A stretch of DNA of 64,000 nucleotides from NCBI RefSeq assembly GCF_026914185.1, contig NC_070574.1:3624501-3688500 (forward strand), given 5' to 3'. Source of the stretch: Puccinia triticina (Eukaryota > Basidiomycota > Pucciniomycetes > Pucciniales > Pucciniaceae). A program made the translations under genes and the position numbers. Under the pieces are notes generated by a model that was given only the letters and a program-made list of their open reading frames with translations, made no database searches and was not told the DNA's origin. Of this stretch, positions 1 to 64,000 are shown piece by piece. The first letter of the stretch is position 1. Every line of letters begins with the position of its first letter.

Positions 1-525
1 TACTGTGAAGCCTCATAACCCAAATTCGCCAAAGTCCCGGAGAGATGCTGCCACCAGCAGCGTGCCGCCTGCTTTGTACCGTAGAGGGCTTTCTTTAAAA
101 GGCAGGCATATCCTTTTTCAACCGCCAAACCTTCCAGAGGCAAAACCCAAAGCTCCTCATCTATCGGAGAGTTAAGATACGCCACAACAAAATCAAAGGA
201 GTGAACGGGCCAATGATTAACTGCCGCAATCACCAGGAGTATCCTCATGGAGACAAACATAGCAGTAGGGGCAAAAGTTTCATTGAATTGAAGCCCTGCG
301 ATTTGGGAATACCCACGTGCAACGTAACGGGCCTTAAAGCGCTCAACTTCGCCCAAAGCATTAGTTTTTTTTGCAAAAAGCCATTTAGCTGTCATAACTT
401 GGGTCCCGGGAGGTACCTTCGCGACTTCCCACACACCAAGAGATTCCAAGTTCACAATTTCTTCTTTGACTGCTGTGGTGATCCAGATCTGTTGCGCGCA
501 ACAAAACTGCCAAAACCTCAACTCA
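1..525 (-). pseudogene. Ty1/copia reverse transcriptase fragment, cut by window edge
   Basis: Translating the minus strand from about 525 to 1 gives an uninterrupted copia-type RVT_2 domain. Visible blocks are EEIVNLESLGVWEV, KWLFAKK, FKARYVARGYSQI, FNETFAPTAMFVSMR, VHSFDFVVAYLNSPIDEELW and KKALYGTKQAARCWW. These match the standard order of the copia reverse transcriptase N-terminal half (KARLVARGF, ETFAPV, DVKTAFL, ALYGLKQAPR). The catalytic YVDD block would lie beyond the window. It continues the gag-integrase pieces at 1450-4531 and is separated from them by an inserted block at about 490-1447. The domain identity is clear; whether the full element is alive cannot be judged, but the stops upstream say no. 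Confidence 0.9.
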
Positions 526-1447
526 CAGCCTAAAATACTTTCATATGATAGAATATTACCAGAGAAATAGATTCTACATACAAACTTAACCCTAGTCACT
601 CACTTCAACTACCCAGCTAGCTCTTCTAGTATAGAAGTTAGTTACAATTATAGGTTTAGTACAGGCCATACCCAGGTGGAAAGTCATATAAATCATAAAA
701 GGCATGCATATACAGAAGAGTATAGTTAGATTTACTAGTTAGGCAGGCCTCCACTATTAGCTACAGATCACCTCACGCAACCTGCGCGTTGGAGACTGCA
801 TTGACTAGGCCTCCACTCAACAACTCAACAGATTTGCACGGACCTTACATTGATGCATGCGGTCAGAAAGCCTCCACTTTGGCAGTGCAACCAACCTATG
901 CGGCCTTTGCCTTAAAAAGTACAAATCACACATTGTCATGCGGAACATCAGTTTAATTTATGCACCCCTTGCAGAAGGCAGTGCAATCCACAGGGTCACC
1001 ACCAGCAGAAATGCCTCGAGTGCAGCCCTCACCAGCAAAAATAACTCAGAAAAGAATATATAAGGAGGCCCTCCTCCCAGCATTTTTCCAGCATCACCCA
1101 GGCACCCCAGCTCAGTGGTCACCAGTCATCATTTTGCCATCATCACGGAGGACACAGTCATCATACATTATCATAGAAATCTCATACCACACTCCATCAT
1201 CACTTCCCTCTGCTGAAACCATTAAAAACCCAACAAAACATATTCTCACTTGATTATATTCTTTGCCCATCTTGCCATATAGAGGTTGTATACGCATCTT
1301 GTACTTGTTAAAACTGATCTAGGTCTGATAGAGACTACTACATACAAGTTTTCTCCGTCATAAAAGTCACGCCACAACAATAAATAAATTTGTTGTCAGA
1401 ATTCTGTAGTATAATAGAGGGTCAGGTCTTTCAAACCACCCGTAACA
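490..1447. mobile_element. Insertion within the copia element, possibly a solo LTR
   Basis: This block separates the copia coding sequence ending KLDEKDAWLAAV, minus strand near 1505-1570, from the RT start near 525. It opens with TGTTGCG and closes with CGTAACA, a 7-bp terminal inverted repeat with one mismatch and the TG...CA ends of an LTR. It holds a TATA-like string near 1056 and AATAAATAAA near 1379. No matching target duplication is visible (AGATC left, GTAGT right), so the exact ends are provisional. No protein can be read from it. Confidence 0.4.
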
Positions 1448-1449
1448 GT

Positions 1450-4400
1450 AGTATTACTTAGCTGGAATATCATATTGTTATTTCCCCCTCAAAGGACTGC
1501 CAACCCATCCCAAAGGAGTTCTCACACCGCCGCCAACCATGCATCCTTCTCATCCAATTTCATTGCCTGTTAGAAAGTATTTGGCACACCTGCAGCAAAA
1601 AATTCCGATACCACCGAAGCCACCACATCCACCATTTGGTCTTGCGCACGCACCACCATTTTGTCTTTAAAGTCGCCTAAACAAAGATCTGTCATACTTG
1701 CAAGTGAGGCTATTGGTTGAGGATGAGCAGGATCAGGATTAGGAACTGGTAATTTTTGATTGAGAAAACTGGCGATGGCGGAGGAGATGAAAGAGTTTGT
1801 CAATGGTAACCAGAACCACCAGCCTTTTGATTTGGGGAGGTATGATATTACCCTGGCCGCAACAGCCCGCTCGTCCAGTTTTTTTCATTTCTCCGCGGGT
1901 ATATGGACATATGCTAGATCACCAAAAACTCGAGCCGTGTCCAAACTAGGTTTTTGACCAAAGAATTTCTCAAAAGGGGTGACCAGTCCACTAGCGCTGT
2001 TGGGAATTCGATTCAGAAGATGACAGGCCCAAGAAAAAGAAAAGGACCAGAAAGAATTGCCCAAGTTACTACCGACCAGGAGAGTGCGGCCCATATCCTG
2101 GAGGGTCCGGTTGAAACGTTCAATTGTCCCGTTTTGATAGTGATGGTAGGCAATAGTACGCTCCGTCTGAATACCGTTGTCAGTCAAGAATTTAGCTAAG
2201 ATAGCGTTGTTGAATTCCCCCCCATTGTCTGAGCAAAGCATTTTCAAACGTTTTCCGGTCTGCTTTTCCAATCTGGTGATAGTCGCTATAAGGTTTGCAG
2301 TTGCTTCAGATTTTTATCTTGCTGTACCCGGATCCAATATCCCTAATTGTAAGAATATACTTTCCCACCCCCAATTGCAGTTACTTCAAATGGTCCTATT
2401 AGGTCTACAGTCCATGCGTCCATGGGTGAGAAAGTCCGCTGATCAGAAGAAAGAGTGTTATGCTCCACACTCTTCAAAATCTTACATGTTGAGCAATGAA
2501 TGACTCCTGCCGGTAGGGAAGAGGGCAGACCAAGAGCTACACCCGTCTTGATCATCCAACAGATCACCCAAAGACTTACATGGCCCAACTTTTGATGAAG
2601 GTTGAGGAGAAAATGTTCATCCGCTGTTAAGGTGCTTGGCAGAGGGTCTTTTGGCACAGTATCTGGTACAGTAAAAACAAATGGTTCTGTATTTTCAGTA
2701 GCAACAGCACGCGCGGACACAATAGTACAAGGCACCGGAGAGTTGGGAACACCGGTAACAGGGAAGGAAGAACGGAGAGCAGGAACAGTATATACATGAA
2801 GTGGGGAAGGAAAAAGCCATTTGCGGGTTGAGGGATTGAGAACACATTTGGCCCAAAGGGAAGATTGAAAAAAAACTTTAAAGGAATCGTCTTTGCAGGA
2901 GTAGGAAAATGAGTGACCGGCAAGTCAAAGAGCGCCGGGGAGATCAGAGTGTTACCTGTGTGTTCACAGTACAGGACATCCTTAAGCTCTATGACCGTTG
3001 AATTCAGTCCACGAAAAGTCAGAGAACCCATGGCTGTGACAAATTGAGAAACACCATTAGTTGCGACTTTCAACGGGATGGGATGTGACAGTACTCTAAA
3101 GTTGGATAAAGCTGACTTATCACCCTTTAAATGCTGAGTAGCTCCAGTATCAAATAACGCTTCAGGGGCACCGTTTGGATATACAAACTCTACATGACAA
3201 ACTTCAGGTTCAGGAGCCCGTTTGTTATTGTATTCCATTGCTTCAGCAGGTGGCTCCTTGGCTGGAACCTCTGCTTCTGCCGCCCTCGCAGCCGGTCTCC
3301 TGGATGGTCCCCGAGAATTGGTTGGATAATTGGGCCTATAGTTGTCCGCAACCCGTCGGGTCCCTGCTGGAGCCGCTGGGGGTGGACCAGGGCAAGCAGG
3401 AGCGGAAGGAGCTGGTTGTCGGTATCCAACAGGAGGAGTGATAATTGGATAATGGGCTTGAAACTGATCAGGGTTGCTGGAGACCGGAGGTTGAAAACCG
3501 GAACGGGCATTGGATGGCCTAGCCGGTTCTGTACAGTCGGCAATCTGGTGAGTTGTGGAGTGACAACGGAAACAGGCTTGCGTGCCATTGTTCGGACGTT
3601 GATCTGGTCCGCCGGCAAGCCCGTAGACGTTGTCCAAATGGCTCTTGATTTAAGGAGCCCGTTGCACGCCGGGCCGAGCCGCCATCCCGCCTGGAGTAGG
3701 TCCACGAGGAGCAGCCCGGTCTTGGGCATTGAGGCGAGACTGGCTAGCCAAAAGAAGATCAATGAGTCAATCAAAGCGGGGAACTGCATTGTTGTTCCAG
3801 GAAAGCTCCATGTCTACACGTTGATTGAATTCGTTCCAAAGGTCTGTCCCGTGAGGAATGGTCGATTGAAGAACTAAACCCAGTATTCCGTCCCAAGAGA
3901 GAGTGATACCAGAGGCGACCAAATCGTCAAAACAATCGCAAAGAGATGAGGAAAACTGACTCGCCGAAGTGATTCCGGAAGAGGAGATGTTGATTAACGC
4001 ATCCCATCTGGCAAGCTGATCGGCTCAACTGATATTGCTGAATCGGTCCTTGATTTGAACCAACATGAAATCACTGCGACAGATGTCATAAAGATCCTGT
4101 CAAATCGTTGGGTCCACCGATCCTAGAAGAATGCCCCTTGCCGCCCGCTCGAAGGGGTATCCCCGGCAATCCTTGATGTAGAAATTCTCGTCTCGAAGAT
4201 AGGAAAAAGCCACCTCCACCAATTCCCTTAACCATAACCAAAAATTTGTCCCATCAGGTCGTAAGGTACATGCTGTGAACCTCGCCGTAGCATCTCTGAT
4301 CAAGGAGGCTTCGGCCCTGAGTTCCAATGTGCCAAAAGGGTTTGCCGCAGGGAAAACAGGAGAAGGTGGAGAAGGTGGTGAGTTCGGCTTGGTTTCCATG

Positions 4401-4531
4401 GCGTTGCGGCGTCCATGATCATTCTGCCGGAAATTTGCATCTTCACCATCTTCGGAGTGCCCACGGGTCTCAGCATGTTGTCGGGCGGCCAATCGAGTAG
4501 TGATGTTGAGTGGGGATCGCTGGACAGACAT
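1450..4531 (-). pseudogene. Ty1/copia gag-protease-integrase, degenerate
   Basis: The minus strand reads in copia order from 4531 downwards. Gag begins MSVQRSPLNITTRL and contains LRPDGTNFWLWLRELVEVAFSYL; its middle (about 4100-3640) reads through single stops. A CCHC zinc knuckle, CFRCHSTTHQIADC, follows near 3580-3540. The aspartic protease motif ALFDTGATQHLKG is near 3165. A GAG-pre-integrase segment has HQKLGH and a CSTC pair (2735-2343), and the integrase core has SDNGGEFNN, AYHHYQNGTIERFNRTLQ and HLLNRIPNSASGLVTPFEKFFGQKPS (2271-1885). Frameshifts between the blocks and in-frame stops show it is dead. The integrase tail (1803-1505) is followed by the inserted block and then the RT fragment at 525-1. 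Confidence 0.9.
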
Positions 4532-5555
4532 GGTGTGATTTGGGGAGTAGAGGAGGTAGGAAAAAGTTGCAAAGGGAAAGGGTCTGGCGTAGATTTTTCC
4601 TGAAAATAAATGTCAAGAGAGCAATGAAGAAAGCTGGTTTGTTTGCAAAGTAGTGCTCAGAAAAAAAAAATATGGTTTGAAACGAGGAGATGGATAGATG
4701 GTAAAGGTTTGGTGAGCGGATGGGGAGAGTAGAAATTGAGACGGTTGAGGTTGTATATTTATAAGGGTTCCGTTCTAAGATAGTACGAAAGAATTATGGG
4801 GAAGTAGAGATATGCCCCAATGAGAAACGCGGGAAGATAGCTGGGAGTTTGTTTATGAAAGAGGAAAACTTTGCGAGAGCCACACAGGCAAGTAACCAAG
4901 GATAACCACACAGGTCGGAAAACAAGAGCCACACAGACTTTCTTAACACACCGCCACACAGGCGAAAACAGACTACTAGCCACACAGGCGAATAACACGC
5001 GAGCCACACAGGCAGGAAAGACACACTATAGAATGAAAAGGATTTCTAACTGTAATGCCTCAGAATAAAGCGGAGAGGCTCATAACCTAAAGAGGCGCGA
5101 GTATGTAAGTAAAAAAGAAAAGAGACTAATCAATTGATTGCATAAAAAGAGAAGGAGACATAATGGGACTAGAAATACAAGGTTTATTTATAGTCTACAT
5201 TATGTAACTAGAGAATGACATGAGATAGTTGAGAGATTTCGCGTCGAGACCATAGTGTATGTCAGTCATGACATAACTGTAGTGAGACGTAATGCTTTAC
5301 GTAATCAAGCTACAACAGGATTAACTGGGGATCAATGTGACCTGGAGCTCAATTTAAAATTTTGGAGTTGACATTTCTAATTGAGTTATTGTCTTTTTCA
5401 AGAAGCTTGGACCACTGTTCTTTTTTTTTCTTTTCAACATTGATATAAGAGAGATCAAATCTTATAATCTTTTTTGTACATGAGGTTTCTGCCTCATATT
5501 ATCTCACCCCTTGCTTCCTCCCCAGCAATGAGGTTCTTGGATGGGGGGTTGCACA
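4532..5555. other. Probable 5' leader and LTR region of the minus-strand copia element
   Basis: No gene is seen here. The stretch lies directly upstream of copia gag, so it should hold that element's leader and 5' LTR, but I could not fix LTR ends. It contains six spaced copies of GCCACACAGG or a close variant between about 4877 and 5012 (annotated separately) and A+T-rich sequence beyond 5100. Confidence 0.35.
4877..5012. repeat. Six spaced copies of a GCCACACAGG word
   Basis: The word GCCACACAGG, or a one- to two-base variant such as ACCACACAGG and GCCACACAGA, recurs near 4878, 4906, 4929, 4952, 4979 and 5002. The spacing is 23-28 bp and the intervening sequence is mostly not conserved. 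This is unlike a minisatellite, where the whole unit repeats, and resembles a cluster of binding sites. Confidence 0.6.
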
Positions 5556-5563
5556 GATGCCAG

Positions 5564-6194
5564 CAAGGGTGGGCCACTACGCTACAGGGCCGCTACACAG
5601 CATTTTTTTTTGAGCAAAAACTTGCGGCGTGAGCGGGATTTTACGCCGCTAAAGCTAACATGCAGCCTTTTTGTTTCCGCACTAACACTTTTTTAGTGTA
5701 AGCGCAGAAAAAACATTGCTACACTAACTGTTACTGTAGCGGATTAACCGCTAACAAATTTTTGCCCCCCCCCCCCAGTACGCTGCGCTAGAAACTGGGC
5801 AGAAACATCATTCCAGTTTTTTCCTGTATTTGTGTGACTGTAGTAAAAAAACTGGGGTGTTACTTTTGCCGAGTTTAATCCCTGCAGTTGCCCGGGGACA
5901 AAATTGGGCTGTTTCTGCCCAGTTTTGCCCTCAGACGGCACTAGCGTACACCAAAGCTACGCTAAAGGTTAGCGTAGCTTTTTTCTAACCTAACACCGCT
6001 ACGCTAACGCTACCAATCAAAAAATGTAGCGTGAGCCACTGTTAAAGAAAACCCGCTAGCGGTTTTCTTCTTTTTGAGTAGCGTTAGCAGGATAATTCCA
6101 GCCGCTAACAGTAACTTTTGCGTATGTAGCGTAGCTAAAAAAGCTAACATTACGCTATACTACAGCTACTCTTAGCGTAGCTGGCCCACCCTTG
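5564..6194. mobile_element. TIR element A of the CAA(C)/7-bp-TSD family
   Basis: The left end CAAGGGTGGGCCACTACGCTA-type sequence is mirrored at the right end by TAGCGTAGCTGGCCCACCCTTG. The flanking 7-mers are ATGCCAG (5557-5563) and ATGCCAA (6195-6201), a target duplication with one mismatch. The interior is almost entirely short words such as GCTACGCTA, TTAGCGTAGC and CCGCTAACA in both orientations. A run of C lies at about 5766-5778. No transposase can be read, so it is non-autonomous. See elements B-F at 17564, 48940, 49773, 55991 and 9908. Confidence 0.8.
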
Positions 6195-7576
6195 ATGCCA
6201 ACGCTCAGCTGGGATGGAAGAATATTGGGAGGGAGATTGAACGGAAAGAAGTGCTACACCAAAATCAGAAATTCTCTCACGCAAGCTTGCCGTCCTTATA
6301 AGGCATAAGCCTCGCCTGCACCTCACGCCTCTCGGCGGTGCTCGCGGGCTTTGTTACGCTCGGGTCAGTTGGCCGTCAGACAGACGGACCTCGCCCAGTC
6401 TTTGACAGTATAGGCTTGGAATGCTCTGCCGCAGTCAAGCCCCCGCTACTGCCGAAGCCTTTCTCCGCCAGCCACATCGGCCGGATGGGTGCCTCCGGTT
6501 TGGCCAGCTGCAGCAGTGGCGATTGTCTGGAATGCATACAAACAAAGGGTTACAAATTTGCTCTTGAATATTGATTGTATGTAATTGTCTGGAATGCATA
6601 CGAACAAAGGGTTACAGATTTGCTCTTGAATATTGATTGTATGTAACTGGCCAGTTTTCGAAACTCAGAGCAAGACATTAAATACACTAGGGTTCAAGGG
6701 CGGCTCCGCCGCCCTGTGACCGATATTGCAATATTACTTTTAAGAATGTTAAAATCCACTTGTTTTAATCATCCTTCAAGCTCCTCTGACCGAGCACGTC
6801 GACGACAGCCTGGCGAGTTCTGTGAGCCAAGACAAGCCAGTGAGACCGTCGGGGAGAACCAACGACGGGCTTGGTGGTGGTGGTGGTGAGAGGGCTGGGG
6901 GTACAGGTACACCGGTGTTCGCAGTCGACACAGAGCCGACGTGAGGAAATGCGTTCGCGCGACCTCCCCGACGCCACCAACCAGTTTGGCTGGCCGACCT
7001 GATGTCTCGTAGCGGGAGGACGCGGAAACCGCGGTCGGCACTTATTCCGACGCGGGCCTTGCGCCAAGCTCCGACGTCGTCTTTTCTTTGACGCAGGGCC
7101 TGCGTGGTGGCAGTGCGTTGGCACATCTTTTGCGCAACACAAAATGCATTGCGCCCGGCTTGCGCAACGCGAATTGTAGTATGCAATGCCTGCGTACTGT
7201 TTGCAATCATTTGGCTGACGCAAAAATTCACTTATCCCTGGACTCCAACCCACAGCTGTCAGGCACGAGTGTGCCAAGTAAACAGGTTCCACACTCTACC
7301 GCAAGACTAAAGACCTTTCATATCATAGCCAATCGATGTGTTATACCAATTCCCACGTTTTCTTGTTCAGTATTCCTGCTGACAAACTTTTTTTGACATG
7401 TTCTCTTTTTTTTTTTTGCAAAATGAAACTCTCATCACCTTTCTCTTAAAGCAGAAACGTATATAGGACCCTTGCTCAAAAAAAAAAGAAAAGAAACCAA
7501 TCAGATGATTGCTTGCCCACCCGGACGGCAAGCCAATCATGACCAATGCTTGATGCGGGCTCAACCAGCCAACAGT
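6195..7576. other. Gene-free repeat debris
   Basis: No gene is supported. The stretch contains the 62-bp tandem duplication at 6522-6645, a GC-rich segment around 6780-7080 open in several minus-strand frames but without recognisable domains, and a segment around 7085-7230 rich in TTGCGCAA-like words that looks like MITE remnant. Confidence 0.4.
6522..6645. repeat. 62-bp tandem duplication
   Basis: Two adjacent copies begin ATTGTCTGGAATGCATAC (at 6522 and 6584). They run through GGGTTACA and TTGCTCTTGAATATTGATTG to TATGTAA. They differ at only a couple of positions, so the duplication is recent. Confidence 0.9.
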
Positions 7577-8104
7577 GTTGGCTTACTGCTGCTGGCTGTT
7601 GTAGTATGTTACGTAATGTACCATTACGTTCCATCCCACACTGTCATGGTAAGTCATACTGTCATGACTTACCATAGACATGTGACTTTCCCATGTTTTC
7701 TCGACTTGACAGCGCTACACTATTACATACATATATACATATATATAGCTTATGTTTCTTCACTTGTTGTATTTCTCATTCCATTTTCATTGTTCACTTC
7801 TATCAAAATACATTCTCCCATTGTCAGACTCTATTAGGTTATGAGCATTCTTTCTTGCAATTTTTTAGTTACAAAGTTATAAAGAGACTTACATCAGTTT
7901 ATCATCCAAAGAAAAGCTTAGTGAAAGTTTATATTAGTGTTAAGTGTTGTGCAGTGTTTGCGGTGTATAGTGAAAATTCTAGTGTGAATATTGTGTAGTG
8001 TTTGTGCTTGTTTCTTAGTCTTAAGTGTATAGTTTTTTTTACATCTCTACCTGATACCCCAGATTATCCTTTCAAACTCGATATTGTTTATCCTTTTCTT
8101 AGCC
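7577..8104 (+). other. Probable LTR and leader upstream of a copia gag
   Basis: There is no coding sequence. The A+T-rich DNA has ATATATACATATATATAG near 7730 and leads directly into a gag reading frame whose first ATG is at 8105. A 5' LTR plus leader is expected here, but I could not identify LTR boundaries or a primer-binding site with certainty. Confidence 0.3.
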
Positions 8105-9760
8105 ATGGCTCCCATCAACCGATCCCCAAGCTCTATTGCCACCCGGTCCACCAACGCAGTGGCAGCCGCGTCGAGCAGCAACGCGGCCGGCAAACAAGTT
8201 GTTCGCAGTCCTCCGCCAACCTCAGACGACGAAATCAATACCGTCAGGGCACCACGAGAGGAACCGCGCCAGAACGTTCCCAGAGTTAACCTTCCAGATG
8301 ATGATGCCCCTCTACCTCCTGACTTTGCATACGCGTTGGACCCCAGAAATAAGGACCAGATCATCAAACACGCGCACCATCTATTTCCCGAATCAAAAAA
8401 ACTAGTACCGGCAGGGTCCAATTTTCGCACCTGGCTGATGAAAATGGAGGAACTCACGGATTTTGCCCTTGATTATTGCAATTTTTACTTCGAGGATTTT
8501 TCCTGTCACCCTGTCGACCATATCGCCCGTGTGATTTTTTGCATCGCCCTTTCAGATGAGATCAAGGAGGACATCAACCATTGTGATTCATGCTATGCCA
8601 TTATGATATCCATCTGACGCCGTTTTACAACGTTCAGTTGTGCGGCCCAAATCAATTGTTGGGCGGCTTTGAAGTCTATTACCTGCAATCAAGGTGTTCC
8701 AGCCACTACGGTCGTGGCTACTTATTGACAACGTTTGTTGGATCTCAAAGAGTCGGGAGCTTCTTTAACCCAAGATTCTCTTTTTGGCATGATGCTTCAA
8801 GAATCAATTGCCCAAGGGTTGGCCTTACGTCAAGAATTCAACTATTGAGTTGACCAGGAACTAGCTGCCCAAAGACAAATCCCTCTCCTGTTCGTTGAAA
8901 TGATTGATTTATTAAACAATTGCCAAGAGAAATTCCGCGGTCGGGAATCGGTACATTGAGGTTCAGTACAGCCTTCTACTTTTGAGGCAGAACCAAACTC
9001 TGCCCCGCTTCGGAACAACTCCATTGAAAGCCACCCGGACAGCGTCTGCACAATGGCCACCCGCCCTTCAAAGTTCAAGCAATTGCCCTCTCCATTCAGA
9101 CATTGTTTTTGTTGCGGATCTAGTGCCCATTTGATTGGCAACTGCCCTGTCCCCCCAGAAGCGGTGCAAAAGAAACCGTCAGGCAATCATCAAACTCAGA
9201 ACCGACTGCAAACCCCTCAGTATCAAGCCTACTACCCGATACTGGCCCCACCGGTCCCTGGGTATGGTTTCCAACAGTTCTATCAGCCAATCGTCCACAC
9301 CGGTAATAGTCCGGCCAACACTGGCCAACCCGCTGATAACTACCGGCCGGTTTATCCGCAAGGTTATCAACCTCGACCTGCAGCCCGCGAAGCGTTGGCT
9401 GACATTCCCCCAGATGGCCCTCAAATGTTTGTTATGCAACCAGCACCTCAGATGTTTACCATGCCTCAAGATTTGGCCCCAATGGTTGGTATGCAGCCCG
9501 CCCCGCATATGATGTACGCAATGCCGCAAGACACACCTATGACGCCTGACGTTCAGCTGTCTGCTCAAATGTTCGCGATGGATTGTGATATTGGTTCGAC
9601 TCAGCCCTCATTCGGCGATTTATCTTTCTCTGCTGCATCTCCTGCTCCTTATGCGGAGTCACCAGCTATTTTTGATACCGGTGCTACTCGCAATTCAAGA
9701 TATTTTGGTTCACCAGACTCTTCTCATGCAGTTGTGTTACACGATGGCTATGTCTTTCGG
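8105..9760 (+). pseudogene. Ty1/copia gag-protease fragment, degenerate
   Basis: The first ATG at 8105 starts MAPINRSPSSIATRS and the frame stays open to 8614. It includes VPAGSNFRTWLMKMEELTDFALDYCNFYFEDF, closely parallel to LRPDGTNFWLWLRELVEVAFSYL in the minus-strand copia gag at 4531. Frameshifts and stops follow. The frame resumes at 9053 with the CCHC knuckle CFCCGSSAHLIGNC, a proline- and methionine-rich linker (repeats around MQPAPQMF), and the aspartic protease start AIFDTGATRN near 9665. Homology to copia then stops abruptly near 9690-9760, and DIRS-like sequence follows. It is a 5' fragment of a second, different copia lineage. Confidence 0.8.
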
Positions 9761-10645
9761 CGAAGTAACGTGGACAGAGAACAAATACGCACCGGGCCAA
9801 GAATTCTCCCACATCGATCCTGAGGTCGGAGTGACTGCAAGCGCGGCTGCACACGCTCATGAATTTCCTTTCGCCCCCCTCGACAATCACGGTCGTCGCC
9901 ATCATTACAACGGTGGGTAGTTAAGGTACGGTTATCGGTAATGTACCAATATTGTAACGGTTTTTCTCTTGTTACCGTTACCGTTAACCGTAACGGAAGT
10001 GCATTACAATATCGCACACCCAGGGTGTATGGCATTTAACATCCGTTACGATATCTGCCCGCACGGCGGGGCAGATATTGGACTGCATATGATCCAGAGG
10101 GGGCCATTTGCCCCTCTTTATCTCGTTAACCGGTGGTTAACGCGTTACGCTACTAGTAACGCAAATAACACACCAAAAAAAAAATCAGGCCTGTTACAAT
10201 ACATTACGGGCCCGGGGTTACAACACGTCGTTACTAGTAGCGCTGACGCCTGAGCGCAGTAACGGCAAGCGTTACGCTACGCAGATAACGGCGGTTATCG
10301 TAGCGTATCGTAACTACCCACCGCTGCTATCAAGCTATGTATGGGGCAACTCAACATTATCAACACAACCCCAATTTTTTCTACTCTTTGCTGCAGTACC
10401 CGGCCACTCCTACTGGCTACCCTGGTCTTAGACGACAGCCATCCTATCCCGCGCCTAGAAACTCGTTCGGCAATGGCAACAGGTTCTTTGGTGGCAGCGG
10501 CGGGCATCAAGGCCCTTTTGACACAAGGAAGCGCGTACGCGGCTATCACGGGTCTAATTTCGTGGAAGGCTTCATTGACAGGCGTCAACCTAAGGGGGGC
10601 CCTCCGGCTCACCAAGGCAGGCCGTCGGCGCAAGGGAAGAAGTAG
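9761..10645 (+). pseudogene. Gag-like ORF of the DIRS-like element, split by TIR element F
   Basis: The frame reading GEVTWTENKYAPGQEFSHIDPE...DNHGRRHHYNGG runs to about 9910. After the TIR element it resumes as CYQAMYGATQHYQHNPNFFYSLLQ...GNRFFGGSGGHQGPFDTRKR to the stop at 10645. The basic, glycine/glutamine-rich composition suits the end of a nucleocapsid-like protein placed just before the RT at 11014. I assign it to the DIRS-like element by position and composition only; no specific domain is recognised. Confidence 0.5.
9908..10326. mobile_element. TIR element F, GTAACG-rich, inserted in the gag-like ORF
   Basis: The left end CAACGGTGGGTAGTTA is mirrored by TAACTACCCACCGCTG on the right (one mismatch). 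The interior consists of GTTACCGTTA, GTAACG and CGTTACG words in both directions. It interrupts a reading frame that continues on both sides, so it is a real insertion. The target duplication is unclear: the best candidate is GCCATCA left versus GCTATCA right, but these 7-mers are not flush with both ends. Confidence 0.65.
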
Positions 10646-11013
10646 GCCTTTTATCTATTGCCACGTTCTCATGTCCTTTTCCTTCCCTCTTGAGTTTTGT
10701 TTTTCTCTACGTTTTTATGCTACTCTGCGCGCATGTTCTGCAGGCGCGACCCATTTTTATAGATTACACCTGTTGTGTTGAGATTTTCCCTTTCCGGCGC
10801 GATTCCTTGACCTGTCCTAGGTCACTCCTACTCATCTTAAGTGATCATAGACACTTGCTTTTCATCATTTCCATTCTCTTTATCGTGTTAGTTGTTTTGG
10901 ATGTTTGCCTGATTTGCTATTTGTTTCAAATTGAATCTTTTAGCCTTTGGCTGTCAGAAGTGAAGTGCGAGATGAACATCCACCTCTGAGAAGAGGCGCT
11001 TTGGAGCGCAGGA

Positions 11014-12084
11014 TTGCTTCCAGAGTTGCATGACATTGTTGAGGGTTTTAAGTCGGGTTTTGACCAAGGAATCCCACATCATCATATTAGCGACTTGAGG
11101 TGGTTCACCCCGGACAACCATAGCTCGGCCGTCACGGCGGAAGAGAAGATCCAAAAATCAATTGCAGACAAAGTCATTGCCAGGCGGATGATTGGCCCAT
11201 TCGAATACCTGTCAACATTTCTCCCATTTTTTCGAACTAGCCCGCTCGGTTCTGTAGTGAAAGCGGACGGCAAGATGAGGCCTATCAACGACCTCTCATT
11301 CCCTCGGAATGACCCCCTGACTCCGTCTGTGAACTCTTTTGTGGACAAATCAGAATTCAAAACTACGTGGGACAATTTCCGAACGGTTGCCCAATTTTTC
11401 AAGGACAACCCAGGACCTTTCAAACTAGCACTTTTCGGCTGGGAAAAGGCCTATAGACAAGTTCCGACGCTACCGGCGCAATGGCCTTACCTGATGGTAA
11501 AGGATTTAAAAGGAGACTTGTTCTTAGATACACGCATAACCTTTGGGGGTGTCGCGGGATGTGGCTCCTTTGGCCGCCCGGCCGACGCCTGGAAACACCT
11601 CATGCAGCACGAGTTCGACGTTGTGACCATATTTAGGTGGGTTGACGACAATCTATTCGTCAAACGGCCAGATTCGGCTTGCACCATTACGGACGTTGTC
11701 AAACACTCCCTAGCTCTGGGCGTCCTCACCAACGAAGAGAAATGCTCCGACTTTGCGGACGTACAAAAGTACATTGGCTTTGTGTGGAACAGAATCAATG
11801 CCACCGTCCAGCTCCCGGAGAAGAAGAGGCTTGAGCGTATTGAACAAATAAGGGTTTTCCTGGCTGCCGGGGCGTCATTCAAATTCAGAGCCGTAGAGGT
11901 TTTGGCGGGGCGCCTCAACCACGCGTCATATGTTTTGCCGCAACTGCGCTGTTATATTCGGGGCTTGTACGCATGGATGGCGCGCTGGAAGAACTTATGG
12001 TTGTTTCAGGAGCTTCCCAAAGACGTTGTAAGACTCAAAAGGTGTCGTGAGACCCTTTTGCTGAATGGTGAAAGGTATGGATGA
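11014..12084 (+). pseudogene. DIRS-like retroelement reverse transcriptase
   Basis: A 356-residue open frame reads as a reverse transcriptase. Visible blocks are PFEYLSTFLPFFRTSPLGSV, VKADGKMRPINDLSFPRND (motif 1-2), FKLALFGWEKAYRQVP (motif A with D replaced by G-W in LFGWEKAYRQ), FGGVAGCGSFGRPADAWKHLM and the catalytic FRWVDDNLF (motif C). It ends in a connection segment RLERIEQIRVFL...GRLNHASYVLPQLRCYIRGLY. The SPLG and SFPRND wording resembles RTs of tyrosine-recombinase (DIRS) retroelements rather than copia or gypsy. There is no ATG near the apparent beginning, so the start is missing or upstream sequence is broken. RNase H lies at 13103 after a ~1 kb interruption. No tyrosine recombinase is seen. 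The class assignment is from memory of motifs. Confidence 0.7.
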
Positions 12085-13085
12085 GGTGCAAGCTCTGCCT
12101 TTCTGTATATCAGAAAACAAGACCACCAAGGTAAGCTTGGCAATTTATTTTGTGATAGGATATGTTTGAAGATGATATATATAAGAGGATTGTTGTTGAT
12201 GTCCAAGGTTGATGGGGTTACTGATTTATGAGATAGGTGACGGTGACTTGATGTCTCAAGTGGGGCTTGAACCTAGGTCCTTGGCCTGGGGGGTATATAA
12301 GTTCAGAAAGTGAGGAGTGATGAGGGTGAGAGGGAGCTAAGCTCAACCAGGAGTGGAAACGGGGACTGGTTACTGGTGAAAGGTGTGTGACTGAGTGGTG
12401 ATATAAATTTCAAATAAAGTGTGAAAGGTATGTGAAACTGAGTGGTGATATGAACTGATAACTGTGATATGGATAGAGGATAATATGAGTGGTGATAATT
12501 GAGTAGGGAATATAGACCGCCGGATGGCATGAGGATCTGAGGGGGAATGTCCCCTGATGGGATGAGGAGAAAACAACTGGCAGGCAGAGGCCTCCTTATA
12601 TAGACAATGATGAGAGAATTTAGCTCCAGGGGAGCAGCTTTGAGGGAATTTGGCTGGTGAGAAAGTAAAACTGAGGTAATTTAGCTAGACTATCTACAAT
12701 GTGTCCCTTTGATATGCAAACAGGATCATATATATTCATACAAGGATTTTCCAAGACCATAGGTATGCAAATGAGAAACAAACATATGCAAAGAGAAAAT
12801 AGGAGGTGAGGACTGATAAAAGGAAGGAAGAAAATTAATTCATGTGCCGTATGCATTATGCCAAGTATGGTAGCCAAGAGTTGAGTCTGTGTGTGAACCC
12901 ACTCGGACTGGTGCGTGAAATGGGTGATTTGCGTATCTTCTGATCCGGTAGAGATATGAGGGTGGTTTCAGTGGGTGACTAGGGGTTATTTTTGTCCTAG
13001 ATTCCATTTCTGCTGTAAATTTGGCTGTATCTTGAGGCTTTTTGTGAGTACACATAAAAGTTTGAATTTTTCTCCTACAAACACA
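12085..13085. mobile_element. ~1 kb insertion between DIRS-like RT and RNase H
   Basis: The RT frame ends ...KRCRETLLLNGERYG and the RNase H part starts ...NDHNVRVDLEFWQ, which would normally be contiguous. The intervening block contains partly repeated GAGTGGTGATAT words (12370-12500), a TATATAGAC string near 12598 and, on the minus strand near 12245-12275, CCTAGGTTCAAGCCCC, which resembles a tRNA B box. No clean terminal repeats or target duplication were found, so the nature of the insert is open. Confidence 0.45.
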
Positions 13086-13102
13086 GGAATAATGACCACA
13101 AC

Positions 13103-13645
13103 GTGAGGGTTGACCTGGAATTTTGGCAGGCCACGCTGCAAAGGTACGACTGCACTCGCCTTATTCCAACCCCAGAAGAACAAGAGATCATGTGGGTAGG
13201 AGACGCTTCCACCAGCTTTGGCATTGGTGTCCTCATTGGGGATAGATGGTCTCAGCTACGCCTCAAGGGAGGCTGGGAAGGCTCCAAGAAGCCTTTCCGT
13301 AACATTGCTTGGCTGGAGACGGTGGCTATCAGGATTGGCATCCTCATGCTAGGGGAACTCGTGTGGGTACGGAAAGGTTTGAATTTTGTGGTCTGGACAG
13401 ATAATACAACCACCGGCAGTGTTCTATTGGCGCATAAATCGCGCAATGTACACGTCAACAAAGAGTGGAAGCTGATTCAGGCGTTATTGGTTGACATCCA
13501 ATTGGATGTGACTCCCAAGAGGGTGGTCTCGAAGGACAACATTGCCGACACCTTGTCTAGGGGCATCCGCGGGGCCCATTTACCCGCGAACAGAGTCTGG
13601 TTCTGCATTCCTGACGATCTGTCCCCATTCCTTTTTCACGCCTAA
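13103..13645 (+). pseudogene. DIRS-like retroelement RNase H domain
   Basis: The open frame contains IMWVGDASTSFGIGVLI (first catalytic Asp), RNIAWLETVAIRIGI (Glu block), FVVWTDNTTTGSVLL (second Asp) and VSKDNIADTLSRGI (final Asp block). These are the four landmarks of a retroelement RNase H, with the DNIADTLSRG wording typical of DIRS-like elements. It ends in a stop at 13645. It belongs with the RT at 11014-12084; an insertion separates them, so the enzyme cannot be made intact. A downstream recombinase, expected for this class, is not visible in 13646-15000. Confidence 0.75.
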
Positions 13646-14916
13646 CAACTTGGTTTAGGCTCGGGCTCGCCTCGCCTCGGCTCACGGCCAGTCGCGCTTC
13701 TCCGGCACGCGGCGTCTTTGTCAGGCCGTTCTTTCTCCTTCTTGTAGGCCATCCAGCTTCCTTTTTTTTGGGGAAATTTAATGCCCCGGTATCGTCGTTT
13801 TGCTTCCTTGGTTTATGCGGGTTTTGTGGCGCGCTACATCCATAGCGGGGGGCGCGCACAAGAGTGTCGCCTATCGTCTTCTCTCTGCCCTCCGTTTTTC
13901 ATTGAGGTTTGGGTGTTCGCGCGTGGCTCAGGCTCCCTAAAAAACCTGAGTCATGGGTTTACACCCGAATACCCGAAACCTTGATGTTCTTTGGCATAGA
14001 GATGAGGTGCAGGCGCATCCTCTTCTCCTGGTCAAGGTTAGGAAGGGACATTGGCCCTTCCTACCTTTACACCTGCACTTGCTGCGGCTCAATGGCGGCG
14101 CCAACGAGCCGCAGCAAGTACCAGGCAAAGAGTGGCCGCCGAAGTGGATTGTAGGGGAGCGAGTGAGGGACGAACAGTTCCCCCCTGTCCATGGAGGCGG
14201 CATGAGCGGGCAAAGACCTGGGCGTACCTGGCGCAAGGCTGAACACCAAGTCATGCGCATCTGTGATGCACAGCCTCGCGGGTCATATAAATATGACCCT
14301 CAGTGCTGATGGCTTGATTCCCTCAGCGCTCCTCTTCCCCATCATTGCCCAGGGCCAGCTCATCTAGAGCCGCTCCCTTTTCTCACAAAAACCACCCACC
14401 CTCCCTTCTCATCTCAGGTTTTGGTTTACAATTGAATCCCCAAAACCTCGATGTTCTTTGGCATAGAGATGAGGTGCAGGCGCATCCTCTTCTCCTGGTC
14501 AAGGTTAGGAAGGGACATTGGCCCTTCCTACCTTTACACCCGCACTTGCTGCAGCTCAATGGCGGCGCCAACGAGACGCAGCAATTACCAGGCAAAGAGC
14601 GACCGCCGCAGTGGACAGGCGAGTACTTGTACCAAGTACTTGCCAGACTTTTTGCAAAAAACTCAATACCCGCACCTGCACCCGGCACCCGCCGGCAGGT
14701 ACTTGTGCCCCTAAACAAGTAGCAAGTACCCGCCAACAAGTACCCAAGTGCCATCTTTAGTATTGTTTCTGAAGCTGATGCATTGAAAAAGCGTAAAATT
14801 CTTCAAGGTCTGAGTCATAATCAGAATCAGAATCAAGCATCAAGGCAAGGGCAGCAACATTGCCCCCTTCAACTATCTTTTTTCTTTGAGATACTTTTGG
14901 CATGATTGATTTTGAG
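13646..14916. other. Downstream part of the DIRS-like element with a ~180-bp direct repeat
   Basis: No gene is supported. A block at about 13950-14130 recurs at about 14417-14597, offset 467 bp and roughly 90% identical, including ATGTTCTTTGGCATAGAGAT and GGTCAAGGTTAGGAAGGGAC. The second copy is followed by TACTTG/CAAGTA-rich sequence (14625-14750). Split direct repeats are a known feature of DIRS-type ends, so the block may be the element's 3' terminal structure; that is inference. Confidence 0.45.
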
Positions 14917-15200
14917 CTCTTGAAGGTTCCAGGAAGTGAATTTGATTGAGGTATCAGTTTGTTAGAAGGCTCCAGGAAGTAAAATTGATTGGGGGTTTAG
15001 TTGGGTAGAAGGCTCCAGGAAGTGATTTGGATTGGGTGTCAGTTGGGTCAAAGGTTCCAGGAAGTGAATTTTATTGGGGTGTCAGTTGGGCCAAAGGTTC
15101 CAGGAAGTGTATTTGATTGGGGTGTCAGTTGGCTTGAACTTTTGAGGAAGTGGATTTGATCGTGGCATCAGTTGGGTTGAACATTTGGGGAACTGAATTT
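14917..15200. repeat. Degenerate ~48-bp minisatellite, about five units
   Basis: Units share CCAGGAAGTG, TTTGATTG and GTGTCAGTTGGG in the same order, at intervals of about 48 bp. They are diverged from each other by small substitutions. No coding potential is recognised. Confidence 0.75.
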
Positions 15201-16900
15201 GGGGCTCAGGTCGCTCAAGTGGGGTGAGTTGAAAAACTATGATAATTTGAATTGAATGATTTGAGTGAAAAAATTGTGATTTAGCCATTTCAAAATCCAC
15301 CTTGTTTGGGTTGGTGGGTTTCAAAAACCCGTCAATTAGGAATTGTGGATTTGGCAATTTCTAATTGACTGGTTTGTAATGGTGGATTTCTCATATTTGA
15401 TACCCCCTAATGCATCAAAAGTTGGTCTTGTGAATGATGGTTGAGAATTACATGAGATACAGCAGATGTAACAAAATTAGGGCTGAAATATCTGGTTCTC
15501 TCACGTGAGAATTCCTGATAAGTCATAAGTCCCTCTGGCAAAGCCTCAGGCAAGAGAGGGACTTAGTTAATTTCGCGTCAAGAGGGAGTGGGGTTGTATC
15601 TAAATTCCTGTATTTAATCATGAGAAGTAAAGTTCACATGAGTCATACACAACAGGGCAAATCAAAAAAAGGTGGTGTGCCACATCCGAGCCAGTCAACA
15701 CCACGGATGCGCCACTGAGACCTTGGGATTGCCCAGCAATTGCACCCCCATACCATCATCGCGGCGCCTTGCCAACCATGGCGCCATTGGGATGTCCCCA
15801 GCACACTTCAGGTACCGTTGCGTAAAATCAGCGTCTGGATGGGCGGCCCCAGGCCGCATCATGCGTGTGACCAATCAATGACCCAGAAAAGCCAGTGGCG
15901 CTTTGGTCCCATAGCTTGCATCCAACTCCTACTGCCACCAGGCCGGGCCCATGGCAGCCCTGTGACGCCACAAGTCTGGCATCTGTCTTCTATGATGATG
16001 AACAGACTTGTGAATATTTCCATGTATGTATTGCTTCTATCATCAACTGAAACCTAACCGGCTTCATATCCACGGACACCTCACAACCAATTCCTCAGGC
16101 AACCCCAGTTTCCCTTGCCAACCATCATCCACCCCCCCTTCTTCCCTCTGACCAACCATCATCCACCCTCCCTTCTTCCCTCCAACTCCCCCTCCAACGC
16201 ACTTGCTCTCCCCACCCTCAAGCATCAGGCCCTTGGCTGCTCCCCCAGACTCTCTTGTTATTATTTTATTAACATCTCACTCCTTACACTCAACCTCAAC
16301 TTGCTCACAAGCTTACCATGTCATTGACCATTCCCCACCGACTCTAGGTCTCACCATACACCACCTCCTCAGTCTCTTTCCAGTGGGTCTTGTCGTCCCT
16401 TCTGATGCCAACATACAAGAAGAATCGGCTGCCCATGGGATTGTGTGGCCGCCGGTAGCTACTCGGTCCAGTAGCTAGTTACTGACTAACTCGAAGTAGA
16501 GATACTATGGTTGATTTCTTTCTTTATAGCAAAGCAATGTTATGGGGGGCCATGCCCACCCCCATGAACCTATTATATTCTATGTGTGTGCCCTGACCCT
16601 TGGCCAAGTGCCAGTACCAAAAGACCTACCCACGAGATTCCCATGGGCCCCACAGTTGCTTTTGCCCCATCAGAGTTCCGCAGAGCATCCGCCTGCCATC
16701 AGTCGCCAGGATGATCCGATTGATTTGGATCCCAATGGATCTGGCATAAATTGTTGGTGCCGGATCAAATAACTGCAGGTTGCTGCTGAGCGCCTCAAGG
16801 GACTCGGGTCAAATATCCGCAGGTCGCCGCTCAGCGCCCCAAGGGTACCAGATCAACTATCCGCTGGTAGTGGCTGAGCGGTCCCCAACCTCGCGATATC
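15201..16900. other. No gene seen
   Basis: Intergenic repeat-like sequence. A palindromic segment near 15525-15565 pairs AAGTCCCTCT with AGAGGGACTT, a shorter relative of the GC hairpins found at 18532, 42490, 43180, 62540 and 62900. Around 16080-16330 the plus strand is C+T rich. Near 16750-16890 short words CCGCAGGTCGCCGCTCAGCG recur. No recognisable protein. Confidence 0.4.
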
Positions 16901-18535
16901 CTGACTTAACTAAGCCTCCCGGGACTGGGGGTGCGGAGCACCCCAATGCGAAGCATCTCCCATTCCCAATGGGAGGCTTATGAGTTATCGGCTTTTTTCC
17001 GCATGAGCGCTTCAGGAAATTTGTGGCTTTTGGCCAACTTTTGAATCAAATTTACATTACACAGCGCGCACTCATTGTGAGTCAGCAAGCTGAAGTACAC
17101 GGGATAGCTGAGCATCTCAGCTTCAATGTAGTGTCACTTTTGTGATATCTACACTTGAAGGAGAGTGTTGCCCTTGCTCAGCAGTCAAGGTGGATGGATG
17201 ATGGAGTTCTGTATTTAAATTGAGTCCAAATGGATCTTCTCGGAATTTGCATACACACTTCTGGCTGAACACAAAAAAATCACAAATTTCAAAGGGGGTT
17301 GGAAGGAGTTTGTGAAGGGGGAAAAAGTGGTGATTGACACCAAAAGAAAGAGAAAAATCAGGCCTTTAATCTGGCACCACAGGCAATAGGAATACACAAG
17401 GAGAAGACCCCTGAAAGGGGAGCGGGAAAAAACTCCCACCAAAACACTGAAAGCTCTCAAGCCAAATTCTTGGCTTTACCCTGACTTAACTAACCCTCCC
17501 GGGACTGGGGGTGCGGAGCACCCCAATGCAAAGCATCTCCCATTCCCAATGGGAGGCTTATGACAACACTGGGTCGCTACGCTATTTCAGCGCTACACGT
17601 TAGCGTAGCGGCAAAAAGCGCCCGGCTATTTTGCATAGCGTTAGCGCGCTGTTAGCGCCGCTACGCTACGCTAATTTTCAGCGGCGCTAACAGCGCGCCA
17701 ATTCTTTGTTAGCGTTAGCGCGCCGCTACAGTCGCTACGCTGCGCTGCGCTGCGCTACAGCGCTTTTAGCGGAAAAAAAGCCCTTTTTTCCCGCTAAAGG
17801 CGCTGTAGCGCAGCGTAGCGCGCGCTCTTTTGCGCCCTGCATGCATAGCGTTAGCGCAATTGCGCGCATCTGCGCTAACGCTACGCTATCAGCTAAAATA
17901 GCTGCGCACCGCGTGCGCGTAGCGTTAGCGCATATGCGTGCAATTGCGCTAACGCTACGCTAAAAAATAGCGCATTCGCGCTGCGCTACGCTACGCTAAC
18001 CGCTATGGTTAGCGTAGCGACCCAGTGTTGTTTATGAGTTATCAGCTTTTTTCTGCGTGAGAGCTTCAGGAAATTTGTGGCTTTTGGCCAACTTTTTGAA
18101 TCCAATTTACATTACACAGCGCGCACTCATTGTGAGTCAGCAAGCTGAAGTACACGGGATAGCTGAGCATCTCAGCTTCAATGTAGTGTCACTTTTGTGA
18201 TATCTACACTTGAAGGAGAGCGTTGCCCTTGCTCAGCAGTCAAGGTGGATGGATGATGGAGTTCTGTATTTAAATTGAGTCCAAATGGATCTTCTCAGAA
18301 TTTGCATACACACTTCTGGCCGAACACAAAAAAATCACAAACTTCAAAGGGGGATGGAAGGAGTTTGTGAAGGGGGAAAAAGTGGTGATTGACACCAAAA
18401 GAAAGAGAAAAATCAGGCCTTTAATCTGGCACCACAGGCAATAGGAATACACAAGGAGAAGACCCCTGAAAGGGGAGCGGGAAAAAATTCCCACCAAAAC
18501 ACTGAAAGCTCTCAAGCCAAAATCTTGGCTTTACC
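16901..18535. repeat. 580-bp tandem duplication, second copy split by TIR element B
   Basis: Copy 1 (16901-17480) and copy 2 (17481-18535) both begin CTGACTTAACTAA. They share GGGAGGCTTATGA, TTACATTACACAGCGCGCAC, and a closing segment AAGCCAAA(T/A)TCTTGGCTTTACC. Without the 474 bp contributed by element B and its target duplication, copy 2 is about 581 bp, the same length as copy 1. The copies differ by scattered single bases. The unit has no TG...CA ends, so it is not obviously an LTR pair. Confidence 0.85.
17564..18030. mobile_element. TIR element B of the CAA(C)/7-bp-TSD family
   Basis: The ends are CAACACTGGGTCGCTACGCT and its mirror AGCGTAGCGACCCAGTGTTG. Flanking 7-mers are CTTATGA (17557-17563) and TTTATGA (18031-18037). 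The unoccupied site GGCTTATGAGTTATC is present at 16975-16989 in the first copy of the 580-bp duplication, proving that B inserted after the duplication and duplicated 7 bp. The interior is GCTACGCTA/TTAGCGC words. It has no coding capacity. Confidence 0.88.
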
Positions 18536-18747
18536 TGCAAGTCCCTCCTTCGGAGGTCGCGCTTCGCGCGAGGGCGCTTTGCGCCAGCCCAGGCTGTACC
18601 AGGGCCCTCTGAAGCGAGGGACTTGTGATAAGTCAGGCTTTACCTGCAAGTCCCTCCTTCGGAGGTCGCGCTTCGCGCGAGGGCGCTCTGTGCCAGCCCA
18701 GGCTGTACCAGGGCCCTCTGAAGCGAGGGACTTGTGATAAGTCAGGC
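18532..18747. repeat. 109-bp tandem pair of GC-rich hairpins
   Basis: Two near-identical copies begin TACCTGCAAGTCCCTCC (18532 and 18641) and end GAGGGACTTGTGATAAGTCA. Each carries nested hairpins with TTC loops: CCTCC-TTC-GGAGG and CGCGC-TTC-GCGCG. The outer ends AAGTCCCTC and GAGGGACTT pair with each other. Related hairpins lie at 15525, 26185, 42490, 43180, 62540 and 62900. Confidence 0.85.
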
Positions 18748-19234
18748 GATATCCAGCAACCGGGACGCTCCAGCAGCGTGATCCTCACCCCCATGGGACG
18801 CCCGAGGGACGGTCGGGGCTCGTCACTGTGGCGCCAATCCAATTTACGCAAGAGGTGCGTGACCAGATTGCGCAACGGGGACGGTTCATGACGCCTCAGG
18901 TGCGTCACGGTGGTGCGCCCCTGGGACATGTCGAGACTGAGCGGCACCGTTGCGGTCATTGACTTGCGGGGTCCCAGGGGCGCAACCCTATCGCCCTCGG
19001 GGCGCCCCATCGGCCCCGGTGTGTACTTTTTCATCTGGATTGCGATGTTTATTTCGGTCTTCCCTGGGGCATCTTTCATGGGTTGTTTGTTTTTGGATCC
19101 TTTTTTTCCAGCTTTCCCATTGGAATATAGAGAAACTGCTTGAAAGATAAAGAATCGTGATGGACGTACACAAGAGGAGTGCAAGCTCTCGACGTGCCAT
19201 GTCCATGATGGGTTTGTCTACACGATATTCAACA
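18748..19234. other. GC-rich gene-free stretch upstream of COG4
   Basis: The stretch is open on the minus strand for a while but shows no recognisable domain. Short words CACCGT, GGTGCG and CATGGGACG recur, suggesting transposon debris. It leads into the perfect palindrome at 19235. Confidence 0.35.
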
Positions 19235-19287
19235 GCCCGACAGCCACCAGATCACTCACTTCGTGAGTGATCTGGTGGCTGTCGGGC
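19235..19287. repeat. Perfect 25-bp inverted repeat with a 3-nt loop
   Basis: The left arm 19235-19259 starts GCCCGACAGCCACC and ends CACTCAC. The loop is TTC, and the right arm 19263-19287 is its exact reverse complement. It lies 268 bp upstream of the COG4 start codon and uses the same TTC loop as the other GC hairpins in the window. Confidence 0.97.
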
Positions 19288-19554
19288 ATTTATTCCAACA
19301 ACAGGATTCGAAAGTCAAGAAGATGTGAGATTTGGACCATGTTTCATGGCGCGGCAGGGCCCCAGGGGGGATGTGATGTGATATTTGAAGTATTTAAGCC
19401 TCAAGTTGAGCCTCAGCTGGTGGTAGTTGGGCGTAGGTGTATTATTGGGGCTGAGTAGTTGTGTTCAGGTTGTGGATGCGAAGGGGTTTACAGCCAGCTC
19501 CCGACTGAGTGACTCGGGCCGGGCGCTGTGTGGCACGAGGATGACCACTTCGCC

Positions 19555-22500
19555 ATGAACCCAACCGAAGCCAAGCCCGCAACGACAACCACTGCCATCG
19601 CTACTAATGAACATCATCCAGTTTATTCAAGAGAACATCTTGCCAGGCTCGATTCCCATCTGGAGCTCATTAGCGCCTTGACTCATTTGGGTACGTATCT
19701 GATTCAGATTTTCTTGCCTGGGTGTATGCTGGGGCTGATAGTCTTGAATGAACGCATCATACCAGAATCAGTCGAATGTCAAGTTGACCAGTCTCTTTCT
19801 AAGCTCCTATCTTCATCAGATAGGATTGACTCTGCCCTCAATACGATTGGTGAAATCGAACCGATTGTCCAGGACCTGTCAGAAGATGCTGCAGCTTTGC
19901 ACGAAGTGGTAATCGAACGAGCCGAAGTCGCTGAGAGGTTATCAAGCAAGGTTCGTGTGCTCGATTTGGAACAAAGTCGAGTCAAAGATTGTATCGACCG
20001 CGTTCAATCGGCGGCGGAGCTCAAGGATGCATTCAATCAACTTTTTCAAGCAATCGAATATGCTGATTGGGAGGCTGCAACCCGACATGTCCAACGGGCC
20101 AACGCAATCGATCGCGCATTTCTTACCAGTCAATTTGTCGAAGCTGTTGTGGTAAGCCCAAATTTCTGCTATCTATTTTATATATCTTATTCTTTCGGTT
20201 TATTCACTTAGAAATTTGCGTTTTCTCTGGTCTCATTCTTGCAGCCAACAGCCAATATTCCTGAACCGCCAGCTATTGCATTAGAAAACTTGATCATTCA
20301 GTTGACCGAAACCTTCCTCAAGTCTTTCAACGCGGCGGCTCAAGTCAAGGATGAAGCTGCTACAACACGTTTTTTCAAACTTTTCCCACTCCTCGGGCCA
20401 TCTGCATCAGAATCTGGTCTTTCGGCTTATTCCGATTTCGTTCGCACCTTAATTTCTGTTCCCTCATCGATCACTCGACCAACGGACGGAGCCAAACCAG
20501 CGAGCATCGTCATCCAGCTTACTTCAATTGTTGAACAGCTTGCTCTGATCATTGACCAACACCAAGGCGTTGTTGATAAATACTATGGGCCGCGCTCGAT
20601 GGTCACTGTTGCGTTAAAGCTGAACAAAGAACTAGATCGCTTGATGGTGCGATTGCTATCTGCGTGGGAGACCGATCAACAGCTCAACCGTAAGCTTCTA
20701 AGCGTACAACGATACTCCTTCGCGACCCAGAACCAACTTCTTGCTGCAATCAATAACTACGGATCCGTAAACCCTCTCAACTCTCCCGCTGCATTGCACA
20801 GCTCCTTGCGGTCACTAGCTGGCAATGTCCAGAGGACGTATAACCTACCTCAGAGCTCTGTATCAAGTCTGAATTCAACTGCAGTAGTCTCACATGAAGA
20901 AGACACAGAAGATCCTCGAGAAATTGATTTTTTAATCGCTGAACTGGCCGGCATGAGTTCCCGATGGCAAACCTACAGGAGATTCCTATGTGGCAGGTTT
21001 GGCGAATTTAACCTCAATGAAACGCAAAACATACTGGAACGGCCAGATGAACCGCAATCACCTATTTCACCCTCCACTGTTCCGAAAGAACAGCATGCGT
21101 CGCCACCCGCGCATATTAGCAAACAATTTGAGCAACTGGGGCAAACAGAGCTGAGCCAAAAACTGAATGAAAATTTGGAACGTTTCTATCTACCTCTCGA
21201 AGCGTGGTATCTCAGAATCAACATTGAAAAGGCACATTCAGCCGATGAGATGGACCTGAGTGGATCGCCGTATCTTTCCTCCGCCCTAGACGATACGTTT
21301 TATATGGCCAAAAAAGTTATACTCAGGTTGATGAGCGTAGGAAACGTAAAATGTGTTCGGGCTGGTTTACTCAAAATTGAAGAGACAATACAAAGAGATT
21401 TTGGAGAGGTGATGAAGAAAAAATTAGAAGGCGTGAGTGCGAATCTATCTGCTGGAACTACTGTTGGATTTGGAATCAAGACCAGCGAGGAGAAAGAAAA
21501 GAGGGAAAAATCAGTTCGAAATTCGTGTGTCGTGGGTTATCCTCTTTCCATTTGTTTCTAAGACCGATGATCACCAGAAGCCAGTCAAACCGGTACGAGC
21601 TGATGCGTTGAAATTATGTGGTTGTCATATTATTATTTAAATATTTTTTTTGAAAAAAAGGTTTACTTGAATAATCTGAGTATGGCTTCCGAATACGTTG
21701 TTCGGCTGGTCGACGAAGTCACAAATGGTCCCACACTCACCCAAAACTTTTTCGTCCCGGTTGAAATTGACGAAATAAAATCCTGTCTGGCGGAGATGTA
21801 CAGGCTTTCAAAAAAATTAGCAGGAATCAATAAGGTAATTGTAATATATAGTTTTGTCTATTATCGCTTTATTTTTGCATTTCACCGAATCATCCCTCCC
21901 AACATGACATAAATCCAGTATTCTTGCCTCAAAGGTTGATTTCTGATGTATCATAATCGTGATTTCTGTCTTAGAGTGGTCTAGAGCAACTCTTCAACCA
22001 ACTTATACGTCCCAAGATTCGGCCAATCGTATCAGACTGTTATAAGGACGTCACGTATGTATTAGATGATCAATCCTATGCGGAGGCTGAGGTTCAAGAT
22101 CTATTTCGGAAGCGGTTTCAAAAAGCTTGGGAATCTTTAATGGATCCATATCGAGTTCGTACCTCTATTCATCTTGAAAATATGGTTCACTTTATCTCGA
22201 TGTCCAACCATCCAAAGCATCATTGCGATATCCCCTTGCTGATATAAGGCTACCCATGTTATCACAAACAAATGGAAACCAATGAAACTATTTTCCAAAA
22301 AAAGGACTCAATGACCACAGAGAACTTTAAAGAATTAATCGGGATGACAGTGAATCTGATCGTAAGGACGTGGGAGAACATGATCAAGAACCAAAAATTT
22401 AATGAATTAGGATCGATCAAATTCGATAAAGATATTCGAAGCATCTCATCGTTCTTATCTAATCAAACCTCCTTTGGGATCTCGTTGATCAATGAATCGT

Positions 22501-22679
22501 TTATCAGGTTGAAACAAATCTCATCTTTGTTGCTCATCAAAAGTATCGAGGATCACAACGATGGCGATAATCAGAACGAGGATGATGACCAAGTCTTGAA
22601 AAACTTCCTCGTCGCTGAAGACATTGATTGGCGGTTGAACATGTCCGAAATTAAAAACGTTTTAGCTCAAAAAATCTGA
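19555..22679 (+). CDS. COG4: Conserved oligomeric Golgi complex subunit 4 (COG4)
   Basis: COG4 is a lobe-A subunit of the eight-protein COG tether, which captures intra-Golgi retrograde vesicles. Proposed exons: 19555-19690, 19766-20151, 20245-21513, 21563-21592, 21661-21834, 21975-22158, 22249-22679, giving about 869 aa (human about 785, yeast about 861). The start ATG reads MNPTEAKPAT; an upstream ATG at 19541 stops at once. Family features are the N-terminal helical region DQSLSKLLSSSDRIDSALNTIGEIEP, LSSKVRVLDLEQSRVKDCIDRVQS, ADWEAATRHVQRANAID, FFKLFPLLGPS and the C-terminal block KFDKDIRSISSFLSNQT. There are no signal or membrane segments, as expected for a peripheral Golgi protein. The joins at 21513/21563 (49-nt intron) and 22158/22249 are the least certain. 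An alternative donor GTGAGT lies at 21434, but using it would drop 27 residues. No disabling mutation is seen. Confidence 0.9.
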
Positions 22680-23473
22680 TTTCCATTCATTTTCTCTGCC
22701 CACTTCTGTTTCCCTTGATTTCTCTTCCACTTCCATTATTTTCTTATTTCCTCTGTAAAGCCACTGTGTTGTTACGTTTAGCAAATGATAAAAAAAACCT
22801 TAACTCGTTCCGTCTTCATTATTCCTTTGACTCTAGAATCAAACACAGAAACCTGACGTGCTTTCCATTGACAAGAAAGGGTGCCCACAACAAGGCGAGT
22901 CTTCCTTGTGCTCTGACCGGTTTTGATGGCTAGCCAGCGTGATGACATCCAACAAGCGAAGGGCCGCACGTTAAATGCGCTGATGAACGAGAAAGAGTTC
23001 CAAGCATGAATCGTGATCCGACGACTTGCGTCAATAGTGAGCCGGATACTGGCCCTTTTGCTAGCCGAGACCTACTAGGCCAATACCCTTCCCGCAGCTA
23101 ACACCATGAAAGTTCAATGCGCTTCTGGGTTTCAATAAATTATCATGCCTCATCTTGCCATTTGGCAGCCGTCGTATGAATTGCGGGCAAGCCGGCCTGC
23201 CGGTGGTTGAATGTTCGGTGTGAAGTGGGGACAGGCTCTGTGACAGTCTCTGTCCGTGACAGCTGCATAGTCTCCGTCCATATCAACACCGGCTAATGGG
23301 GCCCGGCCAGGTCGGAACTTCACAGCGAACGACCTCACCACCGTCACCAACCCACCAACGCAATCGCAACCACTCAATCGGGAAACATATCGACTCCGTC
23401 AACCTCGGCTTGTTCGACTGCCCATCAGCGAGACTTCCGCTGAACGACTTCAGAACATCCCAATCCATTCACC
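22680..23473. other. COG4 3' flank and G-gamma 5' flank
   Basis: No additional gene is supported. The DNA just after the COG4 stop is T+C rich. The DNA before the G-gamma ATG is also C+T rich with CACCATG at the start. The middle (22920-23140) shows no recognised feature. Confidence 0.5.
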
Positions 23474-23945
23474 ATGCTGTCCCGTCCTCAAAAGTCAGCC
23501 TTGATCCTTCTAACCTCGTCCTCATCATCGATTGCCTCATTCTGCTTCTCTTGTAAGAAAAACTGATGGTTATTGTTTTTGCTGATCTCCTCGCAGACAA
23601 TCCATGTCTGAGCTGAAGCTCCGTAGACTTACAGAGCACAACCAACGTCTACGAGAAGATCTCGAACGTCCTCGAATCCGAGTCTCGGATGCAAGTGCAA
23701 AGTGAGACTATCCTCTCATCTTTTTCCCACGCACTTATACCCCAGAGAAAACAGTTCATCCTGTGAAGTTATCTTCACTGACCTTCCTCCCTTTTTCGGA
23801 CAAAACTTAAACACTGAACAGCTTAATTCGCTTTTGTAAAACGACTCGAGATTACCTTGTACCCTCCGTTTGGGGACCACTCGGCAAGAGCGAAGACCCT
23901 TACGCTCCTCAGGCTGCCGGTGCCAGCTGTTGCTCGGTGGCATGA
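23474..23945 (+). CDS. Heterotrimeric G-protein gamma subunit
   Basis: Exons 23474-23493, 23597-23701 and 23822-23945 encode an 82-aa protein starting [23 protein letters not shown]. It contains the G-gamma coiled-coil helix [26 protein letters not shown], the second helix [30 protein letters not shown], and a C-terminal CAAX-type prenylation site with an adjacent cysteine, CCSVA. The size and layout match fungal gamma subunits that pair with G-beta to transmit pheromone or nutrient signals at the plasma membrane. The first exon is only 20 nt. The donors GTCAGC and GTGAGA and the acceptors TCGCAG and GAACAG restore frame exactly. The tail CSVA suggests farnesylation, by CAAX rules. It is transcribed in the same direction as COG4 upstream and the secreted-protein gene downstream. 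Confidence 0.93.
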
Positions 23946-24353
23946 AGTGAGTCTGAATGTCCAAGTGCTGTTGACCTATGATCTCCCTTTAATAGACCAA
24001 GGGTGTTGGGCCTCAACGCTTGTAATTACCTGTTCACCCCACAGTCAGCTATTATTGGACCAGTCACTTATTGAAGCCCAATGCCGTGCGCGAATCCCCC
24101 ATGGTCTCAGTTTTCCCAGAATTGACGAGTTGAACAACCGCCCGGCCGACGTGAACCAATCTTATAACCCACATCAGTCTACTCTACAATCTTCTGCCTA
24201 TCACACTTTCTCTGGAACGTTCCTATCACCTTTTTCTAGCGCTATCATTCCATTATCTTCCTCATTCTTCCTGTTTTGCACTGTTTTGCATCATTAATTG
24301 CAGTCCACTTTTTGTTTCGACCTTCCATCACAAGTCCAAAAATCCATACCAGC
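23946..24353. other. Intergenic spacer with no gene seen
   Basis: This is the 3' flank of the G-gamma gene and presumed promoter of the secreted-protein gene. CTTATAACCC lies near 24161 and a C+T-rich tract runs from about 24190 to 24300, both of which could belong to a promoter. Nothing coding is recognised. Confidence 0.5.
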
Positions 24354-24833
24354 ATGACTAACATGAGTCGATACGTCCTGCTCTCTCTGCTCCTTGTGGC
24401 CATGGTGGCCATCTCGTCGGCTGTCTCGGGGACCTCCAGGTCGGCTGTTTCGGAGACCTGTACCGGTTGTAACAAGATGATCAAGGGTGCAGAGTTTAAG
24501 TTCATCGACAAGCAACCGTGTGGGCAGCCAATACTATGCCCTTGGATGTCGACCACGACCCACGGCAATTGCGGTGTGCAGCGGCACCCCTACGTGTTCT
24601 ACTGTCTCACATGCGGCCGCGACCTTCACGCCAAACCAGTCTTCTATCCATGCGGATCAGATCACCGGGCAAAATGTGGTTGTGGCGTCTCTGGAAGTGC
24701 CCCACCACCCTTTCCGCCAACCGACTCTGGAGGTGCCCCACCACCCTTTCCGCCAACCGCCTCTGCGTCCGGTCCACCACGCCGTCCGCCCCCCTCTCCA
24801 CTACCCCCTCCGCGCACTTCTGGTAACAAATAG
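24354..24833 (+). CDS. Small secreted cysteine-rich protein with proline-rich tail
   Basis: This single-exon frame encodes 159 aa, starting MTNMSRYVLLSLLLVAMVAISSAVSG; a second ATG three codons later would serve equally. Residues about 4-26 form a typical signal peptide. The mature part has ten cysteines in a C-x2-C, C-x5-C, C, C-x2-C, C, C-x-C pattern (CTGC, CGQPILC, NC, YCLTC, PC, KCGC) within about 80 residues. About 45 residues rich in Pro and Ser follow, including two APPPFPP repeats. No family is recognised. Small secreted Cys-rich proteins of plant-pathogenic fungi are often candidate effectors, but the sequence alone does not show that role; a structural or wall protein is equally possible. 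It lies about 400 bp downstream of G gamma on the same strand. Confidence 0.75.
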   Translation: MTNMSRYVLLSLLLVAMVAISSAVSGTSRSAVSETCTGCNKMIKGAEFKFIDKQPCGQPILCPWMSTTTHGNCGVQRHPYVFYCLTCGRDLHAKPVFYPCGSDHRAKCGCGVSGSAPPPFPPTDSGGAPPPFPPTASASGPPRRPPPSPLPPPRTSGNK

Positions 24834-25008
24834 CTGCTATTTCCCCTCCTGGCTCCCTCCAAAACAGAAGAAGAATAACATCAAGCTGCTCACATTAGTC
24901 ATTTAGTAGTATCAACATTTAAACACTCATAAATTCTACGCATCTGCATAGCCTAGTACAAATCATTTAAGGTGTTCAAAGTTGAAATCATAAAATTTTC
25001 AATACATA
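24834..25008. other. Spacer with the left arm of an outer inverted repeat
   Basis: AGGTGTTCAAAGTTGA at about 24970 is mirrored by TCAACTTTGAACACCCT at about 26144-26160. The mariner-like element at 25009-25999 is therefore nested in an older TIR element spanning about 24970-26160. The target duplication of the outer element is not clear. Confidence 0.6.
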
Positions 25009-25999
25009 CAGTGCGGGACGTCACTTTTGTGCTAGCCCGCGCCCGCAAAAATGTTTTTGTTTTTTGAGACCTATCAGGGTTTACATATATCATGTAAAAT
25101 ACACCAAAGTGACATTTTTGAGCTCTACAGAGCTAGGGGATTCTATAAATATCTTGCCAGCTCTGTGGCACTGCTCAGAAAAAAGTTTCACTTTTTGGGT
25201 GGTTTGGATTTGGGACACATGGACTTACAGGCCATAGTATGGCACTATGGAGGTGCATTATGCATATAGACTATGTATTAAGTGTATATTATGCACTTAT
25301 AGTGGGTTTTGGAGCATTGCAGTACAAAACCAAGGCCTTGTATTCATAGGAAAAGAATAAGTTTCTTTGAGTTTGGGTTGGAGCTAGGAACTGGCATCTT
25401 GTACTTTGAATTTCCACTTTTGAGAATTTGCCTTTTCTTCTGTGCTTGCTCTTCTTTATCCTTTGAGTACAAGATTGGCCACAAGATCTTCCTGGTAGCT
25501 TTGTCAACTTCATCATTTTCGTTGGAGGTTTTGCCATTGCGACACCAATTAAGCATCTGTTGAATCTCTTCAGCCATAGCAATTTCTTCTTCTTGATATT
25601 TTTCTAAGAGAGGAGTTTTGAATAGACCACAATTATCCTGATCATTCTTGCTTTCAATTAAAATAGGGTTGTCTTTGTCAGCAATAAGGACAACAGGCGG
25701 TTTTCAAGGCTGCAAGAAGGGTTTCAGCGGCTTTTTTGGTTGGCTTGAGGAGGATTTTCTTTGAAGTAAGGACTCTTTTCTTTGTCTTTTGATCTGAGCT
25801 CTTTGTTCTGTTGTCATATGTAGGCGCCATCTTGGAGGGTGGGGAAAGAAATCTTGCACTTGGACTCGTGATTTTTACACTGGTCACCCCCCTAACCCTC
25901 CCCACAACCCCCGGGGTATTGGGGGATTTTTGTGAATTTCTCAAGCTCAACATTTGGGACACCCCCAGGGGGCTAGCACAAAAGTGGTGTCCCGCACTG
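25009..25999. mobile_element. Tc1/mariner-like element with TA target duplication, non-autonomous
   Basis: The ends are CAGTGCGGGACGTCACTTTT and, at the right, the mirror of CAGTGCGGGACACCACTTTT. They extend about 31 bp through TGTGCTAGCCC with few mismatches. TA flanks both sides (25007-25008 and 26000-26001). The CAGT start plus TA duplication fits Tc1/mariner. At 991 bp, with only broken minus-strand frames and no DDE motif readable, it is a non-autonomous derivative. Confidence 0.8.
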
Positions 26000-27660
26000 T
26001 AAAATCATAAAATCATGAAACTTTCAAGTGATGATTTCATATGTACCATTCTAGAAATGTTGCTGTAATTTGAGTGTTTGGGTGGTACATATTTTTTTCA
26101 GCTCAGAATCTTATGATTTTATGGTGTTATGATTTTATGCAAGTCAACTTTGAACACCCTAATTAATCAAACTCAGTCAGTCCTCCTTTTGGAGTCAACA
26201 GGCAGATGAAGCCTCCAAAGGAGGGACTTGAGAGTAAGCGGCCAATTTTGGTGTGGAAGCTGAGAACCACCTCAATCTGTTTGGCTGGTGTCACTTACAC
26301 CACCACAGCATGCTGTGAATCAAATTGGCTGCCCAGGTGCCATATGAAAGCCCTGCATCTTGCCTGCAAGCCTACATAGACCACTGTTTTTAACTCAAGC
26401 AGTCTTGAAGCTAGAAAGCTTGTAACATCATGTCTCCAAGATTCTTGGATTGATCATACATTGGCACATCTGTGGTAAGTACATGAAAGGTCTATACACA
26501 TGCCAAAGTGCATATTATCAAACTCTTGCACTTACTAGATTTGAAAAATAGTGGCTTCTATCACCAAGGGGGGGGGGAGTGCCAAGCCGTATGTTTATTT
26601 GGTAACAATAGCTGATGTCAGCCGTGTGAGCATGTGTGATTCAAGATTCAAATTTTTTGAACTTATGTTCAACCAAGGCTGATCTTTGATCCACTCCATG
26701 GCTTAGATACTGTTAATTTAGTTGAGGATACCTCCAATTGATGCTTGGTAAGCCATGATATTCTACACTTACCCCTCTTTACTAGACATCAAGTTGAGAC
26801 GCCCTCTGCTCTATGATTATGGTGTGCAGCAATGGAGTGGAGATTCCCTCCACTTGATTATTGCTGGACAAAAATTGAGTGGAGGGTGTGCCCACTCAAT
26901 GAAAATATACAAGTCACTGCCCATCAAGTGGAGAAATCCTCCACTTGGTGACTGGTTTTTAATTCCATTGAGTGGATGGATTCTCCACATGATGCCTGGT
27001 GTGTGCTAGCCACTGACTGGAGGGGTGGGGCTCTCCACTTGATGACTGGTGTTGATTATGCATTGATTGGAGAGAGACACCCTCCAGAGGTCACTGGGCT
27101 GGGAAACAACCAGCTAAATGACCATTGTACATGCTGGAAATTGGCCTGGGCCTTTCCCAGCTTTTCAGACCCGTTAGTACTGTACATTGCTGTGGAAAAG
27201 TCCTGGCTTGATGAACAGTACATAGTGTCCATCCAGCTGGGATTTTACAATCCAGTTAGCTAGTATATAATGCCTGCCAAGCTTGAAAAGGCCAGCTTGA
27301 TGACCAGCATGTGCTGCTCAATGGGTCAGGGCTTCCTTTTACTGATGAAAAGTATGTACTGGTCATTGGATATGAGTTTGGTGAGGCCTTGGATTGATGA
27401 CTAGGAAATTGTGGCTGTCAAGTGCGGCCTCCCAACTTGATGATCAGTTTGCGCTGGCCATTTATTTGGAGAAGCCCTGGTCCAATCACCAGCACATACT
27501 GGTCATCAATCTCAGCCTTTCCAAGCTCAGTGGGCAGTACATACTGCTAATTGAGCTTGGAAAAGCCAAGCTGAATGACCAGTGTGTCTCATACTGTTCA
27601 TGGTGTGGAGGCTTTCCGAGCTCAATGACAGCACACAGGGTTCATTGAGTCCAGGTAGAT
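26000..27660. repeat. Outer TIR arm, then degenerate TGATGACTGGT-type repeats
   Basis: 26000-26160 completes the outer element. A hairpin-like pair GTCCTCC/GGAGGGACTTGAG lies at about 26180-26235. From about 26820 to 27640, words such as CACTTGATGACTGGT, TTGATGACCAGC and ATTGAGTGGA recur irregularly every 40-60 bp. They are related in wording to the cleaner minisatellites at 51570 and 59560. No gene is seen. Confidence 0.5.
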
Positions 27661-30021
27661 CAGCCGCTTGCCAATTTCCTCCTTGATGTTTGGTGTGGTG
27701 GACAAAATGGTAGTCAGCGTCAGGGTCAATCTCAAAATCCTCAAGCCTCAAAATCCAACCCTCAAGATTCATCTTCTCAAGCCCTCTCAGATCCCCTTTC
27801 TCCTTTGTCCCATCCTTGTTGAAACTGCAACAGCCCAGGGTCCATTGCTCTCCCTGTCACACATCTGTCACTCCTTTTTCCTCCCTCCAGATGAATATGC
27901 TTGTTCACCTTCTGCCCACAACTTGTCCCTCAGTTGTAATAGCTACAAAGTCTGCTCATCTGGATAATCAAAACACTATCTGCTTCTGTGCGCATTTCCC
28001 TGAGGTCTCTACAGGATACAACCTCTTGTAGCGTGTGTGCTTTTCCGCCACGCAAGCTAGCAGCTTTTTGCCCTCCTAGAGGGCTCCCTTGGCCCCTTTT
28101 TGTTGTCTCACTCAGAGCTTCTCTGAGCCTGTTGTTCCTTGGGACCTTCCTCCCTTCGTCTCTGTCATACGACGGATTGGATGGACGAGCACCAATCATT
28201 GTGGCAAAAGAATTCAGCAAACTCGATACAAATAGTGTTCGGCCAATAACCTTTCTAGGCCGTCCACATTATTTCTCAAGCAGCAAGAGATCAATAACCC
28301 TCTCAATCCCTTGCTTGAATTCTCAAAAACGCATCTAGTCAATTACTCATTATTTCGACTAGCGCGACTCGCAGGTTGTTGAGGCAAACACTAGTTCATC
28401 AGATTTCTTTTTGGTCTTAATTCTAGTCTCACATCTCTCGGCGCATGACTTTGTAGCACATACCCCTCGCCCTGCTCACGGTCATTTCGCAGCCACCTTC
28501 AGAATTCAGCTGACAAAGGGCTCTTGGGACTCAAAAGGCACCATTGTTCCTTTCTCATTTCATTATGCAAAAACTTTCCCTGTTTTCTTCTATGGAATAC
28601 CCGCATGTGGGCTCTCATCATCTATAAAGCCTACGATGTTGTATGATTTTGTTCTCCCTCATCAAATTAAGATTATAGTTTCTAGCACCTCTGGCTGCCT
28701 TCTGTGCCTTTGCCACTTCGTCCCCCTTCTAGTGTTCTGACTTAAAGTCCAAGTTATCAAAGCGCATTTCTCTCCGAAACAGAAGACACTCTCAGCCTCC
28801 TCTTTCTCCGCTGTTAGTGTCTCCATATCCTTTTCTCTTTCGTCTAAGTGCCCACCCGCCTGCCTGTACCAGGCGCCGTGTGACAGTCTCAGCCTTGACC
28901 TCCAGTCATAGCTTCAACAATCCTCACTTCTCTTCCCTTTTTTCCTCCTCATCTTTCCTCTTTCTTGGTCCTAACACAGAACTGTCTGTGGATTTATTCC
29001 TACTTGTGTCTGTTCTGGTTTTTGTTTCTTCCTTGTTTTTTTCTCAGTCATGTTTATTTCCATTTCTCCTGGTCTCTTTCTTATTTATTATGGTTCTTAT
29101 TGGTTCATGTTTTCAGCTCTTGGTTCTATTTCTCTTCCATTTCCCTTCTTTGTGTTCTTTTTTTTCTTTTCCTTCTGCTCTCTGTTGTGTGTGCGCGCGC
29201 ATGGCGCGTGAGGAGATGATGACATGCTTGTGACAGGCCTCCAGGAATCCAAGTTCCCAGCAAACTTGGAGGATGGGAGGCCATAGCATCCTGTTCTGAT
29301 CCAAGTCAGGGGTTATCAATATCATATATGTGAGCTGTTTTCCATTTTTACAATGTCGCCTTTGTGTACGCGCGTACATTGTGGTGACAGATCACCAGAG
29401 GGGCCTTTCACAGCTCCATGACAGTTAAAAACTGGTCAGAAAGCCATTAAAGCCCCAGATAGTCATATTTATGTTGTGTGAAACCCCTTGCACATAGAGA
29501 AATTGATCAACATAAATTCGCCATAAATGATTGATAATTGGGCATTGAGTAAATATCATTTCATTATAGGTTGTAATTGAGTTATCCTTAAGGAATGAAA
29601 CAGTTCTATACAACATTGCATGAGCTCCTGTGATACTTCCTCATAAATTATGAAAGACTTCCCATTGACTTCTGAATAATTTATCAATCATTTCCTAATA
29701 CACATCTAACTGACATCAGACCCAGAACAACATAAAATTACAGTCAGGCACTCTCTGGAGAGTGCGTCAAATCCTCCCCTAGTGGCAATTCCTTGGATTT
29801 TGATAGGCACACAACGGTGCATTGTATTTAGGAGTTGACACATGGAAATCTCCAAACGGTTTCAATATTTTGGGTACTTTGGTCTGCAGATTAGTGGAAG
29901 ATGGGGCGGCGCTAGAGGCAATGCCTTTAGACTTTGTCCGCTTGTTGCAAAGCCACACTGGGGAGTACCTGTCAAAAACTGTCCCATTAGTTGTTCAGTT
30001 GAGAAGTTTGGAATCCCAGAA
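27661..30021. other. No gene seen
   Basis: The sequence is C+T rich at 27720-27900 and 28740-29190 on the plus strand and otherwise low in features. Open frames here are short or compositionally biased and show no domain. It could hold decayed LTR sequence (for example around 27990-28330), but no terminal repeats were found. Confidence 0.4.
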
Positions 30022-30378
30022 AGGGTCAGGCTTTAGGCACGCCAAAAAAATGCCGGATGCACGCCAAAAAAGGCGTGAACTCCGGACCACTCCAAGGTTT
30101 TTGGAGTGGAGGATTGTTCACTCCAAAACCAGCCCCCATTTGGAGTGCCCAACCCGGCACTCCAGGCTGGTATGCAGTGAACACCCTGCCACGCCAAAAC
30201 CAGCCCCCCCTCGATGGCCGGTCTGCGCCGGCTATTGAGGGCAGTATGTACACTCGATGACCGGCACAGTTTGGAATGAACAATCCTCCACTCCAAAGAT
30301 CTAGTTGGAGTGATCCGGAGTTCACGCCTTTTTTGGCGTGCATCCGGCATTTTTTTGGCGTGCCTAAAGCCCGACCCT
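30022..30378. mobile_element. MITE with ~75-bp terminal inverted repeats
   Basis: The left end AGGGTCAGGCTTTAGGCACG pairs with the right end CGTGCCTAAAGCCCGACCCT. The match continues through CGCCAAAAAAATGCCGGATG and CACGCCAAAAAAGGCGTGAA to CTCCGGA(C/T)CACTCCAA. The inner part contains CACTCCAAA-type inverted words and a CGATGGCCGG/CGATGACCGG pair, the same wording as the dispersed minisatellites. No target duplication was found. Confidence 0.75.
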
Positions 30379-30934
30379 ATACATAAACAGTTGTTTTTCT
30401 CTTCTTTTCTTTTTGGTACATGTATTTCAGAACAAAGGCGAGCGAGAACACGTCGGGGAAAGGGACAAAGAGGAGCGGCGCAAAGACACGGGATGTGACC
30501 GTTGACGTGAGCGAGCAAGAAGACAAAACAACAACAGGTGTCGTGAGGCAGCAACACAAAAAAGGAAAGAAAAAGACGAAGAGGAGCGCAAGGACAATGG
30601 ACGAGGACTATGACAACAGGAGAAGAAAGAGAGGAGGCCAGAAGGGGAGACAGACCGCACCAACACCTAGCACCCCCTCGGTCCACAAACGTCCATCACA
30701 TATAAACATCGTTCCTCCTACTCACCTGACTACATGTACTATACTGTACTACAATTACTATTGCTACGTACTGCGATATCCAGCACACACACACACACAC
30801 ATATATATATAGAGAGAGAGGACCGGAGACCTGACCACGCGAAGTCCGAAACCAACAAAGAACAGAAAGGCAGATGATCGTGATTGGACGTATATGTCGA
30901 AATCAGTTATACTAAAAGGGGAGTGGGGGAAAAG
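30379..30934. other. 3' flank of the Dsf2-like gene with a microsatellite
   Basis: A plus-strand frame here is lysine- and arginine-rich without any domain and lies just beyond the stop of the minus-strand gene, so it is probably part of that gene's 3' untranslated region. A compound microsatellite of AC, AT and AG dinucleotides occupies about 30784-30820. Confidence 0.5.
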
Positions 30935-33428
30935 TCAGTAAATGAAGTGGTGTTGGTGAGTGAGTGAAGAGAGGGGGCGGACTTTGTCTTTCCATATCCA
31001 CTGCGAGCCCATCATCTCGACGCCCTGATTGGCGGCCATCCGGTAATACTTCGCGGCCAGCTTGAGGTCTTTCTTGGTCCCCTTGCCATTCGCATAACAG
31101 AACCCTAGCTCTGTTCCAGAAAAAGAGCCCATGTCAGCGGTCTGTCTCTTTGAGTCGAGTGGGATGGATGTGTGTGTACCTTGTTGGGCATCCGGGTCGC
31201 CTAGCTTGGCCGCTAACTCGAAGTAATTGATCGCCTGCACAAAAGAAAAAAAACGGTAAGGAAGGTTGTGTGAAGGAGAAGGAGGAAGAGGCGACGGACG
31301 AGTTGTTTATCCTTCTTGCAGCCCCAGCCGCGCAAGAAGCACTGACCGAGCTCGTAGATAGCGAGGACGAGCTCGGACTTGGCGACGTCGTCCTTCTCCT
31401 TTGCCTGGGTGAGACTGGAGGGAGCCTTGGGGATGTTATGGGCGGAGGAGTCGAGGTCGTCGATGACGGACTCAGCGGCCTTCTGGAGCCACTTGAACGC
31501 GCGGGCCTCGTGCACCTGACATCCCCAGCCGTGTCTGAGAGAGAGGCCCCACATGAGCATGCCGGCGCCACAGCCGCCGCCTTCGCGGGCCGCGCGCTCG
31601 AAGAGGCCCGCCGAGCGCTCCAGGTCGCCCTGCTCGTGGGCGAGGATGCCGGCCTGGAGATAGTCCTGGGCCGTCTGGCCTTTGGAGCCGGCCGCCGCGC
31701 TCGGGCCTCCTCCCTTGGCGAGACTCGCCTTGGCTTTGGCAATCGCGCTGTGCAGGGGCATCCCCGAGGAGCTGCGGACCGGCTGGGAAGACTGGGGCGA
31801 GTCGAAGGTGAGCGTGCGTGAGTGGCCTGAGCTGCCTGGCCGGGAACGGTCTTCTGTTGCTGGCGAGGGCAGCTGGGAGGTGCTGGGGGTGTCGAAGAGC
31901 AAGGGGGAGCGGGACGCATATCGTTCCTTCTGCTCCAGGTCCTCCATCGTCGGGTCGTCGCAGGACGGGAGCGAGTAGATCGACAGCCGGTGCCCGGGCT
32001 TCGGGTCTCTTCCTCCCTGGGCGGGACGCAGGGCTTCCTGTGGATGGTGGAAGCTCGTCTGGCCCATCATCTGGACATCCATCTGCTGGGCTCGGTCGGA
32101 TGAAGCGAACTGTTGGCCTGCTGTCTTTGGATGCTGCTGATGGTGGTGGTGGTCGTAGTGGTGGTGGTCGTGGTGGTGGTCGGGTCGATGGAGCTGGTGG
32201 TGTGCGCGGTCGTACTGCGATTGGGTGAAAGTGATTGCGGGGAGGTTGGGGTTGTGTTCGGAGGAGGGCGAGGGGAGCGGGCTGTGGTGGTCGGTGGGCT
32301 GGGGGGTCCTGTCGGTAGCAACAGAGAGCTCGTCGTCCTTGCTGTTGCGGGAGCCGATCTGGAAGAGCTTCTTCCACGACCGTCGCGAGCCGCTCGAGCT
32401 GTTGGTATCGATGGACGACCTGCTCTGGATGGAGGCCCGGGCGGTATGCCCCAGTCTGCGCATGCTCCCGGTCTTTGTTGGGGTGCTCGAGGAGTGGTGG
32501 TCCTCAGACTGGGCAGCAGAGGTGATCATTGCGGTCTTGTTCAGGATGTCTCGGGTGTCCGCCAGTGCGGCCGCGTTGGAGTAGTATCCGGTGTCGGCTG
32601 AGGGCGGGTCTCTGGGCGACATTTCTCGCGAGAGGGGGGGCGTGGGCAGGGACTCGGATGGCGGGGCGGTGACTGAGGGCGGTCTTATGGGCCGGCTGAA
32701 GTTCGTCGACAGCTTCTTGGCCGCTCTGTGCTGCGGGGCCAGGTGGAGCTCCTCTGCTGGGCTGCTGTGGGGTGGGGCAGCAGCCGGCTTCAATGAGGCT
32801 GGGATGTTGTTGCGGGTGTGGGGATGGGCTTGGCTCAGGACGTCCCTGGATTGGCGGGATGCTTCGTATTGCTAAGGAGAGGGATGTGCTATGGGTGAGT
32901 ACTTAGTTGTTGCTGTGTGTGTGTGTGTGTGTGGAGAGAGATGCTGACCCAGTAGTGGAAGGGATCTTCGCTGCTGGTGCTGTGTCCGCTGGGATAGCGT
33001 GCAGACTGGGCGTCATACTCGCTCTCGGAGTCGGCGGAGAGTGCGCTGAGCCAGGTCTGGCGGTCCTTGCCGAGGACCTCCTGGGTGCTGCTGCGGTCGT
33101 TGCTGGGCTGCTGGGGCGAGGGGGGGATGAGTGCCTGGTCGCCATAGACACTGGGGATGTGTTCGCGGGCAGTCTGGGTGGTGGCCGTCGAGCTGTTGAC
33201 TCTCCCGGTTGATGGGCGTCGGAGCGGTGCTGGGGGGATGGTGGCTGGGTGGTGGCCGAGGCTGCTGAGCGAGTCTCCGAGCTGGGCGAGTGCCGAGTCG
33301 ATGTCCGAGTATCGTGCTGGCTGGTGAGCGTGCTGCTTGGTGGTAAGTGTCCTGGCCAGTTTGTCGAGCGGCGACAGGGTGCGTTCGATGGGCAGCAGTG
33401 TCCGCTGGCGGTGGTTCTCCTGGGCCAT
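30935..33428 (-). CDS. Sel1-like repeat (HCP-like) protein, Dsf2-type
   Basis: Exons on the minus strand: 33428-32949, 32871-31300, 31234-31180, 31110-30935, giving about 760 aa. The first ~480 residues are low-complexity and Ser/Pro/His-rich, with a His tract HRPDHHHDHHHYDHHHHQQH and motifs such as RRSWKKLFQIGSR. The C-terminal ~200 residues are Sel1-like helical repeats: DYLQAGILAHEQGDLERSAGLFERAAREGGGCGAGMLMWGLSLRHGWGC, ELGQCFLRGWGCKKDKQLAINYFELAAKLGDPDAQQ and ELGFCYANGKGTKKDLKLAAKYYRMAANQG, closing WIWKDK. This matches the fungal Dsf2-like family, presumed scaffold or adaptor proteins with poorly known function. Introns are 77, 65 and 69 nt, and intron 1 contains a (CA)n tract. An in-frame upstream extension from 33530 exists, but MAQENHRQRT is the better start. 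All joins keep frame and no damage is seen. Confidence 0.88.
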
Positions 33429-34242
33429 CGTCGGCTGGTTGCTGGTTGCTGCTGGCTGGCTCAGGCTCAGGGTGCTGGCTTTTGTATGTACTTCCCCGTG
33501 ACAGGCCCCGTGGCTGTCACACTCCTCCAAGAATTAGAAGAGCATCCTCGCAAATATCAGCTCCCACCTTGGCATGGCACAGACGATTTCTGCCCTTCTG
33601 ATCTGAGTTACACTTTCTCCTACTACAACAGAGCCCACACTCCGGCTCATAACATGGAGGTCAACCAGGAGGGATTCCTCCTTTTCAACCGTACAGTCGG
33701 ACCAGTAATCCATACATCCTTATCTCAACCAGGGGATCTCTCCAGCTCAAAAAAACACCCTTGCCAACCTGGAGGATGTCCTCTTGGTTAACCACTCTTT
33801 GCCAGGAGGAATCTCCAGTCCTGGTTGAGAAAATAAGGTATTGTCGACCAGGAAGAATCCCTCCTGATCAACCACTCAGTACTGCCTTGTTTACTGGAAA
33901 GAATCCCTACCAGTCAAGACAAGACTGTTTTGTTGACCAAGAGGAATCCTTACCGGTCAAACACATGATTCTGTTTAGTTAGAGATAGCCCCAATGAACC
34001 CGTTTTGGGTACCTGCTATCCGCAGTCCGCTGGCGTTGTTTGGGTGCGGATGTCTGATACATATGGTGTTGCAAGCTGTTGCAAGCCCATCTGGGCACTC
34101 ACCAAAGTTTGGCCAAAAAAGGCCAAGTGCGCCTGGCCAACCCTAAAGCCCGCTTGGCCAATCCTCAAGCCTGCCTGGCACACTCCCAATGTCAGCCGGG
34201 CTACTATAATAAGTTAGAGCCCAGCTAACTAACATACACAGT
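33429..34242. other. Promoter side of the Dsf2-like gene, then GGAGGGATTCCTCC-type repeats
   Basis: From about 33655 to 33965, units combining a GAGGAATC/GGATTCCTCC hairpin-like part and TTGACCAG/CAACCGG words recur every 50-60 bp. From about 34095 to 34200, TTGGCCAA and CCTGGCCAACC words repeat. No gene is supported. Confidence 0.5.
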
Positions 34243-35064
34243 TGTTAACTGTACATATTTATTAGATGAAAAACATATTCATTATTGAATACTAATGGCA
34301 GCGCAGAGCGCCGCGCATAAGAAAATGAATGAATATGCAATAAGCCTTCCCCTCGAACGACGGATAGAGTCAAGGAGAGACTGTCAAAACTCCAGCCGCA
34401 GGTAGCGGCCGGAGAAGGAATGCAGCTATGTGTAAGAACCGTTCTCATGCCAAGAGAACGGGATGTGAAAACGTTCTCAAAGCCAAGAGAACGAATGGCT
34501 AGAGAATCTCCTGACCTCTTGTTGTACTAAAGAGTGACAGAAGAACAGATCAATTGGAAACGGCCAGAGGAGAATAGTAATAAAGTGAACTGCTTATTCT
34601 CCCCAGGCCTAAAGTTCTCAACCGAGAATAGACATCTCAAACATAAACTCTTCCTCGGGCCGAGGAAGAGTAACACTTGTCATTGAGAAAAATGAACAGG
34701 TGTGGTCCGAGTAGTAGAACTCTTGATCACTCCTGTTTGAACAGGTTATTTCCCCCAGCTGACAAGCCGAGGGGAATTTGCAAAAGGAATGGCAACCCTA
34801 CCGGTCGCCGCTAGATTATTTAAAGGGAGGCTTCTGAGCGAGTAGAAGTCTCCCCAGATTCATACCAACCATTTCGCAGTACCGCCAGCCTCGCCCTTGT
34901 CTACTGAACCAGTTCGCCAGTCTGTCCGTCCTTCAATCTTGGTTCTTTTGAGTTGTCTGTCGCTTTTGTCGTGGACTTCCTCGCCGAGTAAGTCCACTGT
35001 TTCTTTTCTATATCGGGATTCTATCCCCCACCATCTCCTGGGAACGTTCCATATGTTCAAAACA
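34243..35064 (+). mobile_element. Probable solo LTR of a retrotransposon
   Basis: The block begins TGTTAACTGTAC and ends TGTTCAAAACA, giving TG...CA ends. It has a TATTTAAAGGGAGG promoter-like string near 34816, followed by a C+T-rich segment with GAGTAAGTCCAC resembling a splice donor. This composition is typical of an LTR with leader. Flanking 5-mers (ACAGT left, CCCCC right) do not match, so the right end is uncertain. Confidence 0.4.
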
Positions 35065-36429
35065 CCCCCTTAACTGGGCCCCAGACGTCACAGGCTTTAA
35101 AAACCGCTGCGCACCAGTGCGCAGACCCTGTAAGACTTTTGGAGGGCACTTAAACACCCCAGGCGCTCCTGGCCCCTCCGTTAAACCCCTTTCTTGGGTT
35201 TATTAAAAATAACTTTAAAATTTATTTTGCACTTTTTACCGCGCTTTTGCCGCGCTCACCACCGCACCGCTGCACAGTCACCGGTGTAGCTAGAAGAGTA
35301 CATATACTCTTGGCATCACCGCACCTGACACCCAACCCCCGCTTGGCACATCCCAAAGCTGGTGGGGTTTGGGACAAAGCTCCGCTGGGCCAATTTCAAG
35401 TGAGGGGCCACACATGCCAAAAGCTGTGGCCATCAAGGAAAGAAGTTTCCCTCCTCAATGGTTAGTCTACAAACTGGTCATCAAGAAGGAAAGACTCCCT
35501 TCTTGATGATCAATACAAGTATTGCCCACCAAGAAGTGAGTCTTTCCTCCCCAATGACCAGCCTACAGACCGGCCATCAAGAAGGAAAAGCTCCCTTGTC
35601 AATGTCAAGAAGGGAGAACATCTCCCCTCCTTGAGGGCATGTTGTTCTTGCCTTTCAAGGCAGAGACCAGTACAGGGTCTGATGACTGTGCAGTGTGCAT
35701 GCCAAGTCAAAGATCCCATTGGCCCAGATCTTGGCCAAGCAGGATGGCTGTGTGCCAAGCTCTGCCCCCCGCGCAACCTAATCAAGCCTGCTGGGCACAT
35801 ACCCAACCCCCGGAGGCACTCGGCCAAGCGGGAGTTGGGTATGACCAGATGCGCTGCAACACCATATTCTGGGTGAATCCTGGCAGGTACCCCGGTATTT
35901 TATGCCACACCGGCTACCCCCGCGCACAGCTGTACATGTGTGCGCCACAGCTACACACCACAGGATCTACGAACGGGCTTCCCCTCTGCTGCTAATCTTA
36001 TCCCCCTTCCTCCCTTCCTCAACCATACCCCACAACTCCTGAACAATGGCCCAAGCATGCAACTAACCCCAACAAAGGTCAGAAGACTAAACTGACAGAC
36101 CCAGCGGCCATTCAAACAATGAATATGACAATTGCAAAGAGGATAATCAGTAGAGGGTTGATTCTTTGCACAAAGAGTTTTCCTCCGCTGTACATAGTAG
36201 GTCCAAATAACCAATATGGGAAAAAAAAGTGTTGAAAACTAAACAATCATCACATGCAAAATTCCCGCAAAAGTTCAAAATAATCCCTATTAAACCATAA
36301 GGATTTTTTTTCATTTGAAATAGAGGTATGTGTTACAGGGATAGAGGGAATTTTGGGTTATGCTCATTTTTCCCCACCCACCAAATTGGTGTAAAGGTTT
36401 TTTCTATAATTTATGAGAAATTATGCGCT
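35065..36429. other. Gene-free repeats, including a possible ~0.6 kb TIR element
   Basis: ACCCAACCCCCGCTTGGC at about 35330 is mirrored by GCCAAGCGGGAGTTGGGT at about 35822. Between them GAAGGAAAGACTCCCTTCTTGATGATC-type minisatellite units occur (35440-35640). No coding domain is seen. Confidence 0.45.
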
Positions 36430-36650
36430 AATAGGGATATTGGCATCTTGTGACATATTCCTAATTCTGTCCTGCCTGAGGGATTGATGTTGGCTGTAAT
36501 ACAGCACAACAGCAATTTGCTTTGAAGTTTGGCACAGCTAATCTTATCTGTCTATGTATATGTCAACATCAATTGGTAATAGGATGTTAAATTTTTACAG
36601 TCAAGTTATACCTTAGTTGCCTGTTAGGCGGGAAGACAACTGTAACTCAC
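36430..36650 (-). pseudogene. Duplicated 3' end of a RING-H2-type gene
   Basis: About 210 bp here match 60670-60872: TTGTGACATATTCC, GCCTGAGGGATTGATGTTGG, ATGTTAAATTTTTACA and GACA(A/G)CTGTAACTCAC occur in the same order. At 60872 this sequence encodes the final codons ...VSYSCLAA-stop of the RING-H2 protein on the minus strand. Here the same strand reads ...VSYSCLPA-stop, and the rest of the gene is absent. The upstream side changes directly into sequence leading to the hairpin satellite. Confidence 0.7.
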
Positions 36651-36766
36651 AATCGACCGAGGCTGCTTGCCTCAACGACCGGGAGGATTTCCTTACGGTT
36701 CACTTCATTCACTACCAGATATCCTGAGTGGGATATCCAGTAAGAAATCCAGGATACCCTGTATCC

Positions 36767-37238
36767 CAAAGCACACTCTGTAATAGGAGTGTGCCAAAGC
36801 ACACTCCCTAATAGGAGTGTGCCAAAGCACACTCTGTAATAGGAGTGTGCCAAAGCACACTCTGTAATAGGAGTGTGCCAAAGCACACTCCGTAATGGGA
36901 GTGTGCCAAAGCACACTCTGTAATAGGAGTGTGCCAAAGCACACTCTGTAATAGGAGTGTGCCAAAGCACACTCTGTGATAGGAGTGTGCCAAAGCACAC
37001 TCTGTGATAGGAGTGTGCCAAAGCACGCTCTGTGATAGGAGTGTGCCAAAGCACACTCTGTGATAGGAGTGTGCCAAAGCACACTCTGTGATAGGAGTGT
37101 GCCAAAGCACACTCTGTGATAGGAGTGTGCCAAAGCACACTCTGTGATAGGAGTGTGCCAAAGCACACTCTGTGATAGGAGTGTGCCAAAGCACACTCCG
37201 TAATAGGAGTGTGCCAAAGCACACTCCCTAATAGTAGT
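36767..37238 (-). repeat. 28-bp hairpin satellite, array 1 (about 17 units)
   Basis: The period is exactly 28 bp: CAAAGCACACTC recurs from 36767 to 37215 at 16 intervals. On the minus strand each unit is GGAGTGTGC, TTTG, GCACACTCC and a 6-nt spacer, so each unit folds into a 9-bp stem with a 4-nt loop. Units here vary (ATTAC, ATCAC, AGTGTGC, AGGGAG versions). All minus-strand frames stay open through the array, producing spurious ALAHSYHRVCFGTL-type proteins. The left flank 36711-36766 is shared, inverted, with array 2. Confidence 0.95.
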
Positions 37239-37264
37239 GTGACTTGGAGGTGTCACCAAGCACC

Positions 37265-37743
37265 TACTCCGTCCTAGCTCATGGAATCCCCCCGCATTCA
37301 ATGTCAATGCAGCTGCCAGCAAGATTGCCATTGCGTCGGACAACAACTTCCTCTCAAACCAAAATTTCAAGATGCGCTGATTGGGAGGATCCAGGGATCT
37401 CATGGACCCCTGTCAGGCTGGTATGGTTTTCATAGCTCTTACGGAACCCGCAATAGCTGATGTCTTGGTCAAGCAGCAGGGCATGTTTTTGAATGGTTGT
37501 TTCCACAGGGTTGAACGCTTCAAGAAGCTCCCACCGCAGTGCTTCAAGTGCCTGCAGATGGGCCATATTGGAAAATGGTGCCAAGCAGATCCCAAGTGCG
37601 GCAAATGCGGCGGGAAGCACAAGACAAGGGATTGTCCGACATGGCTTACCAAACGGGGAAGAAATGTGTCATTTGTAGGGACACGGGCAAGGGCAAGGAA
37701 ATTTGGGAAAGCCACACGCCTTTTGATAAGGCGCGTGAGGTGA
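37265..37743 (+). pseudogene. LINE gag-like ORF1 remnant with CCHC zinc knuckles
   Basis: A frame with one indel and a stop near 37378 reads ...CQAGMVFIALTEPAIADVLV...FKKLPPQCFKCLQMGHIGKWC followed by CGKCGGKHKTRDC. The CFKCLQMGHIGKWC and CGKCGGKHKTRDC knuckles are the C-terminal hallmark of LINE ORF1 nucleic-acid-binding proteins. The N-terminal part is missing at the satellite junction. Confidence 0.8.
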
Positions 37744-37789
37744 AACGGGCATGGCTTGTCTCTAAAAATCACTTACGTCATGAATAATT

Positions 37790-38622
37790 TAGGCCCTACA
37801 CTAACCCCTAATGTCCCTAGTAGTTCTGTTGTAGATAACCATTTTTCCCTTTGTAGAAATGAAGACTTTGTGCCCTCCTTTATTGTGCAGTTGAACTGTC
37901 ACAATAGCCGATCAACCACTTATAGTATCCTCAACACTGAGCCGGACTCAGTAATTTCCCTTCTCATTCAGGAGCCTTGGATAAACCCGCTGACATGTCT
38001 TCCCCCTGACCATGAGGATGGTGGAATTTCTAAAGCCCCAAGCACCAGCCAAAGGACCTCAAGGACAAGCACTGGGTGGTCTCCTACGTCCGCAAATCAC
38101 TTGCATCCCAGAAAATATAAGTTCTGGGAGGCAGCGGCAAGTTTTTTATTGGTTTGGATTTGACACTACTGACCGGGGCCCATCTACGGGCCCTAAATGT
38201 TTACAACCCACCAGGTACAACAACAGGTCTGGATCAGGTACAAGGGTGGCTGGATACAGCCAACAATAGGAAGGTGGAAACACTCATTGGGATGGACTCA
38301 AATCTGCATCACCGTTCCTGGAACCCGCCAGGCTACTCCCATGTCCACAAGGACGCTAAGTCCCTTGTCTTGTTGTGTGGAAGGTGCGGTTTCAGATTGG
38401 TCTCTCAAAGGGATTCTCCCACTTTTGTCTCCAGCCGGGGCTCCAGGACGACGATTGACCTGACTTGGGAGAACCTCCTCGCTTCCCAGCTGATCCACAG
38501 GACAAATACTTGTTTGTATAACCATGGCTCTGACCACCAGAAACTTGTTACAACTCTCAGGCTTTCCCCCCCAAAGCCGGTATACCGCACGGTGGCCCCT
38601 CGGCCGGCGGAGTTGGACTGAG
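37790..38622 (+). pseudogene. LINE apurinic/apyrimidinic-like endonuclease, degenerate
   Basis: Frame pieces read LQLNCHNSRSTTYSILN...SLLIQEPWINP (catalytic Glu motif), then after a frameshift LIGMDSNLHHRSWNP (D-x-N motif), VSSRGSRTTIDLTWEN, and YNHGSDHQKLVTTL (SDH motif). These are the conserved exonuclease-endonuclease-phosphatase landmarks of LINEs. A stop at 38622 follows ...RPAELD. Frameshifts at about 38010-38160 break it. Confidence 0.85.
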
Positions 38623-38779
38623 ACAAACTGAGGAGGTTGCTGGAATGCAAGCTCAACCAGCTAAGTCTTGAATCATTGCGGCTGGATATGGACTCAGTGG
38701 AAGAACAACTCACTTCATGCATTTTTGGTGCTTGGCAGGGCCAGGGAAAGAAGATCTGTGATAATCCAGGAAAAGTCAA

Positions 38780-40332
38780 GAAGTGATGGGACAAGGATAT
38801 CTTGGGTCCCCTTGTGAAATCAAGGAACAAGTGTCGAAGTCTCCTAGTGATTTCCCCCTCGCCGACTAACACTGACCGATATAACTACTGGAATGGCAGG
38901 TTTTGGGAGGAAGTTCACCAACTCAAGCAGCAACACTGGCAGGATTTCCTAGCTTCAACCAAAGCAACAACGGTTTTTCAGGCCCTCCAGTTCACCAAAC
39001 CCAGAAGCGGCGGGGACATCCTCCTGCTGAGACGGCCGGATGGCACCTTCACCTCAAACAAGAAGGAGCAGGCTGAGCTCCTTTTTGCAGGCACATCAGT
39101 GGTATTGAGTGGCTGAGACTTGTTGGATGTCCCCCGGTGGAGGCCTCTTCTTTTGTGGTATACCCCTTTGTCACCTGTGAGGAGGTAACTAAAGTGCTAA
39201 GTAGACTGGCAAAGAAGAAGGCCTCAGGGCCTGATTGCATTCCCAATGAAATCCTCTCCATATGCGTTTCAGATCTGGCTGACACTCTTGCTACCCTTTT
39301 CAACAGATGCATATGTGAGGACCGGTTTCTTGCTGCCTGGCGCATTGCCACCACAGTCATTATCAGGAAGTTTGCAAAACCGTATTACACCAACCCAGGG
39401 GTGTACCGGCCAATAGCCCTGCTCAACACAATCAGCAAAGTCTTTGAGTCAACCATTGCTGAACAACTTACTTTCTGGGAAGAATCGCAGAACATCATCC
39501 CCAACGGACGCTCAGGAGGACGCCGAGGTAAAGGGTGCAAAGATGCTCTTCTGGCGCTAACTATGTGGGTAAAGCGGAAATGGAGGGGGGGAAGACAGTC
39601 ACGGCTCTGTTCTTATATGTGAAGTCGGTCAACCCCTACCGCCTGGTTCATTCCCTCCGTCGGAAGGGATGCCCCACCTATTTGTGGAAGATCATAGGCC
39701 GTTTCCTGGAAGGTTGACGCACAAGACTTCGCCTCGGGGATTACAAATCAGCTGAGTGTGAAGTTGATAAGGGGCTCCCGCAGGGCTCACCCTTATCAGT
39801 CATCCTGTACATCATCTACCACTCCAATCTGTTGCTAAGGAAATTTGACTTTGATAGGGATGAGGTGTCATTAGGCTTCATCAATGATGTTGTTCACCTC
39901 TTGGCGGGAATGACCATAGAAGAGGCCAGGGCGCGATTGAATCAGATAGGGGAGGAGTCGCTCTTGTGGGGAAGGAGCCATGGGGCTATCCTTGATGGCC
40001 GGAAGGCACAATTTGTGATCTTCACACTTTCAAAAGCGGCTAAGTCCCCTTTACTCTTTAATGACCAGGAATTGGCCCCGCAGCGGGATGTCAAATGTCT
40101 GGGCCTTTGGCTCAATGAGAAACTGACGTTTGGGAAGCAACACGCACAGGTTAGGAAAAAAGCCAATGACACTCTAGGCCAGCTCCTTAGGATTGGCAGC
40201 TTGGCGTGGGGAATACGGGAGCAGGAGCGCGGGCTTCTGATCTCGGCCATTCTCGTGCCCAGGGTTCTCTACAGGGTGCAGGTCTGGTTCACCTCCCTGA
40301 ACAGGCAGAAATTTTCAAACATGATCTCATAG
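38780..40332 (+). pseudogene. LINE reverse transcriptase, catalytic motif altered
   Basis: Blocks include YNYWNGRFWEEVHQLKQQHWQDFL, LAKKKASGPDCIPNEIL (RT motif 0-1), NPGVYRPIALLNTISKVFE, GRSGGRRGKGCKDALLAL, VDKGLPQGSPLSVILYI (motif B) and LGFINDVVHLLAG. The last should be F-I-D-D, so the first catalytic Asp is now Asn. Further conserved parts follow: KCLGLWLNEKLTFGKQ and LISAILVPRVLYRVQVW. Stops at about 39116 and 39716 and frameshifts break the frame, so no active enzyme can be made. Confidence 0.9.
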
Positions 40333-41576
40333 AACGCTTGGCGGTGTGTTTTGCGTTAGGGGCTCTGAAGTCCACACCGGTCAAATACCTTGACAAGTAT
40401 TGGCCCTTCAGATGCATCAAAACAACCGCTATAAACCGGATTACAAACTTTTACCTGACTAAGCTGACTAGGGTGACTCACAGGGCTACGGCGATAGAGC
40501 AGCAGATTCAAACTGAACTGTTGTGGACAGCCAGGACTTTCCCTAGCCCGGTCCACGCTTCCCTCAACCGGGAGGTACTGGCTGGCCTCGCGGAGAAAAG
40601 GCTTGAGGTGGTGAATTTCGTCAAAGTTAGCAGGCCCCCATGGCAACCCAAAAGACATATGGAGCTCGTCGTTGACAGGGCCAGCAAGCAGGAGGCAAAA
40701 AAATCAGTGGTATTGTTTCTCAAAACAGTAAAACCCGCTTCTGACCTGGTTATCTTCACTGATGGCTCTGCTCACCCAGAGGAAGGGCTAGGAGCAGCGG
40801 TGGTCTCAATAGATGGAAGTCTGTCTGAACTTGCATTCTTAGGTCTGCCAGGCACGGCCTCCAGCTTCGAATGTGAATTGGTAGGCATCCGGCTTGGACT
40901 GGAGATAGGCAGCATTGCAAAGCTCCCGGTAACCGGGGCCCAAATAGTCATCTTGACGGACAGCCAAGCGGCCATTGACAGGTTGAGGAACCCAAGGGCT
41001 CCAAAATCAGGCCAATACATTCTTTCTCAAATCCAGGATACAGCTGACTCTATCCCAATCTCAACACAAATTATGGTCTGATGGTGCCCGGGCCACGTTG
41101 GGATCAAGGGCAAAGAGCTGGCCAACAGAAAAGCGGCGGAGGCCAGAGGAGCTTCCCTCCTTGACAAGTCGATCAGGGGCAGCGTGTCAGCCAAGAAGAC
41201 CAATTTGCTCTGGAAGGAGAAACTATGGAAAGGGTCCCCGCGAATGACCTTTCTTGTCCAGGCGGCATTCCATCAACTTTGCTCGGGGCATGTCCATTTG
41301 AATGCTTTCCAATTCAAGTGCAGTCGAGCTCCATACCCGATTTGCTTGGAGTGTGGGGTCCCTGAAACAGTGGATCACTACCTTGTCTCTTGTTCCAGGT
41401 ACACTGGGGCTAGGGCAGTAGCCAGGACAATCCTCCACGACAAGAGGATCACAACGGTCAGGAACAGAACTCTCCTCCACAACCCCTTGGCCTTCCTGGC
41501 CACAAAATCCTTCATCGAACTCTTGGCCAAACTCCCTCAATTCCAACGGGAAAGCGAATTCGGGGATACCCTTTGA
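40333..41576 (+). pseudogene. LINE RNase H domain and zinc-finger tail, one in-frame stop
   Basis: After the RT the frame continues through DLVIFTDGSAHPEEGLGAAVV (first Asp), SSFECELVGIRLGLEI (Glu), VILTDSQAAIDRL (second Asp), a stop at 41079-41081, then WCPGHVGIKGKELANRKA (His/final acid block). A C-terminal CLECGVPETVDHYLVSCSRY finger and the stop at 41576 close the ORF. The RNase H plus C-terminal CCHC-like motif is characteristic of Tad/I-group LINEs. Confidence 0.88.
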
Positions 41577-41690
41577 GATTCCCCTTCCAGCTCTTTGGAC
41601 CCAACTTCTCCCCACGGGTTCTTCCCTTTTTCACCCATCTTTTTCCTCCTTTTTCTTTCTTCTCTTCTAAATAAATAAATAGCAAAAAAA

Positions 41691-43296
41691 AAACTCTCGA
41701 AAGCAAACTCCCAGAAAGCCCGTTAAAGTTCTCCCCTCTATTTTCAATTGTAAGGCTGTGTGATTCTGCTACGTAGTTAAGTTTGTAAGCTAGTTGGATA
41801 TGCATAGCGCGCAATGTTAAATCAAATCTGCACTTAAAAAAATAAAATAAAAAGAAGCCCCTTAACCCGTTCATGGCCTGTTGTTATTTCATTTATTTTC
41901 ATTGTCTGGGTGAAAGTCGCACGTACAACCGGGGGTTTTATGAGGTTTTATGGTAGTTTCACAATCTGAGATGCGGGCGAGACAGGGCCCAATGGATGCA
42001 AGAGAGTTGGCAGCTTTGAATCCATATGATCTGAGATGTGTGCGAGACAGGGCCCGATGGGCGTGAGAGTGAGCCCAATCCGAGAATCCGACCAGATATC
42101 CCGGGTATTTACTGGATATCACGTGACCGCTACCGGATATTCCGCGCGGGAAATCCAACAATGTTTGAAGTGTGGGAAACTAGTCCCGTCGCGGTCAGTC
42201 TCGGCACTGACGAGTCCGGCTCCAATCTCAGTTTGATTGCATAAGAGAGTATGTACTAACCTGGTTGGAACAGTCCCGTTGCGGTCAGTCTTGGCACTGA
42301 TGAATCCGGCTCCAATCTCGGTGAGGAAAAGAGATTGGATCTGGGCGCGGGTCCGGCCAGGTTATATATGTAGTCTAAACCTAACCGGTTGGTGATGACT
42401 AAGCACTGGTTAGGTTTAGATTCTAAGTACATGATTATGCTCAAACTGATTTTGTAATCTTGGCTACTATGACTCTACTAACTTAACACAAGTCCCCTCC
42501 TTCCGAGGAGGCGTGAAGCGCCTCTGAAGGAGGGACTTGAATATAATGTCCCAAATCTTGCGTGAGCGCAACCAGCCATTTGGCTGGGGAGGGCATTACA
42601 ACCCCCAAATCACCCACAAGTGCTCTGATTCTGGTCACGCCTCCCAGACCATTGAAAAGCTTGTGATTTTTTGGTATATGTACGGCCCTCAAAGCTCCAT
42701 ATTTCCATAGCATTAGGAAACTGTGGGGATGGATAAGTATTGGGCATTGGAGTGATCCGCCCAATGCAGGCCCAGATAAACTCTTGGATCAATCCGCTCC
42801 TTATGGCATCAATAGCAAAATGCATACATCACAAGCCATAAGCGCCACCAATTGCAAATATGTACATATTTCATTAAAAATACAATTTAATACTTCAAGA
42901 GCCGTGGGACTCTCCCTGATCCGACAAGAGTGGAATCCGGCGGGTTATCAAAATCTAATTTCCCAAATGTGTAAGTGCCCTTGCAAAAATAGCTGCTGAG
43001 TAGGCCATTTATGGCCAAATTTCCCCCAAAAAAATCCAGCAGATGCTCAAGATGGGCAGCTACAACTGTGCCAAAAGGCATTGAAGAGAGTTCATTTATT
43101 TATTTTTAACTTTGTGCTGAGTTTATTTTTTATCATTTCTCTGCCAAAATTTGATTGTCCTCAGGCCGCGGGTCCGACTTAACAAGTAGGCCTCTCCTTC
43201 GGAGAGCGTCCCTTCGGGACGCGGGGTCGGCCCCCCCCGACCCTCCGATCGAGAAGCTTAGTTAAGCTCGATGACTCTACCGGAGGCACTCCAACA
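41691..43296. other. Gene-free stretch upstream of HEM2
   Basis: It contains a ~50-bp direct repeat (AGTCCCGTCGCGGTCAGTCT near 42182 and its variant near 42272), and GC hairpins at about 42488-42540 and 43180-43222. The hairpin at 43180 has two TTC-loop stems, CTCTCC-TTC-GGAGAG and GCGTCCC-TTC-GGGACGC. It ends about 75 bp from the HEM2 start codon, so it lies in the probable promoter or leader. Confidence 0.55.
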
Positions 43297-44718
<1,422 letters not shown>

Positions 44719-45006
44719 AAGGCGATCTCACTCATATATATGTATTAGTACGTTAGATTCCAAATATAGACCAGTCAAACTTTACTCTTCACTATTGCAA
44801 AATATGCGTGAGCATCAGCTGCAACCCAAAATGGCTGAATGTCAACCATTAAAATGTAGTAGAGATATGCCAGGTGTATTAATGTGGACTACACAGGATT
44901 ACACTGCAAGAAAAAGTCAAGCAACTCCAACCAGTTGGCATGCAAGAACTCCAAGCAAGCTTGTGGTATTACACAAGCCTATATCAAGGCTTACTGTTGA
45001 CCAACC
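44719..45006. other. HEM2 3' flank, no gene seen
   Basis: A+T-rich spacer with TATATATGTATTAG near 44735. No coding sequence or repeat recognised before the MITE at 45007. Confidence 0.5.
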
Positions 45007-45687
45007 AGGACCTTGGAAACCCCCTATAGATGTGGGTAACCAAAAATCCAAGATTTTGGCAAAATTCATACATCAGGGGGCACCGGGGAATGGCTTTTTT
45101 TGGCTGATTCATACATTTCTGTGCCTATGCCTGGGGCAAAATCGCCCCGGGAAGCCCAAAATGCCCAAAGGCAAGTGGGGTTCTGCGGGTTTTAGGGGAT
45201 TTAACTGAGTATCAGCAGAAATCCATACATAAATGCCATGTTTGGTGCGTACCCTTTTTTAGATGAGTGAGATAAGTGACCCGACTGATGAGGAGCACAA
45301 AAGCAAGACAAACAACAACCAACCTTTTAGACAAGTGAGATAAGTGATCCGACTTATGAGGAGCACACAAGCGAGACACACAACAACCAACCTGAGACAC
45401 GAGATGTGTGGATCAGTTGAGGAGAAATGCTGCGTTGAATGAAAGAAGAAAAAGAGAACCGGTACAATGTGCCCGTGGGCTCTTGACTACATACAACTAG
45501 GTCTTTGAATACTGCGGCAAAGCTACTTGAAGCTATAACAAGGTGACTAACAGGAACCGCGGATAGTTCAATACCCTTTTGGGTTCCAAACCTCATTCAT
45601 ACCAATTTTGTGCCTAACATTTTGCAAAAAAATGTAAAAATTCATACATTTAGGTTACCCACCTACTTCGGGGGTTTCCAGGGTCCT
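45007..45687. mobile_element. MITE with 8-bp target duplication (hAT-like)
   Basis: The left end AGGACCTTGGAAACCCCC pairs with the right end GGGGGTTTCCAGGGTCCT, and the match continues through GTGGGTAACC and GGTTACCCAC. The flanks GACCAACC at 44999-45006 and 45688-45695 are identical. An internal ~70-bp segment (GATAAGTGACCCGACTGATG...CAACAACCAACC) is present twice in tandem at about 45255-45395. It has no transposase. The 8-bp duplication suggests a hAT-mobilised element. Confidence 0.85.
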
Positions 45688-45700
45688 GACCAACCTTCAA

Positions 45701-45794
45701 TGCACAGTGACTGTGCATCATGCACACTGACTGTGCATCATGCACACTGACTGTGCATCATGCACACTGACTGTGCATCATGCACACTGACTGC
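45701..45794. repeat. 20-bp tandem repeat, about 4.7 copies
   Basis: The unit TGCACACTGACTGTGCATCA is repeated with almost no variation and is partly self-complementary (TGCACA/TGTGCA). It begins a few bases after the right target duplication of the MITE at 45007. Confidence 0.93.
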
Positions 45795-46360
45795 AGAAAA
45801 AGCTTTGTTTGTTGGGGTTGAGCTAGAACAACAGCTCCACACGGTGACCTGCATGTCAACTGCTAACAGTTGAGAGAGTTTTTCTTGTAGTGCTAGATAC
45901 TGTGATTGAGCTGATGTTCCATGTTTTTGCACATGTTTTTGCAGTCTGACCCAAGCTGATTGGGCTTGCACTGTGACTAGTCTAAGTGGCCAAGCATGGG
46001 CCCATATCTATGTACCAAGTTGTCAAACTTCCTTCAAATTAAATGACCCTTTGAAATGAACATGAAGGCCCTTTAAAACCCATAACAGAACAAATCACAT
46101 GTTTTGTTCAAACACTTCTAAGCAAAATCTGATTGTAGACACTCTCCTTCTGAGTCAAAAAGTACATAGCTGTACTAGGATGGTTCACCCTATCAACTTT
46201 GCACATGGGAGGGCCATTTGCTTAGGCATTGTATGCTCATGATGACCAAAATATGTCTGAAAGGTTTGTAAATTGGTAAATACTAAATATTTCCTTTGTA
46301 TCCATTTTACTGCTCACCCACTTGGTGTATGCCTGAACTCAGGGCTGCTAGGCCCGCCAC
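45795..46360. other. No gene seen
   Basis: A+T-rich spacer between the 20-bp repeat and the hairpin satellite. Nothing coding or repeated was recognised. Confidence 0.5.
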
Positions 46361-47224
46361 GGAGTGTGCTTTGGCACACTCCTATTATACTACGGAGTGT
46401 GCTTTGGCACACTCCTATTATACTACGGAGTGTGCTTTGGCACACTCCTATTACGGAGTGTGCTTTGGCACACTCCTATTACGGAGTGTGCTTTGGCACA
46501 CTCCTATTACGGAGTGTGCTTTGGCACACTCCTATTACGGAGTGTGCTTTGGCACACTCCTATTACGGAGTGTGCTTTGGCACACTCCTATTACGGAGTG
46601 TGCTTTGGCACACTCCTATTACGGAGTGTGCTTTGGCACACTCCTATTACGGAGTGTGCTTTGGCACACTCCTATTACGGAGTGTGCTTTGGCACACTCC
46701 TATTACGGAGTGTGCTTTGGCACACTCCTATTACGGAGTGTGCTTTGGCACACTCCTATTACGGAGTGTGCTTTGGCACACTCCTATTACGGAGTGTGCT
46801 TTGGCACACTCCTATTACGGAGTGTGCTTTGGCACACTCCTATTACGGAGTGTGCTTTGGCACACTCCTATTACGGAGTGTGCTTTGGCACACTCCTATT
46901 ACGGAGTGTGCTTTGGCACACTCCTATTACGGAGTGTGCTTTGGCACACTCCTATTACGGAGTGTGCTTTGGCACACTCCTATTACGGAGTGTGCTTTGG
47001 CACACTCCTATTACGGAGTGTGCTTTGGCACACTCCTATTACGGAGTGTGCTTTGGCACACTCCTATTACGTAGTGTGCTTTGGCACACTCCTATTACGG
47101 AGTGTGCTTTGGCACACTCCTATTACGTAGTGTGCTTTGGCACACTCCTATTACGGAGTGTGCTTTGGCACACTCCTATTACGGAGTGTGCTTTGGCACA
47201 CTCCTATTACGGAGTGTGCTTTGG
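46361..47224 (+). repeat. 28-bp hairpin satellite, array 2 (30 full units plus a partial one)
   Basis: Two 33-bp units at 46361-46426 carry an extra TATAC-type 5 bp. They are followed by 28 exact 28-bp periods from 46427 to 47210 and a half unit to 47224. Each unit is GGAGTGTGC, TTTG, GCACACTCC, then TATTAC. Only two units deviate (GTAGTGTGC near 47070 and 47126). All three plus frames are open because 28 is not a multiple of 3 and no frame of the unit contains a stop. The predicted 285-329 aa products are artefacts. The right flank 47225-47281 is the inverted copy of 36711-36766. Confidence 0.97.
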
Positions 47225-47284
47225 GATACAGGGTATCCTGGATTTCTTACTGGATATCCCACTCAGGATATCTGGTAGTGGATG

Positions 47285-47600
47285 AAGTGTCAATTGAGGC
47301 CACTCGCCTCAACAACCGGGAGGTTTTCCTCCCGGTCAATCAAGTCTGCTTGCCTCAACAACGGGGATAGTTTCCTCCCGGTCAATCAAGGCTGCTTGCC
47401 TCAACAACCGGGATAGTTTCCTCCCGGTCAATCAAGGCTGCTTGCCTCAATGACCGGTAAGGATCAGCCCCATTGACCGAGGGAGATTTGGGAGGAATAC
47501 CTCCCAGTCGCTGAGGCAAGCGGCCTTGGTCAACCGGAAGGAATTCCTTCCGGTTGTTGAGGCAAGTGGCCTTGATTGACCGGAAGGAAATCCTCCCCTA
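47285..47600. repeat. ~46-bp minisatellite with CCGG-centred inverted words
   Basis: Units of about 46 bp contain CTCAACAACCGGGA, GTTTCCTCCCGGTCAATCAA and GGCTGCTTGC. Three are well conserved, then more diverged and partly inverted copies follow (GGAAGGAATTCCTTCCGG near 47540). The unit combines a CCGGTCAAT half with a GAGGAAA/TTTCCTC half, the same grammar as the repeats at 51570 and 59560. Confidence 0.8.
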
Positions 47601-48716
47601 CTTTGCGCAGCAGAGGAAAACTTTTTGCACAGAGAATTGACTGTATCCTGATTTCAACAACCACTGTGCGCGCAAGTTAAAAATTACTTTGCACACAGAA
47701 AAGAAGGAGTGTGTATTTCCCATCTTTTTTTTTATCAATCCAAACAGGGGGTTTTCCTTACCCTCTTCAAAACATTTCAAAGTTTTTGGAAGCATATTCC
47801 TTGTGATGCAAAAAAATGTATATAAACTATTAATCCCAAAAAGTACTTGACAGGCTCCTGGTCCCCTGGGATCACTGCCCTAGTGATCTCTAACTTGCCA
47901 AAAGTCAATTGGTTGGGTACACAGCCCCTTGAAAATAAAGTTTGAGGGGCGCCACAATGGCTATTGTTTTGAAAAATTTATTTAATTAGGATTTTCTCTG
48001 CAAAATCTGAAAAACTTGTCACACCAAAAAAGTACACTTTTTTCCTGTCCCCAGTTCCTTTTCCTGTCCCCTGTTCCTGTTTCTGGTTGTGTCCCAGTCC
48101 CAGTTCCAGTTCCAGTTCCAGTCCCCATTCCTGTTCCCGTTCCTGTCCCTGTCACTGTTCCTGTCCCAGTTCCAATACATGTCTTTTTCCTGTTGTCCTG
48201 TGTGTTACATGCTTTCAGGCCCCCTCTTCATCTTGTGCAGGGGGCTCTCTAGTTGTGTGTACGTTTTGGCTCCTCAGAGAAGAAATCAAATCATTTAGTC
48301 AGAGCCAAAATAACCAAGACCCACAGTGCCCTAGTCCTCAGACCCAAGCTCCTTGTTCAGCCCCTCCTCCTTGCCTCACAACCTCTCTCTCATCAAGCAA
48401 AAACTCAACAACTTTTTCACAAGTATTTGCGCCCAGGAGGGACTTGGCTAAGTTTGGGAGGGAGACTTTGACTCGCAAGCGGTATGGCAGGGGAAGAGAT
48501 CATGCAACCTGATTGGTGCTGGAGTTATACTTATTGTTTTTGGATAAATCCTTGGACAAACTGAGGCATTGGATGACTTAAATTTATGTGCTTATGCTGC
48601 AATGCAGAAATTTTTTCCTTTGGTTTTTGCCACCCACAGCGGCAATTCATGAAGTCATACGCCTTGCTGTGATTAAGCATAAGCAAGCATCCCACCCTAT
48701 CTGATCACCACCAACT
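47601..48716. other. No gene seen; CCAGTT microsatellite-like tract
   Basis: CCAGTTCCAGTTCC and CCTGTCCCTGTTCC hexamer-like repeats at about 48085-48175 produce a spurious Pro-Val-Pro-Val protein. Otherwise the spacer has no recognised feature. Confidence 0.5.
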
Positions 48717-48899
48717 TGTTGGAATATATGCTTCAAGCTCCATTTGAGGGTCCAAGCTATATGATCTAATGTCCCAAAATCACCAGTAAGACCAACTGTG
48801 TGTTTAGCTCAGTGGTATAAGAGCAGCTCTCATGAACGTAGAAGGTCGTGGGTTCAAATCCCACAACACACAATTCTTTTCACCTGAGTAATTTCAACA
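48717..48899 (+). mobile_element. Solo LTR of a miniature LTR element, containing a tRNA-like sequence
   Basis: It runs from TGTTGGAATATATGC to GTAATTTCAACA (183 bp) with identical 5-bp flanks CAACT at 48712-48716 and 48900-48904. These are LTR hallmarks: TG...CA ends and a 5-bp target duplication. It is about 95% identical to both LTRs of the element at 55044-55612. The tRNA-like part lies at 48798-48872. Confidence 0.9.
48798..48872 (+). ncRNA. tRNA-like sequence inside an LTR (not a normal tRNA gene)
   Basis: The 75-nt segment has an acceptor stem GTGTGTT/AACACAC (7 bp), a D stem GCTC/GAGC, and a T stem GTGGG/CCCAC with TTCAAAT loop. It also has a pol III A box TAGCTCAGTGG and B box GGTTCAAATCC. 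The anticodon stem is poor (GCTCT against GTAGA), and the loop could present TGA or, shifted, CAT, so decoding function is doubtful. It resembles elongator tRNA-Met in AGAAGGTCGTGGGTTC. Two further copies are at 55124-55198 and 55511-55585. Confidence 0.75.
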
Positions 48900-48904
48900 C
48901 AACT

Positions 48905-48939
48905 AACATTGCTGCAGCAATCTTTACCAAGAATCTCAG
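48905..48939. other. Short spacer between the solo LTR and TIR element C
   Basis: Only 35 bp separate the right target duplication of the solo LTR from element C, including the latter's left target duplication ATCTCAG. Confidence 0.9.
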
Positions 48940-49270
48940 CAACGGTGGGCCGCTACGCTACATTTAGTCTGTAGTTCAGCGCAGCGTAGCAGATCTAAAC
49001 TAAAAATGACAGGGTTTTCCTTTAGCGGGCAGTGATTGCCCGCTACCGCTAACAGGCACCCCTTGAAACTACAGGGCCTCTATCGCCGCTATCAGCGCTA
49101 GCAGTGCTATTCAACCGCTAAAAAAGCTGATAGCGCTGTTAGCGCCCGTTAGCATAGCGTAGCGGCCCGTAGCGGGCGCTACAGCTAATGGCAATGTGTC
49201 AGGAACTACGCAACGCTAAACTAGCGGATAGCGCACGCTACGGATAGTTTAGCGTAGCGGCCCACCGTTG
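48940..49270. mobile_element. TIR element C of the CAA(C)/7-bp-TSD family
   Basis: The ends CAACGGTGGGCCGCTACGCT and AGCGTAGCGGCCCACCGTTG are perfect mirrors over at least 20 bp. The flanks ATCTCAG at 48933-48939 and 49271-49277 are identical. The interior is GCTAGC, TAGCGCT and CGCTACAG words. Length is 331 bp, non-coding. Confidence 0.92.
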
Positions 49271-49277
49271 ATCTCAG

Positions 49278-49772
49278 TGTGTGATCAGGGACCCGGGGCC
49301 AAAGTCTTACAAAAACCGTGGCCAACCATCAGCCCTCTCTTCATACAAATATCCCCAAAAAGGATGGCAATGTGCACACATTGTCATGATCAATACATTG
49401 CTATTACATAGGTCTTATGTGGTGTTACCAACAATTATAACCTTGTGATACAGTCATGTAACTGAGATTTAAACTTGTTGTTACTTAGTTAACTGATCAC
49501 ATCCCTCCATACTCATATTGCACATACATCCTGGAAGTGATTTTGGATGATTGTCCAAAATCCCTACTGAGCAACCTGGCTCTACACTGGAATGATCCAA
49601 GTAAGAGAATCTTTAGAGCATGGCAATAAGCACACATTGCCTTCCTTTATGGGGTGGTGCCGGGTGTTTGAGTAAAGTAGAAGCGTTGTTTGAGGAAAGT
49701 AAGAGGTTTCTTTGAGGGAAGTAAGATACATGTAAGAGTTGTGTTAGAGGAATGTTAGATCATGGCAATCTG
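49278..49772. other. No gene seen
   Basis: A+T-rich spacer between elements C and D; it ends with the left target duplication CAATCTG of element D. Confidence 0.5.
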
Positions 49773-50746
49773 CAACACTGCAAGAGCTACACTTCGCTAC
49801 AAAAAGCGGCGCTTTTGCATAGCAAACCGGAAACACACTACTCTGGATCCAGAGTAGCGTTAGCGCTAGCGGAAAATCGCTACTTTGAGCGGTAGCGAAG
49901 CGCCAGAACCGCTACTGCAGTTTTGGCCTGCGCGTAGCAAAGCGCTTTTTTTGCTGCTTCGCTACAGTATAGCGCAGCGGAAAAATTGACGCTTTTTGGC
50001 GCTTTTTGACGCTAATAGCGCTTTTTAGCGCCAAAAGCGTAGCGAACTGTAAACCCCCCGCGCCGCGGACGCTATGGAGTTCACAAACATGTCACCAGAA
50101 CAACAACAGTTCCTTATAGTCCCGCCGTCACCGCCCCTCCTAGCTCAGCAGAGACCCGACCCCTGACTGACTGTCTCTCTGAGCTAGGTAAGTTTCTCTT
50201 GTTTCCATTCTCCTCTTCCCTTCCCTTAAGATCAATTGTATATAGGAGAGACCCAACCCCTGACTGACTGTCTCTCTGAGCTAGTTCCCCATTTGCAATC
50301 AAGCCCGACATTGGTATCAGAAACTAAGGAGATCGGTGTCTCCCCTGTGCCAACGCCATAGCTCAGTGAAGAGCTCCGGCTCTTACACGAACCGGGTCGC
50401 TTTTGTGCCAAAAGCGTAGCGGGCATGTCTGCTTTTTGGTGGAAAATGTCAGGAATAATACACAAACATCAATCCTCCATCATTTTATGATGTGCAGTAT
50501 TGATGTTTGAATGGTGCTATGGTAGCACAGCAAAATCGCTACAGTAGCTTTTTTTCCGCTACTATAGCAAGAATCACAGTGAATTGCCGCTACTCTGCGC
50601 TAAAAAAAGCGCGCTATTTTCTTTAATTTTTTCCCCTTAAAAAATGTAGCAAATAGCAAAGCGCCAAGTCCGCTACAAAAAGCTTAGGGAAGCGAGGCTA
50701 AAACCACTACGCTGCCGCTTTTTGTAGCGTAGCTCTTGCACTGTTG
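49773..50746. mobile_element. TIR element D of the CAA(C)/7-bp-TSD family, composite
   Basis: The left end CAACACTGCAAGAGCTAC pairs with the right end GTAGCTCTTGCACTGTTG (one mismatch). The flanks CAATCTG at 49766-49772 and 50747-50753 are identical. The outer parts are GCTAC/GTAGC-rich, like other members. The middle (about 50060-50400) is a different, retroelement-derived sequence (annotated separately). At 974 bp it is the longest family member in the window; no transposase is readable. Confidence 0.9.
50075..50345 (+). mobile_element. Retroelement LTR/leader fragment with PBS inside TIR element D
   Basis: It contains a ~38-bp segment (GAGACC(C/A)GACCCC-like, then TGACTGACTGTCTCTCTGAG) twice, at about 50150-50187 and 50248-50285. 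The first copy is followed by GGTAAGTTTCTC, a strong splice donor. Downstream, GCCCGACATTGGTATCAGAA looks like an LTR end (CA) followed by the common TTGGTATCAGA primer-binding site complementary to initiator tRNA-Met. Only the leader portion of the retroelement is present. Confidence 0.6.
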
Positions 50747-50753
50747 CAATCTG

Positions 50754-51569
50754 CACTCATTGCCATCCTTTTTGGGGTGGTGAATGTTCCTTTATGATTG
50801 AGTTTTTCCAACTTGAACCAGGATTGTTTCTGCATGAGATTCAAGAGAAACTGTATGACTTGGCTGAAGTCCTGCTCAGCACCGCAGTTTCTCACTGCAA
50901 ACTTGTCAAATTTTTGGCAATCAACCTGAAAAAATTGGAAATGTCTGGTTGCTAAATATGCGTTCATGGAGCGGATGGAGTTTTATCCAGCCAAGTTCTT
51001 AGTGTTTACAGGTGTGTATATCCAAGCAAACTTTCTTTTTTTGCTCCCAAAGCTGACAGTTCTTTATTGGTTGACTGTCTAGATGAGAGTGCCTTCTGCA
51101 ACAAGGATCTGCTCCAATCACTTGCCAGGTCAACAAGGCACCCCCTTGGAGCAACTCCTTGTTAATCAGAACACAGCCCAACTCAGCCTTCTCCCAGAAA
51201 TCTCAATTGAAGGACTGGTGAACCTCACAAAAAACTTTCAGATTTTCACTGGTTTCTGATTCAAGCATTTTTTGGAATTTGACTTGGTGAGCCAATCAGT
51301 TGCCAGTACTGTCAGAATTTTGACTAAATTTGTAAGAGCCGGATGGCTCTTCACTGAAACCGTTGTTGAAGGGGCATGAGGGACCGGGCTGAGGAGCCTA
51401 AAGCTTCTAGTACTAAAAAAATGGCATGCACTCCACCCTGATTTTTGCTTTGCACTCCAGTGTGCAAATATGAACCGGAGTGCCCACAGTAGTCATCAAG
51501 CAGGGCACACCCCACTTGATGACCAGCTAATGTGCAAATCTTCTCAATGAGCAGTACAGACCAGTCATT
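50754..51569. other. No gene seen
   Basis: Spacer with mixed composition. No domain, tandem repeat or terminal repeat was recognised. Degenerate versions of the downstream minisatellite start near 51480. Confidence 0.45.
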
Positions 51570-52215
51570 GAGAGATTTGAGACCCCTAAATGGCTGGTAC
51601 AGATCAGTCTTTGGGAGGTGTGAGACCCCTTGATGGCCGGTCCGACCAGTCATTGGGAGGTGAGAGATCAATGGCTGGCACCAACCGGTCATTGTACTAC
51701 GGAGCCCCCCTGATGACTGGTACCAACCGGCCATTGAGAGATATGAGACCCCTCAATGGCCAGTCCCACCAGTCATTGAGAGGTATGAGACCCCTTGATG
51801 GCTGGTCCGACCAGTCATTGAGAGATATGAGACCCCTTGATGGCCGGTCCGACCAGTCATTGAGAGGTATGAGACCCCTTGATGGCTGGTCCAACCAGTC
51901 ATTGAGAAGTGTGAGACCCCTCAATGGCCGGTCTGACCGGTCATCAGGAGGTGAGAGACCCCTTGATGACTGGTTGGACCGACCATCAAGGGGTAATGTA
52001 CTGTGGAGTCCCCTTGATGACCGGTACAGACCAGCCATTGAGAGGTATGAATCTCCTTGATGCCGGGCTGTTGCGGTCATCAAGAGGCGTTACCTACCTC
52101 ACAGACCGGTCATAAAGAGCTATGACTCCCCTCAATGACCGGCACAGACCAGTCATCGGAGAGGAGGAGTGAATCTGCTCAAAGCCAGTCTGTACCGGTC
52201 ATTGAGAGGTGCGAG
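51570..52215. repeat. ~43-bp minisatellite with GACCGGT-type inverted words
   Basis: About 13 units contain TATGAGACCCCTTGATGGC, CGGTCCGACCAGTCATTGAG and AGGTA. Within each unit ATGGCCGGTC and GACCAGTCAT form an inverted pair around a short spacer. Units at the right are more diverged. Open frames here (SLRGMRPLDGWSDQ-like) are repeat artefacts. Confidence 0.88.
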
Positions 52216-52632
52216 TCCCCCCAATACCACTACAGATTGGCATCAAGACAAGATGGAGACCTCGGGGAGGATGCCTCCCCGGCAAGTTTCCTTGGATCCG
52301 GAACATGTCTGGATGACCCTGACTGGTCATCTTGAGGATTCAAGCTCTCAAGCTGACCTGTAAACACTTGGATGAGTGTGTACAGGCCATCATTGTGTCT
52401 CCCCAGGGGCAGGTCCCTGACAACCAAACGTTTTGGTTTGAAGGATGTCAGGGCCCAGGGTGTGTGAGCTTGGTCGGATACTTAAAGGGCTGGGGGTGGG
52501 GGGAGCTGTTTGTCCCCCCAGGGGATCTGGTTTTGTCCACCCCCTCCCTCACCTGAAGGCCCCCTATTTCATTTGAGTAGGCCCCTTCTTGATTTCAAGA
52601 AACAAAAATTCCAAACCCAAAAAAAACTTTAA
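52216..52632. other. No gene seen
   Basis: GC-balanced spacer ending in the left target duplication AACTTTAA of the MITE at 52633. Confidence 0.45.
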
Positions 52633-53430
52633 GGGGCAGGCTAAATGCACTACCAACTTTTACTACATGTACTCCAAAAGATTGGAGTGGACATTAGTCT
52701 ACTCCAATAATTTTGGAGTGAACATCAGTACAATCCAAAAACATTGGATTAGACCAATGTTCACTCCAAAAATTTGGTAATTTTTGGAGTGGACCACCCG
52801 TGCACTCCAAAAGTCTGGAGTGTACCATGTGCGCCACTCAAAAAATGTTGGAGTGCACAACTTATGCACTCCAATGTTGATCCTGTGCATTCTAAAAAAT
52901 TTTGAATGCACAACTTTGCATCTCATGAATTTGGAGTTCATCAAATAAGATCCAGATAATTTGAAAATGAATTTGTTTGACAAATCAACTAAGAACTAAA
53001 ACAAGAAAAAAATCAAAACATCAAATTATCATGTATGTATAAGGAAACCAAACAGAAAAAATAGACAAGGGATCAAGAAACTTGGGACTCCAAATCCTCA
53101 TATGAACAAGTTCAAGAAACCCTGGAAGGTCTTGGAGGCAGGCCTTGTGTTTAGTATACACAATGCACTCCTATATTGCACTCCATTTCCCAGAGCAAAA
53201 AATAGAAAGAAAAAAGTTGAAAAAGGAGTGCACAATAGTGCAGTCCAAAAAATTAGTAGTGCAAGGATTGGGCACTCCAAAAATTGAACATTTTTTGGAG
53301 TGGCCGTATTTTTACTCCAGTAATTCATGGAGTGAACTGTTGTACACTCCAACATTTTTGGAGTACACAATTTTGCACTCCATGTTTGGAGTACATGTAG
53401 TAAACTTTGGTAGTGTGTTTAGCCTGCCCC
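52633..53430. mobile_element. MITE with GGGGCAGGCTAAATGCAC ends and 8-bp TSD (hAT-like)
   Basis: The left end GGGGCAGGCTAAATGCACTA pairs with TAGTGTGTTTAGCCTGCCCC over about 43 bp (through ACTACATGTACTCC). The flanks AACTTTAA at 52625-52632 and AACTTCAA at 53431-53438 match at 7 of 8. The interior contains many alternating GGAGTG/CACTCC words with TTTTTGGAGT-like repeats. It is the same family as 59223-60348. Confidence 0.85.
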
Positions 53431-53438
53431 AACTTCAA

Positions 53439-55038
53439 ACTCACACAAAACAAGAAAATTTCAACTTTGAACTCACACAACACAAAAAAATTTAAACTTT
53501 GAACTCACACAAAAAAAAACATTTGAACACAATCAAGACAAACAAAAACATAAATTAAACTCACACAGAAACAATCCAAGTTTATTAAAGCCTCTGAATC
53601 ACAAAACAAAAATTCAAGGGTTTCCCTACAAATCTCAAAAAATCACAAAAACAAAATCAAGTGTTTCCCCTCTACAACTTCCAGAAAAAAAACATGAAGG
53701 GTTTTCCCTCTACAAATTCCAAAATCCAAGTTTATTAAATCCACACAAAATCATATCCAGCCGCACTTGTTGCCACGGCTATGTTGTCTCCAGCTCAACT
53801 CAACGCCACAATGCACCGTCTCCGCCGCCTTGGCCATCCGCCAATCGACTTGTGGCAACTCCTGCCAACATTGCTCAACACATCTCTTGACATCAGCTGG
53901 CTTCTGTACCACCGGAATGCAGGCAAGACGTTGCCCTTCAATCAGCCTTGTCTTTGAACCCTACCTAACCACAAGAAGGAAGTACCACCCCACTACCAAG
54001 TTCCACTGGGAAAGTACCAATAGTTTGCGTAGTTTTAATATGGTCAGTTATTTTTTGAAGTCATCTAACTCAGACCCCTTATTCCATGCTGGCAAATTAG
54101 ATGCCAATAGTTTAGGCTCAGTCTTCTGTCTTTCCAACTCCTTCTACCCGGTCCTGGTAAAGCAAGGTTTTAACAATGACTTCTTTCAAAAATACATGAT
54201 TGAATTTTTTTCTCTACCACTTCTGCAGCAAACACGAACTGGAGGGCTGGAAAAGAGGAAGATGAATTGCGCCAGCTTGTCGTTGTTGGGGTTAGGAGCC
54301 AGGGCCCGCTGGTCCGCCATCTCAAAACTATCACCATTTGCGCGCAATTAATTTATGTGATAGGCTATCTGGTCACCCCGAATGCAAGAAAAACACTCAC
54401 TTGAGTTGAACAAAGCTAGAATTTCGACCATCTGATCAGTCCTTTTGAATGTCTCTTTTGCCTCTTTGGCTGCAGGATCGCTTTTCCTCAACAAATTTCC
54501 TAGCCCGCTGGAAACGTCGAACTTGCCTTGGTATCTTCAAGTTTATGAAATTCCTCAGGTCAATCATCCCGTGTTAAATTCAATCATAATGTTGTGTCTT
54601 TGTCTCTGGAACTATGCAAAACTGTCACATCTAACCATTTGGCTCTTCATCAAGTTTGGATCAAAAATAGACAACTTGCAGACAACAATGAGAAAAACAC
54701 TAGAAAAGTAGTAGGAGCAGCCAAGAGGTAATATGGGCAGGTGGTTTGCCTGGAGACAAGTTACAGTCCGCCAAGCTGCACAATGTGAATGAAACATGGA
54801 ACATGTGAGCATCCTCCGCGTATCCATCCCTCTTACATACACAAAATTGGACCTCATTGACTGGGTCATGCCCTCAAACCCCATCCAATCTCCTCCATTG
54901 AAATTCACGGCTGATCCTGTTCTGAAGTCTAACTCATCTACATGTGAAGCACACCAGATCCGTCAAGCAGCTGACATGATCATCAACGCCAAACTCCCGG
55001 TTCAGCCGTCCCTCCATCCTTGCTCACCTTCCCAACCA
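53439..55038. other. Gene-free stretch; unassigned open frames
   Basis: A-rich sequence with CACACAAAACAA words (53440-53600) is followed by an open plus frame at 53767-54351 with no recognisable domain and atypical composition. On the minus strand near 54285-54320 a short run MADQRALAPNPNNDKLAQFIFLF may be transposon-derived but decays at once. I could not support a gene. Confidence 0.4.
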
Positions 55039-55123
55039 AATACTGTTGGAATATATGCTTCAAGCTCCATTTGAGGGGCCAAGCTATATGATCTAATATC
55101 CAAAATCACCAGTAAGACCAACT

Positions 55124-55198
55124 GTGTGTTTAGCTCAGTGGTATAAGAGCAGCTCTCATGAATGTAGAAGGTCGTGGGTTCAAATCCCACAACACACA
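55124..55198 (+). ncRNA. tRNA-like sequence in LTR1
   Basis: Same as the copy at 48798 except for one C to T change in the weak anticodon arm (CATGAATGTAGA). Acceptor, D and T stems are intact, with A box TAGCTCAGTGG and B box GGTTCAAATCC. Confidence 0.75.
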
Positions 55199-55510
55199 AT
55201 TCTTTTCACATGAGTAATTTCAACACATTATCAGTACGGATGCTCTCAGTGAATTGAATTAAAGTTGGCTAAACCCTGTGAATACTTGATATTCATGCTT
55301 CCATATGCATATGCAATATTCAATTTCATAATTGTTATGCATTAATCATTATCTATGATGCATGACAAACATACATGATTTGCATATGCAATATTCATAG
55401 TTTGTTCATGGTGCATGAAGCAAGGGGGTGTGTTGGAATATATGCTTCAAGCTCCATTTGAGGGGCCAAGCTATATGATCTAATATCCAAAATCACCAGT
55501 AAGACCAACT

Positions 55511-55585
55511 GTGTGTTTAGCTCAGTGGTATAAGAGCAGCTCTCATGAATGTAGAAGGTCGTGGGTTCAAATCCCACAACACACA
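55511..55585 (+). ncRNA. tRNA-like sequence in LTR2
   Basis: Identical to the LTR1 copy by eye, including the CATGAATGTAGA variant. It is located 80 bp into LTR2, just as in LTR1. Confidence 0.75.
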
Positions 55586-55617
55586 ATTCTTTTCACATGA
55601 GTAATTTCAACAAATAC

Positions 55618-55990
55618 ACCCACGTTCTCCCCCGCTATGCGCTCTCCTCTCCCACCACCATTTTCTGGGGAAAAAGTGGAAAAAGGTACCAAGTTCAGCC
55701 ATCTCTATGTACAGTGCCTCACACTACGCATGCCTGTTCAACTGGGTCATTGCCCGCAAGATCATCCACCATCCTTTCCCCTCCAACCTCCCAGACGCAA
55801 CGGTGGAGCTTTCTAAACAGGAACATTGAAAATGAACTGTGTCCTCACCCCCAATGGTTCTCAGGACCCTTGGCTCTGCTTGGATGCCCTCACCCTGGGC
55901 AGGTCTCAGGACATTAGCTCTGCTTAGCCGCTGCCATTGGGGAGAGACATGGCTTTGAAGGCAACAGTTTGGCCAATAAGGTCATCCTAA
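55618..55990. other. No gene seen
   Basis: Spacer between the TRIM and TIR element E. It ends in the left target duplication ATCCTAA of element E. Confidence 0.45.
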
Positions 55991-56362
55991 CAACAAAGGG
56001 TAGTTACGCTACGCGTAACGCGTAGATAACGGTAACGTAGCGGAATTTTTGTTGTTATCTACGCGTTACGCGTAACGGCGGTGCTATTACGTTATTGCAC
56101 CACATTAAGCCGTTTTTTTTATGGTAGTTGCCTTATCCGGGTGCGCGGAGCCCCTGAGAACCAGCAAAAAATTAGGCTAAAGAAGCCTTAAATGGTCCGT
56201 TATCGCGTTATCCGGGGGAAACGCGATAAGGCCCGTTACGTTACGCGCGGGGCCTAAAATGACCCCGTTACTAGTAAAGTAACTGGGGTCCCCGGATAAC
56301 GGGGGTAGTTACGTTACCAAAATTGCGCAGATAACCCAACGTAACAGAACTACCCTTTGTTG
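55991..56362. mobile_element. TIR element E, GTAACG-rich subfamily, 7-bp TSD
   Basis: The left end CAACAAAGGGTAGTTACG pairs with the right end GTTCTACCCTTTGTTG-type mirror (CAACAAAGGGTAGTT in both). The flanks ATCCTAA at 55984-55990 and 56363-56369 are identical. The interior is GTTACGCGTAACG, CGTTATCCGG and GATAACGG words in both directions. It is closest to element F at 9908. Confidence 0.92.
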
Positions 56363-56369
56363 ATCCTAA

Positions 56370-58061
56370 GATTGGGTCTTGAGAAAGTGACCTTTCCTTT
56401 ATTATTCTATTCTTTCACCCTTTTTTCATGTGTCTAGGTTTACCACCACCAATTTCTCATCTTATAATATATGCACGCCTGGTTAGTTGTTAAAGATGTT
56501 GCTTGAGAAAATTCCTGTTTTTGAAGGTGAGCCAAGCAAGTTTATCAATAATTATTTTTTGATTGCTTCTTTTTATGTCATCATGATGTTTTTTTTTTTC
56601 AGGCAAAAATTTCATTGAATCAACATGATATAGGCTACTTTGGTATATACTTTAACAAGATATCAATCCATTCGGGTTCACCAGTCTAAATGCTGATTCC
56701 TTTGATCATTTCGCCCCCTACACAGACAGCGATTATGAGAACAATGTCTAGCTTTTTTGATACCCTCCTCCGCTGCATATACAAGGCAACTTTGCCAACA
56801 ACGGTCGCGAGGTCTGGGCTTCCGACACCGCCAGCGGGCTCTTCCATCACAACCTCCAGCATCCCAAGCCTTCTGACCGTCATTGAAAGGCCTCCAAGAA
56901 GAAACTTGGAAGGTCAGTATCTGTCCCCAACTGTCTGTCAAGGTGCGCCCACGGTCTGGCCTGCTTGTTGGCGTACTTCAGCCCAGCGGGGAACAAGATA
57001 CAAAGACCTGGTGCGAATTTGGTAGATGGCGCCGGCGGCGAGAGTCTCCTGTCTCAACAGCCCTCTGCCCAACAGGAACTTTGCGCTCGCCTTTCAGGCC
57101 AGAAATGTCAACCAGACCGGCTTTTGGGTCTCAGTATGTCATTCATTCATCTACCTTGCGCCTTGCACTCTATCTTCCCCCTCACGCTGATCAGGTCATG
57201 AAGGCCTGGATGTCCCAACCTCCACTCCTCCTTGTCCTCCTTCACCCTCCGGTTAATGACCTGTAAGCTCCTCTCCTGTCTTGCCAACACATATACAACA
57301 ACCCACTCATCTGAGCACTGCTTCCCATGTGTGCACTCAGACAAGCTGGATATATACAGCCCCAAGGCCAAGCTCCTTGTCCCCCTCAAACATCTTGCCT
57401 TGACCACTCCCCACTGTCACAGTCCAGCATCCCACAAGCTCCAACCTACAGGTTTCCTTTGCTACCACCACGGGCAACATCTAAATTTGGACCTGAGCCC
57501 TCCTGGCCCTTGCATATAATTTTGTAGAAACTTGTGCTCTGGACGTTTTAAATTGTAATCCCACTATTCTTTTTTTTCTTATTTATTTCAGTGGGGGCTT
57601 TATGGAAACTTTCCAGAGTATTGGTTCCTCTTTTTGACTCATTGCATGTATGGTATATGCTGTCTTTTTTTTGATGAACTTGGAAATCATAACTGGATTT
57701 TTGGCTCATGAAAATTTATATTCTCATTGATTCTCACAAGTATTGGTTGAAAAAATAAAACTTCTATCTGAGGATGATCTAAAGAAACTAAAGCTAACTA
57801 ATGGAGGGGCTAAATTGAAAGAGGGATAAGTGGGCTGTTGTGTTGGGCTTCAAACTTACAGCGGCGTAGCCGCCTTGGCCTCTAGTAATTAATATATAAA
57901 CTCAAACAAACCACAAACTCTGTACTGAAAAAAAACTCAAATTTTTTGAACTTAAGGAACACAAATTTCAAACTTTTTATTTCTTCTGCCTGCAATTTCA
58001 ATGAAATGCAGCATGAACCCATGAAGTCAGTTTCTGTGAAACTGTGGTTTTAATAAACTTG
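56370..58061. other. No supported gene
   Basis: 56690-57270 has GC-balanced sequence with overlapping short open frames on both strands, which may be a gene relic; reading the minus strand there gives several stops and no domain I recognise. The rest is A+T-rich spacer, including TTTATTTCTTCTGCCTGCAA near 57977. Confidence 0.4.
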
Positions 58062-58391
58062 GATTTTGGAAAATCTTCAATACTATTCCAAAAAAATAAT
58101 GAAAAATCAGAATCAATAGACTTTCATGTGTAAAGAATGATAATGAATGAAAAAAATGAAGTCCAATTTTTTTTCTAGAATTTTATGGGCAGTGAAAATA
58201 CACCAAAAACTGGTTTTTTGTTGGCTGTGGTGCAGTTTTGCACTTTTTAGTGTGTTTTCACTGCCCACAAAATTCCATGATGAATTTTGGACTTCATTTT
58301 TTTCATTCATTATCATTCTTTGCACATTTCAGTCTATTGATTCTGATTGTTCATTATTTTTTTGGAATAGTATTGAAGATTTTCCAAAATC
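58062..58391. mobile_element. 330-bp near-perfect palindrome (foldback MITE)
   Basis: The arms start GATTTTGGAAAATCTTCAAT and extend about 148 bp each, through CTATTCCAAAAAAATAATGA, AATCAGAATCAATAGACT and GAATGAAAAAAATGAAGTCC to GGGCAGTGAAAA. A central loop of about 35 bp remains near 58210-58245. The arms match at roughly nine of ten positions. Transcribed, it would form a long hairpin RNA. No target duplication was recognised. Confidence 0.92.
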
Positions 58392-59214
58392 ATCATTTAA
58401 TGCAAGGAATTTTGCAAATCTTTTGATTTTCCAAATACTTTTTATTTTGTTATATTCATTCTTCTGAAGTAATTTTACACACTTGTTCTTGAATCCTCAT
58501 GCTTCAAGCTTGTGGGTTGGCCTTCTGCCGGAATGAGCTTTTGGGGGTACCAATGTATCTGTCCAGTGACTGTACAATCAAACATGAAATGATATACAAC
58601 TATATATGAAGTATCCATAAATCAGCTTGAACTCATCTTTAACTCAGTAGTAACTAAACAGCACAACAGAACACAAATTTTCTGGAACCAAAGTTTAACT
58701 AAAGTGTCAAGCACCACTCACACACTGTTTGTACCGGAGGGTGATCTCCAGCTGAATGGTGTTGGAACCATTTAAGCCTCCTGTACCTGCTGCTGTGTCC
58801 TTGAAAGAATGTGATTGGTTTGTGATTTGTCACCCTATTGCGCGCACATACAATAGGGTGACAAATTGTAGTCCATCAGGGCAGTTTCATTCCAAACCCT
58901 ATCACCCTCATTTACTTGGCAGAAATCCCCCTCTGGTATGAAAAGTGTCTGATGTGTCTCCCTATATTTTTACGCATATACAATAGGGTGACAAATCACG
59001 CACTTTTCAGACCAGAGGTGAATTTTTGCCAAGTAAATGAGGGTGATAGGTTTTGGAAACAATTCAGCAGGACATGTCCCTCTGGTCTGGAAAGTGTGTG
59101 ACCTGTGTGTAATTTGTTGGGACTTGACTGTAAATGAGGGTATAGATCTTAATGAACTCTACAAGACAATTGATTGATTGGCCAAGCAATAGGACATGGG
59201 GTAGAAGTAAGAGA
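58392..59214. other. No gene seen; short inverted words
   Basis: ATACAATAGGGTGACAAAT occurs twice (about 58848 and 58977). CACCCTCATTTACTTGGCA near 58903 is mirrored by GCCAAGTAAATGAGGGTG near 59027. This suggests a decayed TIR element between them. Confidence 0.5.
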
Positions 59215-59222
59215 AATTTAGA

Positions 59223-60348
59223 GGGGGCATGCTAAATGCACCCCAAGTTTTTACTTCATGGACATCAAAAAGGGGTACAGCTGATGTGTACCCCAAACCA
59301 CTTGGGTTGTACACTTGCACACCCCTGTGAAGATGGGGTACAGTACCTCATACCCCATGGAAGTTGGGGTGAGCCACAGGGTACCCCAAAACAAGTGAAA
59401 TCTATGGTGTACATGGCCATGACACCCCATCATAATGGGGTGCAAACCCCCTGCACTCCAATCTGATACCCTGTGATAGGGGTGAGCCCCTTCACACCCC
59501 AGATGTACATATCCGGCACCCAGCCCGACTTGTCACACCAGTCGCGGCTCGCCACCAAGAGGACAGACCATTGGAGTAGCAACTCCCCTCAATGACCAGC
59601 ACCAACCAATCATCAAGGGGAGTATCAACTCGCCTCAATGACTGCTACTCCCCTCAATGACCAACACCAATTGATCATCGAGGGGAGTTGAAACTCCCCT
59701 TGATTTCTGGTCTCTGTCAGTCATCAAAGGGAGTAGCAACTCCCCTTCATGATCCGTCTGGGTTGGTTACCAAGAGGAGTTGCTACTCCCCTCATTGAGG
59801 GGAGTATCAACTCCCCTCAATGATTGGTTGGTGTTGGTCATTGAGGGGAGTTGCTACTACCCCTAATGACCGGCTTGAAGGGAGTAGCAACTCCCCTTGC
59901 TGACTGGTCTGGGTTGGCCATCAAGAGGAGTTGCTACTCCCCTTGATGACCGGTAGGGACCTGCGACTGAGGAGAGTCCACCTCCTCTCAACGCCTGGTA
60001 TGTGCCGGTCACCAAGGGGAGGTGGGAGTAGCAACTCCCCAACAATTGGTCTGTGCCGGGCATTGATCCGAGTCCACCTGCCCTCAATGACCGCCTCCAG
60101 AAGTGTGTTTGGGGTGCACCGCTCATGTACACCATCTATGTTGGAGTAAAATTGGATTGCACCCCAATATCTAAGCTCTTTTGGAGTTTTGATGCAAGTA
60201 ACCCAATGTTTTTGGGGTGGCCAGGTGGGTACCCCTTGAAGATTGGGGTGTAATTAAGAATACCCCAATTTTGTTGGTGTACCCAGTAGTGTACCCCTTT
60301 TTGTTGGTGTACATGAAGTAAAAACTTGGGGTGCATTTAGCATGCCCC
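59223..60348. mobile_element. MITE with GGGGCATGCTAAATGCAC ends and exact 8-bp TSD (hAT-like)
   Basis: The left end (G)GGGGCATGCTAAATGCACC pairs with GGTGCATTTAGCATGCCCC, continuing through CCAAGTTTTTACTTCATG and GGGGTAC. The flanks AATTTAGA at 59215-59222 and 60349-60356 are identical. The centre (about 59560-60090) is the GAGGGGAGT minisatellite. The element belongs with 52633-53430. Confidence 0.9.
59560..60090. repeat. Minisatellite inside the MITE, GAGGGGAGT/ACTCCCCTC hairpin units
   Basis: Units of about 50 bp alternate a self-complementary part (GAGGGGAGTTGCTACTCCCC) with an inverted pair of the TCAATGACC/GGTCATCAAG type. About ten units, several inverted relative to each other. The ACCGGTCAT wording is shared with the repeats at 51570 and 47285. 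Confidence 0.85.
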
Positions 60349-60356
60349 AATTTAGA

Positions 60357-60843
60357 GGCCAGAAATTCAAGAAGGCCATGAAAGCTAATGATAGATAGGG
60401 AGCAAAATTGATACCTGAATCTTAGAATTGCAAAAGAAAATAGAGATAAAGCCACTTGTAAAGTGACTGGGTGAATTTGAAGCAAAAAAAGAGAAAGAAG
60501 GATGCAGAAGACTGAGTAAACCTTCTCAAAAAAAAAAAAAAAAAAAAAAGAAACAAAAGCAAAAAATATGATGCTAGATTGTGGTTGGCCAACAGTTTCT
60601 CAAAGAATCAGGTGAGTGTCAATGGATGGCTTTCCATTAATTCAACCATCATATGCCAGCCACATCCTTGACATCTTGTGACATATTCCAAATTATTTTC
60701 TGCCTGAGGGATTGATGTTGGCTGTACCACAGCCCGCCGACAGTTTGATTTGACACAGCTAAACTTATATGTCTATGTGTGTATCAACATGAATTGGTCA
60801 GAGGATGTTAAATTTTTACAATCAAGTTTACCTTGGCTGCCTT
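60357..60843. other. 3' flank of the RING-H2 gene
   Basis: An A homopolymer of about 22 occupies 60528-60549. 60670-60843 matches 36430-36615 and so belongs to the segment duplicated with the end of the RING gene. No other gene is seen. Confidence 0.6.
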
Positions 60844-61968
60844 TTAAGCAGCAAGACAGCTGTAACTCACATGGCACTTGGGAAGCTCACTCAACTGCCC
60901 TTGTTGTATGAGTGCAGAGGACAGCCCAAAGTGTGAATCCAAAAGGCCTGATGGCATTGCGGAGACTGGTGCTGCATACATTTGTGGCCCATGTGTAGCC
61001 GCAAACGATATCAGATGGGATGGCGCATAAGTTGGCTCTCCAAACGACTGCCCTTGTTGTAGGACTGCAGAGCCTGGTGGTGAAAACATTTGCGGTGTTT
61101 GTGGAGTCGAAAAGCCTGATGACACGCCGGGTGCCACTGCAGATCCTGGCGGAGCATACGCTGGTGGCCCGTCAGTAGCCGCAAATGATATTGGCTCTCC
61201 AAACGACGCTCCTTGTTGTATGGGTGCAGAGCCTAGCGGTGCATACGTTTGTGGCCCGTGAGTAGCCGCAAACGATATCGGTTCTCCAAACAAGGGTCCT
61301 TGTTGTATGGGTGCAGAGCCTGGCGGTGCATAGGTTTGTGGCCCGTGAGTAGCCGCGAATGATGTGAATGGCAGGCTTCCTGAACCTCCATGATGGGTTG
61401 GTGCATGAGTTGCCTCTCCAGGTCTGCTTACAAAAGTTGTTCTTGCGAGGTTCATGCTCTGTTCTTCCCAGGCTAGCTTCGCTTTGGATGGGCATCGGCA
61501 AAGGGGGCATGAAGCTTTTTCAGCGGCAAAGAAACACCATTGATCCATACAAGATTTATGGAGAGGGTGTCCACATTCTCGCCATGGTTTGATGGGAGTG
61601 CCATCTCTGAGAGGCTCGTAACAAATTGAGCAATCTTCGGCTTCCTATGCACAACAGTTGGTTCATCGTCGGAATGAGCCAAAAAACACCGAGTGAAGGC
61701 ACAGGTGCGCGATGGAAATTTTACATACCTTGATAGACTCGCTCACTGAACGTTTTCTGAGACGTTGTACGGTGTTCGAGGGATGAATCAAGGCCAGTAC
61801 TGGGTCCAACGATTCGGTGGCAGAGTTTCGCACAGTATCAGCCGTGTTTTCTAGTACGGAGTTGGGCAGTTGGGGATTATCCAAAGTAATTAACAGTTGG
61901 TTGTGGCCTGTAGCAAGGCCAGAAATCGGCAATGCTGCTTGAAGAAGCTTTGTCCGGAATGAAGGCAT
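60844..61968 (-). CDS. RING-H2 finger protein with repetitive Gly/Pro/Ala tail (putative E3 ubiquitin ligase)
   Basis: Exon 1 is 61968-61729 and exon 2 is 61644-60844, joined in phase at AAG|GAA (84-nt intron, donor GTATGT), giving 346 aa. Exon 1 (80 aa) starts MPSFRTKLLQAAL and has no known domain. Exon 2 opens with a full RING-H2: EDCSICYEPLRDGTPIKPWRECGHPLHKSCMDQW...KASCPLC, with all eight zinc ligands (C-x2-C, C-x-H, H-x2-C, C-x2-C). Such fingers normally recruit E2 enzymes. The rest consists of five or more diverged ~30-residue repeats built on SFAATHGPQTYAPPGSAPIQQG and FGEP. Substrates and location are not evident. The last codons plus 3' flank are duplicated at 36430-36650. Confidence 0.85.
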
Positions 61969-63227
61969 GATTAAACCTCCCACTTCGACGTGATGAGCAC
62001 TGGACAAAACAGAGATTTCTCACCACAACTAGCATTTTAACTTTGCCGAAAATCATTGCCAAGGATTCGCAGGAATAATGTATCTGATCAAAAATCTATC
62101 GTGGCACTGGATTTCTAGACAACCGGGGGATGATTATGGGATAATTGACCGGCTCAAAATACTGACCTGAGGGCAACTATGGTCATGCAGCAGTTCTTTA
62201 TATACAACGATGGGTGAAATGTTCAACTTTCTTAGCAGCGAGGCAGAGACAGAAACTAAAACAAGATGTTGGGAGACAGTTTGAGTGAAGCTATCATTAT
62301 GTAATATTAACCAGCAACCCTTCTCATTGTCAAATCTAACCCATCGCCCCGGCCGACCACGTGATTTGTTTCCTGAGAAAGCAAAAAGGTTTGGCTGCGC
62401 AGCTCCCCTTTGGAAGCAATCTGACATGCATAAACCTTACTCACAGGTGCATGAGCAACGAAATCAGCATTGCTTTTTTTGCAATGTGAACCCCCCTAAT
62501 TTGTAAAACTTGAGGGCTCACACGGTGTTGAACTTAACACAAGTCCGTGCTCGCGGGGTGCGAGCCCCCTCCCGCCAGGGAGGGACTTGCACGCAATGTC
62601 AAGGTTCTTGCATGAGCAGTACTAAATGGCTGGAAAGACCATAAAACCCGCCAGATGACCCCCAACCACTCTGAAATTTGAGAAGGGGGGGGGGGGGGCA
62701 CTATTGGAATCCTCAGGATTTCCTACATGTCCTGAAAAAAAAGCTGCTGTTGTGTTTGACAAGTAGGTAGGCTCCACTTCCCTTATCTTTTTCTTTGTTG
62801 AGATTCTCAGTTGTAGGTGCTACAGGATCTTGAAATCAAAATACAACAAAACAACACAAAAAACCCAGTCTTCTCAGGCTGCAACCCCAACTTTACAAGC
62901 AAGCCTCTCCTTTGGAGATGCTTCGCGCCTCCTTGGAGAGGATTAGTTAAGCTCAACACAGTCTTGAGTATACTGTCACACCCTGCAGTCCGACACCCAA
63001 ACAAATGCATGCGCAGTCACTGCGAAAGCTGCACAGAGACTCTGGATGTACCCTGAACTTGTGCGGGTGTTGCATCACTGTATGCAACACTGAATTCCAC
63101 ACTGTGTCATCTTAAGGTGTGTATGGACAATTTTTTATTTGATAAGTTTTTCTGATTGATCAGCAACATGCAATCCAGTGCAGCTTGCCATAATTTTATA
63201 TTTCTTTCATAAAGGGCTCAAATTTAG
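61969..63227. other. 5' flank of the RING-H2 gene and gene-free sequence with hairpins
   Basis: No further gene is supported. GC hairpins related to the window-wide family occur at about 62535-62595 (ACAAGTCC...GGGACTTG) and 62895-62950 (CTCTCC-TTT-GGAGA, ...TTAGTTAAGC). An ~12-base G run lies near 62686. Confidence 0.5.
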
Positions 63228-63348
63228 GCTGTGTTTGGCAGTTTAATTATTGTGAATAAATCATTTTGACATGTGACATTATGGCACTGGGTTGTCACAT
63301 GTCACAATTATTTATTGTGCAATAATCACGCTGCCAAACACGGCCAAA
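63228..63348. mobile_element. ~120-bp hairpin MITE
   Basis: GGCTGTGTTTGGCAG at the left pairs with CTGCCAAACACGGCC at the right. The inner arms TTAATTATTGTGAATAAATC / ATTATTTATTGTGCAATAAT and GACATGTGACA / TGTCACATGTC also pair. The loop is about 14 nt. TA-like flanks (TTTA left, AAAC right) do not give a clear target duplication. Confidence 0.8.
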
Positions 63349-63390
63349 CCTTCAAAGTTTGTAAATTTTAATTGTGAACCCTGTTGTCAC

Positions 63391-63588
63391 TCAAGGCTTG
63401 AACCCAGGCGGAATTGGGCCGAGAGGAGGAAGATGTTGCTGAGCCTTGTCCAAAACTGAGAAATTAGGAAGAGGGCTTTGGAAGGGAGTTACAAATGATT
63501 GACCAGCAAGGTGTTCAAAGGAATTAGGATTTGGGGAAGGAGGTAACAACATGCGGAGAGGGAGTATTGGGGAAGAATTGTTGGACAT
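63391..63588 (-). other. Short open frame, possible retroelement gag N-terminus
   Basis: The minus strand reads MSNNSSPILPLRMLLPPSPN to ...PPLGPIPPGFKP, 65 codons, Pro/Ser-rich. Copia gag proteins in this window also begin with a short Ser/Pro-rich stretch, but no diagnostic motif is present. The preceding 400 bases to the window end are A+T-rich with nothing recognised. Confidence 0.25.
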
Positions 63589-64000
63589 TTTATGCTTGAT
63601 GGGCTGGATTAAGAGTACATTATAATTGAGAGATGGGAGGCCGAAGATTTGACGATGATAAAGAAATGGACTTTATGTTTATTTGATGATAATGCTGGAA
63701 GATTGACAAGATTTAAGTAAATTAAATTTGATGATGTAGATGATGATGGAAAAAACAAAGATAGCCAAAAAGAAAATATGAATATCTACGGTTGAAGATT
63801 GTGATATAATTGGAAGAGCAGCCCTATTACTCTTACTTCTTTAATAGCTATGAACAAACTCAAGAGAGAATGTTGCTTATGTTCAGATGTAATAAGGGGT
63901 AGTCTATCTTCAAATGATAAATAAAATCTTGAAGGGTAACTTGATAGGGTTTGATTTCTGTTTAGAATTGGATGATGATGAAAACAATAGAACAAATAAT
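63589..64000. other. No gene seen to window end
   Basis: A+T-rich sequence with GATGATG words. If the frame at 63588 is a gag start, this could be its leader. Confidence 0.4.

Follow-up and report, generated by a model that had tools for sequence, protein, structure and literature searches.

The anatomy of a 569-bp element in the window (the whole 64,000-nucleotide stretch of Puccinia triticina DNA that was analysed) supports classing it as a TRIM whose LTRs hold a tRNA-like gene, a kind already in print as Helenus, and insertions across the genome reveal that the tRNA-like sequences of this TRIM and of other repeats are preferred by DNA transposons with CAC...GTG ends. A Helenus-type life cycle, combined with this preference, probably provides the best explanation of the observations as a whole.

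Structure of the element and of the solo LTR

The element spans positions 55044–55612 and consists of two LTRs of 182 bp separated by an internal region of 205 bp. Both LTRs are 100% identical, end in TG...CA, and are enclosed by an exact 5-bp target site duplication (TSD), AATAC, while a 183-bp solo LTR located upstream is flanked by CAACT. The preliminary description had reported this element and the solo LTR, with paired LTRs, TG...CA ends, and exact 5-bp duplications, and the coordinates, the LTR identity, and both duplications were all verified. The features are listed below, with the basis of each in parentheses.

48712–48716: TSD CAACT, left of the solo LTR (sequence of flanks)
48717–48899, + strand: solo LTR, 183 bp (sequence, LTR search)
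48798–48872, + strand: tRNA-like segment of the solo LTR (RF00005, 51.4 bits)
48900–48904: TSD CAACT, right of the solo LTR (sequence of flanks)
55039–55043: TSD AATAC, left (sequence of flanks)
55044–55225, + strand: 5′ LTR, 182 bp, TG...CA (sequence)
55124–55198, + strand: tRNA-like segment of the 5′ LTR, with acceptor stem 7/7, T stem 5/5, and a broken anticodon stem (RF00005, 51.1 bits; ARAGORN; stem pairing)
55131–55141, + strand: A box TAGCTCAGTGG (sequence)
55177–55187, + strand: B box GGTTCAAATCC (sequence)
55203–55206, + strand: TTTT, possible weak pol III terminator (sequence)
55226–55430, + strand: internal region, 205 bp, a length that rules out a long ORF (sequence)
55228–55239, + strand: candidate PBS (11/12 pairs, G-U counted, with a yeast tRNA-Ile anticodon arm)
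55422–55430, + strand: polypurine tract AAGGGGGTG adjoining the 3′ LTR (sequence)
55431–55612, + strand: 3′ LTR, identical copy of the 5′ LTR (sequence)
55511–55585, + strand: tRNA-like segment of the 3′ LTR (RF00005, 51.1 bits; ARAGORN)
55613–55617: TSD AATAC, right (sequence of flanks)

The tRNA-like segment

Each of the three LTRs in the window contains a tRNA-like segment of 75 nt. A tRNA predictor and a covariance model, proposed earlier as a check on the three copies, agree on this point, with ARAGORN placing a tRNA gene at every segment (3/3) and the Rfam model RF00005 scoring 51.1–51.4 bits against a gathering score of 29. The acceptor and T stems of the 5′ LTR segment pair fully and the D stem, judged by eye, pairs as well, so these three stems had correctly been described as intact. 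The anticodon stem is unpaired in the Rfam alignment, and because it is broken, a working tRNA is unlikely to be produced from the LTR segments, as judged from their sequence; this reading was rejected. The calls of the anticodon itself conflict, being Phe-GAA in ARAGORN versus TGA at the anticodon position of the Rfam alignment. RNA folding of 77-nt pieces representing the three segments was no better than that of shuffled sequences (z −0.94, −0.80, and −0.80).

Mean diversity among 46 LTR copies is 0.0304 in the tRNA part, 0.0277 upstream, and 0.0175 downstream of it. The expectation that the tRNA part would be more conserved than the remainder of the LTR was thus not borne out in these copies, the two being indistinguishable (143 of 182 circular shifts at or below), and the same comparison neither bears out nor refutes a faster decay of the tRNA part, which had been named as an argument against the proposal.

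Relation to Helenus and Cassandra

Helenus TRIMs, described by Kojima (2024; PMC10886601), are known from animals and plants as well as fungi and are presumed to carry a pol III promoter. Pucciniales account for 113 of their families, those of P. triticina including Helenus-2, -9, -11, and -11B, and Coprinopsis cinerea is among the other fungi with Helenus. In Pucciniales they have 5-bp TSDs and a Copia-type PBS, that of fungal Helenus being mostly complementary to the tRNA anticodon loop, and the families are conserved around both the A and B boxes (PMC10886601). The window element shares with them a size below 1000 bp, a pair of LTRs, a tRNA-like segment with A and B boxes within the LTR, 5-bp TSDs, a candidate PBS, and a polypurine tract. 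Helenus is also represented in Pucciniales by numerous families and by solo LTRs. The TGA at its anticodon position also corresponds to that of four P. triticina Helenus families predicted as tRNA-Ser-TGA (Table 2, PMC10886601). No difference was found in the anatomy compared, the comparison being with the published description rather than with family sequences.

Cassandra likewise combines the TRIM format with a pol III-type gene in the LTR, but this gene is 5S rRNA and the host a plant, whereas the element described here is fungal and has a tRNA-like segment instead (PMC10886601); an Rfam scan of 48000–56500 returned tRNA matches and no 5S rRNA up to E 1. What had been proposed as a tRNA-bearing fungal counterpart of Cassandra is upheld as a TRIM with a tRNA-like LTR, although not as a novelty, and the TRIM alone is ordinary, Helenus having been published.

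Copies elsewhere in the genome

The LTR has at least 40 matches in the genome (the best 40 of 210 first-look candidates being scored), and the internal region has at least 42 (40 of 56 candidates scored), all TRIM-type, with no autonomous Copia element carrying the TRIM internal sequence among them. Five complete LTR–internal–LTR elements are present in the fetched loci, four with exact 5-bp TSDs and the fifth, lacking them, a member of a tandem array. Exact TSDs also flank 12 of the 22 other full LTRs; partial internal sequence adjoins 7 of these unpaired LTRs, and when they are set aside the proportion among solo LTRs becomes 12 of 15. Copies devoid of paired LTRs and duplications, which were to speak against a TRIM, are thus not what characterizes this family.

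Transposon insertions in tRNA-like sequences

Outside the window, LTR copies of the family are interrupted by inverted-repeat insertions with CAC...GTG ends. The 16 listed, compiled by hand, all fall at LTR positions 69–115, and 11 of them share one identical base of the tRNA A box, where the duplicated TCA corresponds to tRNA nt 12–14. Nine different TIR 14-mers are found at this shared base, representing four or five families by eye. In the loci L019 and L066 the small element is present in one LTR only and the partner LTR is uninterrupted; it therefore arrived after retrotransposition. Such insertions in the tRNA-like part are not described in the main text of the Helenus paper (PMC10886601). 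The list leaves out the rearranged stretches C1:4775053/4775487 and an insertion of a different type, CAGCGG... (C11:3228836/3229489). The latter has an 8-bp overlap at LTR positions 127–134, also within the tRNA-like part.

For two CAC...GTG families target sites were fetched genome-wide. A 112-bp family contributed 40 sites, out of 41 near-full places identified when 40 of its 71 candidates were scored. A second family contributed 20, out of 22 end pairs matched by eye from 76 ends, and its two remaining pairs are located in LTRs of the TRIM family (L020, L043). Exact 3-bp TSDs are present at 51 of these 60 sites. A combined A and B box score of at least 1.7 was reached by 37 of the 60 sites (27/40 in the 112-bp family and 10/20 in the second), compared with 5 of 1000 background windows, none of 16 TRIM insertion sites, and none of the 60 sites when reversed. 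Cloverleaf scoring gave a weaker result in the same direction (12/40 sites versus 4/2000 at score 17), and some sites of both families are not tRNA-like. Acceptor pairing across tRNA-like families, with seven pairs in 14 of 16 rows, was dropped as evidence of selection, because the script required at least 6 of 7 pairs and the pairing was thereby preselected.

The evidence leans towards small EnSpm/CACTA-type families targeting pol III-type genes, with insertion near the start and A box of tRNA-like sequences and a 3-bp TSD, in which case Helenus LTRs would be harmless landing pads that spare real tRNA genes. A preference for a short DNA motif, without pol III-type genes being recognised as such, is a possible but rather doubtful cause of the hotspot: exact TSDs are most often TCA or its complement (14/32 in the 112-bp family and 11/19 in the second) and 15 of 40 sites in the former share one A-box offset, yet the sites scoring at least 1.7 are spread over offsets of −41 to +51 from the A-box start, some being close to the B box and others upstream of where the tRNA-like segment begins, the targets sort into 23 different groups, and the reversed sites fail to score. 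If pol III-type genes are targeted via assembled pol III factors, each insertion would be a natural record of promoter occupancy at the LTR, so that the insertions would offer a test, by genome sequence alone, of the Helenus promoter claim and of pol III machinery engaging tRNA-like LTR promoters. Targeting of tRNA-like sequences could also be part of the reason why transposons are tolerated in a genome so rich in them.

Class of the inserting transposons

The inserting elements combine CAC...GTG termini with the 3-bp TSDs of EnSpm/CACTA transposons; their copies were located by similarity or TIR, so that the ends are selected for. Both ends and TSD length resemble those of Puccinia EnSpm families with relatives also from P. 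triticina, as presented by Kojima (2025; PMC12730594), where the main text does not contain the word tRNA. No earlier report of EnSpm/CACTA-like transposons targeting tRNA genes or tRNA-like sequences was found. DNA transposons that target tRNA genes are known from Dada, which, according to PMC3706591 and PMC8869645, inserts inside tRNA genes, in some cases at nt 8–13 (TAGCTC) of the A box, has 6–7-bp TSDs, and lacks TIRs in its U6 and U1 groups. The transposons described here differ from Dada in their CAC...GTG TIRs, 3-bp TSDs, and commonest site, TCA at nt 12–14, and a CACTA-type group with a tRNA preference would be a case independent of it.

Matches to PF02992 and PF18759 occur in the genome, and at three such Plavaka/EnSpm loci (L109–L111) no matching TSD was found among the best CAC...GTG end pairs listed. 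In the loci covered, no transposase was linkable to the small elements and no autonomous partner was found. At two loci a KDZ match and a TIR of the 112-bp family are ~3.67 kb apart, and a KDZ partnership was rejected because the DNA shows an inserted whole small element, sitting in a repeat common to both loci, rather than a KDZ transposon terminus. The insertion site in that repeat is not clearly tRNA-like (score 1.47). The ~831-bp elements, with stop-free stretches of ~200 aa on either strand, were judged by eye to be non-coding.

Proposed life cycle

Pol III transcription from the LTR is plausible: the LTR has an A box, a B box, and TTTT, and tRNA-favouring transposons strike this site. 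Pol III would start at or near LTR position 81 of the 5′ LTR, read past the weak TTTT of that LTR and the 205-bp internal region, and terminate once past the tRNA-like segment in the 3′ LTR, with the tRNA-like sequence forming the terminal redundancy R of the transcript. A borrowed Copia-type enzyme set may then copy the RNA from a cellular tRNA or half-tRNA primer, and the new TRIM copy would integrate with a 5-bp duplication. In the same genome, CAC...GTG transposons land preferentially, with 3-bp TSDs, in the tRNA-like sequences of the TRIM and of other repeats, which fits recognition of these sequences as pol III-type genes.

The primer would be other than the TRIM's own tRNA-like end. Self-priming by that end, considered in the preliminary description, was rejected, as the PBS region and the segment share no run of pairs longer than 7, a length that 260 of 300 shuffles matched or exceeded, and Kojima found none in Helenus either (PMC10886601). 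The match of the candidate PBS is to an arm of tRNA-Ile from yeast, and a pattern search for the host tRNA-Ile gave no match.

That pol II transcribes the LTRs as usual, the tRNA-like segment being a captured passenger whose promoter role has been lost, is unlikely. The lack of excess conservation in the 46 LTRs and the decayed anticodon arm would agree with such a passenger, and TTTT in the 5′ LTR should impede pol III read-through; however, the window copies have both boxes as well as TTTT, ATTCTTTT, which marks the TTTT site, is retained in 45 of 46 full LTRs, and Kojima reports that Helenus families are conserved in the surroundings of both boxes (PMC10886601). That the elements are tRNA-derived SINEs merely looking LTR-flanked, as a tRNA-like part, the lack of genes, and multiple copies could suggest, is extremely improbable given the identical LTR pair, its TG...CA ends, the 5-bp TSDs, a polypurine tract, and solo LTRs with TSDs of their own.

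For a comparison of the terminator with those of real tRNA genes eight tRNA matches were fetched, of which one looked by eye like an ordinary nuclear gene, too few for the purpose. This gene, an Asp-GTC tRNA at locus L141, is followed by TTTCTTTTT.

Structure of the TRIM and its relation to Helenus

The retrotransposon without genes (TRIM) in the window consists of the following parts:

55044-55612, complete TRIM, 569 bp: 182-bp LTR, 205 bp internal, 182-bp LTR
55131-55141, A box of the 5' LTR, in the tRNA-like segment
55177-55187, B box of the 5' LTR, in the tRNA-like segment
55203-55206, TTTT of the 5' LTR, behind the tRNA-like segment
48717-48899, solo LTR, 183 bp, CAACT on either side

Both LTRs of the complete element, 182 bp each, are identical, and the element is flanked by AATAC on the left and on the right. 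The tRNA-like segment is found by ARAGORN as well as by Rfam in all three LTRs of the window, with Rfam tRNA scores of 51.4, 51.1, and 51.1 bits (gathering score 29). The preliminary description of a TRIM with a tRNA-like gene in its LTR is thus confirmed by the LTR pair, the 5-bp duplications, and both predictors. The three stems that it had called intact are so, with 7/7 pairs in the acceptor stem, 5/5 in the T stem, and a D stem paired as judged by eye; the anticodon stem is unpaired. The anticodon position is occupied by TGA in the Rfam alignment, whereas ARAGORN assigns Phe-GAA. Isolated tRNA-like pieces fold no better than shuffled sequence, and the case for a tRNA-like segment is therefore based on the boxes together with the score under the covariance model, and not on fold energy.

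The TRIM itself is already known in kind since Helenus, a group of TRIMs with a tRNA-derived LTR, was published (Kojima 2024, PMC10886601). Four Helenus families of P. triticina have a tRNA-like part predicted as Ser-TGA (Table 2 of PMC10886601), to be compared with TGA in the Rfam alignment of the window TRIM, which may be one of these four. A literature search for follow-up work naming Helenus and TRIMp3 found none beyond PMC10886601 itself.

Copies in the genome

In the genome searched (122.8 Mb, 18 contigs), the LTR query yielded at least 40 matches when 40 of the 210 first-look candidates were scored, and the internal part at least 42 (40 of 56 candidates scored). Among the 94 distinct LTR stretches in the fetched loci (L numbers), 46 are full length, and in five elements a pair of full LTRs encloses a complete internal part. 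Exact 5-bp target site duplications (TSDs) flank four of these five, the fifth belonging to a tandem array; in two of the five, the window's element and another on contig C9, the paired LTRs are identical. Exact TSDs also flank 12 of the 22 other full LTRs, seven of which adjoin partial internal sequence; with those seven set aside, the count is 12 of 15 solo LTRs. Paired LTRs and 5-bp duplications are thus present in the copies as well. At L004/L006/L055 (C2:3012499-3013414), LTR-internal-LTR-internal-LTR follow in tandem with a common middle LTR and one outer LTR incomplete, and inverted copies or halves, near each other or fused, occur at L012/L024 (C10:3314171-3314701), L030/L058, L044, and L060.

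Transcription, priming, and conservation

Behind the tRNA-like segment, 45 of the 46 full LTRs carry ATTCTTTT. Four Ts are a weak pol III stop signal in fungi, so that read-through in the 5' LTR would be allowed. A pol III transcript from the 5' LTR would read past TTTT once and end at TTTT of the 3' LTR, its terminal redundancy being the tRNA-like segment itself. Judged from the sequence, pol III transcription from the LTR is plausible.

Self-priming by the element's own tRNA-like end, also envisaged earlier, is not supported, since the longest pairing run between the PBS and the tRNA-like segment is seven bases, equalled or exceeded by 260 of 300 shuffles. As a lead, the PBS forms 11 of 12 pairs, G-U counted, with the anticodon arm of yeast tRNA-Ile, which may differ from that of the host. 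The sole mismatch faces A34, which is inosine in mature tRNA-Ile and would pair with C; a pattern for the host tRNA-Ile had no match in the genome.

Nor is the tRNA part better conserved than the remaining LTR: mean diversity in the 46 copies, which as best-scoring matches lean to young ones, is 0.0304, versus 0.0277 upstream and 0.0175 downstream, and 143 of the 182 circular shifts give a difference no larger than the observed one. Copies of a master element under no selection in place would give such a pattern, so the result is neither for nor against a promoter.

Transposons inserted in the A box of the LTR

Many LTR copies are interrupted at the same place, between TTTAGCTCA and TCAGTGG, with duplication of TCA, which corresponds to tRNA nucleotides 12-14, within the A box. 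The inserts there are inverted-repeat elements of 112, 335, 346, and 1351 bp that differ in sequence. Breakpoints of partial LTR stretches, tallied without those cut by a locus end, cluster, with 10 left breakpoints at position 94 and 10 right ones at position 92. In a hand-made list of 16 insertions with CAC terminal inverted repeats (TIRs), three of them known from one side only, all lie at LTR positions 69-115 and 11 at the TCA site. These 11 have nine different TIR 14-mers and form, by eye, four or five families. Different CAC...GTG transposons share this A-box insertion base at L007, L019, L042, L047, L054, L064, L066, L067, and L068. At L019 and L066, one LTR is interrupted by the small element and its partner in that copy is unbroken; the small element hence arrived after retrotransposition.

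Targets of two CAC...GTG families

Two families were followed through the genome: the 112-bp family, with 40 copies and their flanks fetched of 41 near-full places listed, and a second one of 20 copies, found by TIR (16 of 816-831 bp, four longer). Exact 3-bp TSDs are present in 32/40 and 19/20, respectively. Flanks were joined, and both strands were scored for their best A-box/B-box pair, with no threshold fixed beforehand; background windows were taken from the fetched loci and partly overlap.

Target sites and controls at two score thresholds
Score >=1.7: 112-bp family 27/40; second family 10/20; background windows 5/1000; TRIM insertion sites 0/16; reversed sites 0/60
Score >=1.6: 112-bp family 33/40; second family 17/20; background windows 31/1000; TRIM insertion sites 1/16; reversed sites 3/60

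By cloverleaf scoring, 12/40 sites of the 112-bp family reach a score of 17, versus 4/2000. Four of the 40 lie in the TRIM LTR family, the source of the query, and 23 of the 36 others score at least 1.7. Sorted by similarity of target sequence, the 60 sites, among which four near-identical pairs are probably duplicates, make up 23 groups; 16 of these have a best member scoring at least 1.7, and among the 11 single-member groups this holds for 8. The insertion point is seven bases into the A box in 15/40 sites of the 112-bp family and within -12 to +7 of the A-box start in 12/20 of the second. Sites without a tRNA-like look exist, such as L088, L105, and the copies in a KDZ-bearing repeat. The seeking of tRNA-like sequences by CAC...GTG elements is a statistical result from one genome, 60 sites, and two families, and it is this, not the TRIM, that appears to be new.

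Identity of the inserting transposons

By sequence, the CAC...GTG ends and 3-bp TSDs fit EnSpm. EnSpm of Puccinia, described by Kojima (2025), has the same ends and TSDs, and the word tRNA is absent from the main text of that paper (PMC12730594). Dada, according to passages of PMC3706591 and PMC8869645, is a superfamily targeting small RNA genes, including tRNA genes, but has TSDs of 6-7 bp, unlike the 3 bp here. The main text of a paper on rust-genome transposons (PMC12210899) contains neither tRNA nor Helenus. Literature searches covering open-licence PMC papers listed none recognizable as reporting that transposons of CACTA type, or those of rusts, occupy tRNA genes.

No autonomous partner was found in the KDZ lead and three EnSpm/Plavaka-type loci inspected, the latter having no matching ends among their best end pairs. 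A KDZ transposase as partner did not hold up on inspection of the L112/L113 repeat DNA. The two copies of this repeat, about 9 kb long and 98.6% identical, have KDZ transposase matches, and a small CAC...GTG element (TSD TAA) is inserted at the same point in both.

At L114, the subterminal region of the 831-bp element has, close to the right end, a T-arm-like stretch that includes a match to the B box (GGGGTTCGAATCCCC) and looks like a captured piece of a tRNA gene.

Other features

Other tRNA-like sequences, at L139 and L140, have a TGA anticodon preceded by T, unlike the window TRIM, and L140 has a second B-box-like stretch directly downstream. In the window, 20239-21561 is a fragment of a COG4 (conserved oligomeric Golgi complex) gene, with its best match in Melampsora americana (42% identical), as would suit a rust host, and a tandem repeat array at 46273-47285 yields two overlapping repetitive ORFs. 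The hairpin-like stretch at 52681-52770, weakly similar to several Rfam microRNA families, all below the gathering score, is perhaps a palindromic MITE.
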